DNA of 64,000 nucleotides, taken from NCBI GenBank assembly GCA_017303895.1, contig JAFLBF010000007.1, forward strand, positions 1 to 64,000. Direction: 5' to 3'. A program made the position numbers and the translations under genes. The notes below the pieces were generated by a model, which was given only the letters and a program-made list of their open reading frames with translations, was not told the DNA's origin and ran no database searches. Of the stretch, positions 1 to 64,000 are shown piece after piece (position 1 is the stretch's first letter; each line of letters begins with the position of its first letter). The DNA is from Bacteroidota bacterium (GTDB lineage: Bacteria > Bacteroidota > Bacteroidia > 2-12-FULL-35-15).

Positions 1-1
1 T

Positions 2-793
2 TTAGAAGAATTTAAATCCATTTATTGGTGGGAATATATTCATCGTTTTTTAGGTCGTACCATCGGCATGGTATTCATTTTGCCATTTATCTATTTTTTG
101 ATCAGAAAACGATTTGATAAAGTGCTCTTAAGAAAAATGCTGGTGTTATTGACATTGGGTGCTTTTCAGGGATTCCTGGGTTGGTTTATGGTAAAAAGTG
201 GTTTACAAAAAGAACCACATGTTAGTCATTACCGTTTAGCGGCACATTTGATCAGTGCATTTACCGTGTTTGGTTTCACCTTATGGTATGCGCTGGATCT
301 GATCTATCCGAATCATGTTCAGACGAACGACTATCATCAAAAAGTGATTCGTAATAGTAAGATCGTTTTTGGATTCATCGTATTACAGATCATCTATGGT
401 GCTTTTGTGGCAGGATTGAAAGCGGGGATGTTTTACAATACTTTTCCAATGATGGGCGAGGAGTTTTTCCCTGAAACCATCACTTCACACGATTCATTTT
501 TCATGAATTTTTTAGAGAATGGGGCAGGTGTTCAATTCGTGCATCGTTATTTAGCCATTTTTGTGGCGCTCATTGTTTTCTTATTATGGGATTCTGCACG
601 TAAGTTAGATCTTACAAAATTGCAACGCAGAGCAGCCAACACCATGTTATATGTGGTGATCATTCAGTTTTTACTTGGAATTGTTACCTTGATCTACGCT
701 GTTCCGGTAACATTGGGTGTTTTGCATCAAACAGGCGCCTTCTTTTTATTTGCTGCCACATTGTGGTTCATGCACAGCTTAAAGAAGCAATAA
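2..793 (+). CDS. ctaA: Heme A synthase, COX15/CtaA family (5' end outside window)
   Basis: An integral membrane protein that oxidises the C8 methyl of heme O to give heme A for cytochrome oxidase. The reading frame is already open at the window edge, so the N-terminus is missing; 263 residues are visible. The first visible residues include WWEYIHRFLGR, the family's heme-ligand motif. Further conserved histidines sit in HYRLAAHL, VQFVHRYLA and VLHQTGAF, each within or beside a hydrophobic segment, matching the four-histidine two-heme pattern. The internal ATG at position 68 is not the start, because the motif lies upstream of it. The gene converges on gldD with a 5-nt gap and no visible terminator. 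Confidence 0.93.
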   Translation, partial: LEEFKSIYWWEYIHRFLGRTIGMVFILPFIYFLIRKRFDKVLLRKMLVLLTLGAFQGFLGWFMVKSGLQKEPHVSHYRLAAHLISAFTVFGFTLWYALDLIYPNHVQTNDYHQKVIRNSKIVFGFIVLQIIYGAFVAGLKAGMFYNTFPMMGEEFFPETITSHDSFFMNFLENGAGVQFVHRYLAIFVALIVFLLWDSARKLDLTKLQRRAANTMLYVVIIQFLLGIVTLIYAVPVTLGVLHQTGAFFLFAATLWFMHSLKKQ

Positions 794-798
794 AGAAA

Positions 799-1395
799 TT
801 AGTTTTTCCATTTAAAGGTATTTATCATGTGATAAATATCTTTTTTTATGAAATCAACTACCGGTTTTATGGAATCGGTATTCGGTACCGCATTAAAATA
901 AAGTGCTCCTCTGATAAAGTGTTTTGTACTGTCTGTTAAAAAGAATTGCACAGAAGAGGCTGCATTACCACCAATATCGTACAGCAATCCGTACACCTTT
1001 AATGAATCGATCTTGATCAATTCTTCTTCGATGCGCGATGCCTTCACCTGATGTTTGGAAGCTAGTTCATAGGTGTCGTCCAGATATCCATTCACATTAC
1101 CTTTTACTTCTTTATAGCTTAGATGTAAGGTCCCGTTAAATGGTTTGTAATCCACATTGATCCAGCAGGGTTCTGCCAATGCATTGGGATCTTTGCTGAT
1201 GCTGGCATATTGTGGAATTTCAAAACTAAATGGACAGGAAGAGTCGTATTGAACATAGGCTTTTTCAGGAAAGCTCAAACGGAAATAGGCTCTTGGCTTT
1301 GGAGCAATCGTGTCGTCATCTTCATCGCCTCCACAAGAAGCTAAAACGATCATTACTGTAGCGAATAAAAAAAATAAAATATTATTCTTCTTCAT
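799..1395 (-). CDS. gldD: Gliding motility lipoprotein GldD
   Basis: A 198-residue lipoprotein. GldD is known from Flavobacterium as essential for gliding and is linked to T9SS function. The N-terminus MKKNNILFFLF begins a signal peptide ending in the lipobox LASC, with Cys21 as the likely lipidated residue, followed by an acidic linker. The PKPRAYFRLSFP segment at about residues 33-44 is typical of the family. An in-frame ATG 9 codons upstream lies inside gldE and would spoil the signal peptide, so I use 1395. The start overlaps the gldE 3' end by 14 nt, implying translational coupling. The order ssb-gldE-gldD matches that known in Flavobacterium. Confidence 0.9.
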   Translation of the reverse strand: MKKNNILFFLFATVMIVLASCGGDEDDDTIAPKPRAYFRLSFPEKAYVQYDSSCPFSFEIPQYASISKDPNALAEPCWINVDYKPFNGTLHLSYKEVKGNVNGYLDDTYELASKHQVKASRIEEELIKIDSLKVYGLLYDIGGNAASSVQFFLTDSTKHFIRGALYFNAVPNTDSIKPVVDFIKKDIYHMINTFKWKN

Positions 1396-2719
1396 GGTTT
1401 CTTTCGATGGTGATCTTAACACGTTTAACTTTTCTATTGTCGGCCGACTCGATCGTGAATAGTAAATTCTTGAATTTTATTTTATCATTCTTAACAGGGA
1501 TACGTCCTTCAATTTCAATAATAAAACCAGCCAGTGTATCAGCTTCTCCTTTTTCATCTTCAAAATCATCACCATTGATCTCGAGGATCCTGTACACATC
1601 ATTTAAGTGTGCTTTCCCTTCAAACACATAATTGTTCTCATCCAGTTTGGAATATACCAGATCATCATCATCAAACTCATCGTTTATCTCTCCCACGATC
1701 TCTTCAATGATGTCTTCTAATGTTACAATGCCCGATGTGCCACCGTATTCGTCCACCACAATGGCAAGATGCGTTTTTTTGAATTGAAACTCACGAAGCA
1801 GGTCATCGATCTTTTTATTTTCAGGAACATAGAAAGACGTTCGCATGATCGATTGCCAGTTGAAGTCATCTCCTTTATCAATATGAGGTAAAAGATCCTT
1901 TGTATATAACACCCCACTTACATTGTCGAGTGTTTCTTTGTAGATAGGCACGCGTGAAAAACCGCTATTCGTGAGATCTTCCAATAATTTTTTGAATCCG
2001 GTCTTGTATTCAAATGCCATAACATCCATGCGTGGCTTCATGATCTGTTTTACATCGGTGTTTCCGAATTTAACGATCCCTTTTAATATTTTATGATCAC
2101 CTTCGGTGATATCCTCATCCGATGTTAACTCCAAGGCTTGTGATAATTCATCCACAGAAATATTATGTGCTTGTGGTTTGATCACCTTATCCAATAATTT
2201 GGTGGAAAAGATCAGGAATGAGCTTACCGGATAGAACAGCCGTTGTAAGAACGATAGAAAATAATAGAGTTTACGGGAAGTTGTTAAGGGGTTTTGAGTT
2301 GCATAGATCTTAGGGATCACTTCACCAACCAATAAGATCAAAAAGGTAACTGCCACCACTTGTATCAAAAAGCCTAATGTAGGGTTTTCAGAAAAATCGA
2401 ATTGCTCTTCCATGACGTAGGTGGAGAGCATAACAATGGCAATATTGATAAAGTTGATGCTGATCAATACGGTTGCTAAAATGCGTTTTGGTGCTTCAAT
2501 GATATTCTGGATCTTGATATCGATCTTTTCATCCGATGATTTTAATTCCTCCATGTCGGTAGGCGTTAATGAAAAGAAAGCCGATTCGGCAGCTGATACC
2601 AATGCAACCAATACGAGTAATACCAGCATAATGGCAATGGAAACAGCAATACTAACAGTAAAAGGTTTAATAACGATGCTTAAAAAAGCGAAAGAAGAAT
2701 ATAGACTCTGGACGTCCAA
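1382..2719 (-). CDS. gldE: Gliding motility-associated protein GldE (CNNM/CorC-like, CBS domains)
   Basis: A 445-residue membrane protein. Domain order: an N-terminal CNNM/DUF21 membrane region with about four hydrophobic segments (residues ~12-160), a CBS pair (~205-330; IMKPRMDVMAF and VVDEYGGTSGIVTLEDIIEEI are typical CorC-type sequences) and a C-terminal CorC/HlyC transporter-associated domain (~350-440). The family is related to magnesium/cobalt transporters, but in Bacteroidota the member next to gldD is named GldE; its exact biochemical role is not settled. It lies downstream of ssb, separated by a hairpin terminator, and overlaps gldD. Confidence 0.9.
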   Translation of the reverse strand: MDVQSLYSSFAFLSIVIKPFTVSIAVSIAIMLVLLVLVALVSAAESAFFSLTPTDMEELKSSDEKIDIKIQNIIEAPKRILATVLISINFINIAIVMLSTYVMEEQFDFSENPTLGFLIQVVAVTFLILLVGEVIPKIYATQNPLTTSRKLYYFLSFLQRLFYPVSSFLIFSTKLLDKVIKPQAHNISVDELSQALELTSDEDITEGDHKILKGIVKFGNTDVKQIMKPRMDVMAFEYKTGFKKLLEDLTNSGFSRVPIYKETLDNVSGVLYTKDLLPHIDKGDDFNWQSIMRTSFYVPENKKIDDLLREFQFKKTHLAIVVDEYGGTSGIVTLEDIIEEIVGEINDEFDDDDLVYSKLDENNYVFEGKAHLNDVYRILEINGDDFEDEKGEADTLAGFIIEIEGRIPVKNDKIKFKNLLFTIESADNRKVKRVKITIERNHEEE

Positions 2720-2740
2720 AATATGGGGTTTTAATGAAAC

Positions 2741-2780
2741 AAAAATGTTTGATCACAAAGATAAGCATTGTGATCAAACA
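2741..2780 (-). terminator. Rho-independent terminator after ssb
   Basis: A perfect 13-bp inverted repeat, TGTTTGATCACAA / TTGTGATCAAACA, with a 9-nt loop (2746-2780), followed on the minus strand by ATTTTTG. It stands between the ssb stop and the gldE start, so gldE probably also needs its own promoter or read-through. Confidence 0.75.
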
Positions 2781-2800
2781 TGCGAATTTACTTTTTCAAT

Positions 2801-3202
2801 TTAAAAAGGCAGGTCATCGCCTGTTTTTGGCAATGAATTGCCTTCATCATTTCCAGTTGAGGCATTGTTTTCACGTTTACTCAAGATGGTGAAAGTTTCG
2901 CCCACTACTTCTGTAGTATAGCGTTTGTGACCTTCTTTATCGTCCCAGGAGCGTGTACGTAATTTCCCTTCAATATAGATGGTCATTCCCTTTTTTAGAT
3001 ATTTTTCAGCTACTTCGGCTAATCCTCTCCATACAACAATGTTATGCCATTCGGTTTGTTCGTTTCGATTTCCGTTCTTATCCTTAAATGTTTCGGTGGT
3101 TGCTAAAGGGAAATTAGCAACAGCAGCTCCGCCTTCTAAATGACGTACTTCCGGATCTTTTCCTAAATTTCCTACTAAAATAACTTTGTTTACGCCTGCC
3201 AT
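2801..3202 (-). CDS. ssb: Single-stranded DNA-binding protein
   Basis: A 133-residue SSB that coats single-stranded DNA in replication and repair. It begins [20 protein letters not shown], the classic OB-fold start, followed by [20 protein letters not shown] and a [16 protein letters not shown] strand. It ends in the acidic tail DDLPF that recruits partner proteins. It is shorter than E. coli SSB (178) because the linker is minimal, which is common in the phylum. It has its own -7 promoter element upstream and a hairpin terminator downstream. Confidence 0.97.
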
Positions 3203-3231
3203 AATATATGCTCTTAAGTGTTTATTTCAAA

Positions 3232-3263
3232 CAAATATACTAAACTGAGCGCATGTAATGCAA
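3232..3263 (-). promoter_or_regulatory. Bacteroidota-type promoter of ssb
   Basis: On the minus strand TATATTTG (3239 to 3232) fits the -7 consensus TAnnTTTG. A TTG at 3263-3261 lies 21 nt upstream, a possible -33. The predicted leader to the ssb ATG is about 25 nt. Confidence 0.6.
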
Positions 3264-3278
3264 GTATTTAAAATGAAT

Positions 3279-3306
3279 TTTGAAAGCTATTAAAGTCGTA
3301 CTTTTG
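3279..3306 (+). promoter_or_regulatory. Bacteroidota-type promoter of the MBL-fold hydrolase gene
   Basis: TACTTTTG (3299-3306) fits TAnnTTTG, with TTTG at 3279-3282 upstream. The 16-nt spacing is slightly short of the usual 17-23. The ATG is at 3325. Confidence 0.5.
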
Positions 3307-3324
3307 TGTTTTAAAATTTGAATT

Positions 3325-3966
3325 ATGATACAGATCCATTCATTTGCATTCGGGCCTTTTCAGGAGAATACCTATGTTTTGTTTGATGAAACCAAAGAAT
3401 GTGTGGTCATTGATCCCGGTTGTTACGACAACAGAGAAAGAGCTGAATTAGCAGCATTCATAGAGAATAAACAGCTAAAACCTGTTCGTTTGCTGAATAC
3501 TCATTGTCATCTGGATCATATTTTCGGGAATGGATTTGTGTGTGAAAAATACAATCTGAAACCGGAGTTCAATTCATTGGATCAACGAATATTTGATGCC
3601 TATTTAGCAACAGCTGATCTGTATAATTTGAATGCAGAACCATCTCCTCAAGCGGGTAATTTTTTGAATGAAGGCGATGTAGTGAAATTTGGAAATTCGC
3701 AATTAGAGATTGTTTTTACGCCTGGACATTCTCCCGGCAGTATTACTTTTTACGAGAAGGATCAAAAGTTCATGATCGCAGGAGATGTGTTGTTCTATGG
3801 AAGTATTGGGCGTTCCGACCTGCCGGGTGGACATCATGATACCTTGATACAAAGTATAAAAGAGAAATTATTACCAATGGGTGATGAATTCAAAGTGTAT
3901 TCCGGACACGGATCTGTAACCACCATTGGTTTTGAACGATTGAATAATCCGTTTTTGTTGTATTAA
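3325..3966 (+). CDS. MBL-fold metallo-hydrolase (glyoxalase II-like)
   Basis: A 213-residue metallo-beta-lactamase-fold enzyme. The metal site is complete: THCHLDH (HxHxDH) near residue 60, the histidine in FTPGHSPGS, the aspartate in IAGDVLF, and the last histidine in YSGHG. The C-terminal NNPFL is typical of short bacterial YcbL-like hydroxyacylglutathione hydrolase relatives. The substrate cannot be read from sequence; thioester or lactoyl-thiol hydrolysis is the family expectation. It is a single gene with its own promoter, 20 nt ahead of the next gene. Confidence 0.88.
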   Translation: MIQIHSFAFGPFQENTYVLFDETKECVVIDPGCYDNRERAELAAFIENKQLKPVRLLNTHCHLDHIFGNGFVCEKYNLKPEFNSLDQRIFDAYLATADLYNLNAEPSPQAGNFLNEGDVVKFGNSQLEIVFTPGHSPGSITFYEKDQKFMIAGDVLFYGSIGRSDLPGGHHDTLIQSIKEKLLPMGDEFKVYSGHGSVTTIGFERLNNPFLLY

Positions 3967-3986
3967 TTATATAATCTACCCCTATT

Positions 3987-6734
3987 ATGAATAAACAAGT
4001 TTTCACTTTTAATAAATTACTCAAATACTTCTTTCTTTTATTTGTTCATTTGATTGTGCAAAACACAAAGGCTCAAGACTTAGAATGGGCTAAAGCCATA
4101 GGAGGCAGTAGCTTTGAGACTATAACATCAGTAAGTCAGGATGTATTGGGAAACACCTTTGTTGCAGGTTTTTTTACTTCGCCCTCAATAGACGTAGATC
4201 CTGGCGTATCTGTAGTAAATATTGTTAATTCAGGGAATAATGATTCATTTATTGCAAAATATGATGGGAATGGTAATTATATTTGGTCTGTTCACTTAGG
4301 GGGTGTCAATTCGGATATCTGTAGAAATATTGGTTTAGATGGTTTAGGGAATGTTTATATTTCTGGACAATTTTCTTCTGTCCTAGATTTTGATCCAGGC
4401 ATTGGATTATCTAGCTTAACCCCAACAAACGGAGATGTTTTTATGGCTAAATACGATACTAACGGAAATTATATTTGGGCTAAAAAAATTGGTGGTACTA
4501 ATACTGAAGATGCAACGAAGATGCTTGTTGATTCTTTGGGGAATATTTTGCTTGCGGGAACTTTTTCTGGAACTGTAGATTTTGATCCTAATTTAGGGGT
4601 TACGACCTTGAGTCCCTCAGCAAATGCAAGTTTTATTGCTAAGTATGATTCCTCTGGCAACTATGTTCTGGCAAGTGCGCTTGAAGGGACAGGAACAGGA
4701 ATTATTCAAGGATTGATTGTTGATTCGAGTGAAAATATCTACATATCTTCAACTTTTTCAGGCACTTTTGATTTTGACCCATCTCCTTCTTTTTATGGTA
4801 TTACTTCTAATGGAATTTATGATATTTGTATTGCAAAATATTCAAGTGTAGGTAATTTTATTTGGGCAAAAAGTTTCGGTGGATTAAACAGTGAATCGGC
4901 AAGGTCTTTAGTTTTAGATGATTTTGGTAATCTGTATTATGCAGGAAATTTCTCCGGCTCACTTGATATTGATCCTTCATCAGTTGTTAATATTGTTAAC
5001 CTGCCTTCAGGTTCAGTGTCAGGTATTGTTCAGTTTGATACACTAGGAAGTTTTAAGTGGATAAAAATTTTCAAAGGGCTTTCAGATCCAAGCATATGTT
5101 TAGATAATGCAAATCATTTATATCTAGTAGGAAAGTTTTCGTTTACAACTCTTGATGTTGATCCCAATTATGGGATAGAGAATATTGCTAGTCAAAATGG
5201 CGCATCTACTCTTATTGCTAAATATGATACATTAGGCCGTTACATTTGGGGGGTAGCAGTGCCGGGGGGAGGGTCTAATCAATATTGTTATGTAGATGAT
5301 TCGACTAATATCTTTGTAACTGGAGCTTTCTTTGGAGGAGACTTTGATCCAAATTCAGGCGTTTTTAATTTAACTTCATTGGGACAGTCTGATTGTTTTA
5401 TTGCAAAATATTCTCAAGGAGCATGTTCGTCTGATGTGCTTGATATTGTTGATTATTCAGATTTTAATTGTACTGATACGATTGGTTTTGCCATTGCAGC
5501 ACTGACTGGAGGCAATTTCCCTTATAATTATCAGTGGAATTCTGCTCCTGTAGTTAATGTCAGTACTATTTATACATCAAATCCCGGGCTATACACAGTT
5601 ACTACTACAGATGCTTCTGGTTGTATCAATTCTCGTAATATTTTGATCAATGGGCCTAGTGCAATCTCTTATTTTGATTTAAATGTATCGCTTTTTACAG
5701 GTTTCTTTCGTCCAGCACAAACAACAGCCATTAGTCTAGATGGTTGGAATGATGGTTGTGTATCTACTGGAGGATCTTTAGCCCTTGTTCTTGATACGGC
5801 ACTCACTTTCGTTAGTGCTATGCCACCGCCTAGTTTAATATCAGGGGACACGATTTTGTGGAATTTCACTACACTAGCTTATGATTCACTTCACATTACT
5901 CCAACTGTTAATGTTATAACTGATCTGTCCGTGTCTATATCAGATAGTATAGCTCTAAATGCAATTATTCTTCCTCAAATCGGTGATTCAGATACAACCA
6001 ATAATAACAAAAAATATTTATTCCCTGTTGTTAATTCATACGACCCCAATGTTAAAAGTGTTTATCCTCAAGGTGTTTCTTCTCAGGGATTTATTGCAGA
6101 TAGCTTGACAATGACTTATACGGTCCAATTTCAGAATACAGGAACAGCAGAAGCAATAGATATATTTATATTAGATACACTAGATTCAGATCTTGATGTT
6201 TCATCATTAAGGGTGATCGCTTCGAGTCATCTTGTTGAAGCATTTATTTTGGATGGGAATGTGCTTGAATTTGTTTTTGATGAAATCCATCTTCCAGATA
6301 GCACCTCTAATGAACCTTTAAGTCATGGTCATGTGATTTATGAGATACAGCAAAATATTGGACTGTTACCGGGAACACAGATTAAAAATACAGCAAACAT
6401 TTATTTTGATTACAATCCGCCAATTAGAACGAATACAGTTTTGAATACAATCAAATATCCTGATGTAGTCACAAATACGAATGGCGTTAAAAGGGATAAA
6501 ACGTTTTTTTATCCAAATCCCATGACAGACCATATTACTATTGATTTTTACGATATAATATTTCAGGGGCAAATTACCATTTTTGATATTCAAGGAAGGT
6601 TAGTTTACACTCAAAAATGCAGAGATATAAAGAGTCTGGAAGTAAATACAGGTAATTGGTCATCTGGGATGTATTTTATAAAAATTGAAGATCAAAATGG
6701 ATTGGACCAGTTTTATAAGTGTGTGAAAAATTGA
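3987..6734 (+). CDS. Large secreted T9SS cargo with SBBP-type beta-propeller repeats
   Basis: A 915-residue exported protein. A signal peptide (hydrophobic to about residue 29, ending near TKAQ) is followed by seven ~65-residue repeats, each with a WAK/IW segment, a (D/N)GN(I/V)Y strand and a D-x-DP motif (IDVDPG, LDFDPG, VDFDPN, FDFDPS, LDIDPS, LDVDPN, GDFDPN). Seven repeats suggest one seven-bladed propeller. A PKD-like segment (~490-560) and a DUF11/DUF7619-like adhesion module containing YDPNVKSVYP follow. The end (FFYPNPMTDHITIDF to YKCVKN) is a type A T9SS sorting domain, so the product is probably anchored on or released from the cell surface. No enzymatic motif is seen; adhesion is a guess. 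Confidence 0.88.
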   Translation: MNKQVFTFNKLLKYFFLLFVHLIVQNTKAQDLEWAKAIGGSSFETITSVSQDVLGNTFVAGFFTSPSIDVDPGVSVVNIVNSGNNDSFIAKYDGNGNYIWSVHLGGVNSDICRNIGLDGLGNVYISGQFSSVLDFDPGIGLSSLTPTNGDVFMAKYDTNGNYIWAKKIGGTNTEDATKMLVDSLGNILLAGTFSGTVDFDPNLGVTTLSPSANASFIAKYDSSGNYVLASALEGTGTGIIQGLIVDSSENIYISSTFSGTFDFDPSPSFYGITSNGIYDICIAKYSSVGNFIWAKSFGGLNSESARSLVLDDFGNLYYAGNFSGSLDIDPSSVVNIVNLPSGSVSGIVQFDTLGSFKWIKIFKGLSDPSICLDNANHLYLVGKFSFTTLDVDPNYGIENIASQNGASTLIAKYDTLGRYIWGVAVPGGGSNQYCYVDDSTNIFVTGAFFGGDFDPNSGVFNLTSLGQSDCFIAKYSQGACSSDVLDIVDYSDFNCTDTIGFAIAALTGGNFPYNYQWNSAPVVNVSTIYTSNPGLYTVTTTDASGCINSRNILINGPSAISYFDLNVSLFTGFFRPAQTTAISLDGWNDGCVSTGGSLALVLDTALTFVSAMPPPSLISGDTILWNFTTLAYDSLHITPTVNVITDLSVSISDSIALNAIILPQIGDSDTTNNNKKYLFPVVNSYDPNVKSVYPQGVSSQGFIADSLTMTYTVQFQNTGTAEAIDIFILDTLDSDLDVSSLRVIASSHLVEAFILDGNVLEFVFDEIHLPDSTSNEPLSHGHVIYEIQQNIGLLPGTQIKNTANIYFDYNPPIRTNTVLNTIKYPDVVTNTNGVKRDKTFFYPNPMTDHITIDFYDIIFQGQITIFDIQGRLVYTQKCRDIKSLEVNTGNWSSGMYFIKIEDQNGLDQFYKCVKN

Positions 6735-6742
6735 TATTTGGT

Positions 6743-6958
6743 ATGGCTTTTTTAATCGGAAAATACAGACACTACAAAGGCAAAGAATATGAAGTAATTG
6801 GTTTTGCAAAACATAGCGAAACATTAGAAGAGCTTGTGGTGTACAAAGCCTTGTATCAGCCGGAGGGAGATAATTTGTGGGTGCGTCCTAAGAAAATGTT
6901 TTTTGAAGAAATAGAAGTGCAGGGAATAAAAAAGCCCAGATTTGAATATCTGGGCTAG
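6743..6958 (+). CDS. DUF1653 family protein
   Basis: A 71-residue protein beginning MAFLIGKYRHYKGKEYEV. The GKYRHYKGxxYEV start and the WVRPKKMFFEEI end are typical of DUF1653, a small soluble family of unknown function. A GTG 24 nt upstream lies inside the previous gene and is unlikely; the ATG at 6743 leaves 8 nt after the T9SS gene stop, suggesting co-transcription. The last nine codons double as a terminator hairpin. Confidence 0.85.
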   Translation: MAFLIGKYRHYKGKEYEVIGFAKHSETLEELVVYKALYQPEGDNLWVRPKKMFFEEIEVQGIKKPRFEYLG

Positions 6959-6966
6959 TTGTTTTT
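6933..6966 (+). terminator. Terminator embedded in the DUF1653 coding end
   Basis: A perfect 9-bp inverted repeat AGCCCAGAT / ATCTGGGCT with a 6-nt loop (6933-6956). It is preceded by an A-run and followed by GTTTTT, so it could also serve the converging serS. The stem includes the final codons and the first base of the TAG stop. Confidence 0.75.
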
Positions 6967-6978
6967 AATGTATCGATC

Positions 6979-8250
6979 TTAATTGATCATATCAAACCCG
7001 CAATACGGCACCAATACCTTCGGTATTTTAATTCCTTCAGGTGTTTGATTGTTTTCCAACATGGTTGCAACAATACGAGGCAATGCCAATGCACTGCCGT
7101 TCAATGTATGCGCCAATACAGGTTTTGCATCACCATCTTTAAAACGTAATTTCAAACGGTTACTTTGGAAAGTTTCGAAGTTAGAAACAGAACTAACCTC
7201 CAACCATTTATCCTGAGCAGCAGAGTAAGTTTCAAAATCGTATGTTAATGCTGATGCAAAGCTCATATCCCCACCGCACAGTTTAAGTGTACGGAATGAC
7301 AATTCCAGTTCGCGAAGCAAGCCCGCTACATAATTGCGCATTTCTTCTAATACTTCATACGATTTGTCAGGGTGTGCAATTTGCACGATCTCTACTTTAT
7401 CGAATTGATGTAAACGGTTCAAGCCACGCACATGTGCTCCGTAACTTCCAGCTTCTCTGCGGAAGCATGGTGTGTAGCCACAATTTTTAATTGGCAACTG
7501 ATCTGCTTTTAAGATCACATCACGGTAAATATTGGTGATAGGAACTTCAGCCGTTGGGATCAAATACAAATTGTCAATCGTTGAATGATACATCTGTCCT
7601 TCTTTATCAGGTAACTGACCAGTAGCATAGCCCGATGCTTCATTCACCAAAATTGGTGGTTGTACTTCCAGGTATCCTGCAGCAGTTGCTCTGTCTAAAA
7701 AGAAATTGATCAACGCACGTTGTAAACGAGCGCCTTTCCCTTTGTACACAGGGAATCCTGCACCGGTTAATTTAACACCTAATTCAAAGTCGATCAAGTC
7801 GTATTGAGTAGTGAGTTCCCAATGTGGTTTTGCTCCGGCAGGTAATTGAGGGATATCACCTTCCTGATATACATTTTCATTATCCTCCGGTGTTTTTCCT
7901 TTTGGCACTTTGGTGCTAGGTGTGTTAGGAACCTGAACCAATAAGTTGTGCTGTTCTACTTCAATGCTCTTTAGTTGCTCTTCGAGCTTTTTAGAACTTT
8001 CTTTTAGAGCCGCACTTTTGTTTTTCAGATCATCACCTTCCGCTTTTTTGCCGGCTTTGTATAATTCACCTACTTGTTTTGCAATTGTATTTGCTTCGTT
8101 AAGTAGGCTATCAAGTTCGTTTTGAGTACGTCTGCGATCGTTATCCAATTCAATTACTTTATCGAGGATCGGTTTTGCATCAAAATTCTTGATGGCTAAT
8201 CGTTCGATAGCTTCTTCTTTTTTATCGCGGATATAATTCAGTTGTAACAT
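6979..8250 (-). CDS. serS: Seryl-tRNA synthetase
   Basis: A 423-residue class II synthetase that charges tRNA-Ser (and tRNA-Sec where present) in the cytosol. An N-terminal long coiled-coil arm (~residues 30-105) is followed by the catalytic core. Motif 2 is visible as CFRREAGSYG followed by GLNRLHQFDKVEIV. Motif 3 is NGSALALPRIVATMLENNQ. Length equals the family norm. The gene lies downstream of rpmA, a common Bacteroidota arrangement, but the hairpin at 8293-8333 separates the two. Confidence 0.98.
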   Translation of the reverse strand: MLQLNYIRDKKEEAIERLAIKNFDAKPILDKVIELDNDRRRTQNELDSLLNEANTIAKQVGELYKAGKKAEGDDLKNKSAALKESSKKLEEQLKSIEVEQHNLLVQVPNTPSTKVPKGKTPEDNENVYQEGDIPQLPAGAKPHWELTTQYDLIDFELGVKLTGAGFPVYKGKGARLQRALINFFLDRATAAGYLEVQPPILVNEASGYATGQLPDKEGQMYHSTIDNLYLIPTAEVPITNIYRDVILKADQLPIKNCGYTPCFRREAGSYGAHVRGLNRLHQFDKVEIVQIAHPDKSYEVLEEMRNYVAGLLRELELSFRTLKLCGGDMSFASALTYDFETYSAAQDKWLEVSSVSNFETFQSNRLKLRFKDGDAKPVLAHTLNGSALALPRIVATMLENNQTPEGIKIPKVLVPYCGFDMIN

Positions 8251-8292
8251 AGTTCTGTTGTTTGTTGTTAGTGTTTACGAGTTCAAAACAAT

Positions 8293-8333
8293 AAAAAATC
8301 TCCTAAACTTCGGTTGAAGCCAGGAGATTTTTT
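8293..8333 (-). terminator. Terminator after rplU-rpmA
   Basis: AAAAAATCTCCT (8293-8304) pairs perfectly with AGGAGATTTTTT (8322-8333). A small inner CTTC/GAAG stem sits in the loop. The A and T tracts on both sides make it symmetrical. Confidence 0.8.
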
Positions 8334-8350
8334 AATGTTTATTGAAAACC

Positions 8351-8617
8351 TTATGCTTCAGCAGGGAATGGAACTACTGAAACGTACGATTTCTCGTTGC
8401 GTTTCTTTTTGAATTCCACTGTACCATCAACCAATGCAAATAAAGTATGGTCTTTACCAATACCTACGTTTTCGCCCGGATTGTGTTTTGTTCCACGTTG
8501 ACGAACGATGATATTTCCGGCAATTGCTAATTGACCTCCATAAATTTTAACGCCTAAACGTTTACTGTGTGACTCACGGCCGTTCTTGGAACTACCCGCA
8601 CCTTTTTTATGTGCCAT
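8351..8617 (-). CDS. rpmA: 50S ribosomal protein L27
   Basis: An 88-residue ribosomal protein near the peptidyl transferase centre. It begins [20 protein letters not shown], with the usual flexible basic N-terminus, and contains the conserved [22 protein letters not shown] region in two halves. The start has no long N-terminal cleavage extension as in Firmicutes. It lies downstream of rplU in the standard L21-L27 pair, but the 111-nt spacer holds a palindromic repeat. Confidence 0.98.
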
Positions 8618-8621
8618 TTTT

Positions 8622-8665
8622 TTAAGTTTAAAGTTTTAAAGTTTAAAGTCAAAAGTTTTGACTTT
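8622..8665. repeat. AT-rich palindromic spacer repeat between rplU and rpmA
   Basis: A run of TTTAAAGT-type units ends in a perfect hairpin AAAGTCAAA-AGT-TTTGACTTT (8645-8665). It lies in the transcribed spacer of a ribosomal protein operon. No open frame or coding role is seen. Confidence 0.6.
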
Positions 8666-8728
8666 CTCAATTATTTTTTTTGTTTGGGTTGCAGTATTTG
8701 GCTATTGCCAACTGTCTACTTCCAAAAC

Positions 8729-9214
8729 TTATTTAGCTGCTTTTTTCGCTGCTGCTTTTTTAGGAGCTGCTGCTTTTTTCGCTGGAGCTTTTTTTGCTGC
8801 TGCTTTTTTAGGAGCTGCTTTTTTTACTTCTTTTTCAGCTGCTTCAGTTTTAGCTTTTGGAGCTTTTTTAGCAACTGCGATCTCGTCTTTCAACGTTTCG
8901 CCTTTTCCTAACACACCTTGGATAAGGATCTGTGTTAATTGTTGACGATGACCATTTGATTTTTGGTAACCTTTTCTGCGTTTTTTCTTGAAAACGATTA
9001 CTTTGTCACCTTGAAGATGCGAAATAACAGTAGCTGCTACTTTTGCACCATCAACTGAAGGAGTTCCAATTTGAACTTTTCCGCCATTGTCGATCAACAA
9101 TACTTTGTCGAATTCAACTTTAGCCCCTTCGCTAGCTTCTAGGCGGTGAACATATACTTTATTTCCACGTTCTACCTTAAATTGTTGCCCGGCTATTTCT
9201 ACGATTGCGTACAT
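8729..9214 (-). CDS. rplU: 50S ribosomal protein L21 with Lys/Ala-rich tail
   Basis: A 161-residue protein. The core (~residues 1-103) is canonical L21: it starts [20 protein letters not shown], and contains [24 protein letters not shown]-terminal extension of about 55 residues is then made almost only of lysine, alanine and proline ([19 protein letters not shown] pattern), resembling histone H1 tails. Canonical L21 is about 103 residues. Such tails occur on several Bacteroidota ribosomal proteins; the role is unknown, rRNA binding being a guess. First gene of the rplU-rpmA unit. Confidence 0.97.
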
Positions 9215-9346
9215 TTTTTAGGGTTTTATTTGTTAATACTAATCCCAAATATTTTTTACTTGGGGGCACGAAATTAACAATTTATTTTGGATCGGCAAAG
9301 ATTTCAACATAAAATTGTTGATTCCGGACCATTTTTGGAGCAAAAA

Positions 9347-10231
9347 TTAGCCGTTTTTCGGTTTTTTATTCACCAGATACACGCCCAGTAGGATCACAAC
9401 GATCCAGATAAAGTGCAGAAAAACAACATTTTCACCATCTAAAATGCCCCAGCCCATGGCCACTACCGGTATCAGGTAGGTAACCGAGGAGGCAAACAAT
9501 GCATTGGTGTTTTTGATCAATACATTGAAGATAATGACTGAAATGGCTGTTCCAAATATGGCCAGAATGCTCACATAGCCCAAACTTTGATACGCCAGAG
9601 CATTCGTTTTCAGGTCGCTTAAAAAATCAGTAAAGCCAAATAAGTAGATACCTGCCAGCGGACCAATGAATAACATGGCCCAAACCGTAGCCGTGATGGA
9701 GTTGACTTCTCCTAATTCTTTTTTGATGATGTTTACACTCAATGCATAACAGATGGTGGCCAACACCACATAGATCCCGAAAAGGAGATTGTTATTCATG
9801 TCCTCACTTTTTCCTGCCGTTAACAATCCAATGGCTCCTACAAAACCAATTAAAATTCCAATGGCATTGATCATTTTGGTTTTTGAACGGAACATCAACA
9901 CGCCTAACAATAAAGTAAAAAGTGGTGTCAATGAATTGAGCATACCTGTTAAAGAACTGCTGATGCCGGTTTCTGCTTTAGTAAATAAAAAGGCCGGAAT
10001 AAAATTACCCAACATGCCCATTCCTAAAAATCCTTTCCAATGTTTGATCAAGTCTTTTTTGAAATGTCTGATCAGTAAGGGAGATAAAAAAAGGAAAGCA
10101 ATGAAGATCCGTAATGCAGCTACTTCATCACTCGAAAAAGTTTCCAATCCGCGTTTCATCAAAATGAATGAACTGCCCCAGATAAGAGCTAATAGAATAA
10201 GAATGATCCAGTTGATGAGTTTTGTGTTCAC
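9347..10231 (-). CDS. EamA/DMT-family membrane transporter
   Basis: A 294-residue protein with about ten hydrophobic segments in two repeated halves, the drug/metabolite transporter (EamA) fold. The N-terminus has the typical LLALIWGSSFILMKRGLE, and FRIFIAF-like ALRIFIAFLFLSPL follows; the second half repeats the pattern. The substrate is unknown; amino-acid or nucleobase-related metabolite export is usual. It is on the same strand as rplU, with 132 nt between them and no clear terminator, so the rplU promoter is probably in that gap. Confidence 0.88.
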   Translation of the reverse strand: MNTKLINWIILILLALIWGSSFILMKRGLETFSSDEVAALRIFIAFLFLSPLLIRHFKKDLIKHWKGFLGMGMLGNFIPAFLFTKAETGISSSLTGMLNSLTPLFTLLLGVLMFRSKTKMINAIGILIGFVGAIGLLTAGKSEDMNNNLLFGIYVVLATICYALSVNIIKKELGEVNSITATVWAMLFIGPLAGIYLFGFTDFLSDLKTNALAYQSLGYVSILAIFGTAISVIIFNVLIKNTNALFASSVTYLIPVVAMGWGILDGENVVFLHFIWIVVILLGVYLVNKKPKNG

Positions 10232-10263
10232 GTAAAAAGAAAGCGCAAAGATAAGAGAAAATA

Positions 10264-12633
10264 CTACTTGCCACTTTTGGCTTTTTCTTCCAGTGCCCAG
10301 TTTAAATTGCCTTTTGCTAATTTATGTTCAGGATTGCTCTTTAAAGCTTGCTGACAGGCTACAATGGCTTTGTCCCATTGTTTTAGCTGATTGTAGCAGG
10401 CGCCCATATTGCTGTATGCATCGGCATAACCGGGTTTTAGTTGAATGGCTTTGTTGCAGGCTTCAATGCATTTTTCCCATAAGCCTTGGTTGTAGAAGGA
10501 AAGACTCAGATCTAAATAACCTTCTGCACTTGGCTTGGCTGCTACTTTCGATTCCTGTTCATTGATAACTTTGTCACCATTCAAGGCTACTTGTAAATTG
10601 TTTTTTGCCAATTCATAATCCGGCTTTATCGATAATGCTTTTTGCAATGCTTCAATAGCTTTCGGATAGTTCTTTAGTAAATTGTAGGAGTTTCCAATGT
10701 TGTTATACGCTTCGGCATAATCCGGTTTTAGTTGAATGGCAGCATTGGCTGCTTCAATACATTTTTCATAATTACCGAGTTGATAATATTTTAAGCTGAG
10801 GTCTAAATATTTTTCCGGACTGTTGGATATTTTTGCTTCTTCTTCCAATTGAGCCGTTGCATTCTTTTTGTTTTTGCTGGCTTCGAGATAACTCATTGCT
10901 TCAGCATTTCCAGGATTTACTTCCAGAGTGTTTTGTGCCAGTTGATTTAATTTTTCCCATTCACCTGTTTCCTGATAGGCACGCATCAGTAAAGAACGTG
11001 CATCAATATGTGCAGGAGTAAGTTCAATGGTTTTGTTCAGCTTTTCAATCGCATCGGCATAACGTTGCTGATTCATTAAAAAACGTCCGTAGAAAAACCA
11101 GGAGGCGGGATGTCCACCACCATATTGAATAGCATTGTTGAAATAAGTTTCTGCTGTGGCAGGATCACCAGTGGCTGCTTTTAAAATTCCCATGTTCACA
11201 TGAAGTGTGGAGTAGCGTGGCCACATGGTAAGTGCTTCCGTAAAATACTTTTCTGCTACCGGATAATCACCTTTTGCCATTTGTGATAGTCCATAGTTCA
11301 TTAACCCACGCGCGTTGCCCGGACTTTTTACTGTTACATCATACCACAAGCTTTCTTCGGTTTTCCAAACTTTGTTGCGTTCATGCACACCATACGCATA
11401 ACCACCTAAAGCCAACATACAAAAAAGCAATACAGCGTGTTCGTATTTTATGAGTGTGTTTTGATATTCTTTTTTGTATTTCAAAAGCAATAAACCAATG
11501 GTCCAGCAAACACTTATGGCCAAGCCGATATAAGGGAAATAGATACGGTGATCGTTCATCACTTCAGCAAAAGCGATCACACTCGATGATGGAATGAGTG
11601 CCAGGAAGAACCAAAGAATTCCAAAGCTGATCGGACGTAAACGTTCATCTTTTGAAAAGCGGAAGGCTACCCACACGAGCGACAGGATGAAGGCCATTCC
11701 CAAAATAAACCGGATGTCCGTCATGGATTGTAATGGCTGCCAATCGGTATCGGCACTTAATCCAAATGGTAAAAAGAAGGTGATGAAATAATGGAAGATG
11801 ACAAAAGGTTGTGTGATCAAATAATTGTAAACGGAGAATCCGCCCGATTCCCATGTTTTAGGAGTGAAATGATCCACCCACAGATACATGAAGGCACAAA
11901 AAACAAAGGCAGGAACCGACTTTTTTATTACTGTGAATAGTCGTTTAAAATTGCTGATCTTCAAGGCATCCATCAAACTCATTTTTTCTTCGAAGAGTAA
12001 GATGTAGCAGAACAGCATGGGTGCAAACATGACTGATGGTGGTTTTGCCAATGCTCCAATTCCAACCGGGATCAAGTATAGGTATGTTCTTTTGCTGAAG
12101 GGAGAGAATAGATACATCACAAATCCTACTACCGCAAAAAAGGTGGATTGAATATCGGAACGGGCGATGATATAGTTCACGGTTTCGGCATTGCCGGGAT
12201 GTAATACATACCATGCCGTTGCAATAGCTGCAATGTAAAAGTTCCAGCTGTTCTTGTATGAAAGCTGGAAGATCTTGAAAAAGAAGAAGAACATCAGTAT
12301 GCCTTGCAGCAAGAACATGATAAAGGTGTTCAAATGAAAATAGAACATGTTGTATCCATTCCCCATCCAATAATCGATGGCAAGGGAGGTGCTTACAATG
12401 GGACGATACGATTGATTCGAAGGCAGTGAGCTGAAGGTTGTTCCGTCTTTAAAGAACAAAGGAATGTTTTTGATGTCCTGAATAAAGATGTTGTTCTTGG
12501 CTGTGTGCGAATCATCGAAATGAAATTCGTTTTGAAAATGATTGGAATAGGTAATGCCTGCAATGGTGATCAATGCAAGCAGATAAAGTAGCGTATTTTT
12601 GACCGGTAGATCTTCGAAAAGCTTTTTAAACAT
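10264..12633 (-). CDS. TMTC-like polytopic membrane protein with C-terminal TPR repeats
   Basis: A 789-residue protein with about ten to twelve hydrophobic segments (residues ~15-420), then at least six TPR units (~430-785), clear in repeats such as NYEKCIEAANAAIQLKPDYA and LWEKCIEACNKAIQLKPGYA. The first luminal loop has FHFDDS, and HPGNAETVNYIIARSDI resembles the HPxHTEAVxxIVGRADL motif of eukaryotic TMTC and other PMT-like (GT-C) O-mannosyltransferases. I infer a polyprenyl-phosphate-sugar-dependent transferase whose TPRs bind protein partners. The acceptor is unknown. It is divergent from an acyltransferase gene. Confidence 0.75.
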   Translation of the reverse strand: MFKKLFEDLPVKNTLLYLLALITIAGITYSNHFQNEFHFDDSHTAKNNIFIQDIKNIPLFFKDGTTFSSLPSNQSYRPIVSTSLAIDYWMGNGYNMFYFHLNTFIMFLLQGILMFFFFFKIFQLSYKNSWNFYIAAIATAWYVLHPGNAETVNYIIARSDIQSTFFAVVGFVMYLFSPFSKRTYLYLIPVGIGALAKPPSVMFAPMLFCYILLFEEKMSLMDALKISNFKRLFTVIKKSVPAFVFCAFMYLWVDHFTPKTWESGGFSVYNYLITQPFVIFHYFITFFLPFGLSADTDWQPLQSMTDIRFILGMAFILSLVWVAFRFSKDERLRPISFGILWFFLALIPSSSVIAFAEVMNDHRIYFPYIGLAISVCWTIGLLLLKYKKEYQNTLIKYEHAVLLFCMLALGGYAYGVHERNKVWKTEESLWYDVTVKSPGNARGLMNYGLSQMAKGDYPVAEKYFTEALTMWPRYSTLHVNMGILKAATGDPATAETYFNNAIQYGGGHPASWFFYGRFLMNQQRYADAIEKLNKTIELTPAHIDARSLLMRAYQETGEWEKLNQLAQNTLEVNPGNAEAMSYLEASKNKKNATAQLEEEAKISNSPEKYLDLSLKYYQLGNYEKCIEAANAAIQLKPDYAEAYNNIGNSYNLLKNYPKAIEALQKALSIKPDYELAKNNLQVALNGDKVINEQESKVAAKPSAEGYLDLSLSFYNQGLWEKCIEACNKAIQLKPGYADAYSNMGACYNQLKQWDKAIVACQQALKSNPEHKLAKGNLNWALEEKAKSGK

Positions 12634-12688
12634 AGTTGTTTCCTATGCTGTAAAAATATAAAAAATACCCTAATTATCTATCTTTCTT

Positions 12689-12696
12689 TATATTTG
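12689..12696 (+). promoter_or_regulatory. -7 element of the acyltransferase gene
   Basis: TATATTTG fits TAnnTTTG. The ATG is 11 nt downstream at 12707, giving only a very short leader. No convincing -33 is seen. Confidence 0.45.
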
Positions 12697-12706
12697 ATGA
12701 GCATTT

Positions 12707-13774
12707 ATGATAAAGCCGCTTACTTCGCTCCGATTTGTCTTTGCCTTTATGGTATTTTTAACGCACATGAGTTTTTTGATCTCAAGTGGCGGGAAAACAT
12801 ATGAGGCGTTTTATTATCGCTTTTTTTATGAAGGATATATTGGAGTCGGATTCTTTTTTATGTTGAGTGGTTTTATTCTTTCCTATACTTATAAAGAATC
12901 GTTATTAGCAGAGCAAACGGGCAAACTTCTTTTTTATATAAAACGTTTAGCTCGTATTTACCCGCTTCATTTGATCACTCTATTCATTTCTATTCCTGTT
13001 TTTTTGATGGAAGAAGGTATGGATACCCCTATTTTTACAAAGCCATTTTTTGCGAATGTATTTTTGCTGCAAAGTTTTGGCTCCGACCGTTCTTATTTTT
13101 TCTCAGGAAATGCCTTGTCCTGGAGTATTTCAAATGAATTGTTCTTTTATGCATTGTTCCCATTTTTAATATTGGCCTTCCATTATTACAAATGGTTTAC
13201 ACGGGTGTTGTTATTTGTAGGTTGTATATTAGTGATTTGGTTTTTGCCACAGATAAAAGGAACTATAGAGCAACATACATTTTTTTACATCAATCCTTTT
13301 ACGCGTTTGATCGATTTTGCATTGGGCATTTTGTTGTTTGATATTTACTGCTGGTTAAAAGGGAAAAATATTGCTTCTATTGCCACAGCGCTAGAGATAG
13401 TAGCAGTTCTGTTGATGACTTTGTTTTTATATTTTCATGATGAGGTGTCGCAAGCCGCAAGATATGCTTCCTATTACTGGTTGCCGGTAGCTGCATTGAT
13501 ATTGATCTTTTCGTTTCAGGCGGGAAAACTTTCTGCGTTGTTATCTCAAAAATGGATGGTGGTGTTGGGGGAGATCAGTTTTGCTTTTTATATGTTTCAT
13601 CAATTGGTGATCCGCTATTATCAGCAGCTGAATGCTGATTTTTTTCAGATAACAGATCCATGGATATCTATAGGTTTTGTTCTTGTACTTGCACTTGTTA
13701 TTAGTTATGCCGCCTATTACTTAATAGAAAAGCCGCTCAATAGTTATATTGTTTCTTTGGTGAAAAAGAAATGA
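12707..13774 (+). CDS. Acyltransferase 3 family membrane protein
   Basis: A 355-residue protein with about ten hydrophobic segments. It begins IKPLTSLRFVFAFMVFLTHM, the family signature: a conserved R/H pair in helices 1 and 2 with the active histidine in LTHM. GVGFFFMLSGFILSYTYKES and SISNELFFYALFP are further hallmarks. The family acetylates or acylates sugars of surface polysaccharides (OafA/YrhL-like) using cytoplasmic acyl-CoA. No SGNH domain is attached. Its stop overlaps an upstream in-frame ATG of the next gene (ATGA), though the preferred start there is further on. Confidence 0.9.
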   Translation: MIKPLTSLRFVFAFMVFLTHMSFLISSGGKTYEAFYYRFFYEGYIGVGFFFMLSGFILSYTYKESLLAEQTGKLLFYIKRLARIYPLHLITLFISIPVFLMEEGMDTPIFTKPFFANVFLLQSFGSDRSYFFSGNALSWSISNELFFYALFPFLILAFHYYKWFTRVLLFVGCILVIWFLPQIKGTIEQHTFFYINPFTRLIDFALGILLFDIYCWLKGKNIASIATALEIVAVLLMTLFLYFHDEVSQAARYASYYWLPVAALILIFSFQAGKLSALLSQKWMVVLGEISFAFYMFHQLVIRYYQQLNADFFQITDPWISIGFVLVLALVISYAAYYLIEKPLNSYIVSLVKKK

Positions 13775-13821
13775 TTTGGAAGAAATATTCATTTTACTAT
13801 ACATTTGAAAAAAAATTAAAC

Positions 13822-14604
13822 ATGGAAAATCAGGAAGAAAAAGTTGTTGTTCAGCAAAAGCAAAAACGTTTGATTACGATTGTATTCGTAGTGTTGATCC
13901 TTGCTATGCCTGTGGTGTATTTAATGTATAAGTCACAAGGTGCAGCGCCTGTGGAAAATGAACAAGCAGCAGCAGCTCCTGCGGCAGTGAATAATATTGC
14001 CGAGTTGGAAAATTTAGTGGCCAAGGATCCTTCCTATACAAATTTGATCAATTTGTCGATGGCATATATCAACAATAGAAAGCCGGGAAGAAGCATTGAT
14101 CATTTGAAAAAAGCAATTGAGTTGAAACCAACCAGTGCGGTGGCATATAATAATCTGGGTGTTGCTTACATTATGCTGGAACAATATCAGAATGGAATAG
14201 ATGCTTGTACAAAAGCATTGGAATTGGATCCGAATTTTCAATTGGCAAAAAATAATTTGAAATGGGGAAATGATGAGCGTGAGAAGACCATCAAAAAGAT
14301 CGATGAACAATCAGCTATTGCAAACGATAAACGCGATGTAAAATTCTATTTAGATCATGGCTTGAATTATTTCCGTATTGGGGATTATGGTAAAAGTATT
14401 GAGGTGTGGAATAAAGTATTTGATCTGGAGCCAAAGAATATAAATGCATTGAACAGTATCGGAACTGCATTCATGATGAAAAATCAGTATGTTGATGCGA
14501 TCTCCATTTTTGAGCAAGCCTTGGCCATTGATCCGAATAACCAACAAACCAAGAATAATTTAGCTTGGGCAAAAGGAGAGAAAGAAAAGACGGTAAAAAA
14601 ATAG
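13822..14604 (+). CDS. Membrane-anchored TPR protein
   Basis: A 260-residue protein. An N-terminal cytoplasmic stretch rich in E/K/Q is followed by one membrane segment (RLITIVFVVLILAMPVVYLM, ~residues 17-36), an Ala/Pro linker and four or five TPR units, e.g. AVAYNNLGVAYIMLEQYQNG and DYGKSIEVWNKVFDLEPKN. I chose ATG 13822 (MENQEEK) over the ATG at 13771 because the latter adds a 17-residue tail that does not fit the family pattern and begins inside the acyltransferase stop. A scaffold role outside the membrane is inferred from topology only. The TPRs resemble those of the 10.3-12.6 kb protein. Confidence 0.8.
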   Translation: MENQEEKVVVQQKQKRLITIVFVVLILAMPVVYLMYKSQGAAPVENEQAAAAPAAVNNIAELENLVAKDPSYTNLINLSMAYINNRKPGRSIDHLKKAIELKPTSAVAYNNLGVAYIMLEQYQNGIDACTKALELDPNFQLAKNNLKWGNDEREKTIKKIDEQSAIANDKRDVKFYLDHGLNYFRIGDYGKSIEVWNKVFDLEPKNINALNSIGTAFMMKNQYVDAISIFEQALAIDPNNQQTKNNLAWAKGEKEKTVKK

Positions 14605-14605
14605 T

Positions 14606-14824
14606 CACCACTGAGGCACAGAGGACACTAAGTTGAATAGGAGTTGTTAAATTAGTTCACCACAGAGAAACGGAGCGCACGGAGTATTATAGAGAATGTT
14701 TTAACGAAGTTTGTCATTCTGAGTGAAGCAGAAGGATCTCTTTTTTGAACATTTAATTACAATCCCGTAGGGATGAACTACTGGTAAAAAACTAGCTTAG
14801 CCCTTTAAGTCCCGTAGGGACGAA
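14606..14824. repeat. Gap packed with short dispersed-type repeats
   Basis: The 239-nt gap holds no gene. It contains CACCACTGAGGCACAGAGG (14606-14624) and a diverged partner CACCACAGAGAAACGGAGCG (14658-14677). It also has TCATTCTGAGTGAAGCAGAA (14714-14733). Finally it has two copies of a 16-nt unit, ATCCCGTAGGGATGAA (14762-14777) and GTCCCGTAGGGACGAA (14809-14824), each with the internal palindrome TCCCGTAGGGA. From memory, all three types recur in intergenic regions of many Bacteroidota genomes; I cannot verify copy number here. Confidence 0.65.
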
Positions 14825-14843
14825 ACATACAAACATGCCAAAA

Positions 14844-17204
14844 TTATTTCTTTTCAGATAATTTCTGCTGCATCGGATTCAGATCCTTGTTCTCGTATTT
14901 CGTAGCAACTTTTGTTTTGTAAAGATCAAAACGTGACTCTGTTTTTACTTTCGGCCAAGTGTTATTGCGCTCATCGATATCAGCTGTTTCTCTGTAAGGA
15001 TCTATTTTGATGGCTACCACTTCTTTGTCCTTTGCAAATGTTTTGATCACTTTCTTCTCATCTTTTCTCCAGATGTAAGCATCAATATATTCTACTTCAG
15101 ATGTTCCATCTTTAAAATTCCACTCTACGATGATCGGCATCACCAGGCCTCCTTTGTTGGTGAAATGGAGCTCATAGTAAAACTTATCTTCATACTTTTT
15201 GAACTCTTCTTTTTCGAGTAATGACAAGCCTTCATATTTATTTTTGATCGTAGTGGTTTCTTTTGTTACCGGCTCCGGTTTGTAGTAATAATAAAAATCA
15301 CGTAGTGTGGTGTCGGTATCCACTAAAAATGCCATTCCGCTTTGTTTGTTTCTTATGCGGGAGATGTGAAGGAATTCGTCCTGTTTTTTAGTTTTTCGTG
15401 TGATCACAGTGTCATTGCCTTCCAATACTTTTCTAGGTGAATCAACCGTAAATGCTACAACAGAATCTAGGGAAATATCTACCGGCTCAATATCGTAGAA
15501 CCATCCTCTCCAGAACCAGTCGAGATCAACACCCGATGCATCTTCCATTGTTCTGAAAAAGTCGGCCGGGGCAGGATGTTTGAATGCCCAGCGTTTGCAA
15601 TATTCTTTGAATGCATGGTCAAACAACTCTCTGCCCATGACTGTTTCACGTAAAATATTTAAAGCTGTTGCAGGTTTACCATACGCATTGTTTCCGTATT
15701 GTGCGATGTTTTCCGTATTGGTCATGATCGGCTCCAGCTGATTTTTCGGCATACGCATATAGTCAACAATTTTATGTGCAGGCCCACGTGAGGAAGGGTA
15801 ATTGTTATCAAATTCCTGTTCTGTTAAAAATTGAACAAAGGTGTTCAAGCCTTCATCCATCCATGCCCACTGACGCTCATCGCTATTGATGATCATCGGG
15901 AAAAAGTTATGTCCTACTTCATGGATGATCACACCGATCATTCCATGCTTTGTTTTAGAGGTGTATGTGCCATCGGCTTCTGTTCTTCCAAAGTTGAAAG
16001 AGATCATTGGATACTCCATTCCGTTCGATGCTTCTACACTAATAGCAACAGGATATGGATAGGGAATTGTGAATTTGGAATATGTTTTTACCGTATGAGC
16101 GATCGTTTTGGTAGAGTAGCGACTATATAATGCGTAAGCTTCTTTCGGATAATAACTCATACACATTACATTCTTTCCTTCTACACTTTGCGCCATAGCA
16201 TCCCAAACAAATTTTCTTGAGCTTCCCCATGCAAAATCACGTACATTCTCCGCTTTGTATTTCCATACTTTAAAATTGGTATTGTCCGGTTTTGTTTCTT
16301 TTGCTTTCGCTTCTTCAAGGGTTACTACTTCTATTGGCATTGCAGACGTTTGTGCTTTCTGCCATCTGCTTAATTCTTTTGGATTTAATACTTCGTTTGT
16401 ATTCAAGCAGGTCCCTGTTGACCCAATGATATGATCGGCAGGCACTTTCATGTTCACTTCAAAGTTTCCAAAGACCAATGCAAATTCTCCACGTCCTGTA
16501 AACTGTTTGTTATTCCATCCCTGATAGTCGCTATACACACACATACGCGGATACCATTGTGTGATTGTGAAAACATAGTTCCCATCATCGCCTACTTTTT
16601 CATATCCTCCTCTTCCGCCAATTTTCATGCGTTCAGGAATTTTATAATTCCATTTTATTTTGAATACGATATTTTGTTTGGATGCCAAAGGTGTTTCCAG
16701 GTCAATGCGCATCATGGTTTGATTGATGGTGTATTTTAGTGCTTTCCCATTTTTATCGGTAACGCTCAATATATTCACACCATAATCTTCTAATTTTTTG
16801 TTCAATTCCAATCCGTCCAATTGATTAGAAGTAAGCGGCAATGTTTTTTCGCTTCCGTCAATGTCAATGATCTTGTTTCCAGCTTTGTGTTGATTTTCGT
16901 CCAGCTGAAGCCATAAGTAATTCAATACATCCGGAGAATTGTTGTAATAGGTGATCTCTTCTTCTCCATGCAAACGCAAGTCTTTTTCATCTAAAAAAGC
17001 ATCGATCTTATAATCAGCTTTCTGCTGCCAGTATTCATGTCCAGGTGCACCGGATGCAGTACGGTAGGTATTCGCATCAGGAAGAATAGTTCCCAACTGT
17101 TCGAATTTGTTACCATGATTAGATGTTGGATTGTTTTGAATGTTTTGTGCCGTAGCGCTAACAATGAATGAACAAACAAAAAGAGAGAGAATAAATTTTT
17201 TCAT
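14844..17204 (-). CDS. M1-family zinc metallopeptidase, exported
   Basis: A 786-residue protein with a signal peptide (MKKFILSLFVCSFIVSATAQ). The zinc site is HEVGHNFFP followed about 18 residues later by WMDEGLNTF (HExxH-x18-E), characteristic of M1 aminopeptidases. Upstream, SNGMEYPMISF is close to the GAMEN exopeptidase motif in the form GMEYP. There is no T9SS tail, so the product is probably periplasmic. The C-terminal ~250 residues are beta-rich. It is in a unit with the HupE-like gene (3-nt gap). Peptide scavenging is inferred. Confidence 0.92.
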   Translation of the reverse strand: MKKFILSLFVCSFIVSATAQNIQNNPTSNHGNKFEQLGTILPDANTYRTASGAPGHEYWQQKADYKIDAFLDEKDLRLHGEEEITYYNNSPDVLNYLWLQLDENQHKAGNKIIDIDGSEKTLPLTSNQLDGLELNKKLEDYGVNILSVTDKNGKALKYTINQTMMRIDLETPLASKQNIVFKIKWNYKIPERMKIGGRGGYEKVGDDGNYVFTITQWYPRMCVYSDYQGWNNKQFTGRGEFALVFGNFEVNMKVPADHIIGSTGTCLNTNEVLNPKELSRWQKAQTSAMPIEVVTLEEAKAKETKPDNTNFKVWKYKAENVRDFAWGSSRKFVWDAMAQSVEGKNVMCMSYYPKEAYALYSRYSTKTIAHTVKTYSKFTIPYPYPVAISVEASNGMEYPMISFNFGRTEADGTYTSKTKHGMIGVIIHEVGHNFFPMIINSDERQWAWMDEGLNTFVQFLTEQEFDNNYPSSRGPAHKIVDYMRMPKNQLEPIMTNTENIAQYGNNAYGKPATALNILRETVMGRELFDHAFKEYCKRWAFKHPAPADFFRTMEDASGVDLDWFWRGWFYDIEPVDISLDSVVAFTVDSPRKVLEGNDTVITRKTKKQDEFLHISRIRNKQSGMAFLVDTDTTLRDFYYYYKPEPVTKETTTIKNKYEGLSLLEKEEFKKYEDKFYYELHFTNKGGLVMPIIVEWNFKDGTSEVEYIDAYIWRKDEKKVIKTFAKDKEVVAIKIDPYRETADIDERNNTWPKVKTESRFDLYKTKVATKYENKDLNPMQQKLSEKK

Positions 17205-17207
17205 GTG

Positions 17208-17789
17208 TTATAATGATTGTATCCGTTCGATAAGCATCATTGTTCCCATAACAAATGCTAAGGCGGATATGCTGATGTTCTTGGTTTTGTTTTTTAGTTT
17301 AATAATTTCAGTTAAAAATAGTGAAATAAAAAGAATGATCACAACAATTATTAGCTGACCGGCTTCTAAACCTATATTAAAGGCAAATAATGGTGGTAGA
17401 ATGCTTTCTGAATTACCTAATAATGACTTTAGCAAATAGGAAAATCCTAATCCATGGATCAGACCAAAGAATAGGGCCATGAAATAATTGAGTTGAGGGC
17501 TGAACTCTTTATTTTTAATGCTGTACAAGATATTTGATATAGCGCTTAGCATGATAGTTACAGGAATCAATAATTCAATGATCCCGCTTTTTACTGTAAA
17601 AATATCGGTTACACTCAAGGCAAGAGTGATGCTATGTCCAACTGTAAAGGCGGTTACCAGTATCAGGACTTTTTTCCACTCCTTGATCGAGTAGATCCCG
17701 CAAAGCGATAAAAGGAACAACATATGGTCATAACCTTCGAGATCGGCTATATGCTGAACACCTGTTGTAAACCATAAATTAAAGTCCAT
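17208..17789 (-). CDS. HupE/UreJ-like membrane protein
   Basis: A 193-residue protein with about six hydrophobic segments. HIADLEGYDHMLFLLSLCG, VTAFTVGHSITLALS and FFGLIHGLGFSY carry the histidine and glycine patterns of HupE/UreJ_2 proteins. Family members are linked to nickel or cobalt handling, but this Bacteroidota branch commonly neighbours M1 peptidases without hydrogenase or urease genes, so a metal role is only a possibility. It is divergent from the DUF6702 gene; both are small envelope proteins. Confidence 0.85.
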   Translation of the reverse strand: MDFNLWFTTGVQHIADLEGYDHMLFLLSLCGIYSIKEWKKVLILVTAFTVGHSITLALSVTDIFTVKSGIIELLIPVTIMLSAISNILYSIKNKEFSPQLNYFMALFFGLIHGLGFSYLLKSLLGNSESILPPLFAFNIGLEAGQLIIVVIILFISLFLTEIIKLKNKTKNISISALAFVMGTMMLIERIQSL

Positions 17790-17799
17790 TTCTATTTTG

Positions 17800-17807
17800 T
17801 ACCTTTG
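17800..17807 (+). promoter_or_regulatory. -7 element of the DUF6702 gene
   Basis: TACCTTTG fits TAnnTTTG but ends only 5 nt before the ATG at 17813, so the predicted transcript would start at or next to the start codon. No good -33 is visible. Confidence 0.4.
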
Positions 17808-17812
17808 TGCTT

Positions 17813-18328
17813 ATGCAAATTAAACAAATTGTAGCCAGATTATGTTTACCGCTCATCCTAATTTTAGCGGTAGGATTAACATCATTTGAGCTCAAACATC
17901 CATATTATGTGGGTGTAACAGAAATAAGGGTGGACAGCAAGCAAAAAAGCATGAATGTGAGTTGTAAATTGTTTGTGGATGATCTTCAAGCAGCTTTACA
18001 CACGATCTATCACAAGCAGGTGGATCTGTCGAAGAAAGATCCTGTAACCAGTGGATTGATTCAGGATTATATCAAGAAACGTTTGATCATTACTTTTGGA
18101 AAAAAAGTGACGAGTTTAAATTATGTGGGATACGAAATAGAGGAGGAGGCCGCCTGGATATTTTTTGAAGCAAAACTTCCTTCTAAGGATAAAAAGGTTT
18201 TTGTTGTGAATACACTTTTGTATGATCAATTGGAGGCGCAAACCAATTTTATTCATTGCTATTATGATGAGGTAAGAAAAAGTTATAAGCTGGTCAATCC
18301 TGATAATAATACACAATTTGAGTTTTAA
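17813..18328 (+). CDS. DUF6702-type small exported protein
   Basis: A 171-residue protein with an N-terminal hydrophobic segment (~residues 8-25) then LKHPYYVGVTEIRVD near the mature start and KSMNVSCKLFVDDLQAAL, recognisable as the Bacteroidota family DUF6702. The function is unknown. Start 17813 (ATG) is preferred over a GTG two codons upstream that lies in the promoter element. It sits divergently from a HupE-like gene and 5 nt ahead of the MFS gene. The fold looks mostly beta with a C-terminal YKLVNPDN strand. Confidence 0.7.
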   Translation: MQIKQIVARLCLPLILILAVGLTSFELKHPYYVGVTEIRVDSKQKSMNVSCKLFVDDLQAALHTIYHKQVDLSKKDPVTSGLIQDYIKKRLIITFGKKVTSLNYVGYEIEEEAAWIFFEAKLPSKDKKVFVVNTLLYDQLEAQTNFIHCYYDEVRKSYKLVNPDNNTQFEF

Positions 18329-18333
18329 TTTTT

Positions 18334-19554
18334 ATGGAGACTACCACAAATAAATTTACAGGATATCAAGCTTTTATTGTTGCGATCATCGCCATTCTTC
18401 AATTTACCATTGTGCTCGACTTTATGGTGTTATCACCATTGGGAGCCATTTTGATGCCGGAATTAAAGATCGGTCCTTCCGAATTTGGATTAGTTGTGTC
18501 GGCTTATGCATTTAGTGCAGGTGCCTCAGGCTTATTGGCTGCTGGTTTTGCTGATAAGTTTGATCGAAAAAAATTACTCTTGTTTTTTTATACAGGTTTT
18601 ATCATCGGGACACTTTTTTGTGCGCTAGCACCTACCTATCAATTATTGATGGCAGCAAGGGTCGTAACAGGTTTATTTGGTGGTGTGATCGGTTCCATTA
18701 GCTTAGCGATCATTACCGATATTTTTGCTATGCAGTTGCGTGGACGGGTTATGGGATTTGTACAAATGGCCTTTGGAGTGAGTCAGGTATTAGGTATTCC
18801 AATTGGATTGTGGTTAGCAAATAATTACGGTTGGCATTCACCTTTTATGCTCATTGTTATTTTTTCAATTTTAGTTGGTGTCGTTTTACTCATCTTCATG
18901 AAACCGATCAATGAGCATTTAAAAATAAAATCAGACAAGAATGCTTTTTTACATTTATGGCATACAGTTTCAAATACGGATTACTTAAAAGGCTTTTTAG
19001 GAACAGTGTTGTTGGCGACAGGAGGTTTTATGTTAATGCCTTTCAGTAGTGCATTCAGTACATTTAATTTGAAGATCCCGATGGATCAACTTCCACTATT
19101 ATATGGAGTAACGGGAGTGTTTACTATGGTTGCAGGTCCATTGATGGGTAAATTGAGTGATAAGATCGGAAAGTATAAAGTGTTTTTAATTGGTACAATC
19201 ATCAGTATGGTAATGGTGATCATTTATACGCAGTTGGGAGTAACACCTTTGTGGATGCTAATTGTGGTGAATGTGATCCTGTTTATTGGTATCACTTCCC
19301 GTATCATTTCAGCATCGGCATTAATGACTGCCGTTCCGGCTCCTCAAGATAGAGGAGCGTATATGAGTATCAATTCTTCCATTCAGCAATTATCGGGTGG
19401 AGTAGCTTCGGGGATAGCCGGTTTGATCGTAGTACAAACACCAAGCGGAGTACTTGATCATTTTGATACATTGGGCTATGTTGTTTTTGTTTCGATGATC
19501 GCTGCAGCAGCCTTTATGTATGTGGTGAACAAAATGGTGATGGGGAGGAAATAA
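18334..19554 (+). CDS. MFS transporter (DHA1-like efflux family)
   Basis: A 406-residue protein with twelve hydrophobic segments. The loop 2-3 signature G-x-x-x-D-(R/K)-x-x-R/K is visible as GFADKFDRKKLL, and a related loop appears in the second half as GKLSDKIGKYKVF. The N-terminal FTIVLDFMVLSPLGAILMPE is typical of sugar/arabinose-efflux-like DHA1 members. The substrate cannot be determined. The gene ends 2 nt from the converging restriction subunit gene, which marks the left edge of the type III R-M unit. Confidence 0.92.
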   Translation: METTTNKFTGYQAFIVAIIAILQFTIVLDFMVLSPLGAILMPELKIGPSEFGLVVSAYAFSAGASGLLAAGFADKFDRKKLLLFFYTGFIIGTLFCALAPTYQLLMAARVVTGLFGGVIGSISLAIITDIFAMQLRGRVMGFVQMAFGVSQVLGIPIGLWLANNYGWHSPFMLIVIFSILVGVVLLIFMKPINEHLKIKSDKNAFLHLWHTVSNTDYLKGFLGTVLLATGGFMLMPFSSAFSTFNLKIPMDQLPLLYGVTGVFTMVAGPLMGKLSDKIGKYKVFLIGTIISMVMVIIYTQLGVTPLWMLIVVNVILFIGITSRIISASALMTAVPAPQDRGAYMSINSSIQQLSGGVASGIAGLIVVQTPSGVLDHFDTLGYVVFVSMIAAAAFMYVVNKMVMGRK

Positions 19555-19556
19555 GC

Positions 19557-22154
19557 TTACAATTCTTTGAACATTTGTATAAATTCATCTAATGTATAAG
19601 CGCCCTGTACTTGCTTTTTATCGAATACCATAAAGTACTTATATCCTTTTCCTGCTTTATTTTCCCATGCTTTCCCTAAACGGATCTTTGCTTCACTATC
19701 TGAGTTATCGCGGTCATCACCTTTTGTTTCTAATATGATCGTTTTTCCGCTTTTGGTTTGAATAATGAAATCCGGATAATGATTAATGAAACCGTTAATG
19801 TAAAATTGTTTTCGCTCCATATTCCTTGTCCAGAAAAGAACATTTGACATTGCCGAAATTTTGTCAATTACTTTTTCTTCAAAACCGTTCATTTCCGCTT
19901 CTTTTTCATACAATGATTTGATAAAATCTTTAGACGTTTTTCCGGGCTGAATACTTTTAGGGAAAGTATATCCGGAGGTCATTGTAATGGTGTCATTATC
20001 CAAGCTGGTGCGGAATTTATTTTCAGCATACTTTTCGGTTAAGCGTTTAATATGTTCCTTTATTTTGTTGCAATAGCTGTATTCGTTTTCAATAAGGTCA
20101 TTGAAGCGTTCATCATTAAACTCTTCCAAAATTCGTTGAACATATTTTTTGATCTCTTGCTCCGGAATGGGATCCATTTTTCCGATCAGATCAACGATCC
20201 GTTTGCTCATGTTCTTCACCCTGCTGTCTTTACGCGAAGGATCCATAATGTATTCCATCAACAGATCTTTTACCTTCCCGTCCAGCTTTACAAAAGAAGG
20301 TGTATAGTCCGACCTGGATTCATCTAAATCGATCTTGTAAAGATCAGATGATGTTTGTGACCAGGATATGTCAATGTCGGCTTTGCTTAATTGAAAACCT
20401 TGTAATAATTCTTCTTTCGTAAGTAATTGCGATTCGGATGGGAAGATCTCTCCTCCATCGGTGTGTACAAAAAATTGCGGGATCATTATTTGTGAGGCCT
20501 GCTCCACAAATAGTTCTTTCATTTTATAAGAGTTCACGATCGGTTCGAGTTCTGTTGGGATTGAAAATAAATTATCATTTTCTTTTATGAGCTGATCAAA
20601 CTCTTCGTTCTGCTGAAGTGCTACTTCTTCTATTGCTTTAACAGAAGTGATCGTTTGTGCGCTTTCATTTAATGTTGATATTCTGGAAGTGTCAATGTCC
20701 CACACCAATTCATTTGTTTTGTCATCGATCTCCATTTTCGGCTGAGCAACTAATTCGTTTAATGCATCTTCTTTTACTTGCTCTTCAGTTATAACGTTTT
20801 CCGCTACTTTAAACTCTTTTCTGCTAAAGCCTGCTCTGTTCAGTCCTTTTACAATATTATCGAGCGTGTCCATGAATTTTGACGATGCAGTTAATACATA
20901 GCATAAATTCAATAATTTGGAATCATGTTCTTTTACGTATGGCTGACGTAATACCCGTCCTAAGATTTGCTCCACATCCACTGCCGATGATTTATCGGCC
21001 AGAGATGCCAGTATATAGGCAAAGGGACAATCCCATCCTTCTTTTAAGGCATTCACGGTGATGATGAATCGCACGGGACAATCTTTTGAATTCAGATCAA
21101 TATCTTTGATCTCATTGATATTGGCTGTTTTGATCTTGATCTGCTCAGCAGGGATCTTCAGTTCTATTAATTTTTCTTTTAGCTTTTCGAATGTCGTATT
21201 ATCGGAAGAGCTTTTGGGTTGTGCTTGAAAAAGAACGATAGGACGGATGTATCTTCCTCCTTTTTTCTCTTCTTCTGCTGCCTGCTGTTCTAATTTCTTT
21301 TGTAATTGCAATGCAGAAAGGATCACTTCTGTTTTGTCGTGATGATTGTAACAGATCACAGGTAGTTTTACCATATGCTCTTTTTTTAACTCAATGGCAC
21401 TCACAAAACTGATGATGTTACTGTTTTTGCGAGGTGTGGCAGTGAGATCAAGAATAAAGCATGGATTTAGATTCTTTAGCATTTCCACACTCAGATCACT
21501 CTCCGCATTATGGCTTTCATCTACGATCACTACCGGATTCAATGCCTGTATCACCCGCATCAATGATATATCTTCTTCGTTTCCTACCAATGTTCCGAAC
21601 GATTGTAAATTTCCGTTCTCCTGAAATACTTTTCTGTCTTCCTTGTTTTTTGCTCTTAAACTATCAAAACTTAAAACAAAAATGTTGAGCTGTTCTTCAA
21701 CAGTTGTAGCGTTAAAACTACTTCCTTGTAATAAAGCTTGTTTATCGAATACTTCTACTTTATTTCCGAAATGAGCATTGATCTTTTGGCGGTAGGGATG
21801 TGCGTTATTCTTTAAATTTCGTATGGTCTGCTCCAGTATTGTTATGGATGGTACCATCCAGACAACAGCTTTTTTGCGGTCATAATCAAATGCATCAAAT
21901 ATTGTTTTGATGGCATTGCAAGCAATGAATGTTTTTCCCCCGGCAGTGGGCACTTTGATGCAGACATGCGGCACTTTTGGAATGTTGTTTTTATAGGGCT
22001 CAATTGCTTTTCCCGGGAATGGCTGCAAAGGTGTTTTGGGATGTTTGCTCCAAAAGTCGGTAAAGGCGTGTTGAATGTTTTTTGTTTCCTGTAGTGTTTG
22101 TAAATATCGCTCAAGGTCGTTAATGACTTCCTGCTGATAGGATTTTAATTCCAT
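19557..22154 (-). CDS. Type III restriction endonuclease subunit (Res)
   Basis: An 865-residue DNA-dependent ATPase/nuclease that cuts unmethylated DNA with the Mod subunit. Helicase motifs in order: Walker A PTAGGKT (~72), DESHNAES (~216), LDLTATPRKN (~240) and QILGRVLRQPY (~400). The C-terminus has PDFIIQTKSGKTIILETKGDD across about residues 795-815 (written here as two overlapping motifs, PD and ETK), the PD-(D/E)xK nuclease site. Length is near the lower end for Res subunits. It starts 4 nt after mod, so the two are co-transcribed. All key motifs look intact. Confidence 0.92.
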   Translation of the reverse strand: MELKSYQQEVINDLERYLQTLQETKNIQHAFTDFWSKHPKTPLQPFPGKAIEPYKNNIPKVPHVCIKVPTAGGKTFIACNAIKTIFDAFDYDRKKAVVWMVPSITILEQTIRNLKNNAHPYRQKINAHFGNKVEVFDKQALLQGSSFNATTVEEQLNIFVLSFDSLRAKNKEDRKVFQENGNLQSFGTLVGNEEDISLMRVIQALNPVVIVDESHNAESDLSVEMLKNLNPCFILDLTATPRKNSNIISFVSAIELKKEHMVKLPVICYNHHDKTEVILSALQLQKKLEQQAAEEEKKGGRYIRPIVLFQAQPKSSSDNTTFEKLKEKLIELKIPAEQIKIKTANINEIKDIDLNSKDCPVRFIITVNALKEGWDCPFAYILASLADKSSAVDVEQILGRVLRQPYVKEHDSKLLNLCYVLTASSKFMDTLDNIVKGLNRAGFSRKEFKVAENVITEEQVKEDALNELVAQPKMEIDDKTNELVWDIDTSRISTLNESAQTITSVKAIEEVALQQNEEFDQLIKENDNLFSIPTELEPIVNSYKMKELFVEQASQIMIPQFFVHTDGGEIFPSESQLLTKEELLQGFQLSKADIDISWSQTSSDLYKIDLDESRSDYTPSFVKLDGKVKDLLMEYIMDPSRKDSRVKNMSKRIVDLIGKMDPIPEQEIKKYVQRILEEFNDERFNDLIENEYSYCNKIKEHIKRLTEKYAENKFRTSLDNDTITMTSGYTFPKSIQPGKTSKDFIKSLYEKEAEMNGFEEKVIDKISAMSNVLFWTRNMERKQFYINGFINHYPDFIIQTKSGKTIILETKGDDRDNSDSEAKIRLGKAWENKAGKGYKYFMVFDKKQVQGAYTLDEFIQMFKEL

Positions 22155-22158
22155 GTTT

Positions 22159-23763
22159 TTAAAACTTTGTAATGTCTCGAGGGATCTTTTTAAAGATGAT
22201 ATGATGCTTGATCATGAATTCTTTACTTAATAAACAATTGTCGGCATACACAATATATTGTTCTGCTTTTGTTTTTATAGTGCTTAAGAATTCATAGTTC
22301 AGCGTAGTTGTGCTATCCTGTTCGTAAAAGAAATAGTAGACCGTATCATTGTATTTATCTAAAAGATATTCATTGTCTATATACTTGCTCTTTACTAAAT
22401 GCTCTTTTGTTTCTGTGTAGTAGATGTATTCGCGGAGTTTGTCTACTCCTACAAGCTCATTTAATTCTCCTTCATCGTTGAATAGAGGTTGTCCTAATTC
22501 ATAATAATCAAAACTACCGCCTGTTCCTTCTTTGTCGCTATATCCTTTGATGACACGTTTTACCCTTTCAGCAGTGATGCTGTTGGCGTACTCTTCCATT
22601 TCAATAAGGATAAATTTGCGATTGCCGCCATCCTGTTTGTTTAAATTCAATACAGCATGAGCTGTGGTTCCACTGCCTGCAAAGGAGTCGAGGATAATGG
22701 AGTTTTCATCACACTGAAATTTTATAATATATTCAATTAATGATGGAACTTTTGGGTAATCAAACTGTGATGAGCCAAATATTTCTGAAATGATTTTTTT
22801 TGCATCTTCGTTAGTTCCTACATTACACTCAGTTTTAGATATAATGTTTGAAGGTCTTTTTATTCTTTCTCCTGTTCTTATATAACGAAGAGAAAACTTA
22901 TCTGACTTAACAATTATTTTTGTTCCTTCTTGAATTTCTTTGTTTAAGAAATCTTGTGTCCATTTAAATTCTCCAATTATTTTTAAATCAGATTCAGGAA
23001 TTCCATTTTTTATCTTAATGTCATTTACTAATTCAACATTGTGATATTTGCCAGATTTATAATCTCCATTAAAAGTAAATGTAACACACGATCTTGGTAT
23101 ATTTAGTTCTCTCTTCTCATTACCCGCATTTAATAGTGGCATATCTCCACCTTCTGTAAAGCCACCGTTATACTCGAACTCGTTTATCTTTTTCTCATAA
23201 CAAAGGAGCGGCTCTAGCTTTCTTCTCATTTTTTTACTTAAACTAGGTGGTGTTGATGTTTTCATCCAATAAAACTGACCTACAAAATTCCCTCCACCAA
23301 AGATCTCATCCATCATTAGTTTTAGATTCGCTTGTTCATTATCGTCAATAGAGATAAATATAGCACCATCATCTGCCAACAGTTTGTGAAGTAATTTTAA
23401 ACGTGGATACATCATGCACAACCATTTGTCGTGCCGTGTCAGGTCTTCACTTTCCTTTCCAACCACTTGTCCCAACCATTTCATGATCTTGGGGTCGTTT
23501 ACATTATCGTTGTACACCCAATTTTCATTTCCCGTATTATATGGAGGATCAATATAGATACATTTGACCTTTCCTTCGTATTCGGGGAGTAATGCTTTTA
23601 AGGCTTCGAGGTTATCGCCATGGATGATCTTATTTCCGGAACCGCTGAATTGCTTGCTTTCATTGCCATTTTTGAACCCATAGGTATGCTCCAATACACG
23701 ATAAGGAACATCCAGGTGATGATTCACAACCTTTTCTTTTCCTATCCAATTTAGTACGGGCAT
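22159..23763 (-). CDS. Type III DNA methyltransferase (Mod), adenine-specific
   Basis: A 534-residue N6-adenine methyltransferase and specificity subunit. Motif IV DPPYNTGNENW (~80) comes before motif I DSFAGSGTTAH (~365), the beta-class order of Mod proteins. The stretch between (~150-340) is the target-recognition region and looks more AT-rich than its flanks, as usual for an exchangeable specificity domain. I start at ATG 23763 (MPVLNWIGKEK), dropping 17 upstream residues that overlap the promoter. The recognition site cannot be read from sequence. A run of eight A residues in the coding strand lies at DAKKI. Confidence 0.92.
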   Translation of the reverse strand: MPVLNWIGKEKVVNHHLDVPYRVLEHTYGFKNGNESKQFSGSGNKIIHGDNLEALKALLPEYEGKVKCIYIDPPYNTGNENWVYNDNVNDPKIMKWLGQVVGKESEDLTRHDKWLCMMYPRLKLLHKLLADDGAIFISIDDNEQANLKLMMDEIFGGGNFVGQFYWMKTSTPPSLSKKMRRKLEPLLCYEKKINEFEYNGGFTEGGDMPLLNAGNEKRELNIPRSCVTFTFNGDYKSGKYHNVELVNDIKIKNGIPESDLKIIGEFKWTQDFLNKEIQEGTKIIVKSDKFSLRYIRTGERIKRPSNIISKTECNVGTNEDAKKIISEIFGSSQFDYPKVPSLIEYIIKFQCDENSIILDSFAGSGTTAHAVLNLNKQDGGNRKFILIEMEEYANSITAERVKRVIKGYSDKEGTGGSFDYYELGQPLFNDEGELNELVGVDKLREYIYYTETKEHLVKSKYIDNEYLLDKYNDTVYYFFYEQDSTTTLNYEFLSTIKTKAEQYIVYADNCLLSKEFMIKHHIIFKKIPRDITKF

Positions 23764-23790
23764 ATTTGATCTATCCGCAAAAGCGTATAT

Positions 23791-23825
23791 CAAATATACA
23801 CAATATGTATACATAAAGTATACAT
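23791..23825. promoter_or_regulatory. mod promoter overlapped by TATACA/GTATAC operator-like repeats
   Basis: The minus-strand -7 element TATATTTG (23798 to 23791) serves mod. It is overlapped by TATACA-CAATA-TGTATA (23795-23811), a perfect inverted repeat, and is followed by two direct copies of GTATACAT at 23807-23814 and 23818-23825, 11 bp apart. No -33 is visible where one would be expected; the repeats occupy that space. The divergent HTH gene is the obvious candidate regulator. Confidence 0.55.
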
Positions 23826-23871
23826 CTGTTTTAAATTTTTCAAGCCCTTATGCTTCAACTTTGTGACACTT

Positions 23872-24243
23872 ATGTCAAAGATTCATATAGGTCAGAAGAT
23901 CAGGGAGATACTTGATAAGTCTCATTTTTCGGTAGTTGATTTCGCAAAGAGCATCAACATTACCCGTGATGGAGCATATAAGATCTTTGAAAAAGAGCGG
24001 ATCAACACAGCTTTGCTTCAAAAGATCTCCGATGTGCTGGAGCATGATTTTTTCAGTTATTATACAAGCACACCTCAAACAAAAGAGAATAAAGGGAATT
24101 ATGGTTATGCTACCCGTGACGAGCTGCATCAATTGACATATACGGTTCAATTATTGGTAAAAGAAATAGAGAAGCTGCGTGAAGAGATCGGTGGTGTTGA
24201 TAAGAAAAAGCCTTTGAAGAAAAGAGTGGTGAAGAAGAAGTGA
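23872..24243 (+). CDS. Small HTH DNA-binding protein, divergent from the R-M operon
   Basis: A 123-residue protein. Residues ~4-60 form an Xre/Cro-like helix-turn-helix: IGQKIREILDKSHFSVVDFA then ITRDGAYKIFEKERINTALL. A predicted coiled-coil segment (~90-108, LLVKEIEKLREEIG) follows, and the end is a lysine-rich tail (KKPLKKRVVKKK). It starts at ATG 23872, not the GTG three codons upstream. It resembles stand-alone Bacteroidota HTH proteins; a controller role for mod-res is inferred from position and the repeats in the spacer. It is not a canonical C protein by length. Confidence 0.75.
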   Translation: MSKIHIGQKIREILDKSHFSVVDFAKSINITRDGAYKIFEKERINTALLQKISDVLEHDFFSYYTSTPQTKENKGNYGYATRDELHQLTYTVQLLVKEIEKLREEIGGVDKKKPLKKRVVKKK

Positions 24244-24269
24244 TTTTCAAAACTTCTTTAAATTTTCTA

Positions 24270-24538
24270 TCAGCTAAATGTTTTCTGATCAATGAATTTT
24301 TTAATGAGTTCATTTTTTTTGATACTTCCTCTGCCGGATTTGTAATATTTTTCCTTTTTTAGAGCTTTTTTTGTAGAGAAAAATTCTACATGAACAACAA
24401 TCCAGGGTCTGAACTTGGCTGAGTACCATCTTTTCAAAAAAAATTGTGGGATGCAAATCCTTGAATGAGATTTGTAGTAAAGCCCGTGTAGTTTTTGTTG
24501 TGCTTTTGAGAATGTAAAATGTAAACAACGTATTCCAT
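24270..24538 (-). pseudogene. GIY-YIG nuclease-domain gene with one frameshift
   Basis: On the minus strand ATG 24538 opens MEYVVYILHSQKHNKNYTGF, a clear GIY-YIG start (VYIL and NYTGF), and runs to SHNFF before a TGA inside a run of eight T. Reading one frame over from that run continues KRWYSAKFRPWIVVHVEFFS, then TKKALKKEKYYKSG, the usual second half of small GIY-YIG proteins, to a TGA at 24270. A 9-T run would restore a single frame of about 90 codons. It is either a pseudogene or a homopolymer sequencing error. Such stand-alone proteins are related to UvrC and homing nucleases. Confidence 0.72.
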
Positions 24539-24682
24539 AATGTATATATTAATAAATCATATTACTTCGATTAATAAATCTTATGGAGTAGTAAAATTTA
24601 CGTCCAAATAAACCCTTACTTAAGTTGGGCAGATTGGATATTAAATACAAAGCGAACATTTCTAGAATGCTTGTATTGTGCC

Positions 24683-24723
24683 GGAACGGACGTCCGCCTC
24701 AGGCGGATATGATCCCAACGAGC
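24683..24723 (-). repeat. tRNA-fMet-derived relic A with palindrome
   Basis: On the minus strand it reads GCTCGTTGGGATCATA, then the palindrome TCCGCCTGAGGCGGA (24707-24693), then CGTCCGTTC. The parts outside the palindrome match the initiator tRNA nearby, nearly base for base. The palindrome replaces the 3' side of the anticodon stem and the variable loop, so it cannot be a working tRNA. Confidence 0.65.
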
Positions 24724-24737
24724 AAGTTATACGAAAC

Positions 24738-24767
24738 AAAAAAAGCGACTCATTTCTGAATCGCTTT
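24738..24767 (-). terminator. Terminator of the initiator tRNA gene
   Basis: On the minus strand AAAGCGATTCA and TGAGTCGCTTT form an 11-bp stem (one G-U) around a GAAA tetraloop, followed by a run of T. It begins 5 nt after the tRNA 3' end. Confidence 0.8.
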
Positions 24768-24771
24768 GTAG

Positions 24772-24844
<73 letters not shown>

Positions 24845-24883
24845 ATATATTTTTAAGAACGTTTTCTTTTTGTTATCAGATTA

Positions 24884-24941
24884 CTCGAACTGACGTCCGC
24901 CTCAGGCGGATATGAGCCCAACGATTCGCCACTGGCGAATC
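24884..24941 (-). repeat. tRNA-fMet-derived relic C with two palindromes
   Basis: On the minus strand a perfect 8-bp hairpin GATTCGCC-AGT-GGCGAATC (24941-24923) sits where the tRNA has its D arm. It is followed by GTTGGGCTCATA as in the tRNA, the palindrome TCCGCCTGAGGCGGA (24910-24896), then CGTC and TTCGAG as in the T arm. The same palindrome occupies the same place in relic A, so the two share an origin. Confidence 0.65.
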
Positions 24942-25071
24942 CAACCCTAAATATATCTGGTAAATCAACTGTTTTAAAGAACAAAAAGCCCTGATTAGCT
25001 TTTTAAATTGCGGTGCAAAGATATATTTTGTTTCTTTGTACTCCAAATAACTTATTAACAATTTTTAATTG

Positions 25072-25953
25072 ATGGCGCACAAGGCTGGTTTTGTGAATAT
25101 TATAGGAAGTCCGAACGTAGGTAAGTCAACCCTTATGAACGTATTGGTAGGGGAGCGCTTGTCTATTATTACCTCTAAGGCTCAAACTACCCGTCATCGT
25201 ATCATGGGAATTGTGAGTGGGGAAGATTTTCAAATTGTTTATTCGGATACTCCCGGAGTTTTAAAGCCGAACTATAAGTTACAGGAGTCGATGATGGAGT
25301 TTGTGCATACCGCACTTACCGATGCTGATGTTATTTTGTTTGTGACCGATATTTATGAGGATATTAAAATAGAGGAGAAGATCCTTCAAAAGATCAAGAA
25401 TACCAAAGTGCCTGTTTTACTTTTGGTAAATAAGATCGATCTGGCAGATCAGGAAAAGCTGGAAGCAAAAGTACAGTATTGGAAAGCAGAAGTGCCGAAT
25501 GCTGAAGTGATCCCGGTTTCTGCATTAGAGAAGTTCAATGTGAACTATGTGTTTGATCGGATCATCGCATTGTTACCTGAAAGTCCCGGTTTTTATGATA
25601 AGGAGCAATTAACGGATAAGCCTGAGAAATTCTTTGTGTCGGAGATCATCCGTGAAAAGATTTTGATGAACTATAAAAAGGAGATCCCATACTCTGTGGA
25701 AGTGGTAGTTGAATCGTTCAAAGAAGAAGAAAAGATCATTAAGATAAGAGCGGAGATCATTGTGGTGCGTGACTCACAAAAAGGTATCATCATTGGTCAT
25801 CAAGGAAAAGCATTAAAAAAAGTAGGAACAGAAGCACGTAAAGATATAGAAGCGTTTTTTCAAAAGCAGGTGTTTTTGGAGTTGTTTGTAAAAGTGAACA
25901 AAGATTGGCGTGATAATGATACACAACTCAAACGTTTCGGATACATAAATTAA
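25072..25953 (+). CDS. era: GTPase Era
   Basis: A 293-residue GTPase for 16S rRNA maturation and 30S assembly. G1 GSPNVGKST, G3 DTPGV, G4 NKID and G5 SALE are all present in the N-terminal domain (to ~170). The C-terminal type-2 KH domain shows VVRDSQKGIIIGHQGKALKK with the GxxG loop IGHQGKALK. Start ATG 25072 (MAHKAGFVNIIG) rather than the adjoining TTG. It is separated from der by 12 nt, so the two ribosome-assembly GTPases probably share a transcript. Confidence 0.97.
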   Translation: MAHKAGFVNIIGSPNVGKSTLMNVLVGERLSIITSKAQTTRHRIMGIVSGEDFQIVYSDTPGVLKPNYKLQESMMEFVHTALTDADVILFVTDIYEDIKIEEKILQKIKNTKVPVLLLVNKIDLADQEKLEAKVQYWKAEVPNAEVIPVSALEKFNVNYVFDRIIALLPESPGFYDKEQLTDKPEKFFVSEIIREKILMNYKKEIPYSVEVVVESFKEEEKIIKIRAEIIVVRDSQKGIIIGHQGKALKKVGTEARKDIEAFFQKQVFLELFVKVNKDWRDNDTQLKRFGYIN

Positions 25954-25965
25954 AAATTATAAGCA

Positions 25966-27270
25966 GTGGCAAATATCGTAGCAATAGTAGGACGACCAAA
26001 CGTAGGGAAATCAACACTTTTCAATCGTTTAACCGACAGTAGAAAAGCAATCGTTGATGAGGTAGCAGGTGTTACCCGCGACAGACATTATGGAAAATCG
26101 GAATGGAATGGTCTGGAATTTTCGGTGATCGATACCGGTGGATATGTACATGGTTCTGATGACATTTTTGAAGGAGAGATCCGCAAGCAAGTGCAGTTGG
26201 CAATTGATGAATCGAGTGTGATCCTTTTTGTGGTAGATGTTACCGATGGGATCACGGATGATGATAAGATCGTTGCAGACATGCTTAGACGTGGAAAAAA
26301 GAAAGTGTTTGTTGTTTCCAACAAAGTAGATAATGGTGAACGCCAAGCTTTATCCGGTGAGTTTTACGCATTAGGTTTAGGAGAAGTGCATAATGTTTCT
26401 GCTATCAGCGGAAGCGGAACAGGAGATTTGTTGGATGAAGTGGTGGCTGTTCTGGATAAGAATGCTGTACACGAGGAGATCAATATTCCAAAGTTTGCGA
26501 TCGTTGGTCGACCAAACGTTGGTAAATCATCTACCGTAAATGCTTTGTTAGGTAAAGAACAAAATATCGTAACGAATATTGCAGGTACTACCCGTGATAG
26601 TATCAATACACGTTATACATCTTTTGGTCATGATTTCTTGTTGATCGACACCGCTGGTATTCGTAAAAAATCAAAAGTAGAAGAGGATCTGGAATTTTAT
26701 TCTGTGATGCGTTCTATTCGTTCCATTGAAGATTGTGATGTATGTTTGTTGTTGATCGATGCTACCTTAGGAATGGAAGCACAAGACCTGAACATTTTCC
26801 ATTTAGCTGAAAAGAACAGGAAGGGAATTGTGATCATGGTGAACAAGTGGGATCTGGTAGAGAAAAATACCAATTCAACAAAAGAATACGAAGAACGTAT
26901 CCGTGAGCGTATTGCGCCTTTCCGTGATGTGCCGATCATCTTTACATCTGCGATCACCAAGCAACGTGTATTAAAAGCGATAGAAGCAGCTGAAAAGGTG
27001 TATGCTAACAGGATCAAGTCGATCAAAACACGTGAGTTAAATGATGTGATGTTGCCGATCATTGAAAGCAATCCGCCTTCAGCAACAAAAGGGAAAGAGA
27101 TCAAGATCAAATTCATTAATCAGTTGCCGACACATGCTCCTACATTTGCATTCTATTGCAATTTACCGCAGTATGTTACTGAATCCTATATTCGATTCTT
27201 AGAGAACAGACTACGCGAGAATTTTGATTTCTCTGGTGTTCCTATTCAGTTGTTCATGCGTAAGAAATAA
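25966..27270 (+). CDS. der: GTPase Der (EngA)
   Basis: A 434-residue protein with two tandem GTPase domains and a C-terminal KH-like domain; it acts in 50S assembly. Domain 1 has GRPNVGKST (~10), DTGG and NKVD. Domain 2 has GRPNVGKSS (~182), DTAGI and NKWD. The start codon is GTG (26-nt spacing rules out the era stop region), giving [15 protein letters not shown]. The C-terminal domain contains [17 protein letters not shown]. It is terminated by a strong symmetrical hairpin shared with ftsZ. Confidence 0.98.
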
Positions 27271-27285
27271 AATATTTTTTATAAC

Positions 27286-27319
27286 AAAAAAGCCTCCCGA
27301 TATTCGGGAGGCTTTTTTT
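27286..27319. terminator. Bidirectional terminator between der and ftsZ
   Basis: A perfect stem AGCCTCCCGA / TCGGGAGGCT with a 3-nt loop TAT, flanked by A-run and T-run. It serves both converging transcripts and closes the dcw cluster. Confidence 0.92.
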
Positions 27320-27336
27320 ATTACTAACCTTTATTC

Positions 27337-29001
27337 TTAGTCAACATTGTCGTGTAAGAACGAGTTGTTTGGTTTGATCTCAATTTTCTTGTCATCACCT
27401 TCTGATAAAGTATAACGGGATACTTGTGATTCAGATGAATGTGGTGTTGAGTCCAAACTTACATTTCTGCGTTTGTATGCAGGTTCATTTTCTAATTCAG
27501 ATAAACCATTTGGTGATTTTAATTTAAAGCTTAACTGTTTCAATTTCTCGATACGGTCTTGTGCTTTTTTCAATTGTTCATCTTGTTGTACTTCAGCAAT
27601 GGTTTTGTTCTCTTCTTTGTTTTCGATCACAAAATCATTTTGCATCACAGTCTCTTCTGATTTAGAAATGATGAACGGTTCTTCGAAAGATACTGCATTG
27701 CTATTGTTATTAGTGATCTCGAATTCAAACGTAATTTGTTTTTCTTCTTCTACTTCAGCAACAGGAGTTTCTTCTGTTACTTCATTTCTGATGAACATAA
27801 AAGGCTCTTCAGCAGCAGGAGTTTCTTCCACTTCATTTACGACTGGTGTTTCATTCACTACCGGTGCGATCACTTCATTTACAGGTGCTACTACTTCTTC
27901 TTTGAAGAATGAGGTCATTTCCTGAACTTGAGGTGTTTCGTTCACTACCGGTGGAGCTATCACTTCTGCTTTTGGTTGTTCATCCAATAAAGAGAATACC
28001 TTTTTCTCCGGAGCTTTTTCTATTTTGATACCTAGATCAGCATTGGAATTAAATCCTGTAGCAATGATCGTAACACTTACTTTATCTCCTAATGAAGGAT
28101 CTACACCATAACCTTTGATCACTTCAGCAGTCATTCCGGCTGCATCCTGGATATAATCGGTGATCTCACCTAATTCATCCATGGTGATCTCATCTTCACC
28201 ACAAGTAACATTTACCAATACATAACGAGCACCACGGATATTGCTATCGTTTAATAGTGGTGATGCCATTGCTTGTTCAACAGCTCTTAATGCACGTGCT
28301 TCACCACTTGCTTGAGCAGATCCCATGATCGCTACACCGCTATCTTTCATGACTGTTTTAACATCATTGATATCGGTATTGATCTGTAATGTAGTGGTGA
28401 TGATGTCTGCAATACCTTTTGCAGCAGTTGTTAAAATATCATCAGCATGACCGAATGCTTCAGTCACTTTTAAGTTTCCGTAGATCTCACGTAATTTATC
28501 ATTGCTGATAACAAGTAATGTATCAACGTTTGCTTTTAAAGCATTTAAACCTTCGTCAGCTTGTGCTTTACGTTTTTTACCTTCAAATCCGAAAGGGATG
28601 GTAACGATACCCACCGTTAAGATTCCCATTTCTTTAGCTGCTTGTGCAATAACAGGTGCTGCACCTGTTCCTGTACCACCACCTAAACCGGCAGTAATGA
28701 ATACCATTTCGGTATTGTTTCCTAATATCGCTTTTACCTCTTCGATATTTTCAATAGCAGCATTTTTACCTACTTCTGGTAAAGAGCCGGCACCACGACC
28801 TTTTGTTAAGCTTGCTCCCAGAACGATCTTCAATGGAACCGGACTGATGTCCAATGCTTGTTGGTCGGTATTACAAACAATAAAGTCAACGCCTTTAATG
28901 CCTTGTTTGTACATGTGGTTTACAGCGTTACTTCCGCCACCACCAACTCCAAATACCTTGATAATTGAGGAGTTGTCTTGAGGTAAATCAAATTTCATCA
29001 T
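27337..29001 (-). CDS. ftsZ: Cell division GTPase FtsZ with long C-terminal tail
   Basis: A 554-residue tubulin homologue that forms the division ring. The N-terminal GGGGSNAVNHM and the tubulin signature GGGTGTGAAPV are intact. The GTPase core ends near residue 320. It is followed by a ~200-residue acidic linker rich in E, V, P and T with quasi-repeats such as PVVNE. A PAYKRRNV segment near residue 510 resembles the conserved FtsA-binding peptide, yet ~45 more residues follow. Long FtsZ tails are usual in the phylum. It is the last gene of the dcw cluster; two ATGs are adjacent and I keep the first. Confidence 0.98.
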   Translation of the reverse strand: MMKFDLPQDNSSIIKVFGVGGGGSNAVNHMYKQGIKGVDFIVCNTDQQALDISPVPLKIVLGASLTKGRGAGSLPEVGKNAAIENIEEVKAILGNNTEMVFITAGLGGGTGTGAAPVIAQAAKEMGILTVGIVTIPFGFEGKKRKAQADEGLNALKANVDTLLVISNDKLREIYGNLKVTEAFGHADDILTTAAKGIADIITTTLQINTDINDVKTVMKDSGVAIMGSAQASGEARALRAVEQAMASPLLNDSNIRGARYVLVNVTCGEDEITMDELGEITDYIQDAAGMTAEVIKGYGVDPSLGDKVSVTIIATGFNSNADLGIKIEKAPEKKVFSLLDEQPKAEVIAPPVVNETPQVQEMTSFFKEEVVAPVNEVIAPVVNETPVVNEVEETPAAEEPFMFIRNEVTEETPVAEVEEEKQITFEFEITNNNSNAVSFEEPFIISKSEETVMQNDFVIENKEENKTIAEVQQDEQLKKAQDRIEKLKQLSFKLKSPNGLSELENEPAYKRRNVSLDSTPHSSESQVSRYTLSEGDDKKIEIKPNNSFLHDNVD

Positions 29002-29105
29002 CTTGATCTAGTTTTAAACGTTTGTTATTGTTGGCGTTTAGCCTACAATACATTTTTTGACGTTATAAAATTCTACTATTTTTTAATGTGGAATTAACAT
29101 GCTCA

Positions 29106-29139
29106 TTGTTAGTTACTAACCAGCACTTGTTAATTACTA
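29106..29139 (-). repeat. Two 13-bp direct repeats in the ftsA-ftsZ gap
   Basis: TTGTTAGTTACTA (29106-29118) and TTGTTAATTACTA (29127-29139) differ at one base and are 21 bp apart, on the same face of the helix. They lie upstream of ftsZ in the only sizeable gap (148 nt) within the dcw cluster; a regulatory site is possible. Confidence 0.4.
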
Positions 29140-29149
29140 TGCTTGTTTT

Positions 29150-30433
29150 TTACTGTTGAACAGAATCTTCGTCAAAGAATTTTTTGATCTTTTCGAACCA
29201 TCCACCTGAACGCTCTTTGTCCTTAGAGTGGCTGGTGATAGTAGTTTTAGTGTTTGTCGTATTCGAATTTTGTTTGTCGATACGTTGCAATTCTTTCATC
29301 ACCAAACCGACTGAAGTAGCAAACAACGGACTTGTTACATCTTCTGTTCCTTTTGCTAAATGTTCGTTTGGATAGCCGATACGTGTATCCATTCCGGTAA
29401 TGTATTCAATCAACTGCGTGATGTGTTTAAGCTGGGCACCACCACCTGTTACTACGATACCAGCGATCAATTTTTTCTCATATCCGGAGTGTTTGATCTC
29501 ATAATATACATGTTCGATGATCTCTTCCATTCTCGCTTGAATGATGCTGGATAAGTTTTTTACAGAGATCTCTTTATGCGCTCTTCCTCTCAAGCCCGGG
29601 ATAGAAACGATCTCGTTCTCCTGATTCTCACTTGCTAAAGCCGATCCAAATTTGATCTTTAATAACTCAGCCTGGCTTTTGATTATTGTACAACCTTCTT
29701 TGATATCTTCTGTGATCACGTTACCACCAAAAGGAATAACAGCAGTATGACGGATGATGCCTTCATGGAAAATAGCCACATCGGTTGTACCACCACCAAT
29801 ATCTACTAAAACAACTCCTGCTTCTTTTTCTTCTGTGCTCAATACCGCATCAGCCGAAGCTAAAGGTTCTAATGTTAAAGCAGAAACTTCTAATCCCGAT
29901 TTTTGTACACATTTATAAATGTTTCTTGCCGCAGCGATCTGTCCGGTAATGATATGGAAGTTTGCTTCTAAGCGGATGCCCGACATCCCGATAGGATTTT
30001 TGATCCCACTTTCATTATCGATGATGTATTCCTGAGGAAGAACATGGATGATCTCCTCGCCCGGTGCCATTGCTAAACGGTACATATCATCGATCAATGA
30101 ATCAATATCTTTTTGTGAGATCTCTTCATCAATGCTCGAACGGGTTTTTATACCACGATGCTGGTTACTTTTGATATGCTGACCAGCAATACCAACGTTC
30201 ACTACTTTTATATCTACACCCGATTTATTTTCTGCATCTGCTACAGCTGTGCGGATGGATTGAACCGTTTGATCGATGTTTTGAACTACCCCGCGGGCTA
30301 CACCGTATGACTCGGATTTACCCATTCCAAGGATCTCGATCTTGCCAAATTCATTTCTGCGGCCTACGATCGCTACAATTTTAGTTGTTCCAATGTCTAA
30401 TCCTACTACAATTTCTGATGGTTCCATGTTCAT
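29150..30433 (-). CDS. ftsA: Cell division protein FtsA
   Basis: A 427-residue actin-fold ATPase that anchors FtsZ to the membrane. It begins EIVVGLDIGTTKIVAIVG, the phosphate-1 motif; the second phosphate loop VLVDIGGGTTDVAIF and the adenosine motif VVTGGGAQL are present. The C-terminal SGGWFEKIKKFFDED is an amphipathic membrane-targeting helix. It directly abuts ftsQ and precedes ftsZ, as usual. ATGs at 30433 and 30427 are both possible. Confidence 0.97.
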   Translation of the reverse strand: MNMEPSEIVVGLDIGTTKIVAIVGRRNEFGKIEILGMGKSESYGVARGVVQNIDQTVQSIRTAVADAENKSGVDIKVVNVGIAGQHIKSNQHRGIKTRSSIDEEISQKDIDSLIDDMYRLAMAPGEEIIHVLPQEYIIDNESGIKNPIGMSGIRLEANFHIITGQIAAARNIYKCVQKSGLEVSALTLEPLASADAVLSTEEKEAGVVLVDIGGGTTDVAIFHEGIIRHTAVIPFGGNVITEDIKEGCTIIKSQAELLKIKFGSALASENQENEIVSIPGLRGRAHKEISVKNLSSIIQARMEEIIEHVYYEIKHSGYEKKLIAGIVVTGGGAQLKHITQLIEYITGMDTRIGYPNEHLAKGTEDVTSPLFATSVGLVMKELQRIDKQNSNTTNTKTTITSHSKDKERSGGWFEKIKKFFDEDSVQQ

Positions 30434-31240
30434 TTATTTTTTTGTGCAAACAATTTGATTTTTGAATTTTAGATTTATGGTGGAGTACTTATCCCACCAG
30501 CCTGTTGTGTTTAAACCCTGCTGATAGAATGTGTATAGCTTATTAAATTTATCATCCATATTGGTGGTGTCACCAAAAATGATCTTTTGATCACCTGCCA
30601 ATGGAACTATTTCCAGTTCTTTATCACTGTTAACAAAGATCTGTTGTACCTGTGCTTTCCAAAAATCATCTTTGTTGATGTACTCACTCATAGCATACAA
30701 TTCATCCAGCATGCTGCTGGCTGCAAGTGCGCTATCTTTTGAAATGTCGAATACAGTGTAATTATAACGTGTAATGTAAGGTTCTGAAATATTGCCATTA
30801 GCAATAAGCACTTTTGCTGTGTACTTATCGGATAATGGCATTGGTTTTCCTTCATCGTCTATGTAATAGCTTTCTCCATCATTGTTAATGATACGGATGA
30901 TCGGTCTGCGTTGGCGGACATCCACTTTTAATATTCCATCAATACTCAAGGATACTTCTGCATTGGCAATCGCTGCATGGGTGTTGAGCATGTGTTCGAT
31001 ATCGTTTACATCAACTGTATGCTTTGGTTGATTCTGAATGCTGTCGCCTCTATCTTCAATCAATTTTGCTACATCAATATTGTCAAGGAAATACAGATCT
31101 CCATCCTGATTCACATGAATGTTCATGGACTTGCATAATAAAGCATCTTGCTCTTTATTTACAAAGCCCATGGTAACGATCAGTCCTGTAATCAGAACAA
31201 CCCACATAGTGATGAATAATATTTTCTTAAGTTTTTTCAA
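30434..31240 (-). CDS. ftsQ: Cell division protein FtsQ/DivIB
   Basis: A 268-residue bitopic protein: short basic N-terminus, one membrane segment (ILFITMWVVLITGLIVTMGF, residues ~8-27) and a periplasmic part with a POTRA-like region carrying VDVRQRRPIIRI. The sequence is divergent as is typical for Bacteroidota. Identification rests on those features plus the exact position murC-ftsQ-ftsA. It would scaffold FtsL and other divisome proteins. Confidence 0.9.
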   Translation of the reverse strand: MKKLKKILFITMWVVLITGLIVTMGFVNKEQDALLCKSMNIHVNQDGDLYFLDNIDVAKLIEDRGDSIQNQPKHTVDVNDIEHMLNTHAAIANAEVSLSIDGILKVDVRQRRPIIRIINNDGESYYIDDEGKPMPLSDKYTAKVLIANGNISEPYITRYNYTVFDISKDSALAASSMLDELYAMSEYINKDDFWKAQVQQIFVNSDKELEIVPLAGDQKIIFGDTTNMDDKFNKLYTFYQQGLNTTGWWDKYSTINLKFKNQIVCTKK

Positions 31241-31241
31241 A

Positions 31242-32636
31242 CTATTTTAAAATTGCTTTTTTGATAGGTTCTACAAATGTGTCGATATCACCCGCTCCCA
31301 TCGTTAATAAGACCTCAATTTTCTCTTTCGCTACTGCATCAACTAATTCATTTTTTTGACAAATTCGTTTGTGTTTTGAGTTCATCAAATTGATCAGCAT
31401 TTGCGAATTAACTCCTTCAATAGGTAGCTCTCGTGCCGGATAGATCTCCATCAAGATGCATTCGTCCAATAGGTCCAAACTTGCAGCAAACTCTTTTGCA
31501 AAATCTCTTGTTCTGCTGAATAAGTGAGGTTGGAATATACCGGTGATCTTTTTGCCTGGGAACATTTCTTTGGCAGAACTGATCGTTGCTTTCAACTCTT
31601 CAGGGTGATGTGCATAATCGTCAATGAATACCAATTCTTTTGTTTTAATATGATAATCGAATCTGCGTTTTACGCCTTTAAAACTGGCTAATGCAGTTCG
31701 TATAACATTTTCCTCTATTCCTAATTCACATGCAATGGCAGTAGCTGCAATAGAGTTTTCTACATTGTGTTTGCCGGGTAATCCCAAACTCATGTTTTTA
31801 AACACTCCTGATGGCGTATGTATCTCATAATGATAAAGTCCATCTTCGATCTTGATATTGGATGCAAAATAATTGGCAGAAGCATCATCAACAGAATAGC
31901 TGATCACTGCTTTACCTGTTTTTACTTTTTCGACAATAGTTTTCTTTAAGATCAATTTTGAACTGACCAGATTGGCGAACATGGAGAAAGATTCTTCCAC
32001 AAATTTCACATCTCCATAGATATCCAGATGGTCGGCATCAACAGAAGTGATAACGGCTATTTCGGGGTGTAATGTAAGGAATGAACGGTCGTATTCGTCT
32101 GCTTCAACAACTACATAGTTCTTTTCAGTTGCTTCTTTGTTCGATTCCAGAGATGAACTTAGCAATAAATTGGTATTGTAATTTTGTGCAATTCCTCCTA
32201 AAAAAGCAGAAGGGTCAACTTGTGCTGTTTTTAAAATATGTGCTACCAGGGAAGAGGTAGTTGTTTTTCCATGTGTGCCGGCAATGGCTATTGTTCTGCT
32301 GTGTAAGGTAATCAAGCCCAGAACCTCTGCCCGTTTTTTAATGGTGTATCCTTTTTCTTTCAGATAAACAAACTCACTATGATCTGCCGGAACAGCAGGT
32401 GTATATACAACTAAGGTATTCTCTTTATCATTGATGATCTCGGGTGAAATAAATTGAATATTATCTTCAAAATGGATCTTGATTCCTTCTTCGACTAACT
32501 CATTGGTAAGCTTTGTAGCCGTTTTATCGTAGCCACTTACTTTTTTACCCATAGCATTAAAATAACGCGCCAAGGCACTCATCCCGATTCCTCCGATGCC
32601 TAAAAAATAAACGTTATGTATGCTTTTTAAATTCAT
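31242..32636 (-). CDS. murC: UDP-N-acetylmuramate--L-alanine ligase
   Basis: A 464-residue cytosolic ATP-dependent ligase that adds L-Ala to UDP-MurNAc. It begins with the Rossmann motif VYFLGIGGIGMSALARYF. The P-loop is AIAGTHGKTTTSSLV (~115) and the domain 2 motif YVVVEADEYDRSF follows. The C-terminal domain contains DDYAHHPEELKATI, a MurC hallmark. It overlaps murG by 4 nt and ends 1 nt before ftsQ. Confidence 0.98.
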   Translation of the reverse strand: MNLKSIHNVYFLGIGGIGMSALARYFNAMGKKVSGYDKTATKLTNELVEEGIKIHFEDNIQFISPEIINDKENTLVVYTPAVPADHSEFVYLKEKGYTIKKRAEVLGLITLHSRTIAIAGTHGKTTTSSLVAHILKTAQVDPSAFLGGIAQNYNTNLLLSSSLESNKEATEKNYVVVEADEYDRSFLTLHPEIAVITSVDADHLDIYGDVKFVEESFSMFANLVSSKLILKKTIVEKVKTGKAVISYSVDDASANYFASNIKIEDGLYHYEIHTPSGVFKNMSLGLPGKHNVENSIAATAIACELGIEENVIRTALASFKGVKRRFDYHIKTKELVFIDDYAHHPEELKATISSAKEMFPGKKITGIFQPHLFSRTRDFAKEFAASLDLLDECILMEIYPARELPIEGVNSQMLINLMNSKHKRICQKNELVDAVAKEKIEVLLTMGAGDIDTFVEPIKKAILK

Positions 32637-33745
32637 TTTTGTTTTTGATGGATCAAGCTTAACACTTCATTCGCGATCACTTGTGCCGAATCTTTAAATG
32701 CCAGTTTCCCTATGTTGTCGGATAACTTTGTACAAAGTGCTTCGTCCTTTATTAGTTTTAAAGCTTCCTCCTGTAATTTCGTTCTTGCTTCGTTGTCTTT
32801 TATCAATAATGCGGCATTGTATGTAACCAATGCCATCGCATTTTTCGTTTGATGATCTTCTGCTACATTTGGCGAAGGTATCAGGATACAAGGTTTTTTT
32901 ACCAGACAAAGTTCTGATATAGAACTTGCACCCGCTCTTGAGATCACCATATCTGCTACAGCATAGGCGTAATCCATTTTTTGAATAAAATCAAATGCCT
33001 TTATTCCTTTGTTCTCATAATTCTTTGTTGCGCTTTTCGCTGTTTCAAAATATCCTTTTCCTGTTTGCCATATCAATTGAATATCGTTTTGTGAAAATGA
33101 CTCGATGCAGCTTGCAATACTTTCATTGATGGTACGTGCGCCAAGACTTCCACCAATAACCAGGATCGTTTTTTTGTTTTTATCGATCCCAAAAAATTCT
33201 GCACCTCTGTCGCGTTTTCCCTCTAAGCTCAGAATATCCTGACGTACCGGGTTTCCTGTTAGTATGATCTTTTCTTTTGGAAAATATTTTTCCATTCCAT
33301 TATAAGCCACACAGATCTTATCTACTTTTTTTGAAAGGATCTTATTGGTAATTCCGGGATATGAATTCTGCTCTTGAATAAGCGTTACAATCCCTTTTTC
33401 GGCAGCTACCTGTAACATCGGTCCGCTCGCAAATCCTCCTGTACCAATAGCTGCATCAGCTTTGAACTCACGGATGAGTTTTTTGGCTTTCATGATACTG
33501 CTGATCAATTTAAAAGGGAAGGCCAAATTTGAAAGCGTTAACTTTCTTTGAAATCCGCTGATCCAAAGTCCTTCGATCTTATAACCTGCAGCTGGCACTT
33601 TCTCCATTTCCATTTTTCCTTCTGCTCCTACAAAAAGAAACTCCGTGTCGGAACGAATTGCTTTTATAGCATTCGCTATTGCAATTGCAGGAAATATGTG
33701 GCCACCTGTACCACCACCACTAACGATAATTTTAAGCGGTTTCAT
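32633..33745 (-). CDS. murG: UDP-GlcNAc:lipid I GlcNAc-transferase
   Basis: A 370-residue GT28 glycosyltransferase converting lipid I to lipid II at the inner face of the membrane. It starts with IIVSGGGTGGHIFPAIAIA, including the first G-loop; the second loop is VIGGSLGARTINE and the UDP-binding region RAGASSISELCLVKKPCILI is intact. Starts inside the ftsW 3' end (14-nt overlap) and overlaps murC by 4 nt, showing tight coupling. Confidence 0.98.
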   Translation of the reverse strand: MKPLKIIVSGGGTGGHIFPAIAIANAIKAIRSDTEFLFVGAEGKMEMEKVPAAGYKIEGLWISGFQRKLTLSNLAFPFKLISSIMKAKKLIREFKADAAIGTGGFASGPMLQVAAEKGIVTLIQEQNSYPGITNKILSKKVDKICVAYNGMEKYFPKEKIILTGNPVRQDILSLEGKRDRGAEFFGIDKNKKTILVIGGSLGARTINESIASCIESFSQNDIQLIWQTGKGYFETAKSATKNYENKGIKAFDFIQKMDYAYAVADMVISRAGASSISELCLVKKPCILIPSPNVAEDHQTKNAMALVTYNAALLIKDNEARTKLQEEALKLIKDEALCTKLSDNIGKLAFKDSAQVIANEVLSLIHQKQK

Positions 33746-34883
33746 TTTCTTCTCCTTTCTCTTCGTTTTCTGTTTCTCTACTTACACTTAATATCATCCC
33801 CAATGCAATGCTGGTAAACCAGATGGATGTTCCTCCCATACTGATCAGTGGTAAAGGCTGACCTGTAACAGGGAATAAATTGACTGCAACAGCCATATTG
33901 ATCATAGCTTGAAATACCAGACTGAATGTTAACCCTACAGCCAATAAACTTCCGAAGGTCCGTTCACTTTTGTTGGCGATTCTGATACCTCTAAATAGTA
34001 AAACAAGATATAAGAATACGATGAGTACGGCTGAGATGAGCCCCCACTCTTCAATTACAATTGCATAGATAAAATCGGATGAAGCCTGAGGTAAAAAATT
34101 TCGTTGAATACTGTTTCCCGGACCTTTTCCGATCACACCACCTGTTGCAATAGCGATCTTTGCCTGTTCTGCTTGAAAGTTACTTTCACTATCCCCTTTT
34201 GAGAAATTTTCTATCCTTGCTTTCCAGGTAGCACCACGAGGAATGGCATTCGGAAAATTCCAGATGATCAATAATACCAATCCTAATACAATGATCCCCG
34301 AACCAATAAGTATCCATAAATGTTTTGCATTCATTCGACCAATGAACATCAATACAAAACAATTCAGAAATAACATAGCAGCTGTAGAGAAGTTGGCCGG
34401 AAAGATCAATACACAGATGATCCCAATTGGAATGATAATAGGGACAAATGCTTGTTTGAAATCTTTGATCACATCCTGTTTGATCGATAGCATACGGGCA
34501 ACATAGGTGATTAATGCCAGTTTTGCAAAATCGGATGTTTGGAATGTTAATGATGTGCCGGGTATCGCTAACCATCTGCTGGCTTCACCCGCACTAACAC
34601 CTTTAAACAAAGTGTAGAGTAGGAGTGGAGCTGCTAAAAAGATCGCTATTTGTGAGATCCTTGAAAAATAGGTGTATTTCACTTTGTGTATCAAATACAT
34701 CAAGAATACCCCCGATCCCATAATGAAGATATGTTTGATCAGGTAAGATGCTGTATCACCTTCTTTATAGCGATAGGCTAGGGCTACAACAGCGCTGTAC
34801 ACCACCAAAATAGATAATAGAGACAATAGTAGAACCACTGTCCAGATCACCTTATCCCCTTTTATGTATTTAAATAAATTCAA
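33732..34883 (-). CDS. ftsW: SEDS-family glycosyltransferase FtsW
   Basis: A 383-residue polytopic protein with about ten hydrophobic segments; it polymerises septal glycan with FtsI. The family features GRAxR-like RWLAIPG, FQTSDFAKLALITYVAR and the loop with the catalytic aspartate near QASSDFIYAIVIEEWGLI are present. The C-terminal GMGGTS-like PLISMGGTSIWFTSIALGM is typical. It sits 3 nt after the MurD-like small gene and overlaps murG. Confidence 0.95.
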   Translation of the reverse strand: MNLFKYIKGDKVIWTVVLLLSLLSILVVYSAVVALAYRYKEGDTASYLIKHIFIMGSGVFLMYLIHKVKYTYFSRISQIAIFLAAPLLLYTLFKGVSAGEASRWLAIPGTSLTFQTSDFAKLALITYVARMLSIKQDVIKDFKQAFVPIIIPIGIICVLIFPANFSTAAMLFLNCFVLMFIGRMNAKHLWILIGSGIIVLGLVLLIIWNFPNAIPRGATWKARIENFSKGDSESNFQAEQAKIAIATGGVIGKGPGNSIQRNFLPQASSDFIYAIVIEEWGLISAVLIVFLYLVLLFRGIRIANKSERTFGSLLAVGLTFSLVFQAMINMAVAVNLFPVTGQPLPLISMGGTSIWFTSIALGMILSVSRETENEEKGEENETA

Positions 34884-34886
34884 TGT

Positions 34887-35393
34887 TTATGATAATAATT
34901 TTACTGCTCCTTTAAACTCGTTCCCTCTTTTTTTGTAGTTGTCAAATTCATTGTTTTGTGCGCAGGCAGGAGAGAACAACACAACATCTCCCGATTGAGC
35001 ATAAATACTACTTATTAAGACAGCTTCTGAAATGCAGGATGCCATTGCAAACAACATATTGTGTCGGGAATAATGCTGTAAAACAGCATTTGGATATTTA
35101 CCCAAATAAACAATGGCAACTACTTTTTCCTTTATTTGACGTGCAAGTAATGAATAATCATTGTCAGCATCCTGACCACCTAAAATAAGAACAACCGAAG
35201 TCTCGATCGCTTCTAATGAATTTCTGGTAGCAGTGATACGGATCGATTTAGAATCATTGACATAGGAAATGCCATTGATCTCATCAACAAATTCCATTTG
35301 ATGATCATCTTCCGATGCACGAACACGGTCGCGTGAAAGTAGAGATCGATCCAGTTTTGAATGATAGTTCTTTATTTTAGAATTTTCTTGCAT
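34887..35393 (-). CDS. Free-standing MurD C-terminal-domain paralogue
   Basis: A 168-residue protein aligning along residues ~29-168 with the C-terminal third of the neighbouring MurD: DDHQMEFVDEINGISYVNDS against IDHRLEVVGNVHGIEFINDS, then LILGGQDADNDYS and VVLFSPACAQNNEFDNY. It has no UDP-binding domain and no P-loop, so it cannot be a ligase alone. At positions that contact D-Glu in E. coli MurD (Thr321, Lys348, Ser415) it has Ile51, Ala76 and Gln146; Lys49 of NDSK and Phe150 are kept. The first ~25 residues are basic and unmatched. It lies between murD and ftsW, co-oriented and tightly spaced. A regulatory or scaffold role is a guess. Confidence 0.85.
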   Translation of the reverse strand: MQENSKIKNYHSKLDRSLLSRDRVRASEDDHQMEFVDEINGISYVNDSKSIRITATRNSLEAIETSVVLILGGQDADNDYSLLARQIKEKVVAIVYLGKYPNAVLQHYSRHNMLFAMASCISEAVLISSIYAQSGDVVLFSPACAQNNEFDNYKKRGNEFKGAVKLLS

Positions 35394-35424
35394 ATCGTTT
35401 AATTAAAATTCCAATCAATAATAA

Positions 35425-36762
35425 TTATAGTGCACGAACAGCTTGTTTGAACTGCGTTCCACGATCTTCGTAGTTCTCAAATAAGTCGAAACTCGCACAT
35501 GCCGGTGATAATAGAACGGTATCTCCTTTTTTGCCAAGTTTATAAGCTTGTGCAACGGCTTCCTTTGCAGAGTGCGCCTCGAGGATTGTATCAACCATTC
35601 CGTTGAATGCTTTAATGATCTTCTTGTTGTCGGTACCCAAGCAAATGATCGCTTTTACTTTTTCTTTTATTAATTCATTCAACATTGAATAGTCATTTCC
35701 TTTATCCACTCCACCAAGGATCAGGATAACCGGATTATTCATACTCTCCAATGCATACCATGTAGAGTTTACATTGGTTGCTTTTGAGTCGTTGATGAAC
35801 TCAATACCATGAACATTTCCTACTACTTCTAAACGGTGGTCGATGTTGTGGAAATCAGAAAGACTCTCACGGATGGTCTCTTTTCTGATCTCAACCAATT
35901 TGCCTGTAACACCTGCAGCCATCGAGTTGTAGATGTTGTGTTTGCCTTGTAGGGCTAGTTCTTGAATTGTCATAAATAAAGGGTTTGTGTTGTTTGTATT
36001 TATTATTAATTGATTGTTTTCTAAGTATGCTCCTTGTTCCACTTTTTGTTTGATAGAAAAAGGAAATTGTTTTGCTTTTATTTTTTTGTTTTTAATTGTT
36101 TGCATTGTTACTTCATCGTCTATGCAGTAGATGAATGCATCATTCTTCGTTTGATTCTGTATGATCCTGAATTTTGATTCCGCATAGTTTTCTAATTTGT
36201 ATTCATACCTATCCAAATGATCAGGTGTGATGTTCAATAGCACTGCTATATCAGCTTTGAATTCATACATGCCATCTAATTGAAAGCTGCTCAACTCTAA
36301 TACATAATAGTCGAACTCATTCTCTGCAACCTGCATGGCAAAGCTTTTTCCAACATTTCCACCCAATCCCACATTTAAACCGGCTTTTTGAAGCAAATGA
36401 TAAGTAAGCAGGGTTGTGGTAGTTTTGCCATTACTTCCTGTAATACAGATCATTTTTGCTTTGGTATATCTGCCTGCAAATTCAATTTCTGAGATCACCG
36501 GAATCCCTTTTTCTTTCAGTTTTTTGATCAACTCAACCTTGTCGGGAATGCCGGGGCTTTTTACTACTTCTGTTGCATTCAGGATCAGAGCTTCTGTATG
36601 CTGCTCCTCTTCCCATTGTATTCCATATTTTGAAAGAACGTCTTTGTACTTATCTTTTAATTTTCCTTTGTCTGAAAGGAAAACTTCATATCCTTTTTTT
36701 TGTGCAAGCACTGCTGTGCCAACACCACTTTCTCCACCGCCAAGTATCACCAATCGTTTCAT
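35425..36762 (-). CDS. murD: UDP-N-acetylmuramoyl-L-alanine--D-glutamate ligase
   Basis: A 445-residue ligase that adds D-Glu to UDP-MurNAc-L-Ala. N-terminal VILGGGESGVGTAVLAQKKG, P-loop CITGSNGKTTTTLLTYHLL, and the C-terminal NDSKATNVNSTW, GGVDKGNDYS and SPACASFDLFENY are present. The residues matching E. coli Lys319, Thr321, Lys348 and Ser415 are retained here, unlike in the small neighbour. It follows mraY by 3 nt. Confidence 0.98.
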   Translation of the reverse strand: MKRLVILGGGESGVGTAVLAQKKGYEVFLSDKGKLKDKYKDVLSKYGIQWEEEQHTEALILNATEVVKSPGIPDKVELIKKLKEKGIPVISEIEFAGRYTKAKMICITGSNGKTTTTLLTYHLLQKAGLNVGLGGNVGKSFAMQVAENEFDYYVLELSSFQLDGMYEFKADIAVLLNITPDHLDRYEYKLENYAESKFRIIQNQTKNDAFIYCIDDEVTMQTIKNKKIKAKQFPFSIKQKVEQGAYLENNQLIINTNNTNPLFMTIQELALQGKHNIYNSMAAGVTGKLVEIRKETIRESLSDFHNIDHRLEVVGNVHGIEFINDSKATNVNSTWYALESMNNPVILILGGVDKGNDYSMLNELIKEKVKAIICLGTDNKKIIKAFNGMVDTILEAHSAKEAVAQAYKLGKKGDTVLLSPACASFDLFENYEDRGTQFKQAVRAL

Positions 36763-36765
36763 TGC

Positions 36766-38037
36766 TTATCGTAGTTTCAATGTTACTATCGTCAATACCG
36801 CCAACATGATCCCGATGATCCAGAAGCGTGAAACGATCTTTGCTTCATGGAAACCCAATTTTTGATAATGATGGTGTAATGGTGCCATTTTGAATAAACG
36901 ATTGGCTCTTGCATATTCAATCCCGTGTTTTTTCTTCATGCGTTTGAAATAGGCTACTTGCATCATTACGGATACATTTTCTACCAGGAATACTCCACAC
37001 AGAATAGGGATCAATAATTCTTTACGGATAGCAATAGCGAAAACAGCAATGATGCCGCCCAATGCCAAACTTCCTGTGTCGCCCATAAATACTTGCGCAG
37101 GGAAAGAGTTGTACCATAAGAAACCAACACAACCTCCAACAAATGCAGCAATGAATATTACCAGTTCCCCCGAATTTGGGATGTACATAATGTTGAGGTA
37201 GTCGGCAAAAACCGTGTTACCTGATACGTACGCTAAAATTCCAAGTGTTACACCAATGATCGCTGATGTCCCTGTTGCAAGACCATCAATACCATCTGTG
37301 ATATTAGCTCCGTTAGATACAGCTGTTACAATGAGGATCACAAATGGAATGAAGATCAACCAAGCCCATTTTTCATAACCATCACCTAAAAATGAAAGCA
37401 AGGATGAATAGTCAAATTCATTATTCTTTACAAATGGAATGGTTGTTTTCATTGATTTGGTCTCTTGCGTTGCATACACCGGCATTTGTGGTGTATGACT
37501 GGCAGAACCATCCATTACATCAATTGAATATGCACTTTGACCGCTGGTAAATATTTTTTCTTTCACCACCACATCATCATTGAAATAAAGTGTGATGCCC
37601 ACGATCAATCCAATTCCTATTTGACCTAATACTTTGAATCGTCCTGCTAATCCTTCTTTGTTCTTTTTGAATACTTTGATGTAGTCATCCAGGAAGCCGA
37701 TAGCACCCAACCAAACTGTTGATACAAGCATTAATATGATATAGACGTTGTGTAGTTTGGCAAATAGAAGTGTTGGAATTACGATAGCTGAAAGAATGAT
37801 CAATCCTCCCATGGTAGGCGTACCCTTTTTTTCTAATTGTCCTTCCAGACCAAGATCACGAACAGTTTCTCCAACTTGTTTTTTATGTAATAGATTGATG
37901 ATACGTTTCCCGAATACCAATGAGATCAATAAGGATACGATCAAAGCCATTGCAGCTCTGAAGGAGATATATTGAAATACTCCGGCTCCCGGGACATCAA
38001 ATTGTCTGTCTAAAAAATCAAATAAGTAGTAGAACAT
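36766..38037 (-). CDS. mraY: Phospho-MurNAc-pentapeptide transferase
   Basis: A 423-residue membrane enzyme forming lipid I on undecaprenyl phosphate. About ten hydrophobic segments; [11 protein letters not shown], the acidic loop [17 protein letters not shown], the [13 protein letters not shown] stretch and the HHHYQKLG tail motif are intact. It is about 60 residues longer than E. coli MraY because of an insertion between helices at roughly residues 155-225, a known tendency in the phylum. Between murE (11 nt) and murD (3 nt). Confidence 0.98.
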
Positions 38038-38048
38038 TCGTTATTGTT

Positions 38049-39512
38049 TTATTTTTCAAATAATTTTAAATTTTCTTGTAATACTTCCATGTCATCGAAT
38101 GGATGTTTTACACCTTTTATCTCCTGGTACTTTTCGTGTCCTTTTCCTGCGATCAAAATGATATCGCCATCATTGGCATAAGAGCAGGCTGTTTTAATGG
38201 CTTCGCTTCTATCAGTAATGGAGATCGTTTTTTTATAGTTAACAGCATCCACACCTGTTTGCATTTCTTTGATGATCGCTTCCGGTTCTTCACTTCTTGG
38301 ATTGTCGGAAGTAAGAATAACTTTGTTGCTCATGTCACAAGCGATCTTTGCCATTACCGGTCGTTTAGCAGCATCTCTGTCGCCACCACATCCAACAACC
38401 GTGATCACTTGTTCGTTTCCTGTTCGGATATCATTGATCGTTTTTAATACATTTTGTAATGCATCAGGTGTGTGTGCATAGTCAACGATACCCACTATAC
38501 CATTACTGTTTCTGATATATTGGAATCGTCCTTCTACTGAGCTAAGTGTGCTTAATGTTGTTAGAACATTTGTTTTATCTTCTTTTAGTAATACTGCAGT
38601 TGCATATACTGCTAATAGATTGTAGGCATTAAAGCTTCCGATCAGCTTACTCCATACTTCCTGATTGTCGATGTTTAACAGCAAGCCACTGAACTGATTT
38701 TCTATTACTTTACATTTGAAGTCGGCCATTGAACGAAGCGAGTAGCTGCGTTTGGTAGCTTTGGTATTTTGAAGCATTACTTCTCCATTTACATCATCTC
38801 TGTTTGTTAATGCAAATGCATCCGACCCTAAACCATCAAAGAATCTTTTCTTCGCTTTGATGTACTCATCAAATGTTTTGTGGTAGTCTAAATGATCGTG
38901 TGTGATGTTTGTAAATACAGCACCTGTGAAATGTATGCCCGCAATTCTGTTTTGTACAACAGCATGCGAACTTACTTCCATGAAGCAATGTGTGCAGCCT
39001 TTGTCGATCATCTGGCGCAGCATCGCATTTAGCTGAATAGCATCAGGTGTTGTATGTGTTGCAGGGATCACATCGTTGTTGATCTGATTCTTAACTGTTG
39101 AAAGCAAACCTACTTTGTAACCTAACTTTTTGAAAAGTGTAAATAATAATGTAACAGTTGTTGTTTTTCCATTTGTCCCCGTTACACCCACCAGTTTTAT
39201 CTTTTCCGATGGATTGTCATAAAAGTTACCGGCAATTATTCCTAAAGCAGCACTTGTATCTTTTACTTTTATGTAGGTCACTTTCTCATTCTGATTTGCA
39301 GGGATCTCTTCGCAAAGGATAGCTATTGCTCCTTTAGAGATCGTGTCATCAATGTATTTGTGGCCATCACTTAATGTTCCTTTTATTGCAATAAATAGGC
39401 TATCCTTTTCAATCTTTCTTGAATCAAAGCTTAAAGCGGTAATAGCAATATTCGTTGACCCTACCACCTCAATGATCCCCGCTTTATATAATATGTCTTT
39501 TAATAATTTCAT
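38049..39512 (-). CDS. murE: UDP-MurNAc-tripeptide synthetase, meso-DAP type
   Basis: A 487-residue ligase adding the third stem-peptide residue. The P-loop is GVTGTNGKTTTVTLLF (~112), and DYAHTPDAL and GCGGDRDAAKRP are conserved. The DNPR motif (ILTSDNPRSEEP, ~405) is the specificity signature of meso-diaminopimelate-adding enzymes, so the wall is predicted to be A1-gamma DAP type. It follows ftsI by 4 nt. Confidence 0.97.
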   Translation of the reverse strand: MKLLKDILYKAGIIEVVGSTNIAITALSFDSRKIEKDSLFIAIKGTLSDGHKYIDDTISKGAIAILCEEIPANQNEKVTYIKVKDTSAALGIIAGNFYDNPSEKIKLVGVTGTNGKTTTVTLLFTLFKKLGYKVGLLSTVKNQINNDVIPATHTTPDAIQLNAMLRQMIDKGCTHCFMEVSSHAVVQNRIAGIHFTGAVFTNITHDHLDYHKTFDEYIKAKKRFFDGLGSDAFALTNRDDVNGEVMLQNTKATKRSYSLRSMADFKCKVIENQFSGLLLNIDNQEVWSKLIGSFNAYNLLAVYATAVLLKEDKTNVLTTLSTLSSVEGRFQYIRNSNGIVGIVDYAHTPDALQNVLKTINDIRTGNEQVITVVGCGGDRDAAKRPVMAKIACDMSNKVILTSDNPRSEEPEAIIKEMQTGVDAVNYKKTISITDRSEAIKTACSYANDGDIILIAGKGHEKYQEIKGVKHPFDDMEVLQENLKLFEK

Positions 39513-39516
39513 TTAA

Positions 39517-41637
39517 CTAGATCAATTCAAGTGTTATTAATGTTCCTTTGTTATACATTTCTCCCGCCTGAAGTGATTGTTTAGCAACACTTCCGCTTCC
39601 TACTAATTTTACTCTGATCCCACTGTTTTCAAGTAAGTACAAAGCGTCCTTCGCTGACATTCCAATTACATTTGGTACAAGTCCTCTTTTTAGTACATCT
39701 TCCGGATCTTTCGGATTTAATGAGATCGCTGTTGAATCAATAGCTGAAACAGAGACCCATTCTGCTTTTTCGTTTGCAGTTGTGTTTTTTACTTTCAATG
39801 TTTTTAGAACCACCTTCATATCATCCTGATGTCCATTTTTAGTTGCAGGCGATTTTTTTGCGAACTGCGGTTGATAAGAGTTGATCTCTTTGTGTATTTC
39901 CAGACTTGTAGAATAAACTTTGTCGGCCACATCTTTGAAAACCGGACCGGCAACTGCACCACCATAGTAAGAGTCGCCACTAGGTGCACTGATCACTACA
40001 ATGCAGGAGTATTTCGGATTGTCGGCAGGGAAGTAACCGACAAAGGATGCCTGATAAGTCATTTTTCCTTTTACCATTCCCATCTGGGCTGTTCCTGTTT
40101 TTCCGGCAATTTGATAGTGGGATGCTTTTAAGCTTTTGGCTGTTCCGTTGGTCACAACCCCTTCCATCATTTTTTTTGCTTTAGAAATTGTTGTTTTAGA
40201 ACAAATGGAAGGATTGATCACTTCCGGCTCAAATGTTTTGATCGTCTTACCGCGCTTGCGTACTTCTTTTACAAACATCGGTCGCATCATTTTTCCATCG
40301 TTCGCTATAGCACTGTAGAATGCTAAAATTTGCAATGGTGTAATGCGTGTTTCATATCCATAGCTGATCCAAGGCAAGGAGATTTTCGACCATGTTTTAT
40401 CTTTTGTATCTTTTATATATGGCTCGGCTTCTCCCGGAAGACTTATTCCAAGAGGTTTTCCAAGATTCATTTTGTATAGTCTGTCGATATACTTCTGTGG
40501 GTCCTTCGCGTAGTAACGCGTTATGATCTTTGTTACCCCTACGTTGGACGATTCTTCAAATATTTCCTGAACGGTTACTTTGTTTTTCTTTGGAGGGTGT
40601 GAGTCTCTTACTTTTTTACCATAGTATTCACATTCCCCATTACCAATATCGATCACTTCATTTAAGCTGACATTATGATCTTCCATAACCGCTACCAATG
40701 ACGCTAATTTGAAAGTAGAGCCCGGAACTGTAGCCTGACCAACAGCATAATTTAAACTCTCCAGGTAAACAGATGTGTCTTTGCTGCTGCGTTTTAGATT
40801 CGCGATGGCTTTGATCTCTCCCGTTTTGATCTCCATCAGGATCAGTGATCCATGGTCTGCACCATGCTGACGCAAACAATTCATCAATGAATTTTCTGCA
40901 ACGTCCTGTACGTTGATATCAATAGTTGAAACAACATCCGAACCATCTTGCGGCTCAATTTCATTTTCATCATTGATCGGGCGCCAAACTCCTCCTGCGA
41001 TCTTTTGCATGAGTCGCTGACCACGAATACCTTCCAGATATTCATTATAAGCCACTTCTAGTCCGTAGGACTTCCCAGTTCCTTCTTCATTATATTTTCC
41101 GATGGTTCTAGCAGCCAGGAATTGGAATGGACGTTCCCGTTTGTTGGTTTGCAAATATGTAAATCCACCTCTGTTTCTTCCTTTACGGATGATAGGAAAC
41201 TTTTTTACTTTTTGCAGCTCAGTGTAAGAAACACCTCTTTGAAGCACCACATAACGATCTCCCGTTTTGCGAGCTCTTACAAGTAACTTTTTGTATTCTT
41301 TTGTTGTTTTATCACCAAACAGATTCGATAAATTGTAGGCAAGTGAATCAACATTGTCGTAGAAAATTTCATCGGTGATGGCAGCCGTATTCACATCCAT
41401 TGCAATTTCATAGTATGGCAAAGAAGTGGCCAGCAAACTTCCGTTCGCATCATAAATGTTACCTCTTACTGCTTCAATGTCGAATAGCTTGGTAGATAAG
41501 CTTTGAGCCTTTGCTCTCCACTCATCTCCTTCGGAGAATTGGATGATAAATACTTTGGAAATAATAGCGACACCAAAGAGGCATATAAAAAAATATATGA
41601 GATATACGCGCCACAGTATGTCTTTTTTAACTTCCAC
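39517..41637 (-). CDS. ftsI: Septal transpeptidase FtsI (PBP3-like) with a PASTA domain
   Basis: A 706-residue class B penicillin-binding protein: one N-terminal membrane segment (~9-28), a dimerisation domain with VRGNIYDANGSLLATSLPYY, and a transpeptidase domain with active-site motifs STFK (~310), SSN (~365) and KTG (in IAGKTGTAQ, ~500). Residues ~650-706 form a single PASTA domain (VPNVIGMSAKDALYLLENSG). The PASTA domain is usual in Bacteroidota FtsI. Downstream of the ftsL-like gene by 7 nt. Confidence 0.97.
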   Translation of the reverse strand: MEVKKDILWRVYLIYFFICLFGVAIISKVFIIQFSEGDEWRAKAQSLSTKLFDIEAVRGNIYDANGSLLATSLPYYEIAMDVNTAAITDEIFYDNVDSLAYNLSNLFGDKTTKEYKKLLVRARKTGDRYVVLQRGVSYTELQKVKKFPIIRKGRNRGGFTYLQTNKRERPFQFLAARTIGKYNEEGTGKSYGLEVAYNEYLEGIRGQRLMQKIAGGVWRPINDENEIEPQDGSDVVSTIDINVQDVAENSLMNCLRQHGADHGSLILMEIKTGEIKAIANLKRSSKDTSVYLESLNYAVGQATVPGSTFKLASLVAVMEDHNVSLNEVIDIGNGECEYYGKKVRDSHPPKKNKVTVQEIFEESSNVGVTKIITRYYAKDPQKYIDRLYKMNLGKPLGISLPGEAEPYIKDTKDKTWSKISLPWISYGYETRITPLQILAFYSAIANDGKMMRPMFVKEVRKRGKTIKTFEPEVINPSICSKTTISKAKKMMEGVVTNGTAKSLKASHYQIAGKTGTAQMGMVKGKMTYQASFVGYFPADNPKYSCIVVISAPSGDSYYGGAVAGPVFKDVADKVYSTSLEIHKEINSYQPQFAKKSPATKNGHQDDMKVVLKTLKVKNTTANEKAEWVSVSAIDSTAISLNPKDPEDVLKRGLVPNVIGMSAKDALYLLENSGIRVKLVGSGSVAKQSLQAGEMYNKGTLITLELI

Positions 41638-41644
41638 TCAGTAC

Positions 41645-42061
41645 TTAATCTATTTGTTGGGTTGGTTTAACTGTTTTAACTATAATTTTTTTAGGAGGAA
41701 CAACGCTTTCCTTTATCCCTGAGCCTTTAGCGGCTAATGCTTTTGCTACTTCTGTTTGTTTGCTTTTAATTACTAATGAATCTTTTACTACTATGTATTG
41801 TGTTCTTAATTCTTTGATTTCATTGGATAGCTTGTTCACTTTGCGTATCTGATCATCGGCATAATATCCGTTGGCGATATAGCAGATGGCCAAAAACGAC
41901 AGAAAAAAAATGAAAGGCAGATTTTTAAGTGTAGCTTCTTTCGACAAGAAACTTCCACTTACCACATTTGCCACCGAACGCACTACCTTGTTTTCCTTCA
42001 TAGGCTTCTCAGCCTTCTTAGGTTCTTCCGGTTTTGCTTGTTCTTTAAATTTATTTCCCAT
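41645..42061 (-). CDS. ftsL: FtsL-like cell division protein
   Basis: A 138-residue bitopic protein. A Lys/Glu/Pro-rich cytoplasmic N-terminus (~60 residues) precedes one membrane segment (LPFIFFLSFLAICYIANGYY, ~49-68) and a short extracytoplasmic coiled coil (IRKVNKLSNEIKELRTQYIV). That plan and the rsmH-ftsL-ftsI order identify it; sequence similarity to E. coli FtsL is weak, as usual. The Lys/Pro tail end is unmatched. Confidence 0.85.
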   Translation of the reverse strand: MGNKFKEQAKPEEPKKAEKPMKENKVVRSVANVVSGSFLSKEATLKNLPFIFFLSFLAICYIANGYYADDQIRKVNKLSNEIKELRTQYIVVKDSLVIKSKQTEVAKALAAKGSGIKESVVPPKKIIVKTVKPTQQID

Positions 42062-42088
42062 TTAATGTTTATTCAATTCTATCTTCTA

Positions 42089-42985
42089 CTACTTTTTTTC
42101 AGCTACTCTTAATTTTGCACTTCTTGATCGGGTATTTAACTCCAACTCTTCATCACTTGGAACGATCGGTTTGCGGGTGATCTGTTTGAAAGGTGTTAAT
42201 TGATTCCCATAAAAATCTTTCTCTACCTCTCCTTCAAATTTTCCACTTCGCATAAAATTTTTCACCAGCCGGTCTTCCAAAGAATGATAGGAGATCACTA
42301 CCAATCGCCCCTCCGGTTTTAAAACATCCAGACTTTGCGTTAATAATTCTTCCAGCACTTCCAACTCTTTGTTTACTTCTATTCTTAATGCTTGAAATAC
42401 TTGAGCATAATACTGGTTCTCTTTCCCGCGCTTCACACATTTGGTGATCATCACTTTTAAGTCATTCACCGTTTCTATTTTTTTCTCTTTTCTAGAGTGA
42501 AAAATGATAGAGGCCAGATAACCTGCATTGTCAACTTCACCATACAGTTTGAAAATTCGTTTCAATTCTTCTTCACTATATGTATTAAGCACATCAGCTG
42601 CTGTTACTTTTCCATTTTGATCCATTCGCATATCCAGCTTGGCATCAAAGCGAATAGAGAATCCTCTTTCTGCTTCATCAAATTGATGAGAGGATACTCC
42701 CAGGTCGGCTAACAACCCATCGATAGGCAAGGCGTTGTAGAGCTTTAAGAAATTCTTCAGGTATCTGAAGTTTTGTTTGATCAACACAAATCGTGGATCA
42801 TCAATTTTATTCTTAACCGCATCCTCATCTTGATCAAAAGCATACAACTTTCCGGTTGTTAAATGTTTTAAGATCTCGCGTGAATGACCGCCACCTCCAA
42901 AAGTGACATCTACATAAATGCCTTCCGGATTGATGTTTAAGCCTTCAATACACTCTTTTAAAAGAACGGGGTTGTGGTATTCCAT
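42089..42985 (-). CDS. rsmH: 16S rRNA (cytosine1402-N4)-methyltransferase
   Basis: A 298-residue SAM-dependent enzyme (formerly MraW) that methylates C1402 in 16S rRNA. It begins YHNPVLLKECIEGL and has the SAM-binding YVDVTFGGGGHSREIL, DLGVSSHQFDEAERGFSIR and VISYHSLEDRLVKNFMR motifs. The ATG overlaps the mraZ stop by one base (TAATG), so coupling to mraZ is strong. Confidence 0.98.
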   Translation of the reverse strand: MEYHNPVLLKECIEGLNINPEGIYVDVTFGGGGHSREILKHLTTGKLYAFDQDEDAVKNKIDDPRFVLIKQNFRYLKNFLKLYNALPIDGLLADLGVSSHQFDEAERGFSIRFDAKLDMRMDQNGKVTAADVLNTYSEEELKRIFKLYGEVDNAGYLASIIFHSRKEKKIETVNDLKVMITKCVKRGKENQYYAQVFQALRIEVNKELEVLEELLTQSLDVLKPEGRLVVISYHSLEDRLVKNFMRSGKFEGEVEKDFYGNQLTPFKQITRKPIVPSDEELELNTRSRSAKLRVAEKK

Positions 42986-43452
42986 TACTCGTTTGGTGTT
43001 GGATTAATACCACCCATTACATCTTCAGCAAGTTTTTCAAAATCAGCAGTGCCTTCGTTGATGAATTTCTCGTATGCTTTTTTATCCCAGATCTCAATTC
43101 GATCTCCGGCTGCTGCCATCACTACATTCTTGCTTATTCCTGCGAACGACATCAGATCCTTTGAGATCAATAATCGTCCTGTACTATCTAATTCTACAGG
43201 CACTACACCATAGTTGAACATGCGGATGAATTCTACATTCTTCTTCACAAACTTGTTGAGCTTGTTCACCTCTTTCACCATTTCATTCCATGTTGCCATA
43301 GGATACAGCTCCAGCGATTTGCTGAAAATGCTGCGCTTCATCACAAATCCACCTTCGAGTGAGCTGCTTAATTGCTTTTTGAAAGCAACAGGCAACATGA
43401 CACGACCTTTCGCATCAGCATTGCACTCATATACTCCAAATAGGCTGTTCAT
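42985..43452 (-). CDS. mraZ: Transcriptional regulator MraZ
   Basis: A 155-residue AbrB-fold repressor/regulator of the dcw cluster. It begins MNSLFGVYECNADAKGRVML, with the conserved YEC-x-x-DAKGR motif, and a second half-repeat has VELDSTGRLLISKDL. I chose ATG 43452; the longer frame upstream (15 residues) lies in the leader. Three perfect 10-bp boxes 39-68 nt upstream are its likely operator. Confidence 0.96.
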   Translation of the reverse strand: MNSLFGVYECNADAKGRVMLPVAFKKQLSSSLEGGFVMKRSIFSKSLELYPMATWNEMVKEVNKLNKFVKKNVEFIRMFNYGVVPVELDSTGRLLISKDLMSFAGISKNVVMAAAGDRIEIWDKKAYEKFINEGTADFEKLAEDVMGGINPTPNE

Positions 43453-43490
43453 AGTGGTTTTCCCTTTAAGCCGTAAAAATAACGAATTTT

Positions 43491-43520
43491 TTACCACTTT
43501 TTACCACTTTTTACCACTTT
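43491..43520 (-). promoter_or_regulatory. MraZ-type operator: three 10-bp boxes
   Basis: On the plus strand TTACCACTTT occurs three times head to tail (43491-43500, 43501-43510, 43511-43520); on the minus strand this is AAAGTGGTAA x3. The 10-bp period and the AAAGTGG core match the boxes described for MraZ in Mollicutes (AAAGTG[T/G] plus 3 nt, repeated) and correspond to TGGG-type boxes in proteobacteria. Confidence 0.8.
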
Positions 43521-43639
43521 TGTTGAAAACTTTTGCTTTTTAACATGCTTTTCCGGTCGTTTTTAAAAAATATAAATTGCTTGAATGTTTTATTTATAAA
43601 GGGATGTAGCGTTTTTTGTTGCCGGATGAAATGAGGTGG

Positions 43640-43675
43640 GAGAGCGTCCCGGTTCTAACAATTTGACCGGCTCTC
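43640..43675. other. Hairpin in the mraZ-pabB gap
   Basis: GAGAGC-[4 nt]-CGGT pairs with ACCG-GCTCTC across a 12-nt loop. No T-run follows. It lies 40 nt upstream of the pabB -7 element. I see no other structure in the gap apart from the MraZ boxes. Confidence 0.35.
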
Positions 43676-43714
43676 TGCCAAAAGCAATTTTCTGCCTGAA
43701 TTGAAATGAAAAAG

Positions 43715-43722
43715 TATCTTTG
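43715..43722 (+). promoter_or_regulatory. -7 element of pabB
   Basis: TATCTTTG fits TAnnTTTG. With transcription expected to start about 5-8 nt downstream, the ATG at 43726 would be upstream of or at the start of the transcript, favouring ATG 43744. Confidence 0.45.
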
Positions 43723-43743
43723 TGTATGCTTCAAAAACACCGG

Positions 43744-45027
43744 ATGAATTTTTCGAATGCCTTGTCAAACATCTCTATTGACAATATTTCCAGGCATTAT
43801 GATACGGTTTGTGTTTTGGATTCAAACGCTAATGTGAATTCATCACAACAGGTGAAGTATAAAAAACTGATTGCAGTCGGATGTTTAAGGAAATTGTTGG
43901 TAGAACCTCAAAAGCCTGCCCTTTCTCAATTACAGGAGTTTATTGATCATAAACGCACATGGCTGTTTGGCTTTATTTCATACGATCTAAAGAATGAATT
44001 GGAACAACTTTATTCGAAAAATTTTGATGGGTTGAATTTCCCATTGATCAGTTTTTTTCAGCCGGAGTTTGTGATCGAAGTTGTTGATGATTTTATAGAG
44101 ATCCATTACGATGATCAGCTGTCGGGGAGTGTGGATGATCTTATTAAAAAATTTGTTTCAAGTTCAATCTGTGAAACGTCTAAAAAAAATGCTATATCTA
44201 TTAAGCCAAGGATGTCAGAGGAGGAGTATCTTGCGGCAGCAAATGCGTTGAAAGATCATATTAAGAAAGGTGATATTTACGAAGTAAATTATTGTCAGGA
44301 GTTTTATGCAGAAAATGTGCAGATTGATCCACTTCAAGTTTTTAAAAAATTAAATGCTATTTCTTCTGCCCCATTTGCAAGCTTTTTTAAGTTTGAAAAT
44401 TATCACCTGATGTCGTCTAGTCCGGAACGCTTTCTTAAAAAGGAAGGGGTACGTTTGATCAGTCAGCCGATAAAAGGAACAGCTAAACGTTCGTCAAATG
44501 AAGAAGAAGATCAACAATTGAAAGAACAATTGAAACTGGATCCGAAAGAACGTTCAGAGAATGTGATGATCGTTGATCTTGTTAGAAATGATCTTTCGAA
44601 ATTGGCTCAGAAAGGGTCCGTTAGAGTAGATGAGCTTTATGGTGTTTATACATTCAAACAAGTACATCAAATGATCTCTACCATTAGTTGTGATCTAAAA
44701 CCTGATCTTACTTTTGAAGATATTATTAAAGCTACTTTTCCGATGGGTTCTATGACAGGTGCTCCTAAGCATAGTGCCATGCAATTGATCGAGAAATACG
44801 AAAAAACAAAGCGCGGCTTGTATTCAGGAACTATCGGGTATATTGACCCTAAAGGAGATTTTGATTTTAATGTAGTGATCAGAAGTATTTTGTATAATTC
44901 AAAAGATCAGTATCTTTCATTCTCCGTAGGAAGCGCTATTACAGATAAAGCGGATGCAAAGGATGAATACGAAGAATGTATGTTAAAAGCAAAAGCCATG
45001 TTTGATGTGCTTCAGAAAATGAATTAA
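43744..45027 (+). CDS. pabB: Aminodeoxychorismate synthase component I
   Basis: A 427-residue chorismate-utilising enzyme for p-aminobenzoate (folate) synthesis. The motif SQPIKGTAKR has lysine where anthranilate synthases have alanine (PIAGT); this Lys is the PabB nucleophile, so ADC synthase is preferred to TrpE. The C-terminal PMGSMTGAPKHSAMQLIEKY and GLYSGTIGYIDPKGDFDFN are typical. No glutaminase (pabA) or lyase (pabC) gene is in the window. The ATG at 43726 is an alternative start six codons earlier. It is followed immediately by tilS. Confidence 0.9.
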   Translation: MNFSNALSNISIDNISRHYDTVCVLDSNANVNSSQQVKYKKLIAVGCLRKLLVEPQKPALSQLQEFIDHKRTWLFGFISYDLKNELEQLYSKNFDGLNFPLISFFQPEFVIEVVDDFIEIHYDDQLSGSVDDLIKKFVSSSICETSKKNAISIKPRMSEEEYLAAANALKDHIKKGDIYEVNYCQEFYAENVQIDPLQVFKKLNAISSAPFASFFKFENYHLMSSSPERFLKKEGVRLISQPIKGTAKRSSNEEEDQQLKEQLKLDPKERSENVMIVDLVRNDLSKLAQKGSVRVDELYGVYTFKQVHQMISTISCDLKPDLTFEDIIKATFPMGSMTGAPKHSAMQLIEKYEKTKRGLYSGTIGYIDPKGDFDFNVVIRSILYNSKDQYLSFSVGSAITDKADAKDEYEECMLKAKAMFDVLQKMN

Positions 45028-46359
45028 ATGTTACAACAGTTTACCGACCATATAAAAAAAGAATTTTCTTTTAAGAAAAACGAAACCATCCTACTGGCTA
45101 TCAGTGGTGGTCTGGATTCGGTTGTGATGTGTGATCTGTTTCATCAAGCCGGATTACAATTTGCGATTGCACATTGTAATTTTCAGTTGAGAGGAGAAGA
45201 GAGTGATGAAGATGAAAATTTTGTTGAAGCTCTGGCTGAAAAATACGATGTAGCTTTTCATAGTGTATCATTCGACACTGCGGCATATGCAAAAAAGAAA
45301 AAAATGTCTATTCAAGAAGCTGCCCGTGGGCTTCGTTATTCCTGGTTTGAAGAGCTCCGCGCACAATATAATTATTCTGCCATTGCAGTAGCTCATCATC
45401 GTGATGATTCGGTTGAAACATTTTTTATTAACTTGTTAAGAGGAACCGGCATCAGAGGATTGCACGGTATTTTACCTCAGCAAGGAAACATTATCCGTCC
45501 ATTATTATTTACCGGCCGGAAAGAGTTGGAGGCTTATTCGAAGAAACGAAAATTAAAATTCAGAGAAGATAGCAGCAATGAAAGCGATAAATATTTAAGG
45601 AACAGGATCCGTCACCATTTGATCCCTATGTTAGAGGAGCTTCGTCCGGGTGCAGCACAACAAATAGATCTAACGATGGAACATCTCCGTTCTGTTGAAG
45701 CTATATATTTGGATGCTATTGAGCAGAAGAGAAGATCTGTGATGGAAAAGGAAAATGGACTGATCAAATTCTCCATTAAAAAGATCAAAAAGTTTGTTCC
45801 GGTTCATGTGTATCTGTTTGAATTTTTATCGCCTTTTGGTTTTAATATGGAAACGGTTCGTGAAATCGAATCGGCCCTTGATTCTATTTCAGGGAAACAA
45901 TTTGTTACAAAAACACATCGTTTAATAAAGGACCGTGATTTTTTATTGCTTGAAGAGATAAAGAAGGAGCAAAAGACAGGTTTGTTAAAGGTAAAAGCAG
46001 GACAAAAGAAACTGATCTTTGCTGATCATGAAATTCTGATGAGAACGATCCTCAAGGATAAGAAGTTTAAGTTGCTATTGTCTAAAAATATTGCTCAATT
46101 GGATCATGCAAAGTTGAAGTTCCCGCTCGTTTGCAGAACTTGGCAAAAAGGAGATGTTTTTCTGCCAATCGGAATGAAAGGGAAAAAGAAGTTAAGCGAT
46201 TTTTTAACCGATCAAAAATTGTCGGTCATTGAAAAAGAAAACTCCTTCGTATTGTTGTCGGGGAAAGATATTGTGTGGGTGGTCGGATATCGGATCGATG
46301 AGCGCTATAAGGTAACTGATTTTACAAGAAAAATATTTTTTGCAGAGTTAAGCAAGTAG
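45028..46359 (+). CDS. tilS: tRNA(Ile)-lysidine synthetase
   Basis: A 443-residue N-type ATP pyrophosphatase that modifies C34 of tRNA-Ile(CAU) to lysidine so that it reads AUA. The PP-loop is LLAISGGLDSVVMCDLF, and AVAHHRDDSVETFFINLLRG is the conserved second motif; LRNRIRHHLIPML follows. A C-terminal tRNA-binding domain (~350-440; FPLVCRTWQKGDVFLPIGMK) is present. It starts right after the pabB stop (0 nt), so they share a transcript. Confidence 0.97.
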   Translation: MLQQFTDHIKKEFSFKKNETILLAISGGLDSVVMCDLFHQAGLQFAIAHCNFQLRGEESDEDENFVEALAEKYDVAFHSVSFDTAAYAKKKKMSIQEAARGLRYSWFEELRAQYNYSAIAVAHHRDDSVETFFINLLRGTGIRGLHGILPQQGNIIRPLLFTGRKELEAYSKKRKLKFREDSSNESDKYLRNRIRHHLIPMLEELRPGAAQQIDLTMEHLRSVEAIYLDAIEQKRRSVMEKENGLIKFSIKKIKKFVPVHVYLFEFLSPFGFNMETVREIESALDSISGKQFVTKTHRLIKDRDFLLLEEIKKEQKTGLLKVKAGQKKLIFADHEILMRTILKDKKFKLLLSKNIAQLDHAKLKFPLVCRTWQKGDVFLPIGMKGKKKLSDFLTDQKLSVIEKENSFVLLSGKDIVWVVGYRIDERYKVTDFTRKIFFAELSK

Positions 46360-46369
46360 CTTAACTTTG
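46339..46369 (+). promoter_or_regulatory. Complete Bacteroidota promoter at the tilS 3' end
   Basis: TTTG (46339-46342), a 19-nt spacer, then TAACTTTG (46362-46369). This is the best match in the window to TTTG-N19-TAnnTTTG. The -33 lies within the last codons of tilS, and it reads into the gene at 46385. Confidence 0.75.
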
Positions 46370-46384
46370 TAGGAAACCTGATTT

Positions 46385-46918
46385 ATGCAAAACGACCTGC
46401 TATTTGAAGAAAAACAATACATCGGCTACAACAAGTGGTCGATCCTATGGCGTACTGTTTTGGCAATGTTTTGTTTTACCTTATACTATTGGAGTGAGAA
46501 TCCTAAACCGGTAGATGTATCGGGGATTGCTATTCCTTCTTCGCCAGTTGATGAGGATTCGGGACAACTCTTTTTTTTAATGGGGATCATTCTAATGGTG
46601 TTGTCGCTTATTTTGATCTTTGTATTGCATTTGCACACTAAAGTTCAAGGGAATAGTTTGATCCTGGATGGTTTGTGGACCTCCCGGAAAGTGAAGATCG
46701 ACCTAACAAACATCGTAAAAGCCCGAAAAGTCAAATACAGCAAATATTTACTGAATCGTCCGGTTTATAATTTACATTTTAAGAACAAGATCCGTTTTTT
46801 CACACAAGGAAATGATGCGGTGGAATTGACCGATAAGGATGGATTGATCTACCGGATAGGGAGTCAGAAGGCGGATGAATTGCAAAAGATCATCTCCGAG
46901 ATCATCACAGAAAAATAA
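46385..46918 (+). CDS. Small membrane protein of unknown function
   Basis: A 177-residue protein with two hydrophobic segments (WSILWRTVLAMFCFTLYYW ~18-36 and LFFLMGIILMVLSLILIFVL ~65-84), then a basic, beta-rich cytoplasmic domain with VKIDLTNIVKARKVKYSKYL and GNDAVELTDKDGLIYRIGSQ. It is like the PH-type domains (YcxB/bPH) that follow two membrane helices in small bacterial membrane proteins, but I cannot name a family. It has its own promoter. Confidence 0.75.
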   Translation: MQNDLLFEEKQYIGYNKWSILWRTVLAMFCFTLYYWSENPKPVDVSGIAIPSSPVDEDSGQLFFLMGIILMVLSLILIFVLHLHTKVQGNSLILDGLWTSRKVKIDLTNIVKARKVKYSKYLLNRPVYNLHFKNKIRFFTQGNDAVELTDKDGLIYRIGSQKADELQKIISEIITEK

Positions 46919-46946
46919 TTCTAAAATCTTTTTGAAAATTGTAACG

Positions 46947-46980
46947 CAATCATTCATTTTTGCGTACAATCACTCACTTT
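46947..46980. repeat. Two 14-bp direct repeats upstream of the 47018 gene
   Basis: CAATCATTCATTTT (46947-46960) and CAATCACTCACTTT (46967-46980) are 20 bp apart with two C/T differences that fall at equal spacing in the unit. A regulator-binding site is possible; no family is recognised. Confidence 0.4.
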
Positions 46981-47017
46981 CTCTAAATCTATTGTTTAAT
47001 CCTAAATACTAAATGCT

Positions 47018-47305
47018 ATGACAAATGCTACTAAACCTGTAAAAGTGGAAAAGGAAATGATCAGTCAGTTGAAATTTCCTGAGAATGAAGTATTGAGTTC
47101 TGCAGATGCCATAAAGATCCGTACAGCCAGTCTGGAGAGAGCCATGAAATTAGGGAATCTGGAGCATAATAAGATCAAGATCATTTTTGAGGATTCCGAA
47201 GGTATCAAACAGGTAGAAACGACTGTTTGGGGAGTAACCGATAAGCGGGTGATCCTAAAGCAGGGAGTGGTGATCCCGATCAATCGTGTGCGTGAGGTCA
47301 TTTAA
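47018..47305 (+). CDS. Conserved-looking small protein of unknown function
   Basis: A 95-residue soluble protein: a helical first half with ADAIKIRTASLERAMKLGNL and a beta-rich second half (KIKIIFEDSEGIKQVETTVW, GVTDKRVILKQGVVIPINRV). I do not recognise a named family. Codon use is normal, the frame is closed by a strong terminator 32 nt downstream, and a repeat-containing leader precedes it, so it looks like an independent expressed gene. A role in sensing or binding is not evident. Confidence 0.8.
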   Translation: MTNATKPVKVEKEMISQLKFPENEVLSSADAIKIRTASLERAMKLGNLEHNKIKIIFEDSEGIKQVETTVWGVTDKRVILKQGVVIPINRVREVI

Positions 47306-47337
47306 CAACTATTAACATCGATTACTAATAATATAGT

Positions 47338-47371
47338 AAAAATAGCCCCGAATTTTCGGGGCTATTTTTTT
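47338..47371 (+). terminator. Terminator after the 95-residue gene
   Basis: AATAGCCCCGAA (47341-47352) pairs perfectly with TTCGGGGCTATT (47355-47366), flanked by A-run and T-run. Confidence 0.92.
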
Positions 47372-47412
47372 AACTTTACAGCAATCAAATTATAATTCAA
47401 AAATATCTGTTT

Positions 47413-49500
47413 ATGATGAAGAAGCTTTGGAGCGTATTATTAATTGGACTGATGCTATCGAATGTTTTGTTAGCACAAGACAACCCTGTTAAATGGAAAG
47501 TGTCGTCCAAAAAAATAAGCGATTGTGAATACGAGTTGGTTTTTGCCGGAACAATCGAAGATCATTGGCATGTATATTCTTTAAAAAAATTGTCAGATGA
47601 CGGTCCAATGCCTGCAAATATCATAATTGATAATGGAGTGGGATTTAAATTGGTAGGTAAACCAACCGAAAGTAAGCCCATTAAAGCTTTTGATAAGGTA
47701 TTTGAGGTGGATGTGATGTACTTTGAGAAGAGAGTTACTTTCAAACAAAAGATAGAGTTAACTTCCGATAAAGAGGTTGTCATAAAAGGGAAATATGAAT
47801 ATCAGGCCTGTACCGAAGAGAAATGTATCTTTCCACCAGCAACACCTTTTGAGTTTAAATTAAAAGGAGATTGTGGTACGAAAGAACAAGCTTCTGTTAC
47901 CACCGAAACGCTTACTCCTGTTGACTCCTCAAGTACTGCTGTAATTGACTCTTCTTCTTTGAATAAGGATACTGTAAAAGCAGCGGTCGTTACAGCTTCA
48001 TCCAAACCTGATACGGACGATGAATCATCCATTGAAGGAAAAGTTTGGTGGGTGATCTTTTTGACCGGATTTGCATGGGGATTTGCAGCTTTATTTACAC
48101 CTTGTGTATTTCCTTTGATACCTATGAATGTGAGTTTCTTTTTGAAACGCAGTCAGAATAAAGCAAAAGGTAAATTGAATGCGATTCTGTATGCCTTGTC
48201 GATCATTATCATATTTGTTTCTTTAGGTTTAGGTATTTCTGCCATCTGGGGTGGTGGAGCTTTGCATACCTTCTCTACCAGTGCAGGATTCAATATGGTT
48301 ATTTTTATTATGCTACTGATCTTTGCAGCATCTTTCTTAGGTGCTTTTGAGATCGTATTACCATCAAGTTTTGTGAACAAGATCGATAAACAAAGTGATA
48401 GAGGTGGGTATATCGGGATCTTTTTCATGGCCTTGGCTTTGGTGGTGATCTCGTTCTCTTGTACCGGACCAATGATCGGTAATGCTTTAGTTGCTGCATC
48501 TACTTCGGGGAATACTTCCGGTGCATTTTGGGCCATGTTTGGTTTTTCTTCCGGATTGGCATTGCCATTTGGCTTGTTTGCCTTTTTCCCAAGTATGTTG
48601 AATTCAATGCCAAAAAGTGGCGGTTGGTTGAACACAGTGAAAGTAGTACTTGGATTTTTAGAGTTAGCATTAGCCCTTAAATTTGCTTCAAATGTTGACT
48701 TAGTATATCAATTAGGGATCTTAACACGTGAGGTATTTATTACTTTCTGGATTGTGATCTTTGCATTGATGACCATCTATTTGTTAGGTGGCTTCAAAAC
48801 GTCTCATGATAGCGATGTAAAACATTTATCGGTTACACGTTTGTTTTTTGTGATCTTCTCATTCTCGATCACCGTTTATTTGATCCCGGGATTATGGGGT
48901 GCTCCGTTAAAATTATTTAGCGGTGTATTACCACCGGCAGAATATTCGGAATCGCCAAAAGGTTTTGGCGGTGGCGGATCCGAAGGTGGACATGCAAAAG
49001 CAACTTCTTTAGATCCTGAATTTGGACAGTATATGGAAGTGAACAAGCATGGTGTTCCTTATTTCAAGAATGATTATGAACACGCATTGGCGTATGCAAA
49101 AAAGGTTGGGAAACCTTTGATGGTTGACTTTACCGGACATGCTTGTGCAAACTGCCGTAAAACAGAAGACTTTATTTGGCCGGATGCCGGTGTTTCAAAA
49201 ATTCTAACAGATGATGTTGTATTGGTTTCTTTGTACGTGGATGATAAGCGTGAATTGGATAAGAAAGACTTTATGAAAGTGTTTTGGTATGGACAGGAGC
49301 GTGAGATAACAACTATTGGCGATAAGTTTAAATACATGGAGGAGACCTTGTACAAACAAAGTACGCAGCCACTATATGTATTGTTGGATCATAATGAACA
49401 AACATTGACTGCACCGCGCGGATATAAATCAGGTATTCCTGAATACATCAATTGGTTGAATGAAGGTGTAACAGAATTTAAAAAACGTACAGGGAAATAA
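47413..49500 (+). CDS. DsbD-like thiol:disulfide interchange protein
   Basis: A 695-residue protein passing reducing power from the cytosol to the periplasm. A signal peptide (to LLAQ) is followed by a DsbD-alpha domain with CxxxxC in YQACTEEKC (~136-141), a Ser/Thr linker, a CcdA-type eight-helix region with PCVFPLIPM and FSCTGPMIG cysteines, then a C-terminal thioredoxin-like domain with active site GHACANCRKTE (~572). All three cysteine pairs are present. No cytochrome biogenesis genes adjoin it. Confidence 0.92.
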   Translation: MMKKLWSVLLIGLMLSNVLLAQDNPVKWKVSSKKISDCEYELVFAGTIEDHWHVYSLKKLSDDGPMPANIIIDNGVGFKLVGKPTESKPIKAFDKVFEVDVMYFEKRVTFKQKIELTSDKEVVIKGKYEYQACTEEKCIFPPATPFEFKLKGDCGTKEQASVTTETLTPVDSSSTAVIDSSSLNKDTVKAAVVTASSKPDTDDESSIEGKVWWVIFLTGFAWGFAALFTPCVFPLIPMNVSFFLKRSQNKAKGKLNAILYALSIIIIFVSLGLGISAIWGGGALHTFSTSAGFNMVIFIMLLIFAASFLGAFEIVLPSSFVNKIDKQSDRGGYIGIFFMALALVVISFSCTGPMIGNALVAASTSGNTSGAFWAMFGFSSGLALPFGLFAFFPSMLNSMPKSGGWLNTVKVVLGFLELALALKFASNVDLVYQLGILTREVFITFWIVIFALMTIYLLGGFKTSHDSDVKHLSVTRLFFVIFSFSITVYLIPGLWGAPLKLFSGVLPPAEYSESPKGFGGGGSEGGHAKATSLDPEFGQYMEVNKHGVPYFKNDYEHALAYAKKVGKPLMVDFTGHACANCRKTEDFIWPDAGVSKILTDDVVLVSLYVDDKRELDKKDFMKVFWYGQEREITTIGDKFKYMEETLYKQSTQPLYVLLDHNEQTLTAPRGYKSGIPEYINWLNEGVTEFKKRTGK

Positions 49501-49501
49501 T

Positions 49502-49509
49502 TAACTTTG
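49502..49509 (+). promoter_or_regulatory. -7 element of the yqeY-like gene
   Basis: TAACTTTG fits TAnnTTTG, 24 nt upstream of the ATG at 49534. No clear -33. Confidence 0.4.
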
Positions 49510-49533
49510 GTTCTCAAATAAAAACTACAAATA

Positions 49534-49977
49534 ATGGCATTAGAAGAAAAAATAAACGCAGACATAAAAGCTGCTATGTTGGCAAAAGAGTCTGCTAAAT
49601 TAGAAGCATTGCGTGCAGTTAAGTCAGCGATACTTTTATTGAAAACATCTCCGGAAGGATATACAGATGAAACAGAATTAAAGGCTTTGCAAAAAATGGT
49701 GAAGCAGCGTAAAGAAACAGCTGATGTGTACAATGGACAAGGTCGTGCAGATCTTGCTGAAGTGGAGTTGGCACAAGCAGCGATCATCGAAGTGTATTTG
49801 CCAAAACAAATGTCGGAAGCAGAGATCAAATCAGAAGTAGAAAAGATCATTGCAGCTGTAGGCGCAAATTCTCCTGCTGATATGGGGAAAGTGATGGGAG
49901 CAGCCACAAAAGCATTGGCTGGAAAAGCAGATGGCAAAGTTGTATCAACGATCGTTAAAGAATTACTTAGTAAATAG
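49534..49977 (+). CDS. GatB/YqeY domain protein
   Basis: A 147-residue helical protein. It begins MALEEKINADIKAAMLAKES, has LEALRAVKSAILLLKTS and a C-terminal DMGKVMGAATKALAGKADGK motif of the YqeY family, which resembles the tail of GatB that binds tRNA. YqeY itself has no proven role. In many Bacteroidota this gene follows ftsZ; here it is about 20 kb away, beside dsbD-like. Confidence 0.93.
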   Translation: MALEEKINADIKAAMLAKESAKLEALRAVKSAILLLKTSPEGYTDETELKALQKMVKQRKETADVYNGQGRADLAEVELAQAAIIEVYLPKQMSEAEIKSEVEKIIAAVGANSPADMGKVMGAATKALAGKADGKVVSTIVKELLSK

Positions 49978-49996
49978 TTTAATACAAGTATCTAAC

Positions 49997-50031
49997 AAAA
50001 GAGGCGCAATTCATTGAATTGCGCCTCTTTT
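49997..50031. terminator. Bidirectional terminator after the yqeY-like gene
   Basis: A 17-bp perfect stem, AAAAGAGGCGCAATTCA / TGAATTGCGCCTCTTTT, with a single-base loop as written (a few closing pairs will open), followed by T-rich sequence. It separates two converging genes. Confidence 0.9.
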
Positions 50032-50048
50032 GTTTTTATAGGTATTTA

Positions 50049-50690
50049 TTACTTAAAGACGATCTTTTTAGTGATCCTGTTATTCTCAATAATTACGCTT
50101 ATGAAATAAACTCCACTTTGTAAGTCCTCTCTATCGATCTGAACAATAGAATCAGTTACATTCATCCTTCTTAATTCTCTACCTGTTACATCAAACAAAA
50201 TGATCGTCTTTTGATCATTACTTTTTCCAAAGTCGATGATCGTATGATCTTCTGCCGGATTCGGATAAATGGATATGTTTGGGATGTTGCTATTTTCTGC
50301 AATACTTAATGTGGAGCAATTCATAGGATATGAATAGCTGCAAGTTGTATCGTAAATAGCATCGGTAACATAAACAGTTCCGGTGAAATTAGATGGAAGT
50401 GAGTCCAGATCAGTCGGTAGATCATGTGTTACAGTATCATTCCCCAATTGTGCAAACAAATAAAAATCAGCATTGATGTTTGCAATGGTATCACCGGCAG
50501 TATCTACTACAACGATCACTGGATAATTGATCTGTTCTGTACCTGCATTAATAACCGTCACATCTACTTCATTATTGGTTGTATCCATTGTTATGCTTTG
50601 AATACACAATGAGGAACACGAAAATACTTGTGCCCTGGAAACATTGATGCCAATCAATAATAGACAAAAAAGAAAGATATTTTTTTTCAT
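50049..50690 (-). CDS. Small secreted protein with type A T9SS sorting domain
   Basis: A 213-residue exported protein. A signal peptide (MKKNIFLFCLLLIGINVSRAQ, given here as two overlapping parts MKKNIFLFCLLL and GINVSRAQ) is followed by a beta-rich Ig-like domain with four cysteines (SCSSLCI and CSYSYPMNC) that could form two disulfides. The C-terminus (ISIYPNPAEDHTIIDF to TKKIVFK) is a type A T9SS sorting domain. The ligand is unknown. I chose ATG 50690 for the signal peptide over the frame start 7 codons earlier. Confidence 0.85.
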   Translation of the reverse strand: MKKNIFLFCLLLIGINVSRAQVFSCSSLCIQSITMDTTNNEVDVTVINAGTEQINYPVIVVVDTAGDTIANINADFYLFAQLGNDTVTHDLPTDLDSLPSNFTGTVYVTDAIYDTTCSYSYPMNCSTLSIAENSNIPNISIYPNPAEDHTIIDFGKSNDQKTIILFDVTGRELRRMNVTDSIVQIDREDLQSGVYFISVIIENNRITKKIVFK

Positions 50691-50730
50691 GTTGTATGTT
50701 ATAATGACCAAAGGTAATGAATTAATTAGA

Positions 50731-51750
50731 TCAGATCGTCCAAGTATTCTTTCCTCTGATCAATGCGTCTAAGTCGCCATTCCCTTTTGACTGAATTGCA
50801 TCCTCAATTTGAGCATTCATTGCATCTTCATAGCAAAAACGATCTTCCTGATAGAACACACCAAATGGTCGTGGAAGTGCATTCTCATTAGCAGGATTAT
50901 CAAAGAAACGGACAAGGATACTTGCTTTTACCTGATCTTTTTCATCGTGTATCCAAAGATCATTTGCTGAGGTGTCAGCAATATTTACGATCACCGGTTT
51001 GAATCCATCCAGCTTAATTCCTTTGTCGGCTTGTTCTCCAAAAACCAGTGGCTTGCCATGTTCAACAAAAAGCGTATTCATCTTTTTGCTTCCTTTTTCT
51101 GTGAATACTTCAAATGCTCCGTCATTGAATACATTACAATTTTGATAGATCTCTACCAATGATGTTCCTTTGTGTGCATTCGCTCTTTTCAATACCTCGC
51201 GCATATGAATAGGGTCTCTGTCCATGGTGCGTGCAATGAATGTTCCATCAGCTCCTAAGCTTAATGCTAAAGGGTTAAATGGATGATCCACGGAACCCAT
51301 TGGAGTTGATTTTGCAACTTTACCCAATGGAGAAGTTGGTGAATATTGACCTTTTGTTAATCCATAAATTTCATTGTTGAATAACAAAACATTCACATCA
51401 AAATTTCTACGTAATAAATGCACGAAGTGATTTCCACCAATAGAAAGTGCATCACCATCACCCGTTACGATCCACACACTTAATTCAGGGCGGGTTGCTT
51501 TTAATCCGCTGGCAATAGCAGTAGCACGACCATGAATACTGTGCATGCCGAATGTTTCCATGTAATATGGAAAGCGGGAAGAACATCCGATACCGGAAAT
51601 GAAAACGATCTCTTCTTTCGGAATGCCTAGCTCAGGCATCACTGTTTGTACTTGTTTTAATATGGAATAATCGCCACAACCCGGGCACCAACGTACTTCC
51701 TGATCGGTTACAAAATCTTTGGCGGTTAATTTGATCTCTGCTGTTTCCAT
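50731..51750 (-). CDS. korB: 2-oxoacid:ferredoxin oxidoreductase, beta subunit
   Basis: A 339-residue thiamine-diphosphate subunit. [14 protein letters not shown] has the CxxC that helps bind an iron-sulfur cluster, and [22 protein letters not shown] is the TPP-Mg site (GDG motif). [19 protein letters not shown] is typical of KorB. With KorA it interconverts 2-oxoglutarate (or another 2-oxoacid) and acyl-CoA using ferredoxin. It follows korA by 24 nt. Confidence 0.95.
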
Positions 51751-51774
51751 AATATAGAATAGCTTTTCAGCTTT

Positions 51775-53622
51775 TTATTTTGATAGTTCTTTAATTTTTT
51801 CTTTGATCTCGATGGATGTGAATGGCATACCTTTGATCTTATTCAAGCCTTGTGCATCGATCAGGTATTTATCACGAATGATCTTGATCAGTTGACCATT
51901 ATTGATCTCAGGGATCAATACTTTGTCATAATTCTTTAATACATCACCTAAGTTTTTGGGTAAAGGATTTAAGTATCGTACATGTGCATGTGATACATCA
52001 TAACCTTCAGCAATGGCTTCTTTTACTGCTGTTTTAATTGATCCGTAAGTTGATCCCCAACCAAGTATCAATAGTTTTCCTTTTTTTTTACCATTATCAA
52101 TGGTTTGAAGTGGAATGTAATTCGCTATGTTATCAACTTTTGCCTGACGTGTTTTTACCATGAGTTCATGGTTCTCCGGATCATAAGAAATATTCCCTGT
52201 TTCATTTTCTTTTTCAATACCGCCTACACGGTGCTCCAATCCTTTTGTTCCCGGGATAGCCCATTCGCGTGCTAATTTTTCATTACGCTTATAAGGAAGG
52301 AATTTCTCCCCATCCTTTAAATTATTCTTTGCAAAAGCAACTTTTAATTCAGGTAACTCGGCAGCTGAAGGAAACTTCCAAGGTTCTGCTCCATTAGCAA
52401 TATATCCATCACTTAAAAAGAAAACCGGGGTCATGAATTCGATGGCTAAGCGGCAAGCTTCAAATGCCATGTTAAAACAATCACTTGGTGTACATGCTGC
52501 AATAACAGGAACAGGTGCTTCTCCGTTACGTCCATAGATTGCTTGCAAAAGATCTGCTTGTTCTGTTTTTGTTGGCAAACCGGTACTTGGACCACCACGT
52601 TGAATGTTAACGATCACCAGTGGTAATTCCAACATTAATGCTAAGCCAATGGCTTCGCCTTTTAATGCAATACCCGGTCCGGATGAGCCGGTTACTCCTA
52701 AAGCACCTCCAAATGAGGCTCCGATGGTAGAAGCAATGGCTGCAATTTCATCTTCTGCCTGAAATGTTTTGACACCAAAATTTTTATGTTTTGATAATTC
52801 GTGCAGAATATCCGATGCCGGTGTGATCGGATAGGTTCCGTAAAATAATGTTAATCCTGATTTTTGTGCTGCAGCGATCAATCCTAATGCTGCAGCCTGG
52901 TTGCCCATGATACTACGGTATGTCCCTTTTGATACAGGGGCCGGTTTTACTTCAAAGCGATTCATAGGTGCTTCTACTGTATCTCCGAAGTTGTATCCTG
53001 CTTTTAAAACTTTTACGTTAGCATCGATCAGTTCAGGACGCTTTTTAAATTGATCTTTTATGAATTCGATCGTAGTGTCCAATGAGCGGTTGTACATCCA
53101 ATAGATGTATCCAAGCACGAACATATTCTTGGAACGATCCATCTCTTTTGTTCCTAAGCCCGAATCCGCTAAAGCGGTTCTGGTGATCTTGGTAACATCG
53201 ATCACATGAACTTTATATTTCTCTAAGGAGCCATCGGTTAATGGATTGACTCCATCAGGATATTTGGCCAGTTTTAAATTTTTAGCATCAAAGCCATCGC
53301 TGTTCGCAATGATGATACCACCTTGTTTTAATTGCTTAAGGTTTGCTTTTAATGCTGCGGCATTCATTACCACCAACACATCACTCGCATCACCGGCAGT
53401 ATATACTTCCACACTTCCGAAGTGTAATTGAAAACCGGAAACACCTGCAATGGTTCCTTGCGGGGCCCTGATCTCAGCAGGGAAATTAGGGAAAGTACTT
53501 ACATCATTTCCGTATAATGCTGTTGTTGTGGTAAACTGTGTTCCTGTCAGCTGGATACCATCTCCGGAGTCACCGGCAAATAGGATCACTACATCTGTTT
53601 TTATCTCTGTTTGTGCACTCAT
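51775..53622 (-). CDS. korA: 2-oxoacid:ferredoxin oxidoreductase, fused gamma-alpha subunit
   Basis: A 615-residue fusion. Residues ~10-190 are the gamma (CoA-binding) domain with [16 protein letters not shown]; the alpha domain (~225-610) includes [18 protein letters not shown] and [18 protein letters not shown] and the [19 protein letters not shown] stretch are KorA hallmarks. I start at ATG 53622 (MSAQTEIK), dropping a 23-residue frame extension that overlaps the leader. A -7 element 50 nt upstream gives a short leader. Confidence 0.95.
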
Positions 53623-53672
53623 CTTCTTATGTTGTTTTCGTCTGAAAAAATCATTCCGGACGAATTTTGATA

Positions 53673-53680
53673 CAAATTTA
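53673..53680 (-). promoter_or_regulatory. -7 element of korAB
   Basis: TAAATTTG on the minus strand (53680 to 53673) fits TAnnTTTG. It is downstream of the small-ORF terminator, so korAB has an independent promoter. No clear -33. Confidence 0.45.
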
Positions 53681-53691
53681 TAGTTAAACAA

Positions 53692-53723
53692 AAAAGGTTT
53701 TTCCTTTTCGGGAAAAACCTTTT
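53692..53723 (-). terminator. Terminator after the 25-codon ORF
   Basis: Stem AAAAGGTTTTTCC (53692-53704) / GGAAAAACCTTTT (53711-53723), 13 bp with a 6-nt loop, followed on the minus strand by TTTTTTG. Its position before korA makes sense only as the end of an upstream short transcript or as an attenuator. Confidence 0.7.
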
Positions 53724-53745
53724 CAATATTACCTGTTAATATATA

Positions 53746-53823
53746 TTAAAAGCAAATCCCGCAAGTAGTATACTTACAACACATTGCCATCATTTTTGTT
53801 TTATTTATTGCGGTTATAGACAT
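53746..53823 (-). CDS. Candidate 25-residue cysteine-rich peptide
   Basis: Minus-strand ORF starting ATG 53823: MSITAINKTKMMAMC, then CKYTTCGICF and TAA. Four cysteines lie in the last eleven residues (CCx5CxxC), which is striking for so short an ORF. It has its own -7 element (TACCTTTG) upstream and a hairpin terminator 22 nt downstream, so it is an independent short transcript of about 140 nt. Translation from the inner ATGs (MM or MAM) would give 12-15 residues. It may instead be a small RNA. The family is unknown to me. Confidence 0.45.
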   Translation of the reverse strand: MSITAINKTKMMAMCCKYTTCGICF

Positions 53824-53842
53824 TGTTTGATAATTTCGGCAA

Positions 53843-53850
53843 CAAAGGTA
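53843..53850 (-). promoter_or_regulatory. -7 element of the 25-codon ORF
   Basis: TACCTTTG on the minus strand (53850 to 53843) fits TAnnTTTG; predicted leader about 14 nt. No clear -33. Confidence 0.5.
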
Positions 53851-53895
53851 GCTAAAAATTTGATTTGTGTGAATAATTTGGTTTATTTTGTTGCT

Positions 53896-55131
53896 ATGAA
53901 GAAACTACTGTTAGTATTCGTTTTTACTTTATTCATGGCCTCTGTTACCATTGCAGGAGGTTTTCAGATCAATTTGCAAGGGCAGAAGCAAACAGGAATG
54001 GGGCATGCAGGGACAGGACTTTGCATGGATAATGCAAGCATCCTTTTTAATCCCGGTGCAATGTCGTTTTTGGATTCTTTAAGAGGTTTTACTTTAGGAG
54101 CGAGTTTTATCATGCCACGTACAACTTATTTAGAGCCCTTTCCTGGAACATATACTTCAAACATCGAAAAGAATACAGGAACACCTATAACCTTATATGC
54201 GGTTTATAAATTCAAAAAATCAGCAAAATGGAATGTCGGTTTGGGTGTATATAATCCATTTGGTAGTAAGGTGCAATGGCCGGATGATTGGAAAGGACAG
54301 TTTTTGATCCGTGAGATCGATCTGAAAACGTTCTTTATCCAACCAACTGTGTCTTATAAATTAAATGATAAGATAGGCTTAGGGGTAGGTTTTGTTTATG
54401 CTACCGGAACATTTGCTTTGAGAAAAGGTGTGCCTATTCAGGATACATTGGGCAATTACGGAGAAGGAACATTGGATGGGAAAGCTTCCGGATATGGTTT
54501 CAATGCAGGTATTTACTTTAAAGCGAACGAAAAATTATCAATTGGCTTTGATTACCGCTCACAAGTAAATGTGAGTGTTGACGGAGGAAGTGCAGAGTTT
54601 ACGGTGCCTTCATCTGTTTCTAATTATTTCCCCACTACTACTTTTTCTACCGGCTTAAGTTTACCTCAGGTAGCTACTTTAGGATTGGGTTATAAGTTCA
54701 ATTCAAAGCTTACGATGGCCTTGGATGTGAATTTTATTGGTTGGAAATCATACGATTCTTTGATCATTGATTTTGCAGAGAATACCGATAAATTGAAGGA
54801 TATTCACTCTGCCCGCGAATATCAAAATTCTTACATCTTCCGTTTGGGTGCTCAATATGAATTGAACGAAAAATGGTCGGCCCGTTTAGGCGCTTATTAT
54901 GATATGAGTCCAGTAAAAGCCGGATATTTAACTCCTGAAACCCCTGATGCTGATAAAATAGGAATTACTGCAGGTGCCACATTTAAAGTGACTAAAAAGA
55001 TCTTTGTAGATGCTTCTTTATTGTATATAGAAGGACTGAAACGTACAGATACCAATTTAGAAACTCAGTTTGGTGGAACATACAAATCGAAAGCAGTAGT
55101 TCCCGGCATCGCTATTTCATACGTTTTCTGA
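53896..55131 (+). CDS. OmpP1/FadL-type outer membrane protein
   Basis: A 411-residue outer-membrane beta-barrel of the long-chain fatty acid/aromatic hydrocarbon transport family. The signal peptide ends near TIAGG, and the mature N-terminus GGFQINLQGQKQTGMGHAGT with NASILFNPGAM is the FadL plug-like start (the usual form is SGFQLxExSxxxxGxAGAGxA). FMPRTTYLEP and PDDWKGQFLIRE follow, and the last residue is Phe, as needed for barrel insertion. Start 53896 (MKKLLLV) removes a 23-residue frame extension with no signal peptide. Confidence 0.9.
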   Translation: MKKLLLVFVFTLFMASVTIAGGFQINLQGQKQTGMGHAGTGLCMDNASILFNPGAMSFLDSLRGFTLGASFIMPRTTYLEPFPGTYTSNIEKNTGTPITLYAVYKFKKSAKWNVGLGVYNPFGSKVQWPDDWKGQFLIREIDLKTFFIQPTVSYKLNDKIGLGVGFVYATGTFALRKGVPIQDTLGNYGEGTLDGKASGYGFNAGIYFKANEKLSIGFDYRSQVNVSVDGGSAEFTVPSSVSNYFPTTTFSTGLSLPQVATLGLGYKFNSKLTMALDVNFIGWKSYDSLIIDFAENTDKLKDIHSAREYQNSYIFRLGAQYELNEKWSARLGAYYDMSPVKAGYLTPETPDADKIGITAGATFKVTKKIFVDASLLYIEGLKRTDTNLETQFGGTYKSKAVVPGIAISYVF

Positions 55132-55215
55132 TCATTTCTGATATTTTATTTTTACGAGTATTTTTTTATTAGGATCCTTTTGCTACCTTTAGCATAACCC
55201 TAACAAAAAAATTAC

Positions 55216-56514
55216 ATGAAAAAAATTTACTTAGCGATTGCAACTGCTTTAGGAATTGTTGCTCCTCATTTTAATTCAAACGCACAATGTGCCGGAAATC
55301 GTTATCACGATTACGTTTTCCCATCTGCTCCAACTGTTACTTCTAATATTCAGTATGGAAGTAATTTAAAATTCAATGGACAAAATCAAAATTTACTGTT
55401 AGATGTTTATGAGCCAACAGGTGATACTTCTACAAGCAGAGCTTTGGTGATCATGGCTCATGGTGGAAGTTTTATCGGAGGAAGTAAAACTGGAAGTGAT
55501 GTGGTAAATTTATGTAAAGATCTGGCCCGACTTGGTTATGTAGTTGCATCTATAGAGTATCGTGTAGGAATGAATAATTTTCCGGTACCGGGACCTGATT
55601 CCAGCGATGCTACTGAAGCTGTAATGAGAGCTGTGCATGATGGAAGAGCTGCCGTTCGTTATTTTAGAAAAAATGCAGATATAGGTGGAAATACATATAA
55701 AATTGATGTGAACAATATTTATTTTGCCGGAGTTTCTGCCGGTGGCTTTATTGCTTTGCAGGTAGCTTATTTGGACGATATAGCTGAATTTCCAACGTAT
55801 ATCGATACTGTTGGACAGTCGGGTTTAGGAGGAGCGGTAGAAGGATTGAGTGGTAATCCGGGTTATTCTTCAGATGTGAATGCAGTTGTAAATATTTGTG
55901 GAGCTATTGGTGATACTGCATGGATGCAAGCCGGTGATGAGCCTGTGCTGAATTTTCATGGGACGAATGATGGAACTGTGCCTTATGGTTCTGCCATCAT
56001 TACATTGGCAGGTTTATTCCCGATCATGCCAGTAGATGGAAGTTTTTCAGTTGATGCTAAAGCAGATGAATTAGGTTTGATCAATTGTTTTGAGATCTAT
56101 GAAGGAAAAGATCATGTGCCGCATGTAGGAACAACAGCAACTGCATTGGCTTATTACGATACAACTCTTACGATCACCCGAAACTTTTTAGAGCATTTCA
56201 CCTGTGGCGTTCCTTTGAACTGTAGTTATACTACAGCTCCTGCAGTTGGTATCAACGAAATTGCAGTAAATGCAGAGGATGTAGATCTTTATCCGAACCC
56301 TGCTACAAATAGTTTCATGATCGACCTTGTGGCATTTGGAAATGCAACAGTTGCTATTGAAATGTTTGATGTATTGGGGAAAAATGTAGGAAGTTTTAAT
56401 GGTGTGAAAACCAATAAATTTAATATCAATAGAAATGATCTTCCTGCGGGAGTTTATTTTGTTAGAATTACTTCCGGTCAAACTGCCATCACTAAAAAAG
56501 TGATATTGGAATAA
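55216..56514 (+). CDS. Secreted carboxylesterase-like hydrolase with T9SS tail
   Basis: A 432-residue exported enzyme. The signal peptide ends near SNAQ. The alpha/beta-hydrolase domain (~50-325) has the oxyanion HGGSFIGG, the nucleophile elbow GVSAGGF (~177) and a likely acid and histidine in EGKDHVPHVG. A T9SS type A sorting domain (VDLYPNPATNSFMIDL to KKVILE) ends the protein. Substrate: short-chain or aryl esters are usual. A hairpin terminator follows directly. Confidence 0.88.
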   Translation: MKKIYLAIATALGIVAPHFNSNAQCAGNRYHDYVFPSAPTVTSNIQYGSNLKFNGQNQNLLLDVYEPTGDTSTSRALVIMAHGGSFIGGSKTGSDVVNLCKDLARLGYVVASIEYRVGMNNFPVPGPDSSDATEAVMRAVHDGRAAVRYFRKNADIGGNTYKIDVNNIYFAGVSAGGFIALQVAYLDDIAEFPTYIDTVGQSGLGGAVEGLSGNPGYSSDVNAVVNICGAIGDTAWMQAGDEPVLNFHGTNDGTVPYGSAIITLAGLFPIMPVDGSFSVDAKADELGLINCFEIYEGKDHVPHVGTTATALAYYDTTLTITRNFLEHFTCGVPLNCSYTTAPAVGINEIAVNAEDVDLYPNPATNSFMIDLVAFGNATVAIEMFDVLGKNVGSFNGVKTNKFNINRNDLPAGVYFVRITSGQTAITKKVILE

Positions 56515-56532
56515 AAAATTGTATATGTCAAT

Positions 56533-56562
56533 AAAAAAGGCTCCGCTTGCGGAGCCTTTTTT
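56533..56562. terminator. Bidirectional terminator after the esterase gene
   Basis: AAAAAAGGCTCCGC / GCGGAGCCTTTTTT, 14-bp perfect stem, loop TT. The T-run overlaps the stop codon of the converging SRPBCC gene. Confidence 0.92.
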
Positions 56563-57007
56563 ATTGAAACAATTCTTTCAACTTTTCTTCCCTATAATTA
56601 AATATTGCCCGCACTTTTTTTTCAACGAATATTTTGTTTATGATTGGTTCAAATATCCAGCCTGGCGACCGAAAATGCACAATGTCCCTCATGTGCGTTA
56701 CTCCATTTCGTTCCTCAAAAATGTGTTCATGTACCCAAGTGTTGTAAGGCCCTTTTAATTGTTTATCAATAAAACGATAGGGCGGTTCCCATTCACTGAT
56801 CTCTGTTTTCCATTTGAATGGTATCCCATTCACTTTTATTTTATAATCGATCAATGTGCCTTTTTGAATACGAATAGGAAGCGGTGTCAGAATATTAAAA
56901 CGCATATCAGGAGGAGTGATCACATTCAAATTCTCCGCTTTACTAAAAAAATCAAACACTTCGTTTAAAGGCCGGTTGATGGTTGTGTCTTTTATTAGGA
57001 CGTGCAT
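56561..57007 (-). CDS. SRPBCC-superfamily ligand-binding protein
   Basis: A 148-residue START-like (Bet v 1-like) protein. It has RPLNEVFDFFSKAENLNVITP, a typical first helix/strand, a conserved WKTEISEWEPPYRFIDKQLK core, and HMRDIVHFRSPG. The C-terminal helix KKVRAIFNYREEKLKEL closes the cavity. Often called ligand-binding SRPBCC protein; the ligand is unknown. ATG 57007 (MHVLIKD) fits the family; ATG 57016 is possible. Confidence 0.85.
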   Translation of the reverse strand: MHVLIKDTTINRPLNEVFDFFSKAENLNVITPPDMRFNILTPLPIRIQKGTLIDYKIKVNGIPFKWKTEISEWEPPYRFIDKQLKGPYNTWVHEHIFEERNGVTHMRDIVHFRSPGWIFEPIINKIFVEKKVRAIFNYREEKLKELFQ

Positions 57008-57051
57008 AATGGTCATTTTTAACATTAAACCAATGAATGGCTTTTTTGTTC

Positions 57052-57059
57052 TACTTTTG
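57052..57059 (+). promoter_or_regulatory. -7 element of proC
   Basis: TACTTTTG fits TAnnTTTG, 18 nt before the ATG at 57078. No clear -33. Confidence 0.45.
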
Positions 57060-57077
57060 TGATCTAAAATTTACATT

Positions 57078-57878
57078 ATGAAAATCACAATTGTAGGATG
57101 CGGTAATATGGGCTTGATCTATGCTCGTGCATTTTTAAAATATAATATCGTTACGAAAGAAAATTTATTGTTGGCGGAGAAAAATGAAGCACGTAAACAA
57201 GAACTTTTGAAATTGAATATTGGCGAAGTGTGTGTAGTAAATGATGTTAGAATCTCCGAAAGCGATATTGTTATTTTAGCTGTGAAACCACAAGATTTTA
57301 ACGATTTAAGTGTTGAGCTAAAACAGGTATTAAAACCGGATAATATTATTGTTTCGATCATGGCGGGAATGAAGTTGGAAAGAATTGCAAGTGTTCTTGA
57401 GCAAAAAAATATTGTTCGAGCAATGCCAAATTCTCCTGCTGAATTAGGAATGGGGATGACTGCATTTACAGCCAATAAACATCTGACCATGGAGCAGATC
57501 CGCAAAGCTGAGAATTTGTTGGGAACAACCGGACGAACAGTATTTTTTGAGAACGAAGATCTTTTGGATGCAGTAACCGCTTTAAGCGGAAGTGGTCCTG
57601 CTTATTTTTTCTATATCGTAAAAAATATGATCGATGCCGGTAAAGAAATGGGCTTTGATGAAGCCACATCCGCGATGCTCGTAAAACAAACCATGTTAGG
57701 CTCCTTCCACCTTTTGAATACGGCTAATAAATCATTGGATGAATTGATCAAGGCGGTAGCCTCCAAAGGTGGTACTACTGAAGCAGCGCTTACATCCTTT
57801 GATCAGAGTGGAGTAGGTTATTCTATCCAAAAAGGCATTGTAAAAGCAAGAGACAGAGCTACGGAGCTATCAAAATAG
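57078..57878 (+). CDS. proC: Pyrroline-5-carboxylate reductase
   Basis: A 266-residue NAD(P)H enzyme for the last step of proline synthesis. N-terminal Rossmann motif IVGCGNMGLIYARAF; VKPQDFNDL and RAMPNSPAELGMGMTAF are conserved; the C-terminal signature starts ALSGSGPAYFFYIVKNMIDAG and includes ASKGGTTEAAL. Convergent with the RDD gene, 1-nt gap, without a visible terminator. Confidence 0.97.
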   Translation: MKITIVGCGNMGLIYARAFLKYNIVTKENLLLAEKNEARKQELLKLNIGEVCVVNDVRISESDIVILAVKPQDFNDLSVELKQVLKPDNIIVSIMAGMKLERIASVLEQKNIVRAMPNSPAELGMGMTAFTANKHLTMEQIRKAENLLGTTGRTVFFENEDLLDAVTALSGSGPAYFFYIVKNMIDAGKEMGFDEATSAMLVKQTMLGSFHLLNTANKSLDELIKAVASKGGTTEAALTSFDQSGVGYSIQKGIVKARDRATELSK

Positions 57879-57879
57879 A

Positions 57880-58479
57880 TCAGTTTGGCGCTTGTGTTGC
57901 AGTGTCATTTTTAAGATGTTCCTGCAAACGTGCTAAAACCATTAACTCCTCAAGGTCTTTTTTTCTAATAACATAGGTATCACTCCAGCTGTCGTGCCAA
58001 CCTCTATCACTTAAACAAGAGAAGGGTTCAAATGGGACGATCCTTGAAAAAGAGCGTGTCACAATTTGATGGAAACTAGGTTTCTCACCATATTCATTAA
58101 CCACAATTCTTCCTAAGACCAATTTCCCTAAGCTTGATTGAGCTGTGCTTTCAAATAAAATATAATAAGAAGGATAAACAATGATATAGAAGATGACAGT
58201 TAACAATGTTTCTGTTGATTCATTGAGCCAGTCGGCATTGCCGGTTATGCCTAAGATTATACCAAGTGTAAATGCGATGACCCATTCAAATAGAAAGTAA
58301 AAGATCCGGTCTAATATAAAATGTCCAAACCTTGCCCAGCCGGTAACAACAGGAATTTCCTTATACTTATAAAATGTTTTTTCTACTTCTTCAATTTCAC
58401 CCTGTTTGTTTTTCTCTTTACGTTTAACCGTATAGTACTCTTTTATCTCAGTGATCTTTGTTTTTGTCGCTTCTTGCAT
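57880..58479 (-). CDS. RDD-family membrane protein
   Basis: A 199-residue protein with an unusual charged N-terminus (~1-45), then the RDD start WARFGHFILDRIFYFLFEWV and two to three hydrophobic segments; the family motif ILFESTAQSSLGKLVLGRIV is clear. The role is unknown, some members act in ion exchange. A C-terminal cytoplasmic tail has a cysteine. Shares strand and a 2-nt gap with the upstream lipoprotein gene. Confidence 0.88.
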   Translation of the reverse strand: MQEATKTKITEIKEYYTVKRKEKNKQGEIEEVEKTFYKYKEIPVVTGWARFGHFILDRIFYFLFEWVIAFTLGIILGITGNADWLNESTETLLTVIFYIIVYPSYYILFESTAQSSLGKLVLGRIVVNEYGEKPSFHQIVTRSFSRIVPFEPFSCLSDRGWHDSWSDTYVIRKKDLEELMVLARLQEHLKNDTATQAPN

Positions 58480-58481
58480 AT

Positions 58482-59567
58482 TTATGGGATTGTGAAATTA
58501 ATAGTTGTATTCACAGTTTGATCTCCCAGTTCAGCAAGTGTGAATGTGTTGGTCAAGTTAGAACTCATCCAATCGCCAGTCGAAAATGTTCCATCACCGT
58601 TGGCATCATAAAGAGAGTAAAGGTAATACGTTCCGGGGTGCATGTAATTGAATGTAAATGAATTGTCAGTAGATCCTAAAAATACATAACGTGAACGGTA
58701 TTTTAATTGTGATGCATTAAATGTAAATCCACTGAAAAGAGGTTGAGTAGTGATCATGAGAAATGTTTTCTTGGTCGGGTCGGGTGTGTATCCTGCGCCA
58801 TAACTAATATTAACAGTTGTTTTTCCCAAATAAGGTTGCGATGATTCATTGTAAGGATCATTCGCAAGATCGCTTACTGAATAATAAATGGCTTCCGGAC
58901 GGGAATCAAAAGTGCTCGTGAAATCTTTTACCAATTGTTTTTGAGGGAAGCTAAAATGGCTGATCGCATTTTGAGCGGAGGTGCTATCCTGCATCTTTGC
59001 TTTCCAAAGGAAATGTGTTTGTGCACTAGGTAGGGTATTATATACATTCGTGTAGGTATGCATGATCAAGCTATCGTCTTTGAATAAAACATCTACATAC
59101 ACTCTGTTTCTACCTGCTCTGAAATCAGAAAAGCGATAAAAGTAATTGTTTGCGGTTTCAGAAACACTGTCGATCACAGCATAAGAGATTCGTTGATTGC
59201 CAGCAAATCCACCTCCATTACGAAATGCCATTTTGTATGCATTCGCATGTTTCACAATAAAAAAGCTCATCAGAATGTTGTTTGCGGAGTCCAATTCATT
59301 TTTAGCAGAAACCTGTGCTGCTGAAATAGGTCTGAAATCAACGATCCACTCCGGGAAACTTCCCAGGGCTGTAGCTGAAACAACTGGTCCGTTCCATATA
59401 CTTGGTAAACGGTCTAAAATACCATAACCCAAAACATTACTGCCGGAGTTGATCGGGCCGATATCCGTAGTGCTCGGAGTCGTTTCTTCATTGTCGACAC
59501 TGTCTCTTTTACAAGAAGAAGTAAATAGAGCAATAGGTAGAACGAATAGCAAAAAGTAGTTTTTCAT
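58482..59567 (-). CDS. Lipoprotein of unknown function
   Basis: A 361-residue lipoprotein: the signal sequence ends in the lipobox FTSSC (Cys19). The mature part is beta-rich with three loosely similar segments. The C-terminus has YSLYDANGDGTFSTGDWMSS, a DxNxDG Ca-binding-like loop, within a domain like those of Bacteroidota DUF2141-type or Ig-like proteins. No enzyme motif is visible. It may share a transcript with the RDD gene. Confidence 0.75.
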   Translation of the reverse strand: MKNYFLLFVLPIALFTSSCKRDSVDNEETTPSTTDIGPINSGSNVLGYGILDRLPSIWNGPVVSATALGSFPEWIVDFRPISAAQVSAKNELDSANNILMSFFIVKHANAYKMAFRNGGGFAGNQRISYAVIDSVSETANNYFYRFSDFRAGRNRVYVDVLFKDDSLIMHTYTNVYNTLPSAQTHFLWKAKMQDSTSAQNAISHFSFPQKQLVKDFTSTFDSRPEAIYYSVSDLANDPYNESSQPYLGKTTVNISYGAGYTPDPTKKTFLMITTQPLFSGFTFNASQLKYRSRYVFLGSTDNSFTFNYMHPGTYYLYSLYDANGDGTFSTGDWMSSNLTNTFTLAELGDQTVNTTINFTIP

Positions 59568-59628
59568 GTGAAGTAATTTGATTCATAAAGATATACAAAT
59601 AAATGTTTTTAATGCGTTTTTCTTTTAG

Positions 59629-59636
59629 TAATTTTG
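59629..59636 (+). promoter_or_regulatory. -7 element of acs
   Basis: TAATTTTG fits TAnnTTTG, 17 nt before the ATG at 59654. It supports 59654 over an upstream in-frame ATG at 59603. Confidence 0.45.
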
Positions 59637-59653
59637 GACGAAACAGAAGCACT

Positions 59654-61546
59654 ATGGCAACTATCAATACACTCGAACAATATCAGCAGGAATACCAAAA
59701 AAGCGTGAATGATCCGGAAGGTTTTTGGGCTGAAAAAGCAGAACAATTTGTCTGGAAAAAAAAGTGGGATAGCGTGCTTGATTGGAATTTTTCCGAACCC
59801 AAGAATAAATGGTTTATTGGTGGAAAATTGAACATTACTGAAAATTGTCTCGACCGCCATTTGGAAAAGCGAGCAGATCAGATCGCCTATTATTGGGAGC
59901 CCAATGATCCTCATGCAAAAGCTGTTTCCTATACCTACAAACAACTGCACGAGCAAGTATGCAAATTTGCAAATGTGCTAAAAAATAACGGTGCCCAAAA
60001 GGGTGATCGCATTTGTATCTATATGCCTATGGTTCCCGAATTAGCCATTGCTGTATTGGCCTGTGCGCGTATCGGTGCTGTTCATTCGGTAGTGTTTGGT
60101 GGATTTTCTGCTTCTGCATTAAGTGGAAGAATTCAAGACAGTGATTGTAAAATAGTTATTTGTACAGATGGTGCTTATCGTGGGGCAAAGGGTATTCCAA
60201 TGAAAGATACAGTGGATGAAGCATTGGAAGTTTGTCCATCTGTTGAAAAAGTGATCGTGCTTGAGCATACACAAAGTAATATCCGTATGGTTGAAGGAAG
60301 GGATGTGATGTGGAAAAATGAGATGGAGAAAGTAAATGCTGATTGTCCAGCTGAACCAATGGATGCAGAGGATATGCTTTTTATTTTGTACACCTCGGGT
60401 TCAACGGGAAAGCCGAAAGGTGTTGTGCATACATGTGGTGGATACATGGTGTACACACAGTACACATTTGAAAATGTGTTTAACTATAGAGAAGGAGAAG
60501 TGTTTTGGTGTACGGCCGATATCGGCTGGATCACAGGACACTCATACATTGTGTATGCGCCACTATTATCAGGTGCAACCTCTGTAATGTTTGAAGGAGT
60601 TCCTACCTATCCAGATGCCGGTCGTTTTTGGCAGGTGATCGATAAATATAAAGTGAACATTTTTTATACAGCACCAACAGCTATCCGTGCTTTAGAAGTA
60701 GCGGGCTTAGATTTTGTGAAGCCTTATAAATTGGATTCATTACGTGTATTGGGTAGTGTAGGTGAGCCGATCAATGAAGAAGCATGGAATTGGTATAATA
60801 TCAATATTGGAAAGGGAAAATGTCCGATAGTTGATACCTGGTGGCAGACAGAAACTGGAGGAATGATGATCTCTCCGATAGCCGGTGTTACTAAAACCAA
60901 ACCGGGTTTTGCAACGCTTCCATTGCCGGGTGTTCAGCCTATTTTAGTGGACGATAAGGGAAATGAGATCATAGGTAATGGGGTAGAGGGGAATTTATGT
61001 ATTAAATTTCCTTGGCCATCGATCATTCGTACAACCTATGGAGATCATGAACGTTGTCGCCAGAATTATTTTGCAACCTATCCTAATTTATATTTTACAG
61101 GTGATGGCTGTAAAAGAGATGAAGATGGATATTACCGTATTACCGGTCGTGTGGATGATGTAATGAATGTAAGCGGTCATCGCATCGGGACAGCAGAAGT
61201 AGAGAGTGCAATAAACATGCATGCCGATATTGTAGAGAGTGCAGTAGTCGGATACCCTCATGATATTAAAGGTCAGGGAATTTATGCCTATGTGATCTGT
61301 ACGAATAAGAACAAAGATCAGGAAGCATTAAGAAAAGAGATTTTGGCAGAGGTCACCAAAGTGATCGGACCGATTGCCAAACCTGATAAAATTCAAATCG
61401 TAAGTGGTTTACCAAAGACCAGAAGTGGAAAGATCATGCGCAGAATTCTTAGAAAAGTTGCGGAAGGAGAAATGAATAATTTAGGAGATACTTCCACTTT
61501 GTTAGATCCGAATGTGGTAGAGGAAATCAAGGCCGGTGCCTTATAA
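59654..61546 (+). CDS. acs: Acetyl-CoA synthetase
   Basis: A 630-residue AMP-forming ligase converting acetate to acetyl-CoA. The P-loop is ILYTSGSTGKPKGVVHTCGG, and DTWWQTETGGMMISP is the aryl/acyl-adenylate motif. The acetylatable Lys motif near the C-terminus is PKTRSGKIMRRILRK. The N-terminal ACAS_N domain is intact. Full length. The frame extends 17 codons upstream, but the -7 element lies there. Confidence 0.98.
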   Translation: MATINTLEQYQQEYQKSVNDPEGFWAEKAEQFVWKKKWDSVLDWNFSEPKNKWFIGGKLNITENCLDRHLEKRADQIAYYWEPNDPHAKAVSYTYKQLHEQVCKFANVLKNNGAQKGDRICIYMPMVPELAIAVLACARIGAVHSVVFGGFSASALSGRIQDSDCKIVICTDGAYRGAKGIPMKDTVDEALEVCPSVEKVIVLEHTQSNIRMVEGRDVMWKNEMEKVNADCPAEPMDAEDMLFILYTSGSTGKPKGVVHTCGGYMVYTQYTFENVFNYREGEVFWCTADIGWITGHSYIVYAPLLSGATSVMFEGVPTYPDAGRFWQVIDKYKVNIFYTAPTAIRALEVAGLDFVKPYKLDSLRVLGSVGEPINEEAWNWYNINIGKGKCPIVDTWWQTETGGMMISPIAGVTKTKPGFATLPLPGVQPILVDDKGNEIIGNGVEGNLCIKFPWPSIIRTTYGDHERCRQNYFATYPNLYFTGDGCKRDEDGYYRITGRVDDVMNVSGHRIGTAEVESAINMHADIVESAVVGYPHDIKGQGIYAYVICTNKNKDQEALRKEILAEVTKVIGPIAKPDKIQIVSGLPKTRSGKIMRRILRKVAEGEMNNLGDTSTLLDPNVVEEIKAGAL

Positions 61547-61625
61547 TTCATCTTGTTTCTGAAATTTTGTTAAAACTTTTATAGTTCCTGAATTTACGCT
61601 ATCTTCGTGGGGCAAATAAAAACCT

Positions 61626-62339
61626 GTGCCAGATAGCATCGTCATCATACCAACGTACAATGAAAAAGAAAATGTGGAGAGAATGATCCGTAAGGTATTC
61701 TCTTTGCCATACCCATTCCATTTGTTGATCATTGATGATGGTTCTCCTGATGGCACCGCTGCTATTGTAAAATCTTTGATGCAAGAGTTTGAAGGCCGTT
61801 TATTCATTGAAGAAAGAAAAGGTAAGTTGGGATTGGGAACGGCTTATATTCATGGATTCAAATGGTCGCTTGCCAGAAATTATGAATTCACTTTTGAAAT
61901 GGATTGTGATTTTTCGCATAATCCGGATGACCTTATCCGTTTGCGTGAAGCCTGTGTGAAAGGGGGAGATGTTGCAATCGGATCGCGATATACAAAAGGT
62001 GGTAAGATCGTGAACTGGCCGGTAGGAAGGGTGTTGATGTCTTACTTCGCTTCTATTTATGTGCGCATGATCCTTTGGGTTCCATTTAAAGATACAACAG
62101 CAGGATTCAAATGTTATAGAAAAAAAGTGTTGGAGCGGATCCATTTTGATAGCATCAAATTTATTGGTTACGCTTTCCAGATCGAAATGAAATACATCGC
62201 CTATCGTTTAGGATTTAAAGTGGTAGAAGTGCCCATCACATTTACGGATAGAACAGAAGGTGTTTCTAAAATGAATAAAGGGATTTTTAAAGAAGCCATT
62301 CTCGGTGTTCTTAAAATGCGATTCATGACAATAAAATAA
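61626..62339 (+). CDS. Polyprenol-monophosphomannose synthase (GT2)
   Basis: A 237-residue GT2 enzyme making a polyprenyl-phosphate sugar donor, usually mannose. IIPTYNEKENVERMI, IIDDGSPDGTA, and the DxD-like MDCDFSHNPDD motif are intact; SRYTKGGKIVNWPVGR and FKCYRKKVLE are typical of DPM1. There are no C-terminal membrane helices. The start is GTG. Within an operon with M28 and pyrC. It might supply the TMTC-like protein at 10.3-12.6 kb. Confidence 0.92.
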   Translation: MPDSIVIIPTYNEKENVERMIRKVFSLPYPFHLLIIDDGSPDGTAAIVKSLMQEFEGRLFIEERKGKLGLGTAYIHGFKWSLARNYEFTFEMDCDFSHNPDDLIRLREACVKGGDVAIGSRYTKGGKIVNWPVGRVLMSYFASIYVRMILWVPFKDTTAGFKCYRKKVLERIHFDSIKFIGYAFQIEMKYIAYRLGFKVVEVPITFTDRTEGVSKMNKGIFKEAILGVLKMRFMTIK

Positions 62340-62345
62340 AACGCA

Positions 62346-63284
62346 ATGAGCTTGCGACCTTTTTTATTCCTTTTCTTTGTATCACTTCCATCTTTTTCTT
62401 TTTCACAACAATCCATCAATGTCGCTAAATTAAAAACCCATGTGCGTTATCTAAGTTCGGAGAAACTTCATGGACGATTGACCGGTTCGCAGGATGAGTT
62501 ATCTGCTGCTTACTATATTTCTAAAAATTTCAAAAGTTTAGGACTTATTCCCAAAGGAAACATTTCCAGTTATTATTATTCTTATAAATTCAAGCAACCA
62601 CTTTTTGAAGGAGATACCATTGGTGGTAAATTGATATCCGGGATCAATGTGGCGGCATTTTTAGATAACCATTGCGATAAAACAGTCATTATTTCTGCTC
62701 ATTTTGATCATTTAGGAATGTCTAAGAATGAGCAAGGACAGTTGAAAGCCTATCCCGGAGCCAACGATAATGCATCGGGTGTAGCCGGACTGCTGGAGCT
62801 GGCCCGTTACTTTACGTCCAACAAAAAGAAAGAACAATTTAATATTCTTTTTGTTGCTTTTTCAGGGCATGAGCAAGGACATGTTGCTGCTAAGTTGTTC
62901 TGCGAACAACCAACGATCGATCTGAATACGGTTTTGTTTATGGTCGATCTCGATATGATCGGAGCTATGAATGCACAATCTCAATTGTTTGTTCTTGGGT
63001 TAGAACATTTCAAGGATATGAATGATTTGATTGTTAATTCTAAAACAGAACTGAATATTCAAAAAGAAGGAATGATGAATATGACGAGAGACACAGAGCC
63101 ATTCCTAAAGAAGAATATAAAATGCATCACTTTTTCTACCGGTATTAATTCTAATACTCATAAGATAACAGATGAGCTTAAAATGCTTAACTTTGAGGGA
63201 GAAAAAAAGGTGCTCGATTATCTTCTGATGCTCATTTCAAAATTGGAAGAAATGCCTGATTATAAATGTAAACAAACACAGTGA
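62346..63284 (+). CDS. M28-family zinc aminopeptidase-like protein
   Basis: A 312-residue exported protein: signal peptide to about residue 20 (ends FSFSQQ), then the M28 domain. Metal-site residues: AHFDHLG (His), GANDNASG (Asp), DLDMIG (Asp), and THKITDE (His). The usual E-E pair (xEExG) appears as SGHEQG, so the catalytic-base position is His rather than Glu; activity may differ. It is 6 nt after the GT2 gene and overlaps pyrC by 1 base. Confidence 0.88.
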   Translation: MSLRPFLFLFFVSLPSFSFSQQSINVAKLKTHVRYLSSEKLHGRLTGSQDELSAAYYISKNFKSLGLIPKGNISSYYYSYKFKQPLFEGDTIGGKLISGINVAAFLDNHCDKTVIISAHFDHLGMSKNEQGQLKAYPGANDNASGVAGLLELARYFTSNKKKEQFNILFVAFSGHEQGHVAAKLFCEQPTIDLNTVLFMVDLDMIGAMNAQSQLFVLGLEHFKDMNDLIVNSKTELNIQKEGMMNMTRDTEPFLKKNIKCITFSTGINSNTHKITDELKMLNFEGEKKVLDYLLMLISKLEEMPDYKCKQTQ

Positions 63285-64000
63285 TGAATATTTTAATTAA
63301 AAACGCCTCAGTAGTAAATGAAGGTAAGATCATAAAAGCAAATGTATTGATCAATGGGAATATGATCGCAGAAATATCGGAACAGGAGATCACAACTTCT
63401 GTCGATAAAACAATAGATGCCGCTGGAAAATATCTTTTCCCTGGTTGTATCGATGATCAAGTGCATTTCAGAGAACCGGGGTTAACACATAAAGGAGAAA
63501 TATATACAGAAGCGAAAGCAGCTGTTGCAGGTGGGATCACTTCTTATATGGAAATGCCGAACACTGTTCCGAATGTATTTACTCAGGATCTATTAGAAGA
63601 TAAATACAAACGTGCATCAGAGGTCTCTTTGGCAAACTACTCTTTTTTTATGGGAGCTTCTAACGACAATTTAGAAGAAGTATTGAAGACCGATCCTAAA
63701 ACTGTTTGTGGTGTTAAAGTGTTCATGGGTTCTTCTACAGGTAATATGCTGGTTGATAAACGTGAAACATTGGAAGGTTTGTTCTCGAAGTGCAACATGT
63801 TGATCGCAACTCATTGTGAAGATGAGGCTACGATCAAACATAACATGCAAGTGTATAAAGATAAATATGGGGATGATGTTCCGATGGTTTGTCATCCGGA
63901 GATCAGAAGTGAAGAGGCTTGTTATAGATCATCTTCATTAGCTGTGGAGTTGGCAAAAAAATACAATACACGTTTGCATATTCTTCATATTTCTACCGCT
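63284..64000 (+). CDS. pyrC: Dihydroorotase (3' end outside window)
   Basis: 239 codons are visible before the window ends. It is an amidohydrolase for pyrimidine synthesis. N-terminal MNILIKNASVVNEGKI is followed by FPGCIDDQVHFREPGLTHKG, the metal-site region of class I-like dihydroorotases. SYMEMPNTVPN and the lysine region GVKVFMGSSTGNM are conserved, then ATHCEDE and LHILHIST metal ligands. The DQVHFR (not DxHVH) form is usual in Bacteroidota. It starts in TGATG overlap with the M28 stop. Confidence 0.93.
   Translation, partial: MNILIKNASVVNEGKIIKANVLINGNMIAEISEQEITTSVDKTIDAAGKYLFPGCIDDQVHFREPGLTHKGEIYTEAKAAVAGGITSYMEMPNTVPNVFTQDLLEDKYKRASEVSLANYSFFMGASNDNLEEVLKTDPKTVCGVKVFMGSSTGNMLVDKRETLEGLFSKCNMLIATHCEDEATIKHNMQVYKDKYGDDVPMVCHPEIRSEEACYRSSSLAVELAKKYNTRLHILHISTA

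Follow-up and report, generated by a model that had tools for sequence, protein, structure and literature searches.

What does a gene that encodes only the C-terminal domain of a Mur ligase do in the middle of the dcw cluster? The window (the whole stretch of DNA that was analyzed, 64,000 nucleotides [nt] from a Bacteroidota bacterium) holds such a gene, here called mini, in the order murE-mraY-murD-mini-ftsW-murG-murC. Its reading frame starts with ATG, is intact, and encodes 168 amino acids (aa); 31 nt separate it from the murD stop codon and 3 nt from the ftsW start. A sequence-only reading had described a 168-residue gene at the murD-ftsW junction that matches the C-terminal third of MurD, and BLASTP agreed: residues 30 to 167 align without gaps to residues 308 to 445 of the adjacent MurD (41% identity over 138 aa, E = 5e-33). 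In Pfam, Mur_ligase_C (PF02875) scored 28.8 bits against a cut-off of 28.4 and was the sole match above cut-off. The NCBIfam murD model (TIGR01087) matched over its positions 305 to 440 with 121.8 bits, under the cut-off of 211.95. As that reading had also said, the protein (168 aa in all) has no P-loop and no UDP-MurNAc domain: Pfam found no match in it to Mur_ligase_M (PF08245), the central ATP-binding domain that carries the P-loop, or to MurD_N, the UDP-MurNAc-binding domain. Its head of about 25 residues, described as basic and as lying outside the alignment, has 7 K/R versus 3 D/E in residues 1 to 25. mini is a real gene that encodes the C domain alone, with no catalytic domain. A search of the rest of the window's genome found no second copy.

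Table 1. Positions of mini, its domains and its dcw neighbors in the window, and of a ligase fusion in a genome without canonical murD
Feature	Position	Strand	Remarks
mini, stand-alone MurD C-terminal-domain gene	34887..35393	(-)	168 aa plus stop
mini, Mur ligase C-terminal domain, residues 30-167	34893..35306	(-)	BLASTP to MurD 308-445, Pfam PF02875, AlphaFold model, structure matches
mini, basic head, residues 1-25	35319..35393	(-)	Low confidence in model; length and sequence vary between families
murD, complete, 445 aa	35425..36762	(-)	All ligase domains and substrate residues present
ftsW, 383 aa, TTG start	33732..34883	(-)	Begins 3 nt past mini
mraY, 423 aa	36766..38037	(-)	Constant neighbor of mini in other families without murD
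murG, 370 aa	32633..33745	(-)	dcw cluster member
MurL-like/MurD2-like fusion (G323)	L215:2270-4921	(-)	Similar long frames in L224, L228, L229, L231, L233

The AlphaFold model of the window's mini has a mean pLDDT of 80; the head is of low confidence and the remainder is a MurD-type C domain. Solved MurDs were the top Foldseek matches (E about 1e-12), and they compare with the model at Z values of 17 to 22, mostly with 136 to 145 residues aligned at 2.0 to 2.7 Å. A divergent copy from family f73, discussed below, was likewise modeled with the MurD C-domain fold. Apart from these, almost every structural hit was again a Mur-type ligase; with lower scores came plastid RNA polymerase chains, which we take to be the MurE-like subunit and which give a precedent for a Mur-type fold inside an unrelated complex.

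The murD-ftsW junction of related genomes had been proposed as the place to look for the same gene, and it was found there in 14 of 36 genomes from the same genus, with 55% to 72% identity. In a sample of the class Bacteroidia, 83 of 395 genomes, from about 20 of 78 families, had at least two matches, a count in which not every second match was inspected and in which one case (G271) was a murD split over contigs. All of the linked copies that were extracted lie in the order murD-mini-ftsW (mraY-mini-ftsW in the families without canonical murD). Of 118 genomes drawn from the phylum, the 89 that belong to other classes yielded no mini. The named carriers are mostly environmental metagenome-assembled genomes (MAGs), and one is labeled Sediminibacterium (L105). 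Members of the family are about 155 to 240 aa long, lie between murD (or mraY) and ftsW, consist of the C domain only, and group apart from MurDs; the window's mini fits this description. As judged from sequence, then, these genes form an ancient family of stand-alone MurD C domains at the murD-ftsW junction, present within the survey in Bacteroidia only. The earlier worry that mini might be a single-genome duplication artifact is excluded by the approximately 20 Bacteroidia families that carry it. Absence from close relatives, which had also been named as a point against the gene, does not hold: relatives carry it, and many others lack it through repeated loss. In the open-licence literature we found no description of a truncated, stand-alone, or paralogous MurD domain protein.

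One genome of family f75 (G358, L214:2034-3138) has two tandem small MurD C-domain genes between murD and ftsW. Intact extra copies unlinked to the cluster occur in family f4 (L208:6262-6819 and L209:5605-6156) and in G076 (L211:5874-6491). The neighbors of the f4 copies are conserved between the two genomes and include a LEA_2-domain protein; this protein is near unlinked copies in one family only, and the neighbors of the unlinked copies showed no common pathway. A contig labeled Candidatus Nomurabacteria has a 190-aa MurD C-domain frame (L146:5908-6477) with no MurD found beside it; the contig could be misbinned or the frame could be a frameshifted murD.

In trees of the C domain, which rest on about 140 columns, most of the small proteins are separate from the MurDs. 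A topology in which the genus copies derive by recent duplication from the MurD of the same genomes was rejected (p-AU 0.0012), whereas one origin for all small proteins was not (p-AU 0.55). After families were added, the tree with a single origin had the highest likelihood in the comparison (p-AU 0.83). A recent duplication in one genome or lineage is thus ruled out by the AU test (P = 0.001) and by the survey of the class, and one ancient origin fits the alignments best. The proposal that mini arose by duplication of the 3' part of murD therefore stands as to the 3' origin and falls as to a local, recent event, the family being class-wide and ancient. Within the genus, mini shows vertical inheritance.

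Codon models for 14 genomes of the genus indicate that mini is under purifying selection: omega was 0.065 for mini versus 0.010 for the matching MurD domain, and the median pairwise dN/dS values were 0.107 and 0.023, respectively; synonymous sites are near saturation, so the absolute values of omega are rough. A ratio near 1, which the sequence-only reading would have taken as evidence against its proposal, is far from this value. Its view that mini is not a decaying fragment is upheld by the same omega, by the conserved position, and by the intact frames.

A tree of the genus built from murD plus ftsW places the losses of mini in two clades, one with seven sampled species and the other with nine, and in the pair G019/G010. 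Most simply, mini was ancestral in the genus and has been lost about three times. G019 retains a 37-codon open piece of the 3' end (L037:1620-1730), and the murD-ftsW gap of G010 (L025) has decayed similarity to this remnant, as judged by eye; these traces show loss by deletion and decay. A search for MurD or FtsW changes tied to the loss gave one column versus 0.1 expected, which is not convincing, and MreB, which none of the 36 genus members lacks, is not a correlate of mini. With some three losses inside a single genus and no compensating change found, mini is dispensable.

The contacts to ATP and D-Glu, numbered as in Escherichia coli MurD from MurD structures, are altered in the window's mini: R302 is Gln (Gln32), T321 is Ile (I51), K348 is Ala (A76), and S415 is Gln (Q146); K319 (K49) and F419 (Phe150) are kept, and F422 is Tyr (Tyr153). 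The earlier assignments of Ile51, Ala76, Gln146, and Lys49 were right, and the loss of R302 is a further change absent from them. Phe150, which had been equated with F422, aligns with F419. The statement that the MurD next door keeps all of these sites is true of the substrate residues and not of F422, which is Tyr in Bacteroidia MurDs, including the one adjoining mini. Across 79 MurDs, R302, K319, A320, T321, and S415 are invariant and K348 varies once. The 55 small proteins examined are less uniform: 19 retain R302, 31 retain K319, and 25 retain T321, and position 348 is occupied by K, R, S, D, N, A, or other residues. H301, E304, P411, G426, and F429 are retained in nearly all of them, and we infer that these residues hold the fold. 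Thus, among the 55 proteins the ATP and D-Glu contacts vary freely while fold residues are conserved. The exception is family f12, whose copies keep every substrate residue. An altered D-Glu site is a property of the window's protein and only in part of the family, in which S415 is kept in 42 of 55. The change at S415 is confined to a few species; since 9 of the 14 carriers in the genus still have Ser, Gln in the window's mini is a late change. At positions 348, 414, and 416, some small proteins have Arg, Pro, and Tyr or Phe, respectively, where the window's mini has Ala, Ala, and Asn, and the residue alignment identified no other invariant pocket. The f12 small protein (L022, L077, L080, L085, L089) is closer to a typical Bacteroidia MurD than is the C domain of its own full-length MurD.

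Profile searches found no canonical MurD in families f73, f100, and f102. A distant MurD-like ligase is encoded at another place in these genomes. In most cases from f73 it forms a single polypeptide of about 885 to 920 aa with a MurL-like region at the N terminus; the fusion in G323 (884 aa) scored 288 bits with the NCBIfam murD model and 258 bits with MurL, below the latter's cut-off of 700. A route in which MurD2 is an L-Glu ligase and MurL an epimerase is known from Xanthomonas, and Bacteroidota are not listed among its carriers in a review (PMC8788868). The f73-type ligase with its MurL-like region reads as this route, with putative use of L-Glu. The dcw order in the three families is mraY-mini-ftsW-murG, followed by murC where it was read. 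Most of the MurD signature residues are gone from the f73-type copies, and omega for the f73 mini was 0.092. These copies group with the small proteins and not with MurDs, which disfavors their being leftovers of a murD truncated in place, although the AU test does not reject a placement with MurDs (p-AU 0.16 to 0.21). On the simplest reading of these genomes, murD departed and mini stayed. This reading speaks against MurD as an obligate partner and in favor of a function alongside MraY, MurG, FtsW, or other Mur ligases.

We therefore weighed what mini might do. It could regulate MurD only: by competing with the enzyme's own C domain for the N-terminal and central domains, or by taking its place there, it would tune the addition of D-Glu. 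Its derivation from MurD, its place beside murD in most carriers, and the intact substrate residues of the f12 copies are consistent with this; however, R302, K319, and T321, which face the active site, are not kept, and mini persists in f73, f100, and f102, unless it acts there on MurD2. We consider this reading unlikely, and MurD is unlikely to be an essential partner. Rossmann-like domains commonly bind ligands, and mini could instead bind another small molecule (an amino acid, a nucleotide, or a muropeptide) and signal precursor status. Here the copies with Arg 348, Pro 414, and Tyr/Phe 416 recall the L-Glu ligase MurD2 (PMC8788868), but these positions vary greatly from one copy to the next (348 can be A, S, D, N, K, or R, and the window has Ala76 and Gln146), and a different invariant pocket did not emerge. 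This makes a sensor doubtful, a little more so than a regulator of MurD.

Improbable is a role as a second half-enzyme that lends its C domain in trans to a Mur ligase, making an alternative ligase: the C domains of intact Mur enzymes do close over the substrate, and the f12 copies look competent, but catalytic residues that this would require are lost in most copies, and the genomes examined all encode a ligase that is complete with a C domain. Least probable of all is that mini is a nonfunctional leftover, retained at its site because translation of murD and ftsW is coupled. Tight spacing, about three losses in the genus, and the remnants in G019 and G010 would fit, but the protein-level constraint (omega 0.065 and 0.092) refutes its strong form, frames are intact in dozens of genomes from about 20 families, and unlinked copies are intact as well.

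mini probably has its own job in cell-wall building. The reading that we prefer, with a probability of roughly 45%, is that it is a noncatalytic Mur-fold accessory protein that docks on the late precursor machinery. As a pseudo-ligase domain, it would use the surface of a Mur C domain to dock on a component of the dcw-encoded cytoplasmic lipid II machinery (MraY, MurG, FtsW, or another Mur ligase being the candidates) and would either regulate precursor supply or serve it as an adaptor; as a speculation, the flexible basic head may touch the membrane or the partner. We favor docking because mini has the same position in every linked case, is under purifying selection, and most likely has a single old origin, and because contacts vary while fold residues are kept, the predicted fold is that of a MurD C domain, and mini persists between mraY and ftsW without canonical murD. 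Against this reading, mini is dispensable in the genus, the f12 copies keep all substrate residues, which is unlike a pseudo-ligase, and operon inertia could explain part of the conserved position. More tentatively, mini may be an undescribed nonenzymatic Mur-fold protein, widespread in the class, that is dedicated to lipid II synthesis at the MraY/MurG/FtsW step and works independently of MurD, and that for this reason survived in three families when MurD2-MurL took over from murD. The earlier suggestion of recruitment away from catalysis agrees with the missing catalytic domain and the varying contacts. Of the examples given with it, a nucleotide or muropeptide is now a less likely ligand, since those contacts are the ones that vary freely, and modulation of a Mur ligase is retained except for MurD as the sole target, since families without canonical murD keep mini.

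Few bacterial gene sets have been studied as well as the dcw cluster and the Mur ligases, yet a conserved extra protein encoded within the cluster in many Bacteroidia families appears to be unnamed. If mini is an adaptor, the long-debated cytoplasmic Mur complex becomes testable with natural variants, namely, species with and without mini in one genus and families that retain mini without murD.

Compared with MurD, mini is the same domain by sequence and predicted fold, encoded next door, but it lacks the UDP-binding and ATP-binding domains, is about one-third as long, and in the window is altered at four substrate contacts (R302, T321, K348, and S415). Some small proteins share Arg 348, Pro 414, and the aromatic residue at 416 with MurD2, but mini falls apart from MurD2 in the tree, lacks a catalytic domain, and in the window has A, A, and N at these positions; in the f73-type genomes the MurD2-like ligase is the Glu-adding enzyme present. 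MurT, in the GatD/MurT complex, also places a Mur-type C domain in a protein complex and matches mini in structure (Z about 12), but it is longer and has an ATP-binding middle domain, whereas mini is closest to MurD and is encoded in the dcw cluster. The literature would support docking in a general way: Mur enzymes bind MraY, MurG, and MreB, and a scaffolding role for the Mur ligases has been proposed for MurG and MreB (PMC4929429, PMC6420597). Although the scaffolds in the proposed MurG-MraY-Mur ligase complexes are MurG and MreB and no stand-alone C domain is described there, an adaptor such as mini could fit into them (PMC6420597, PMC4929429).
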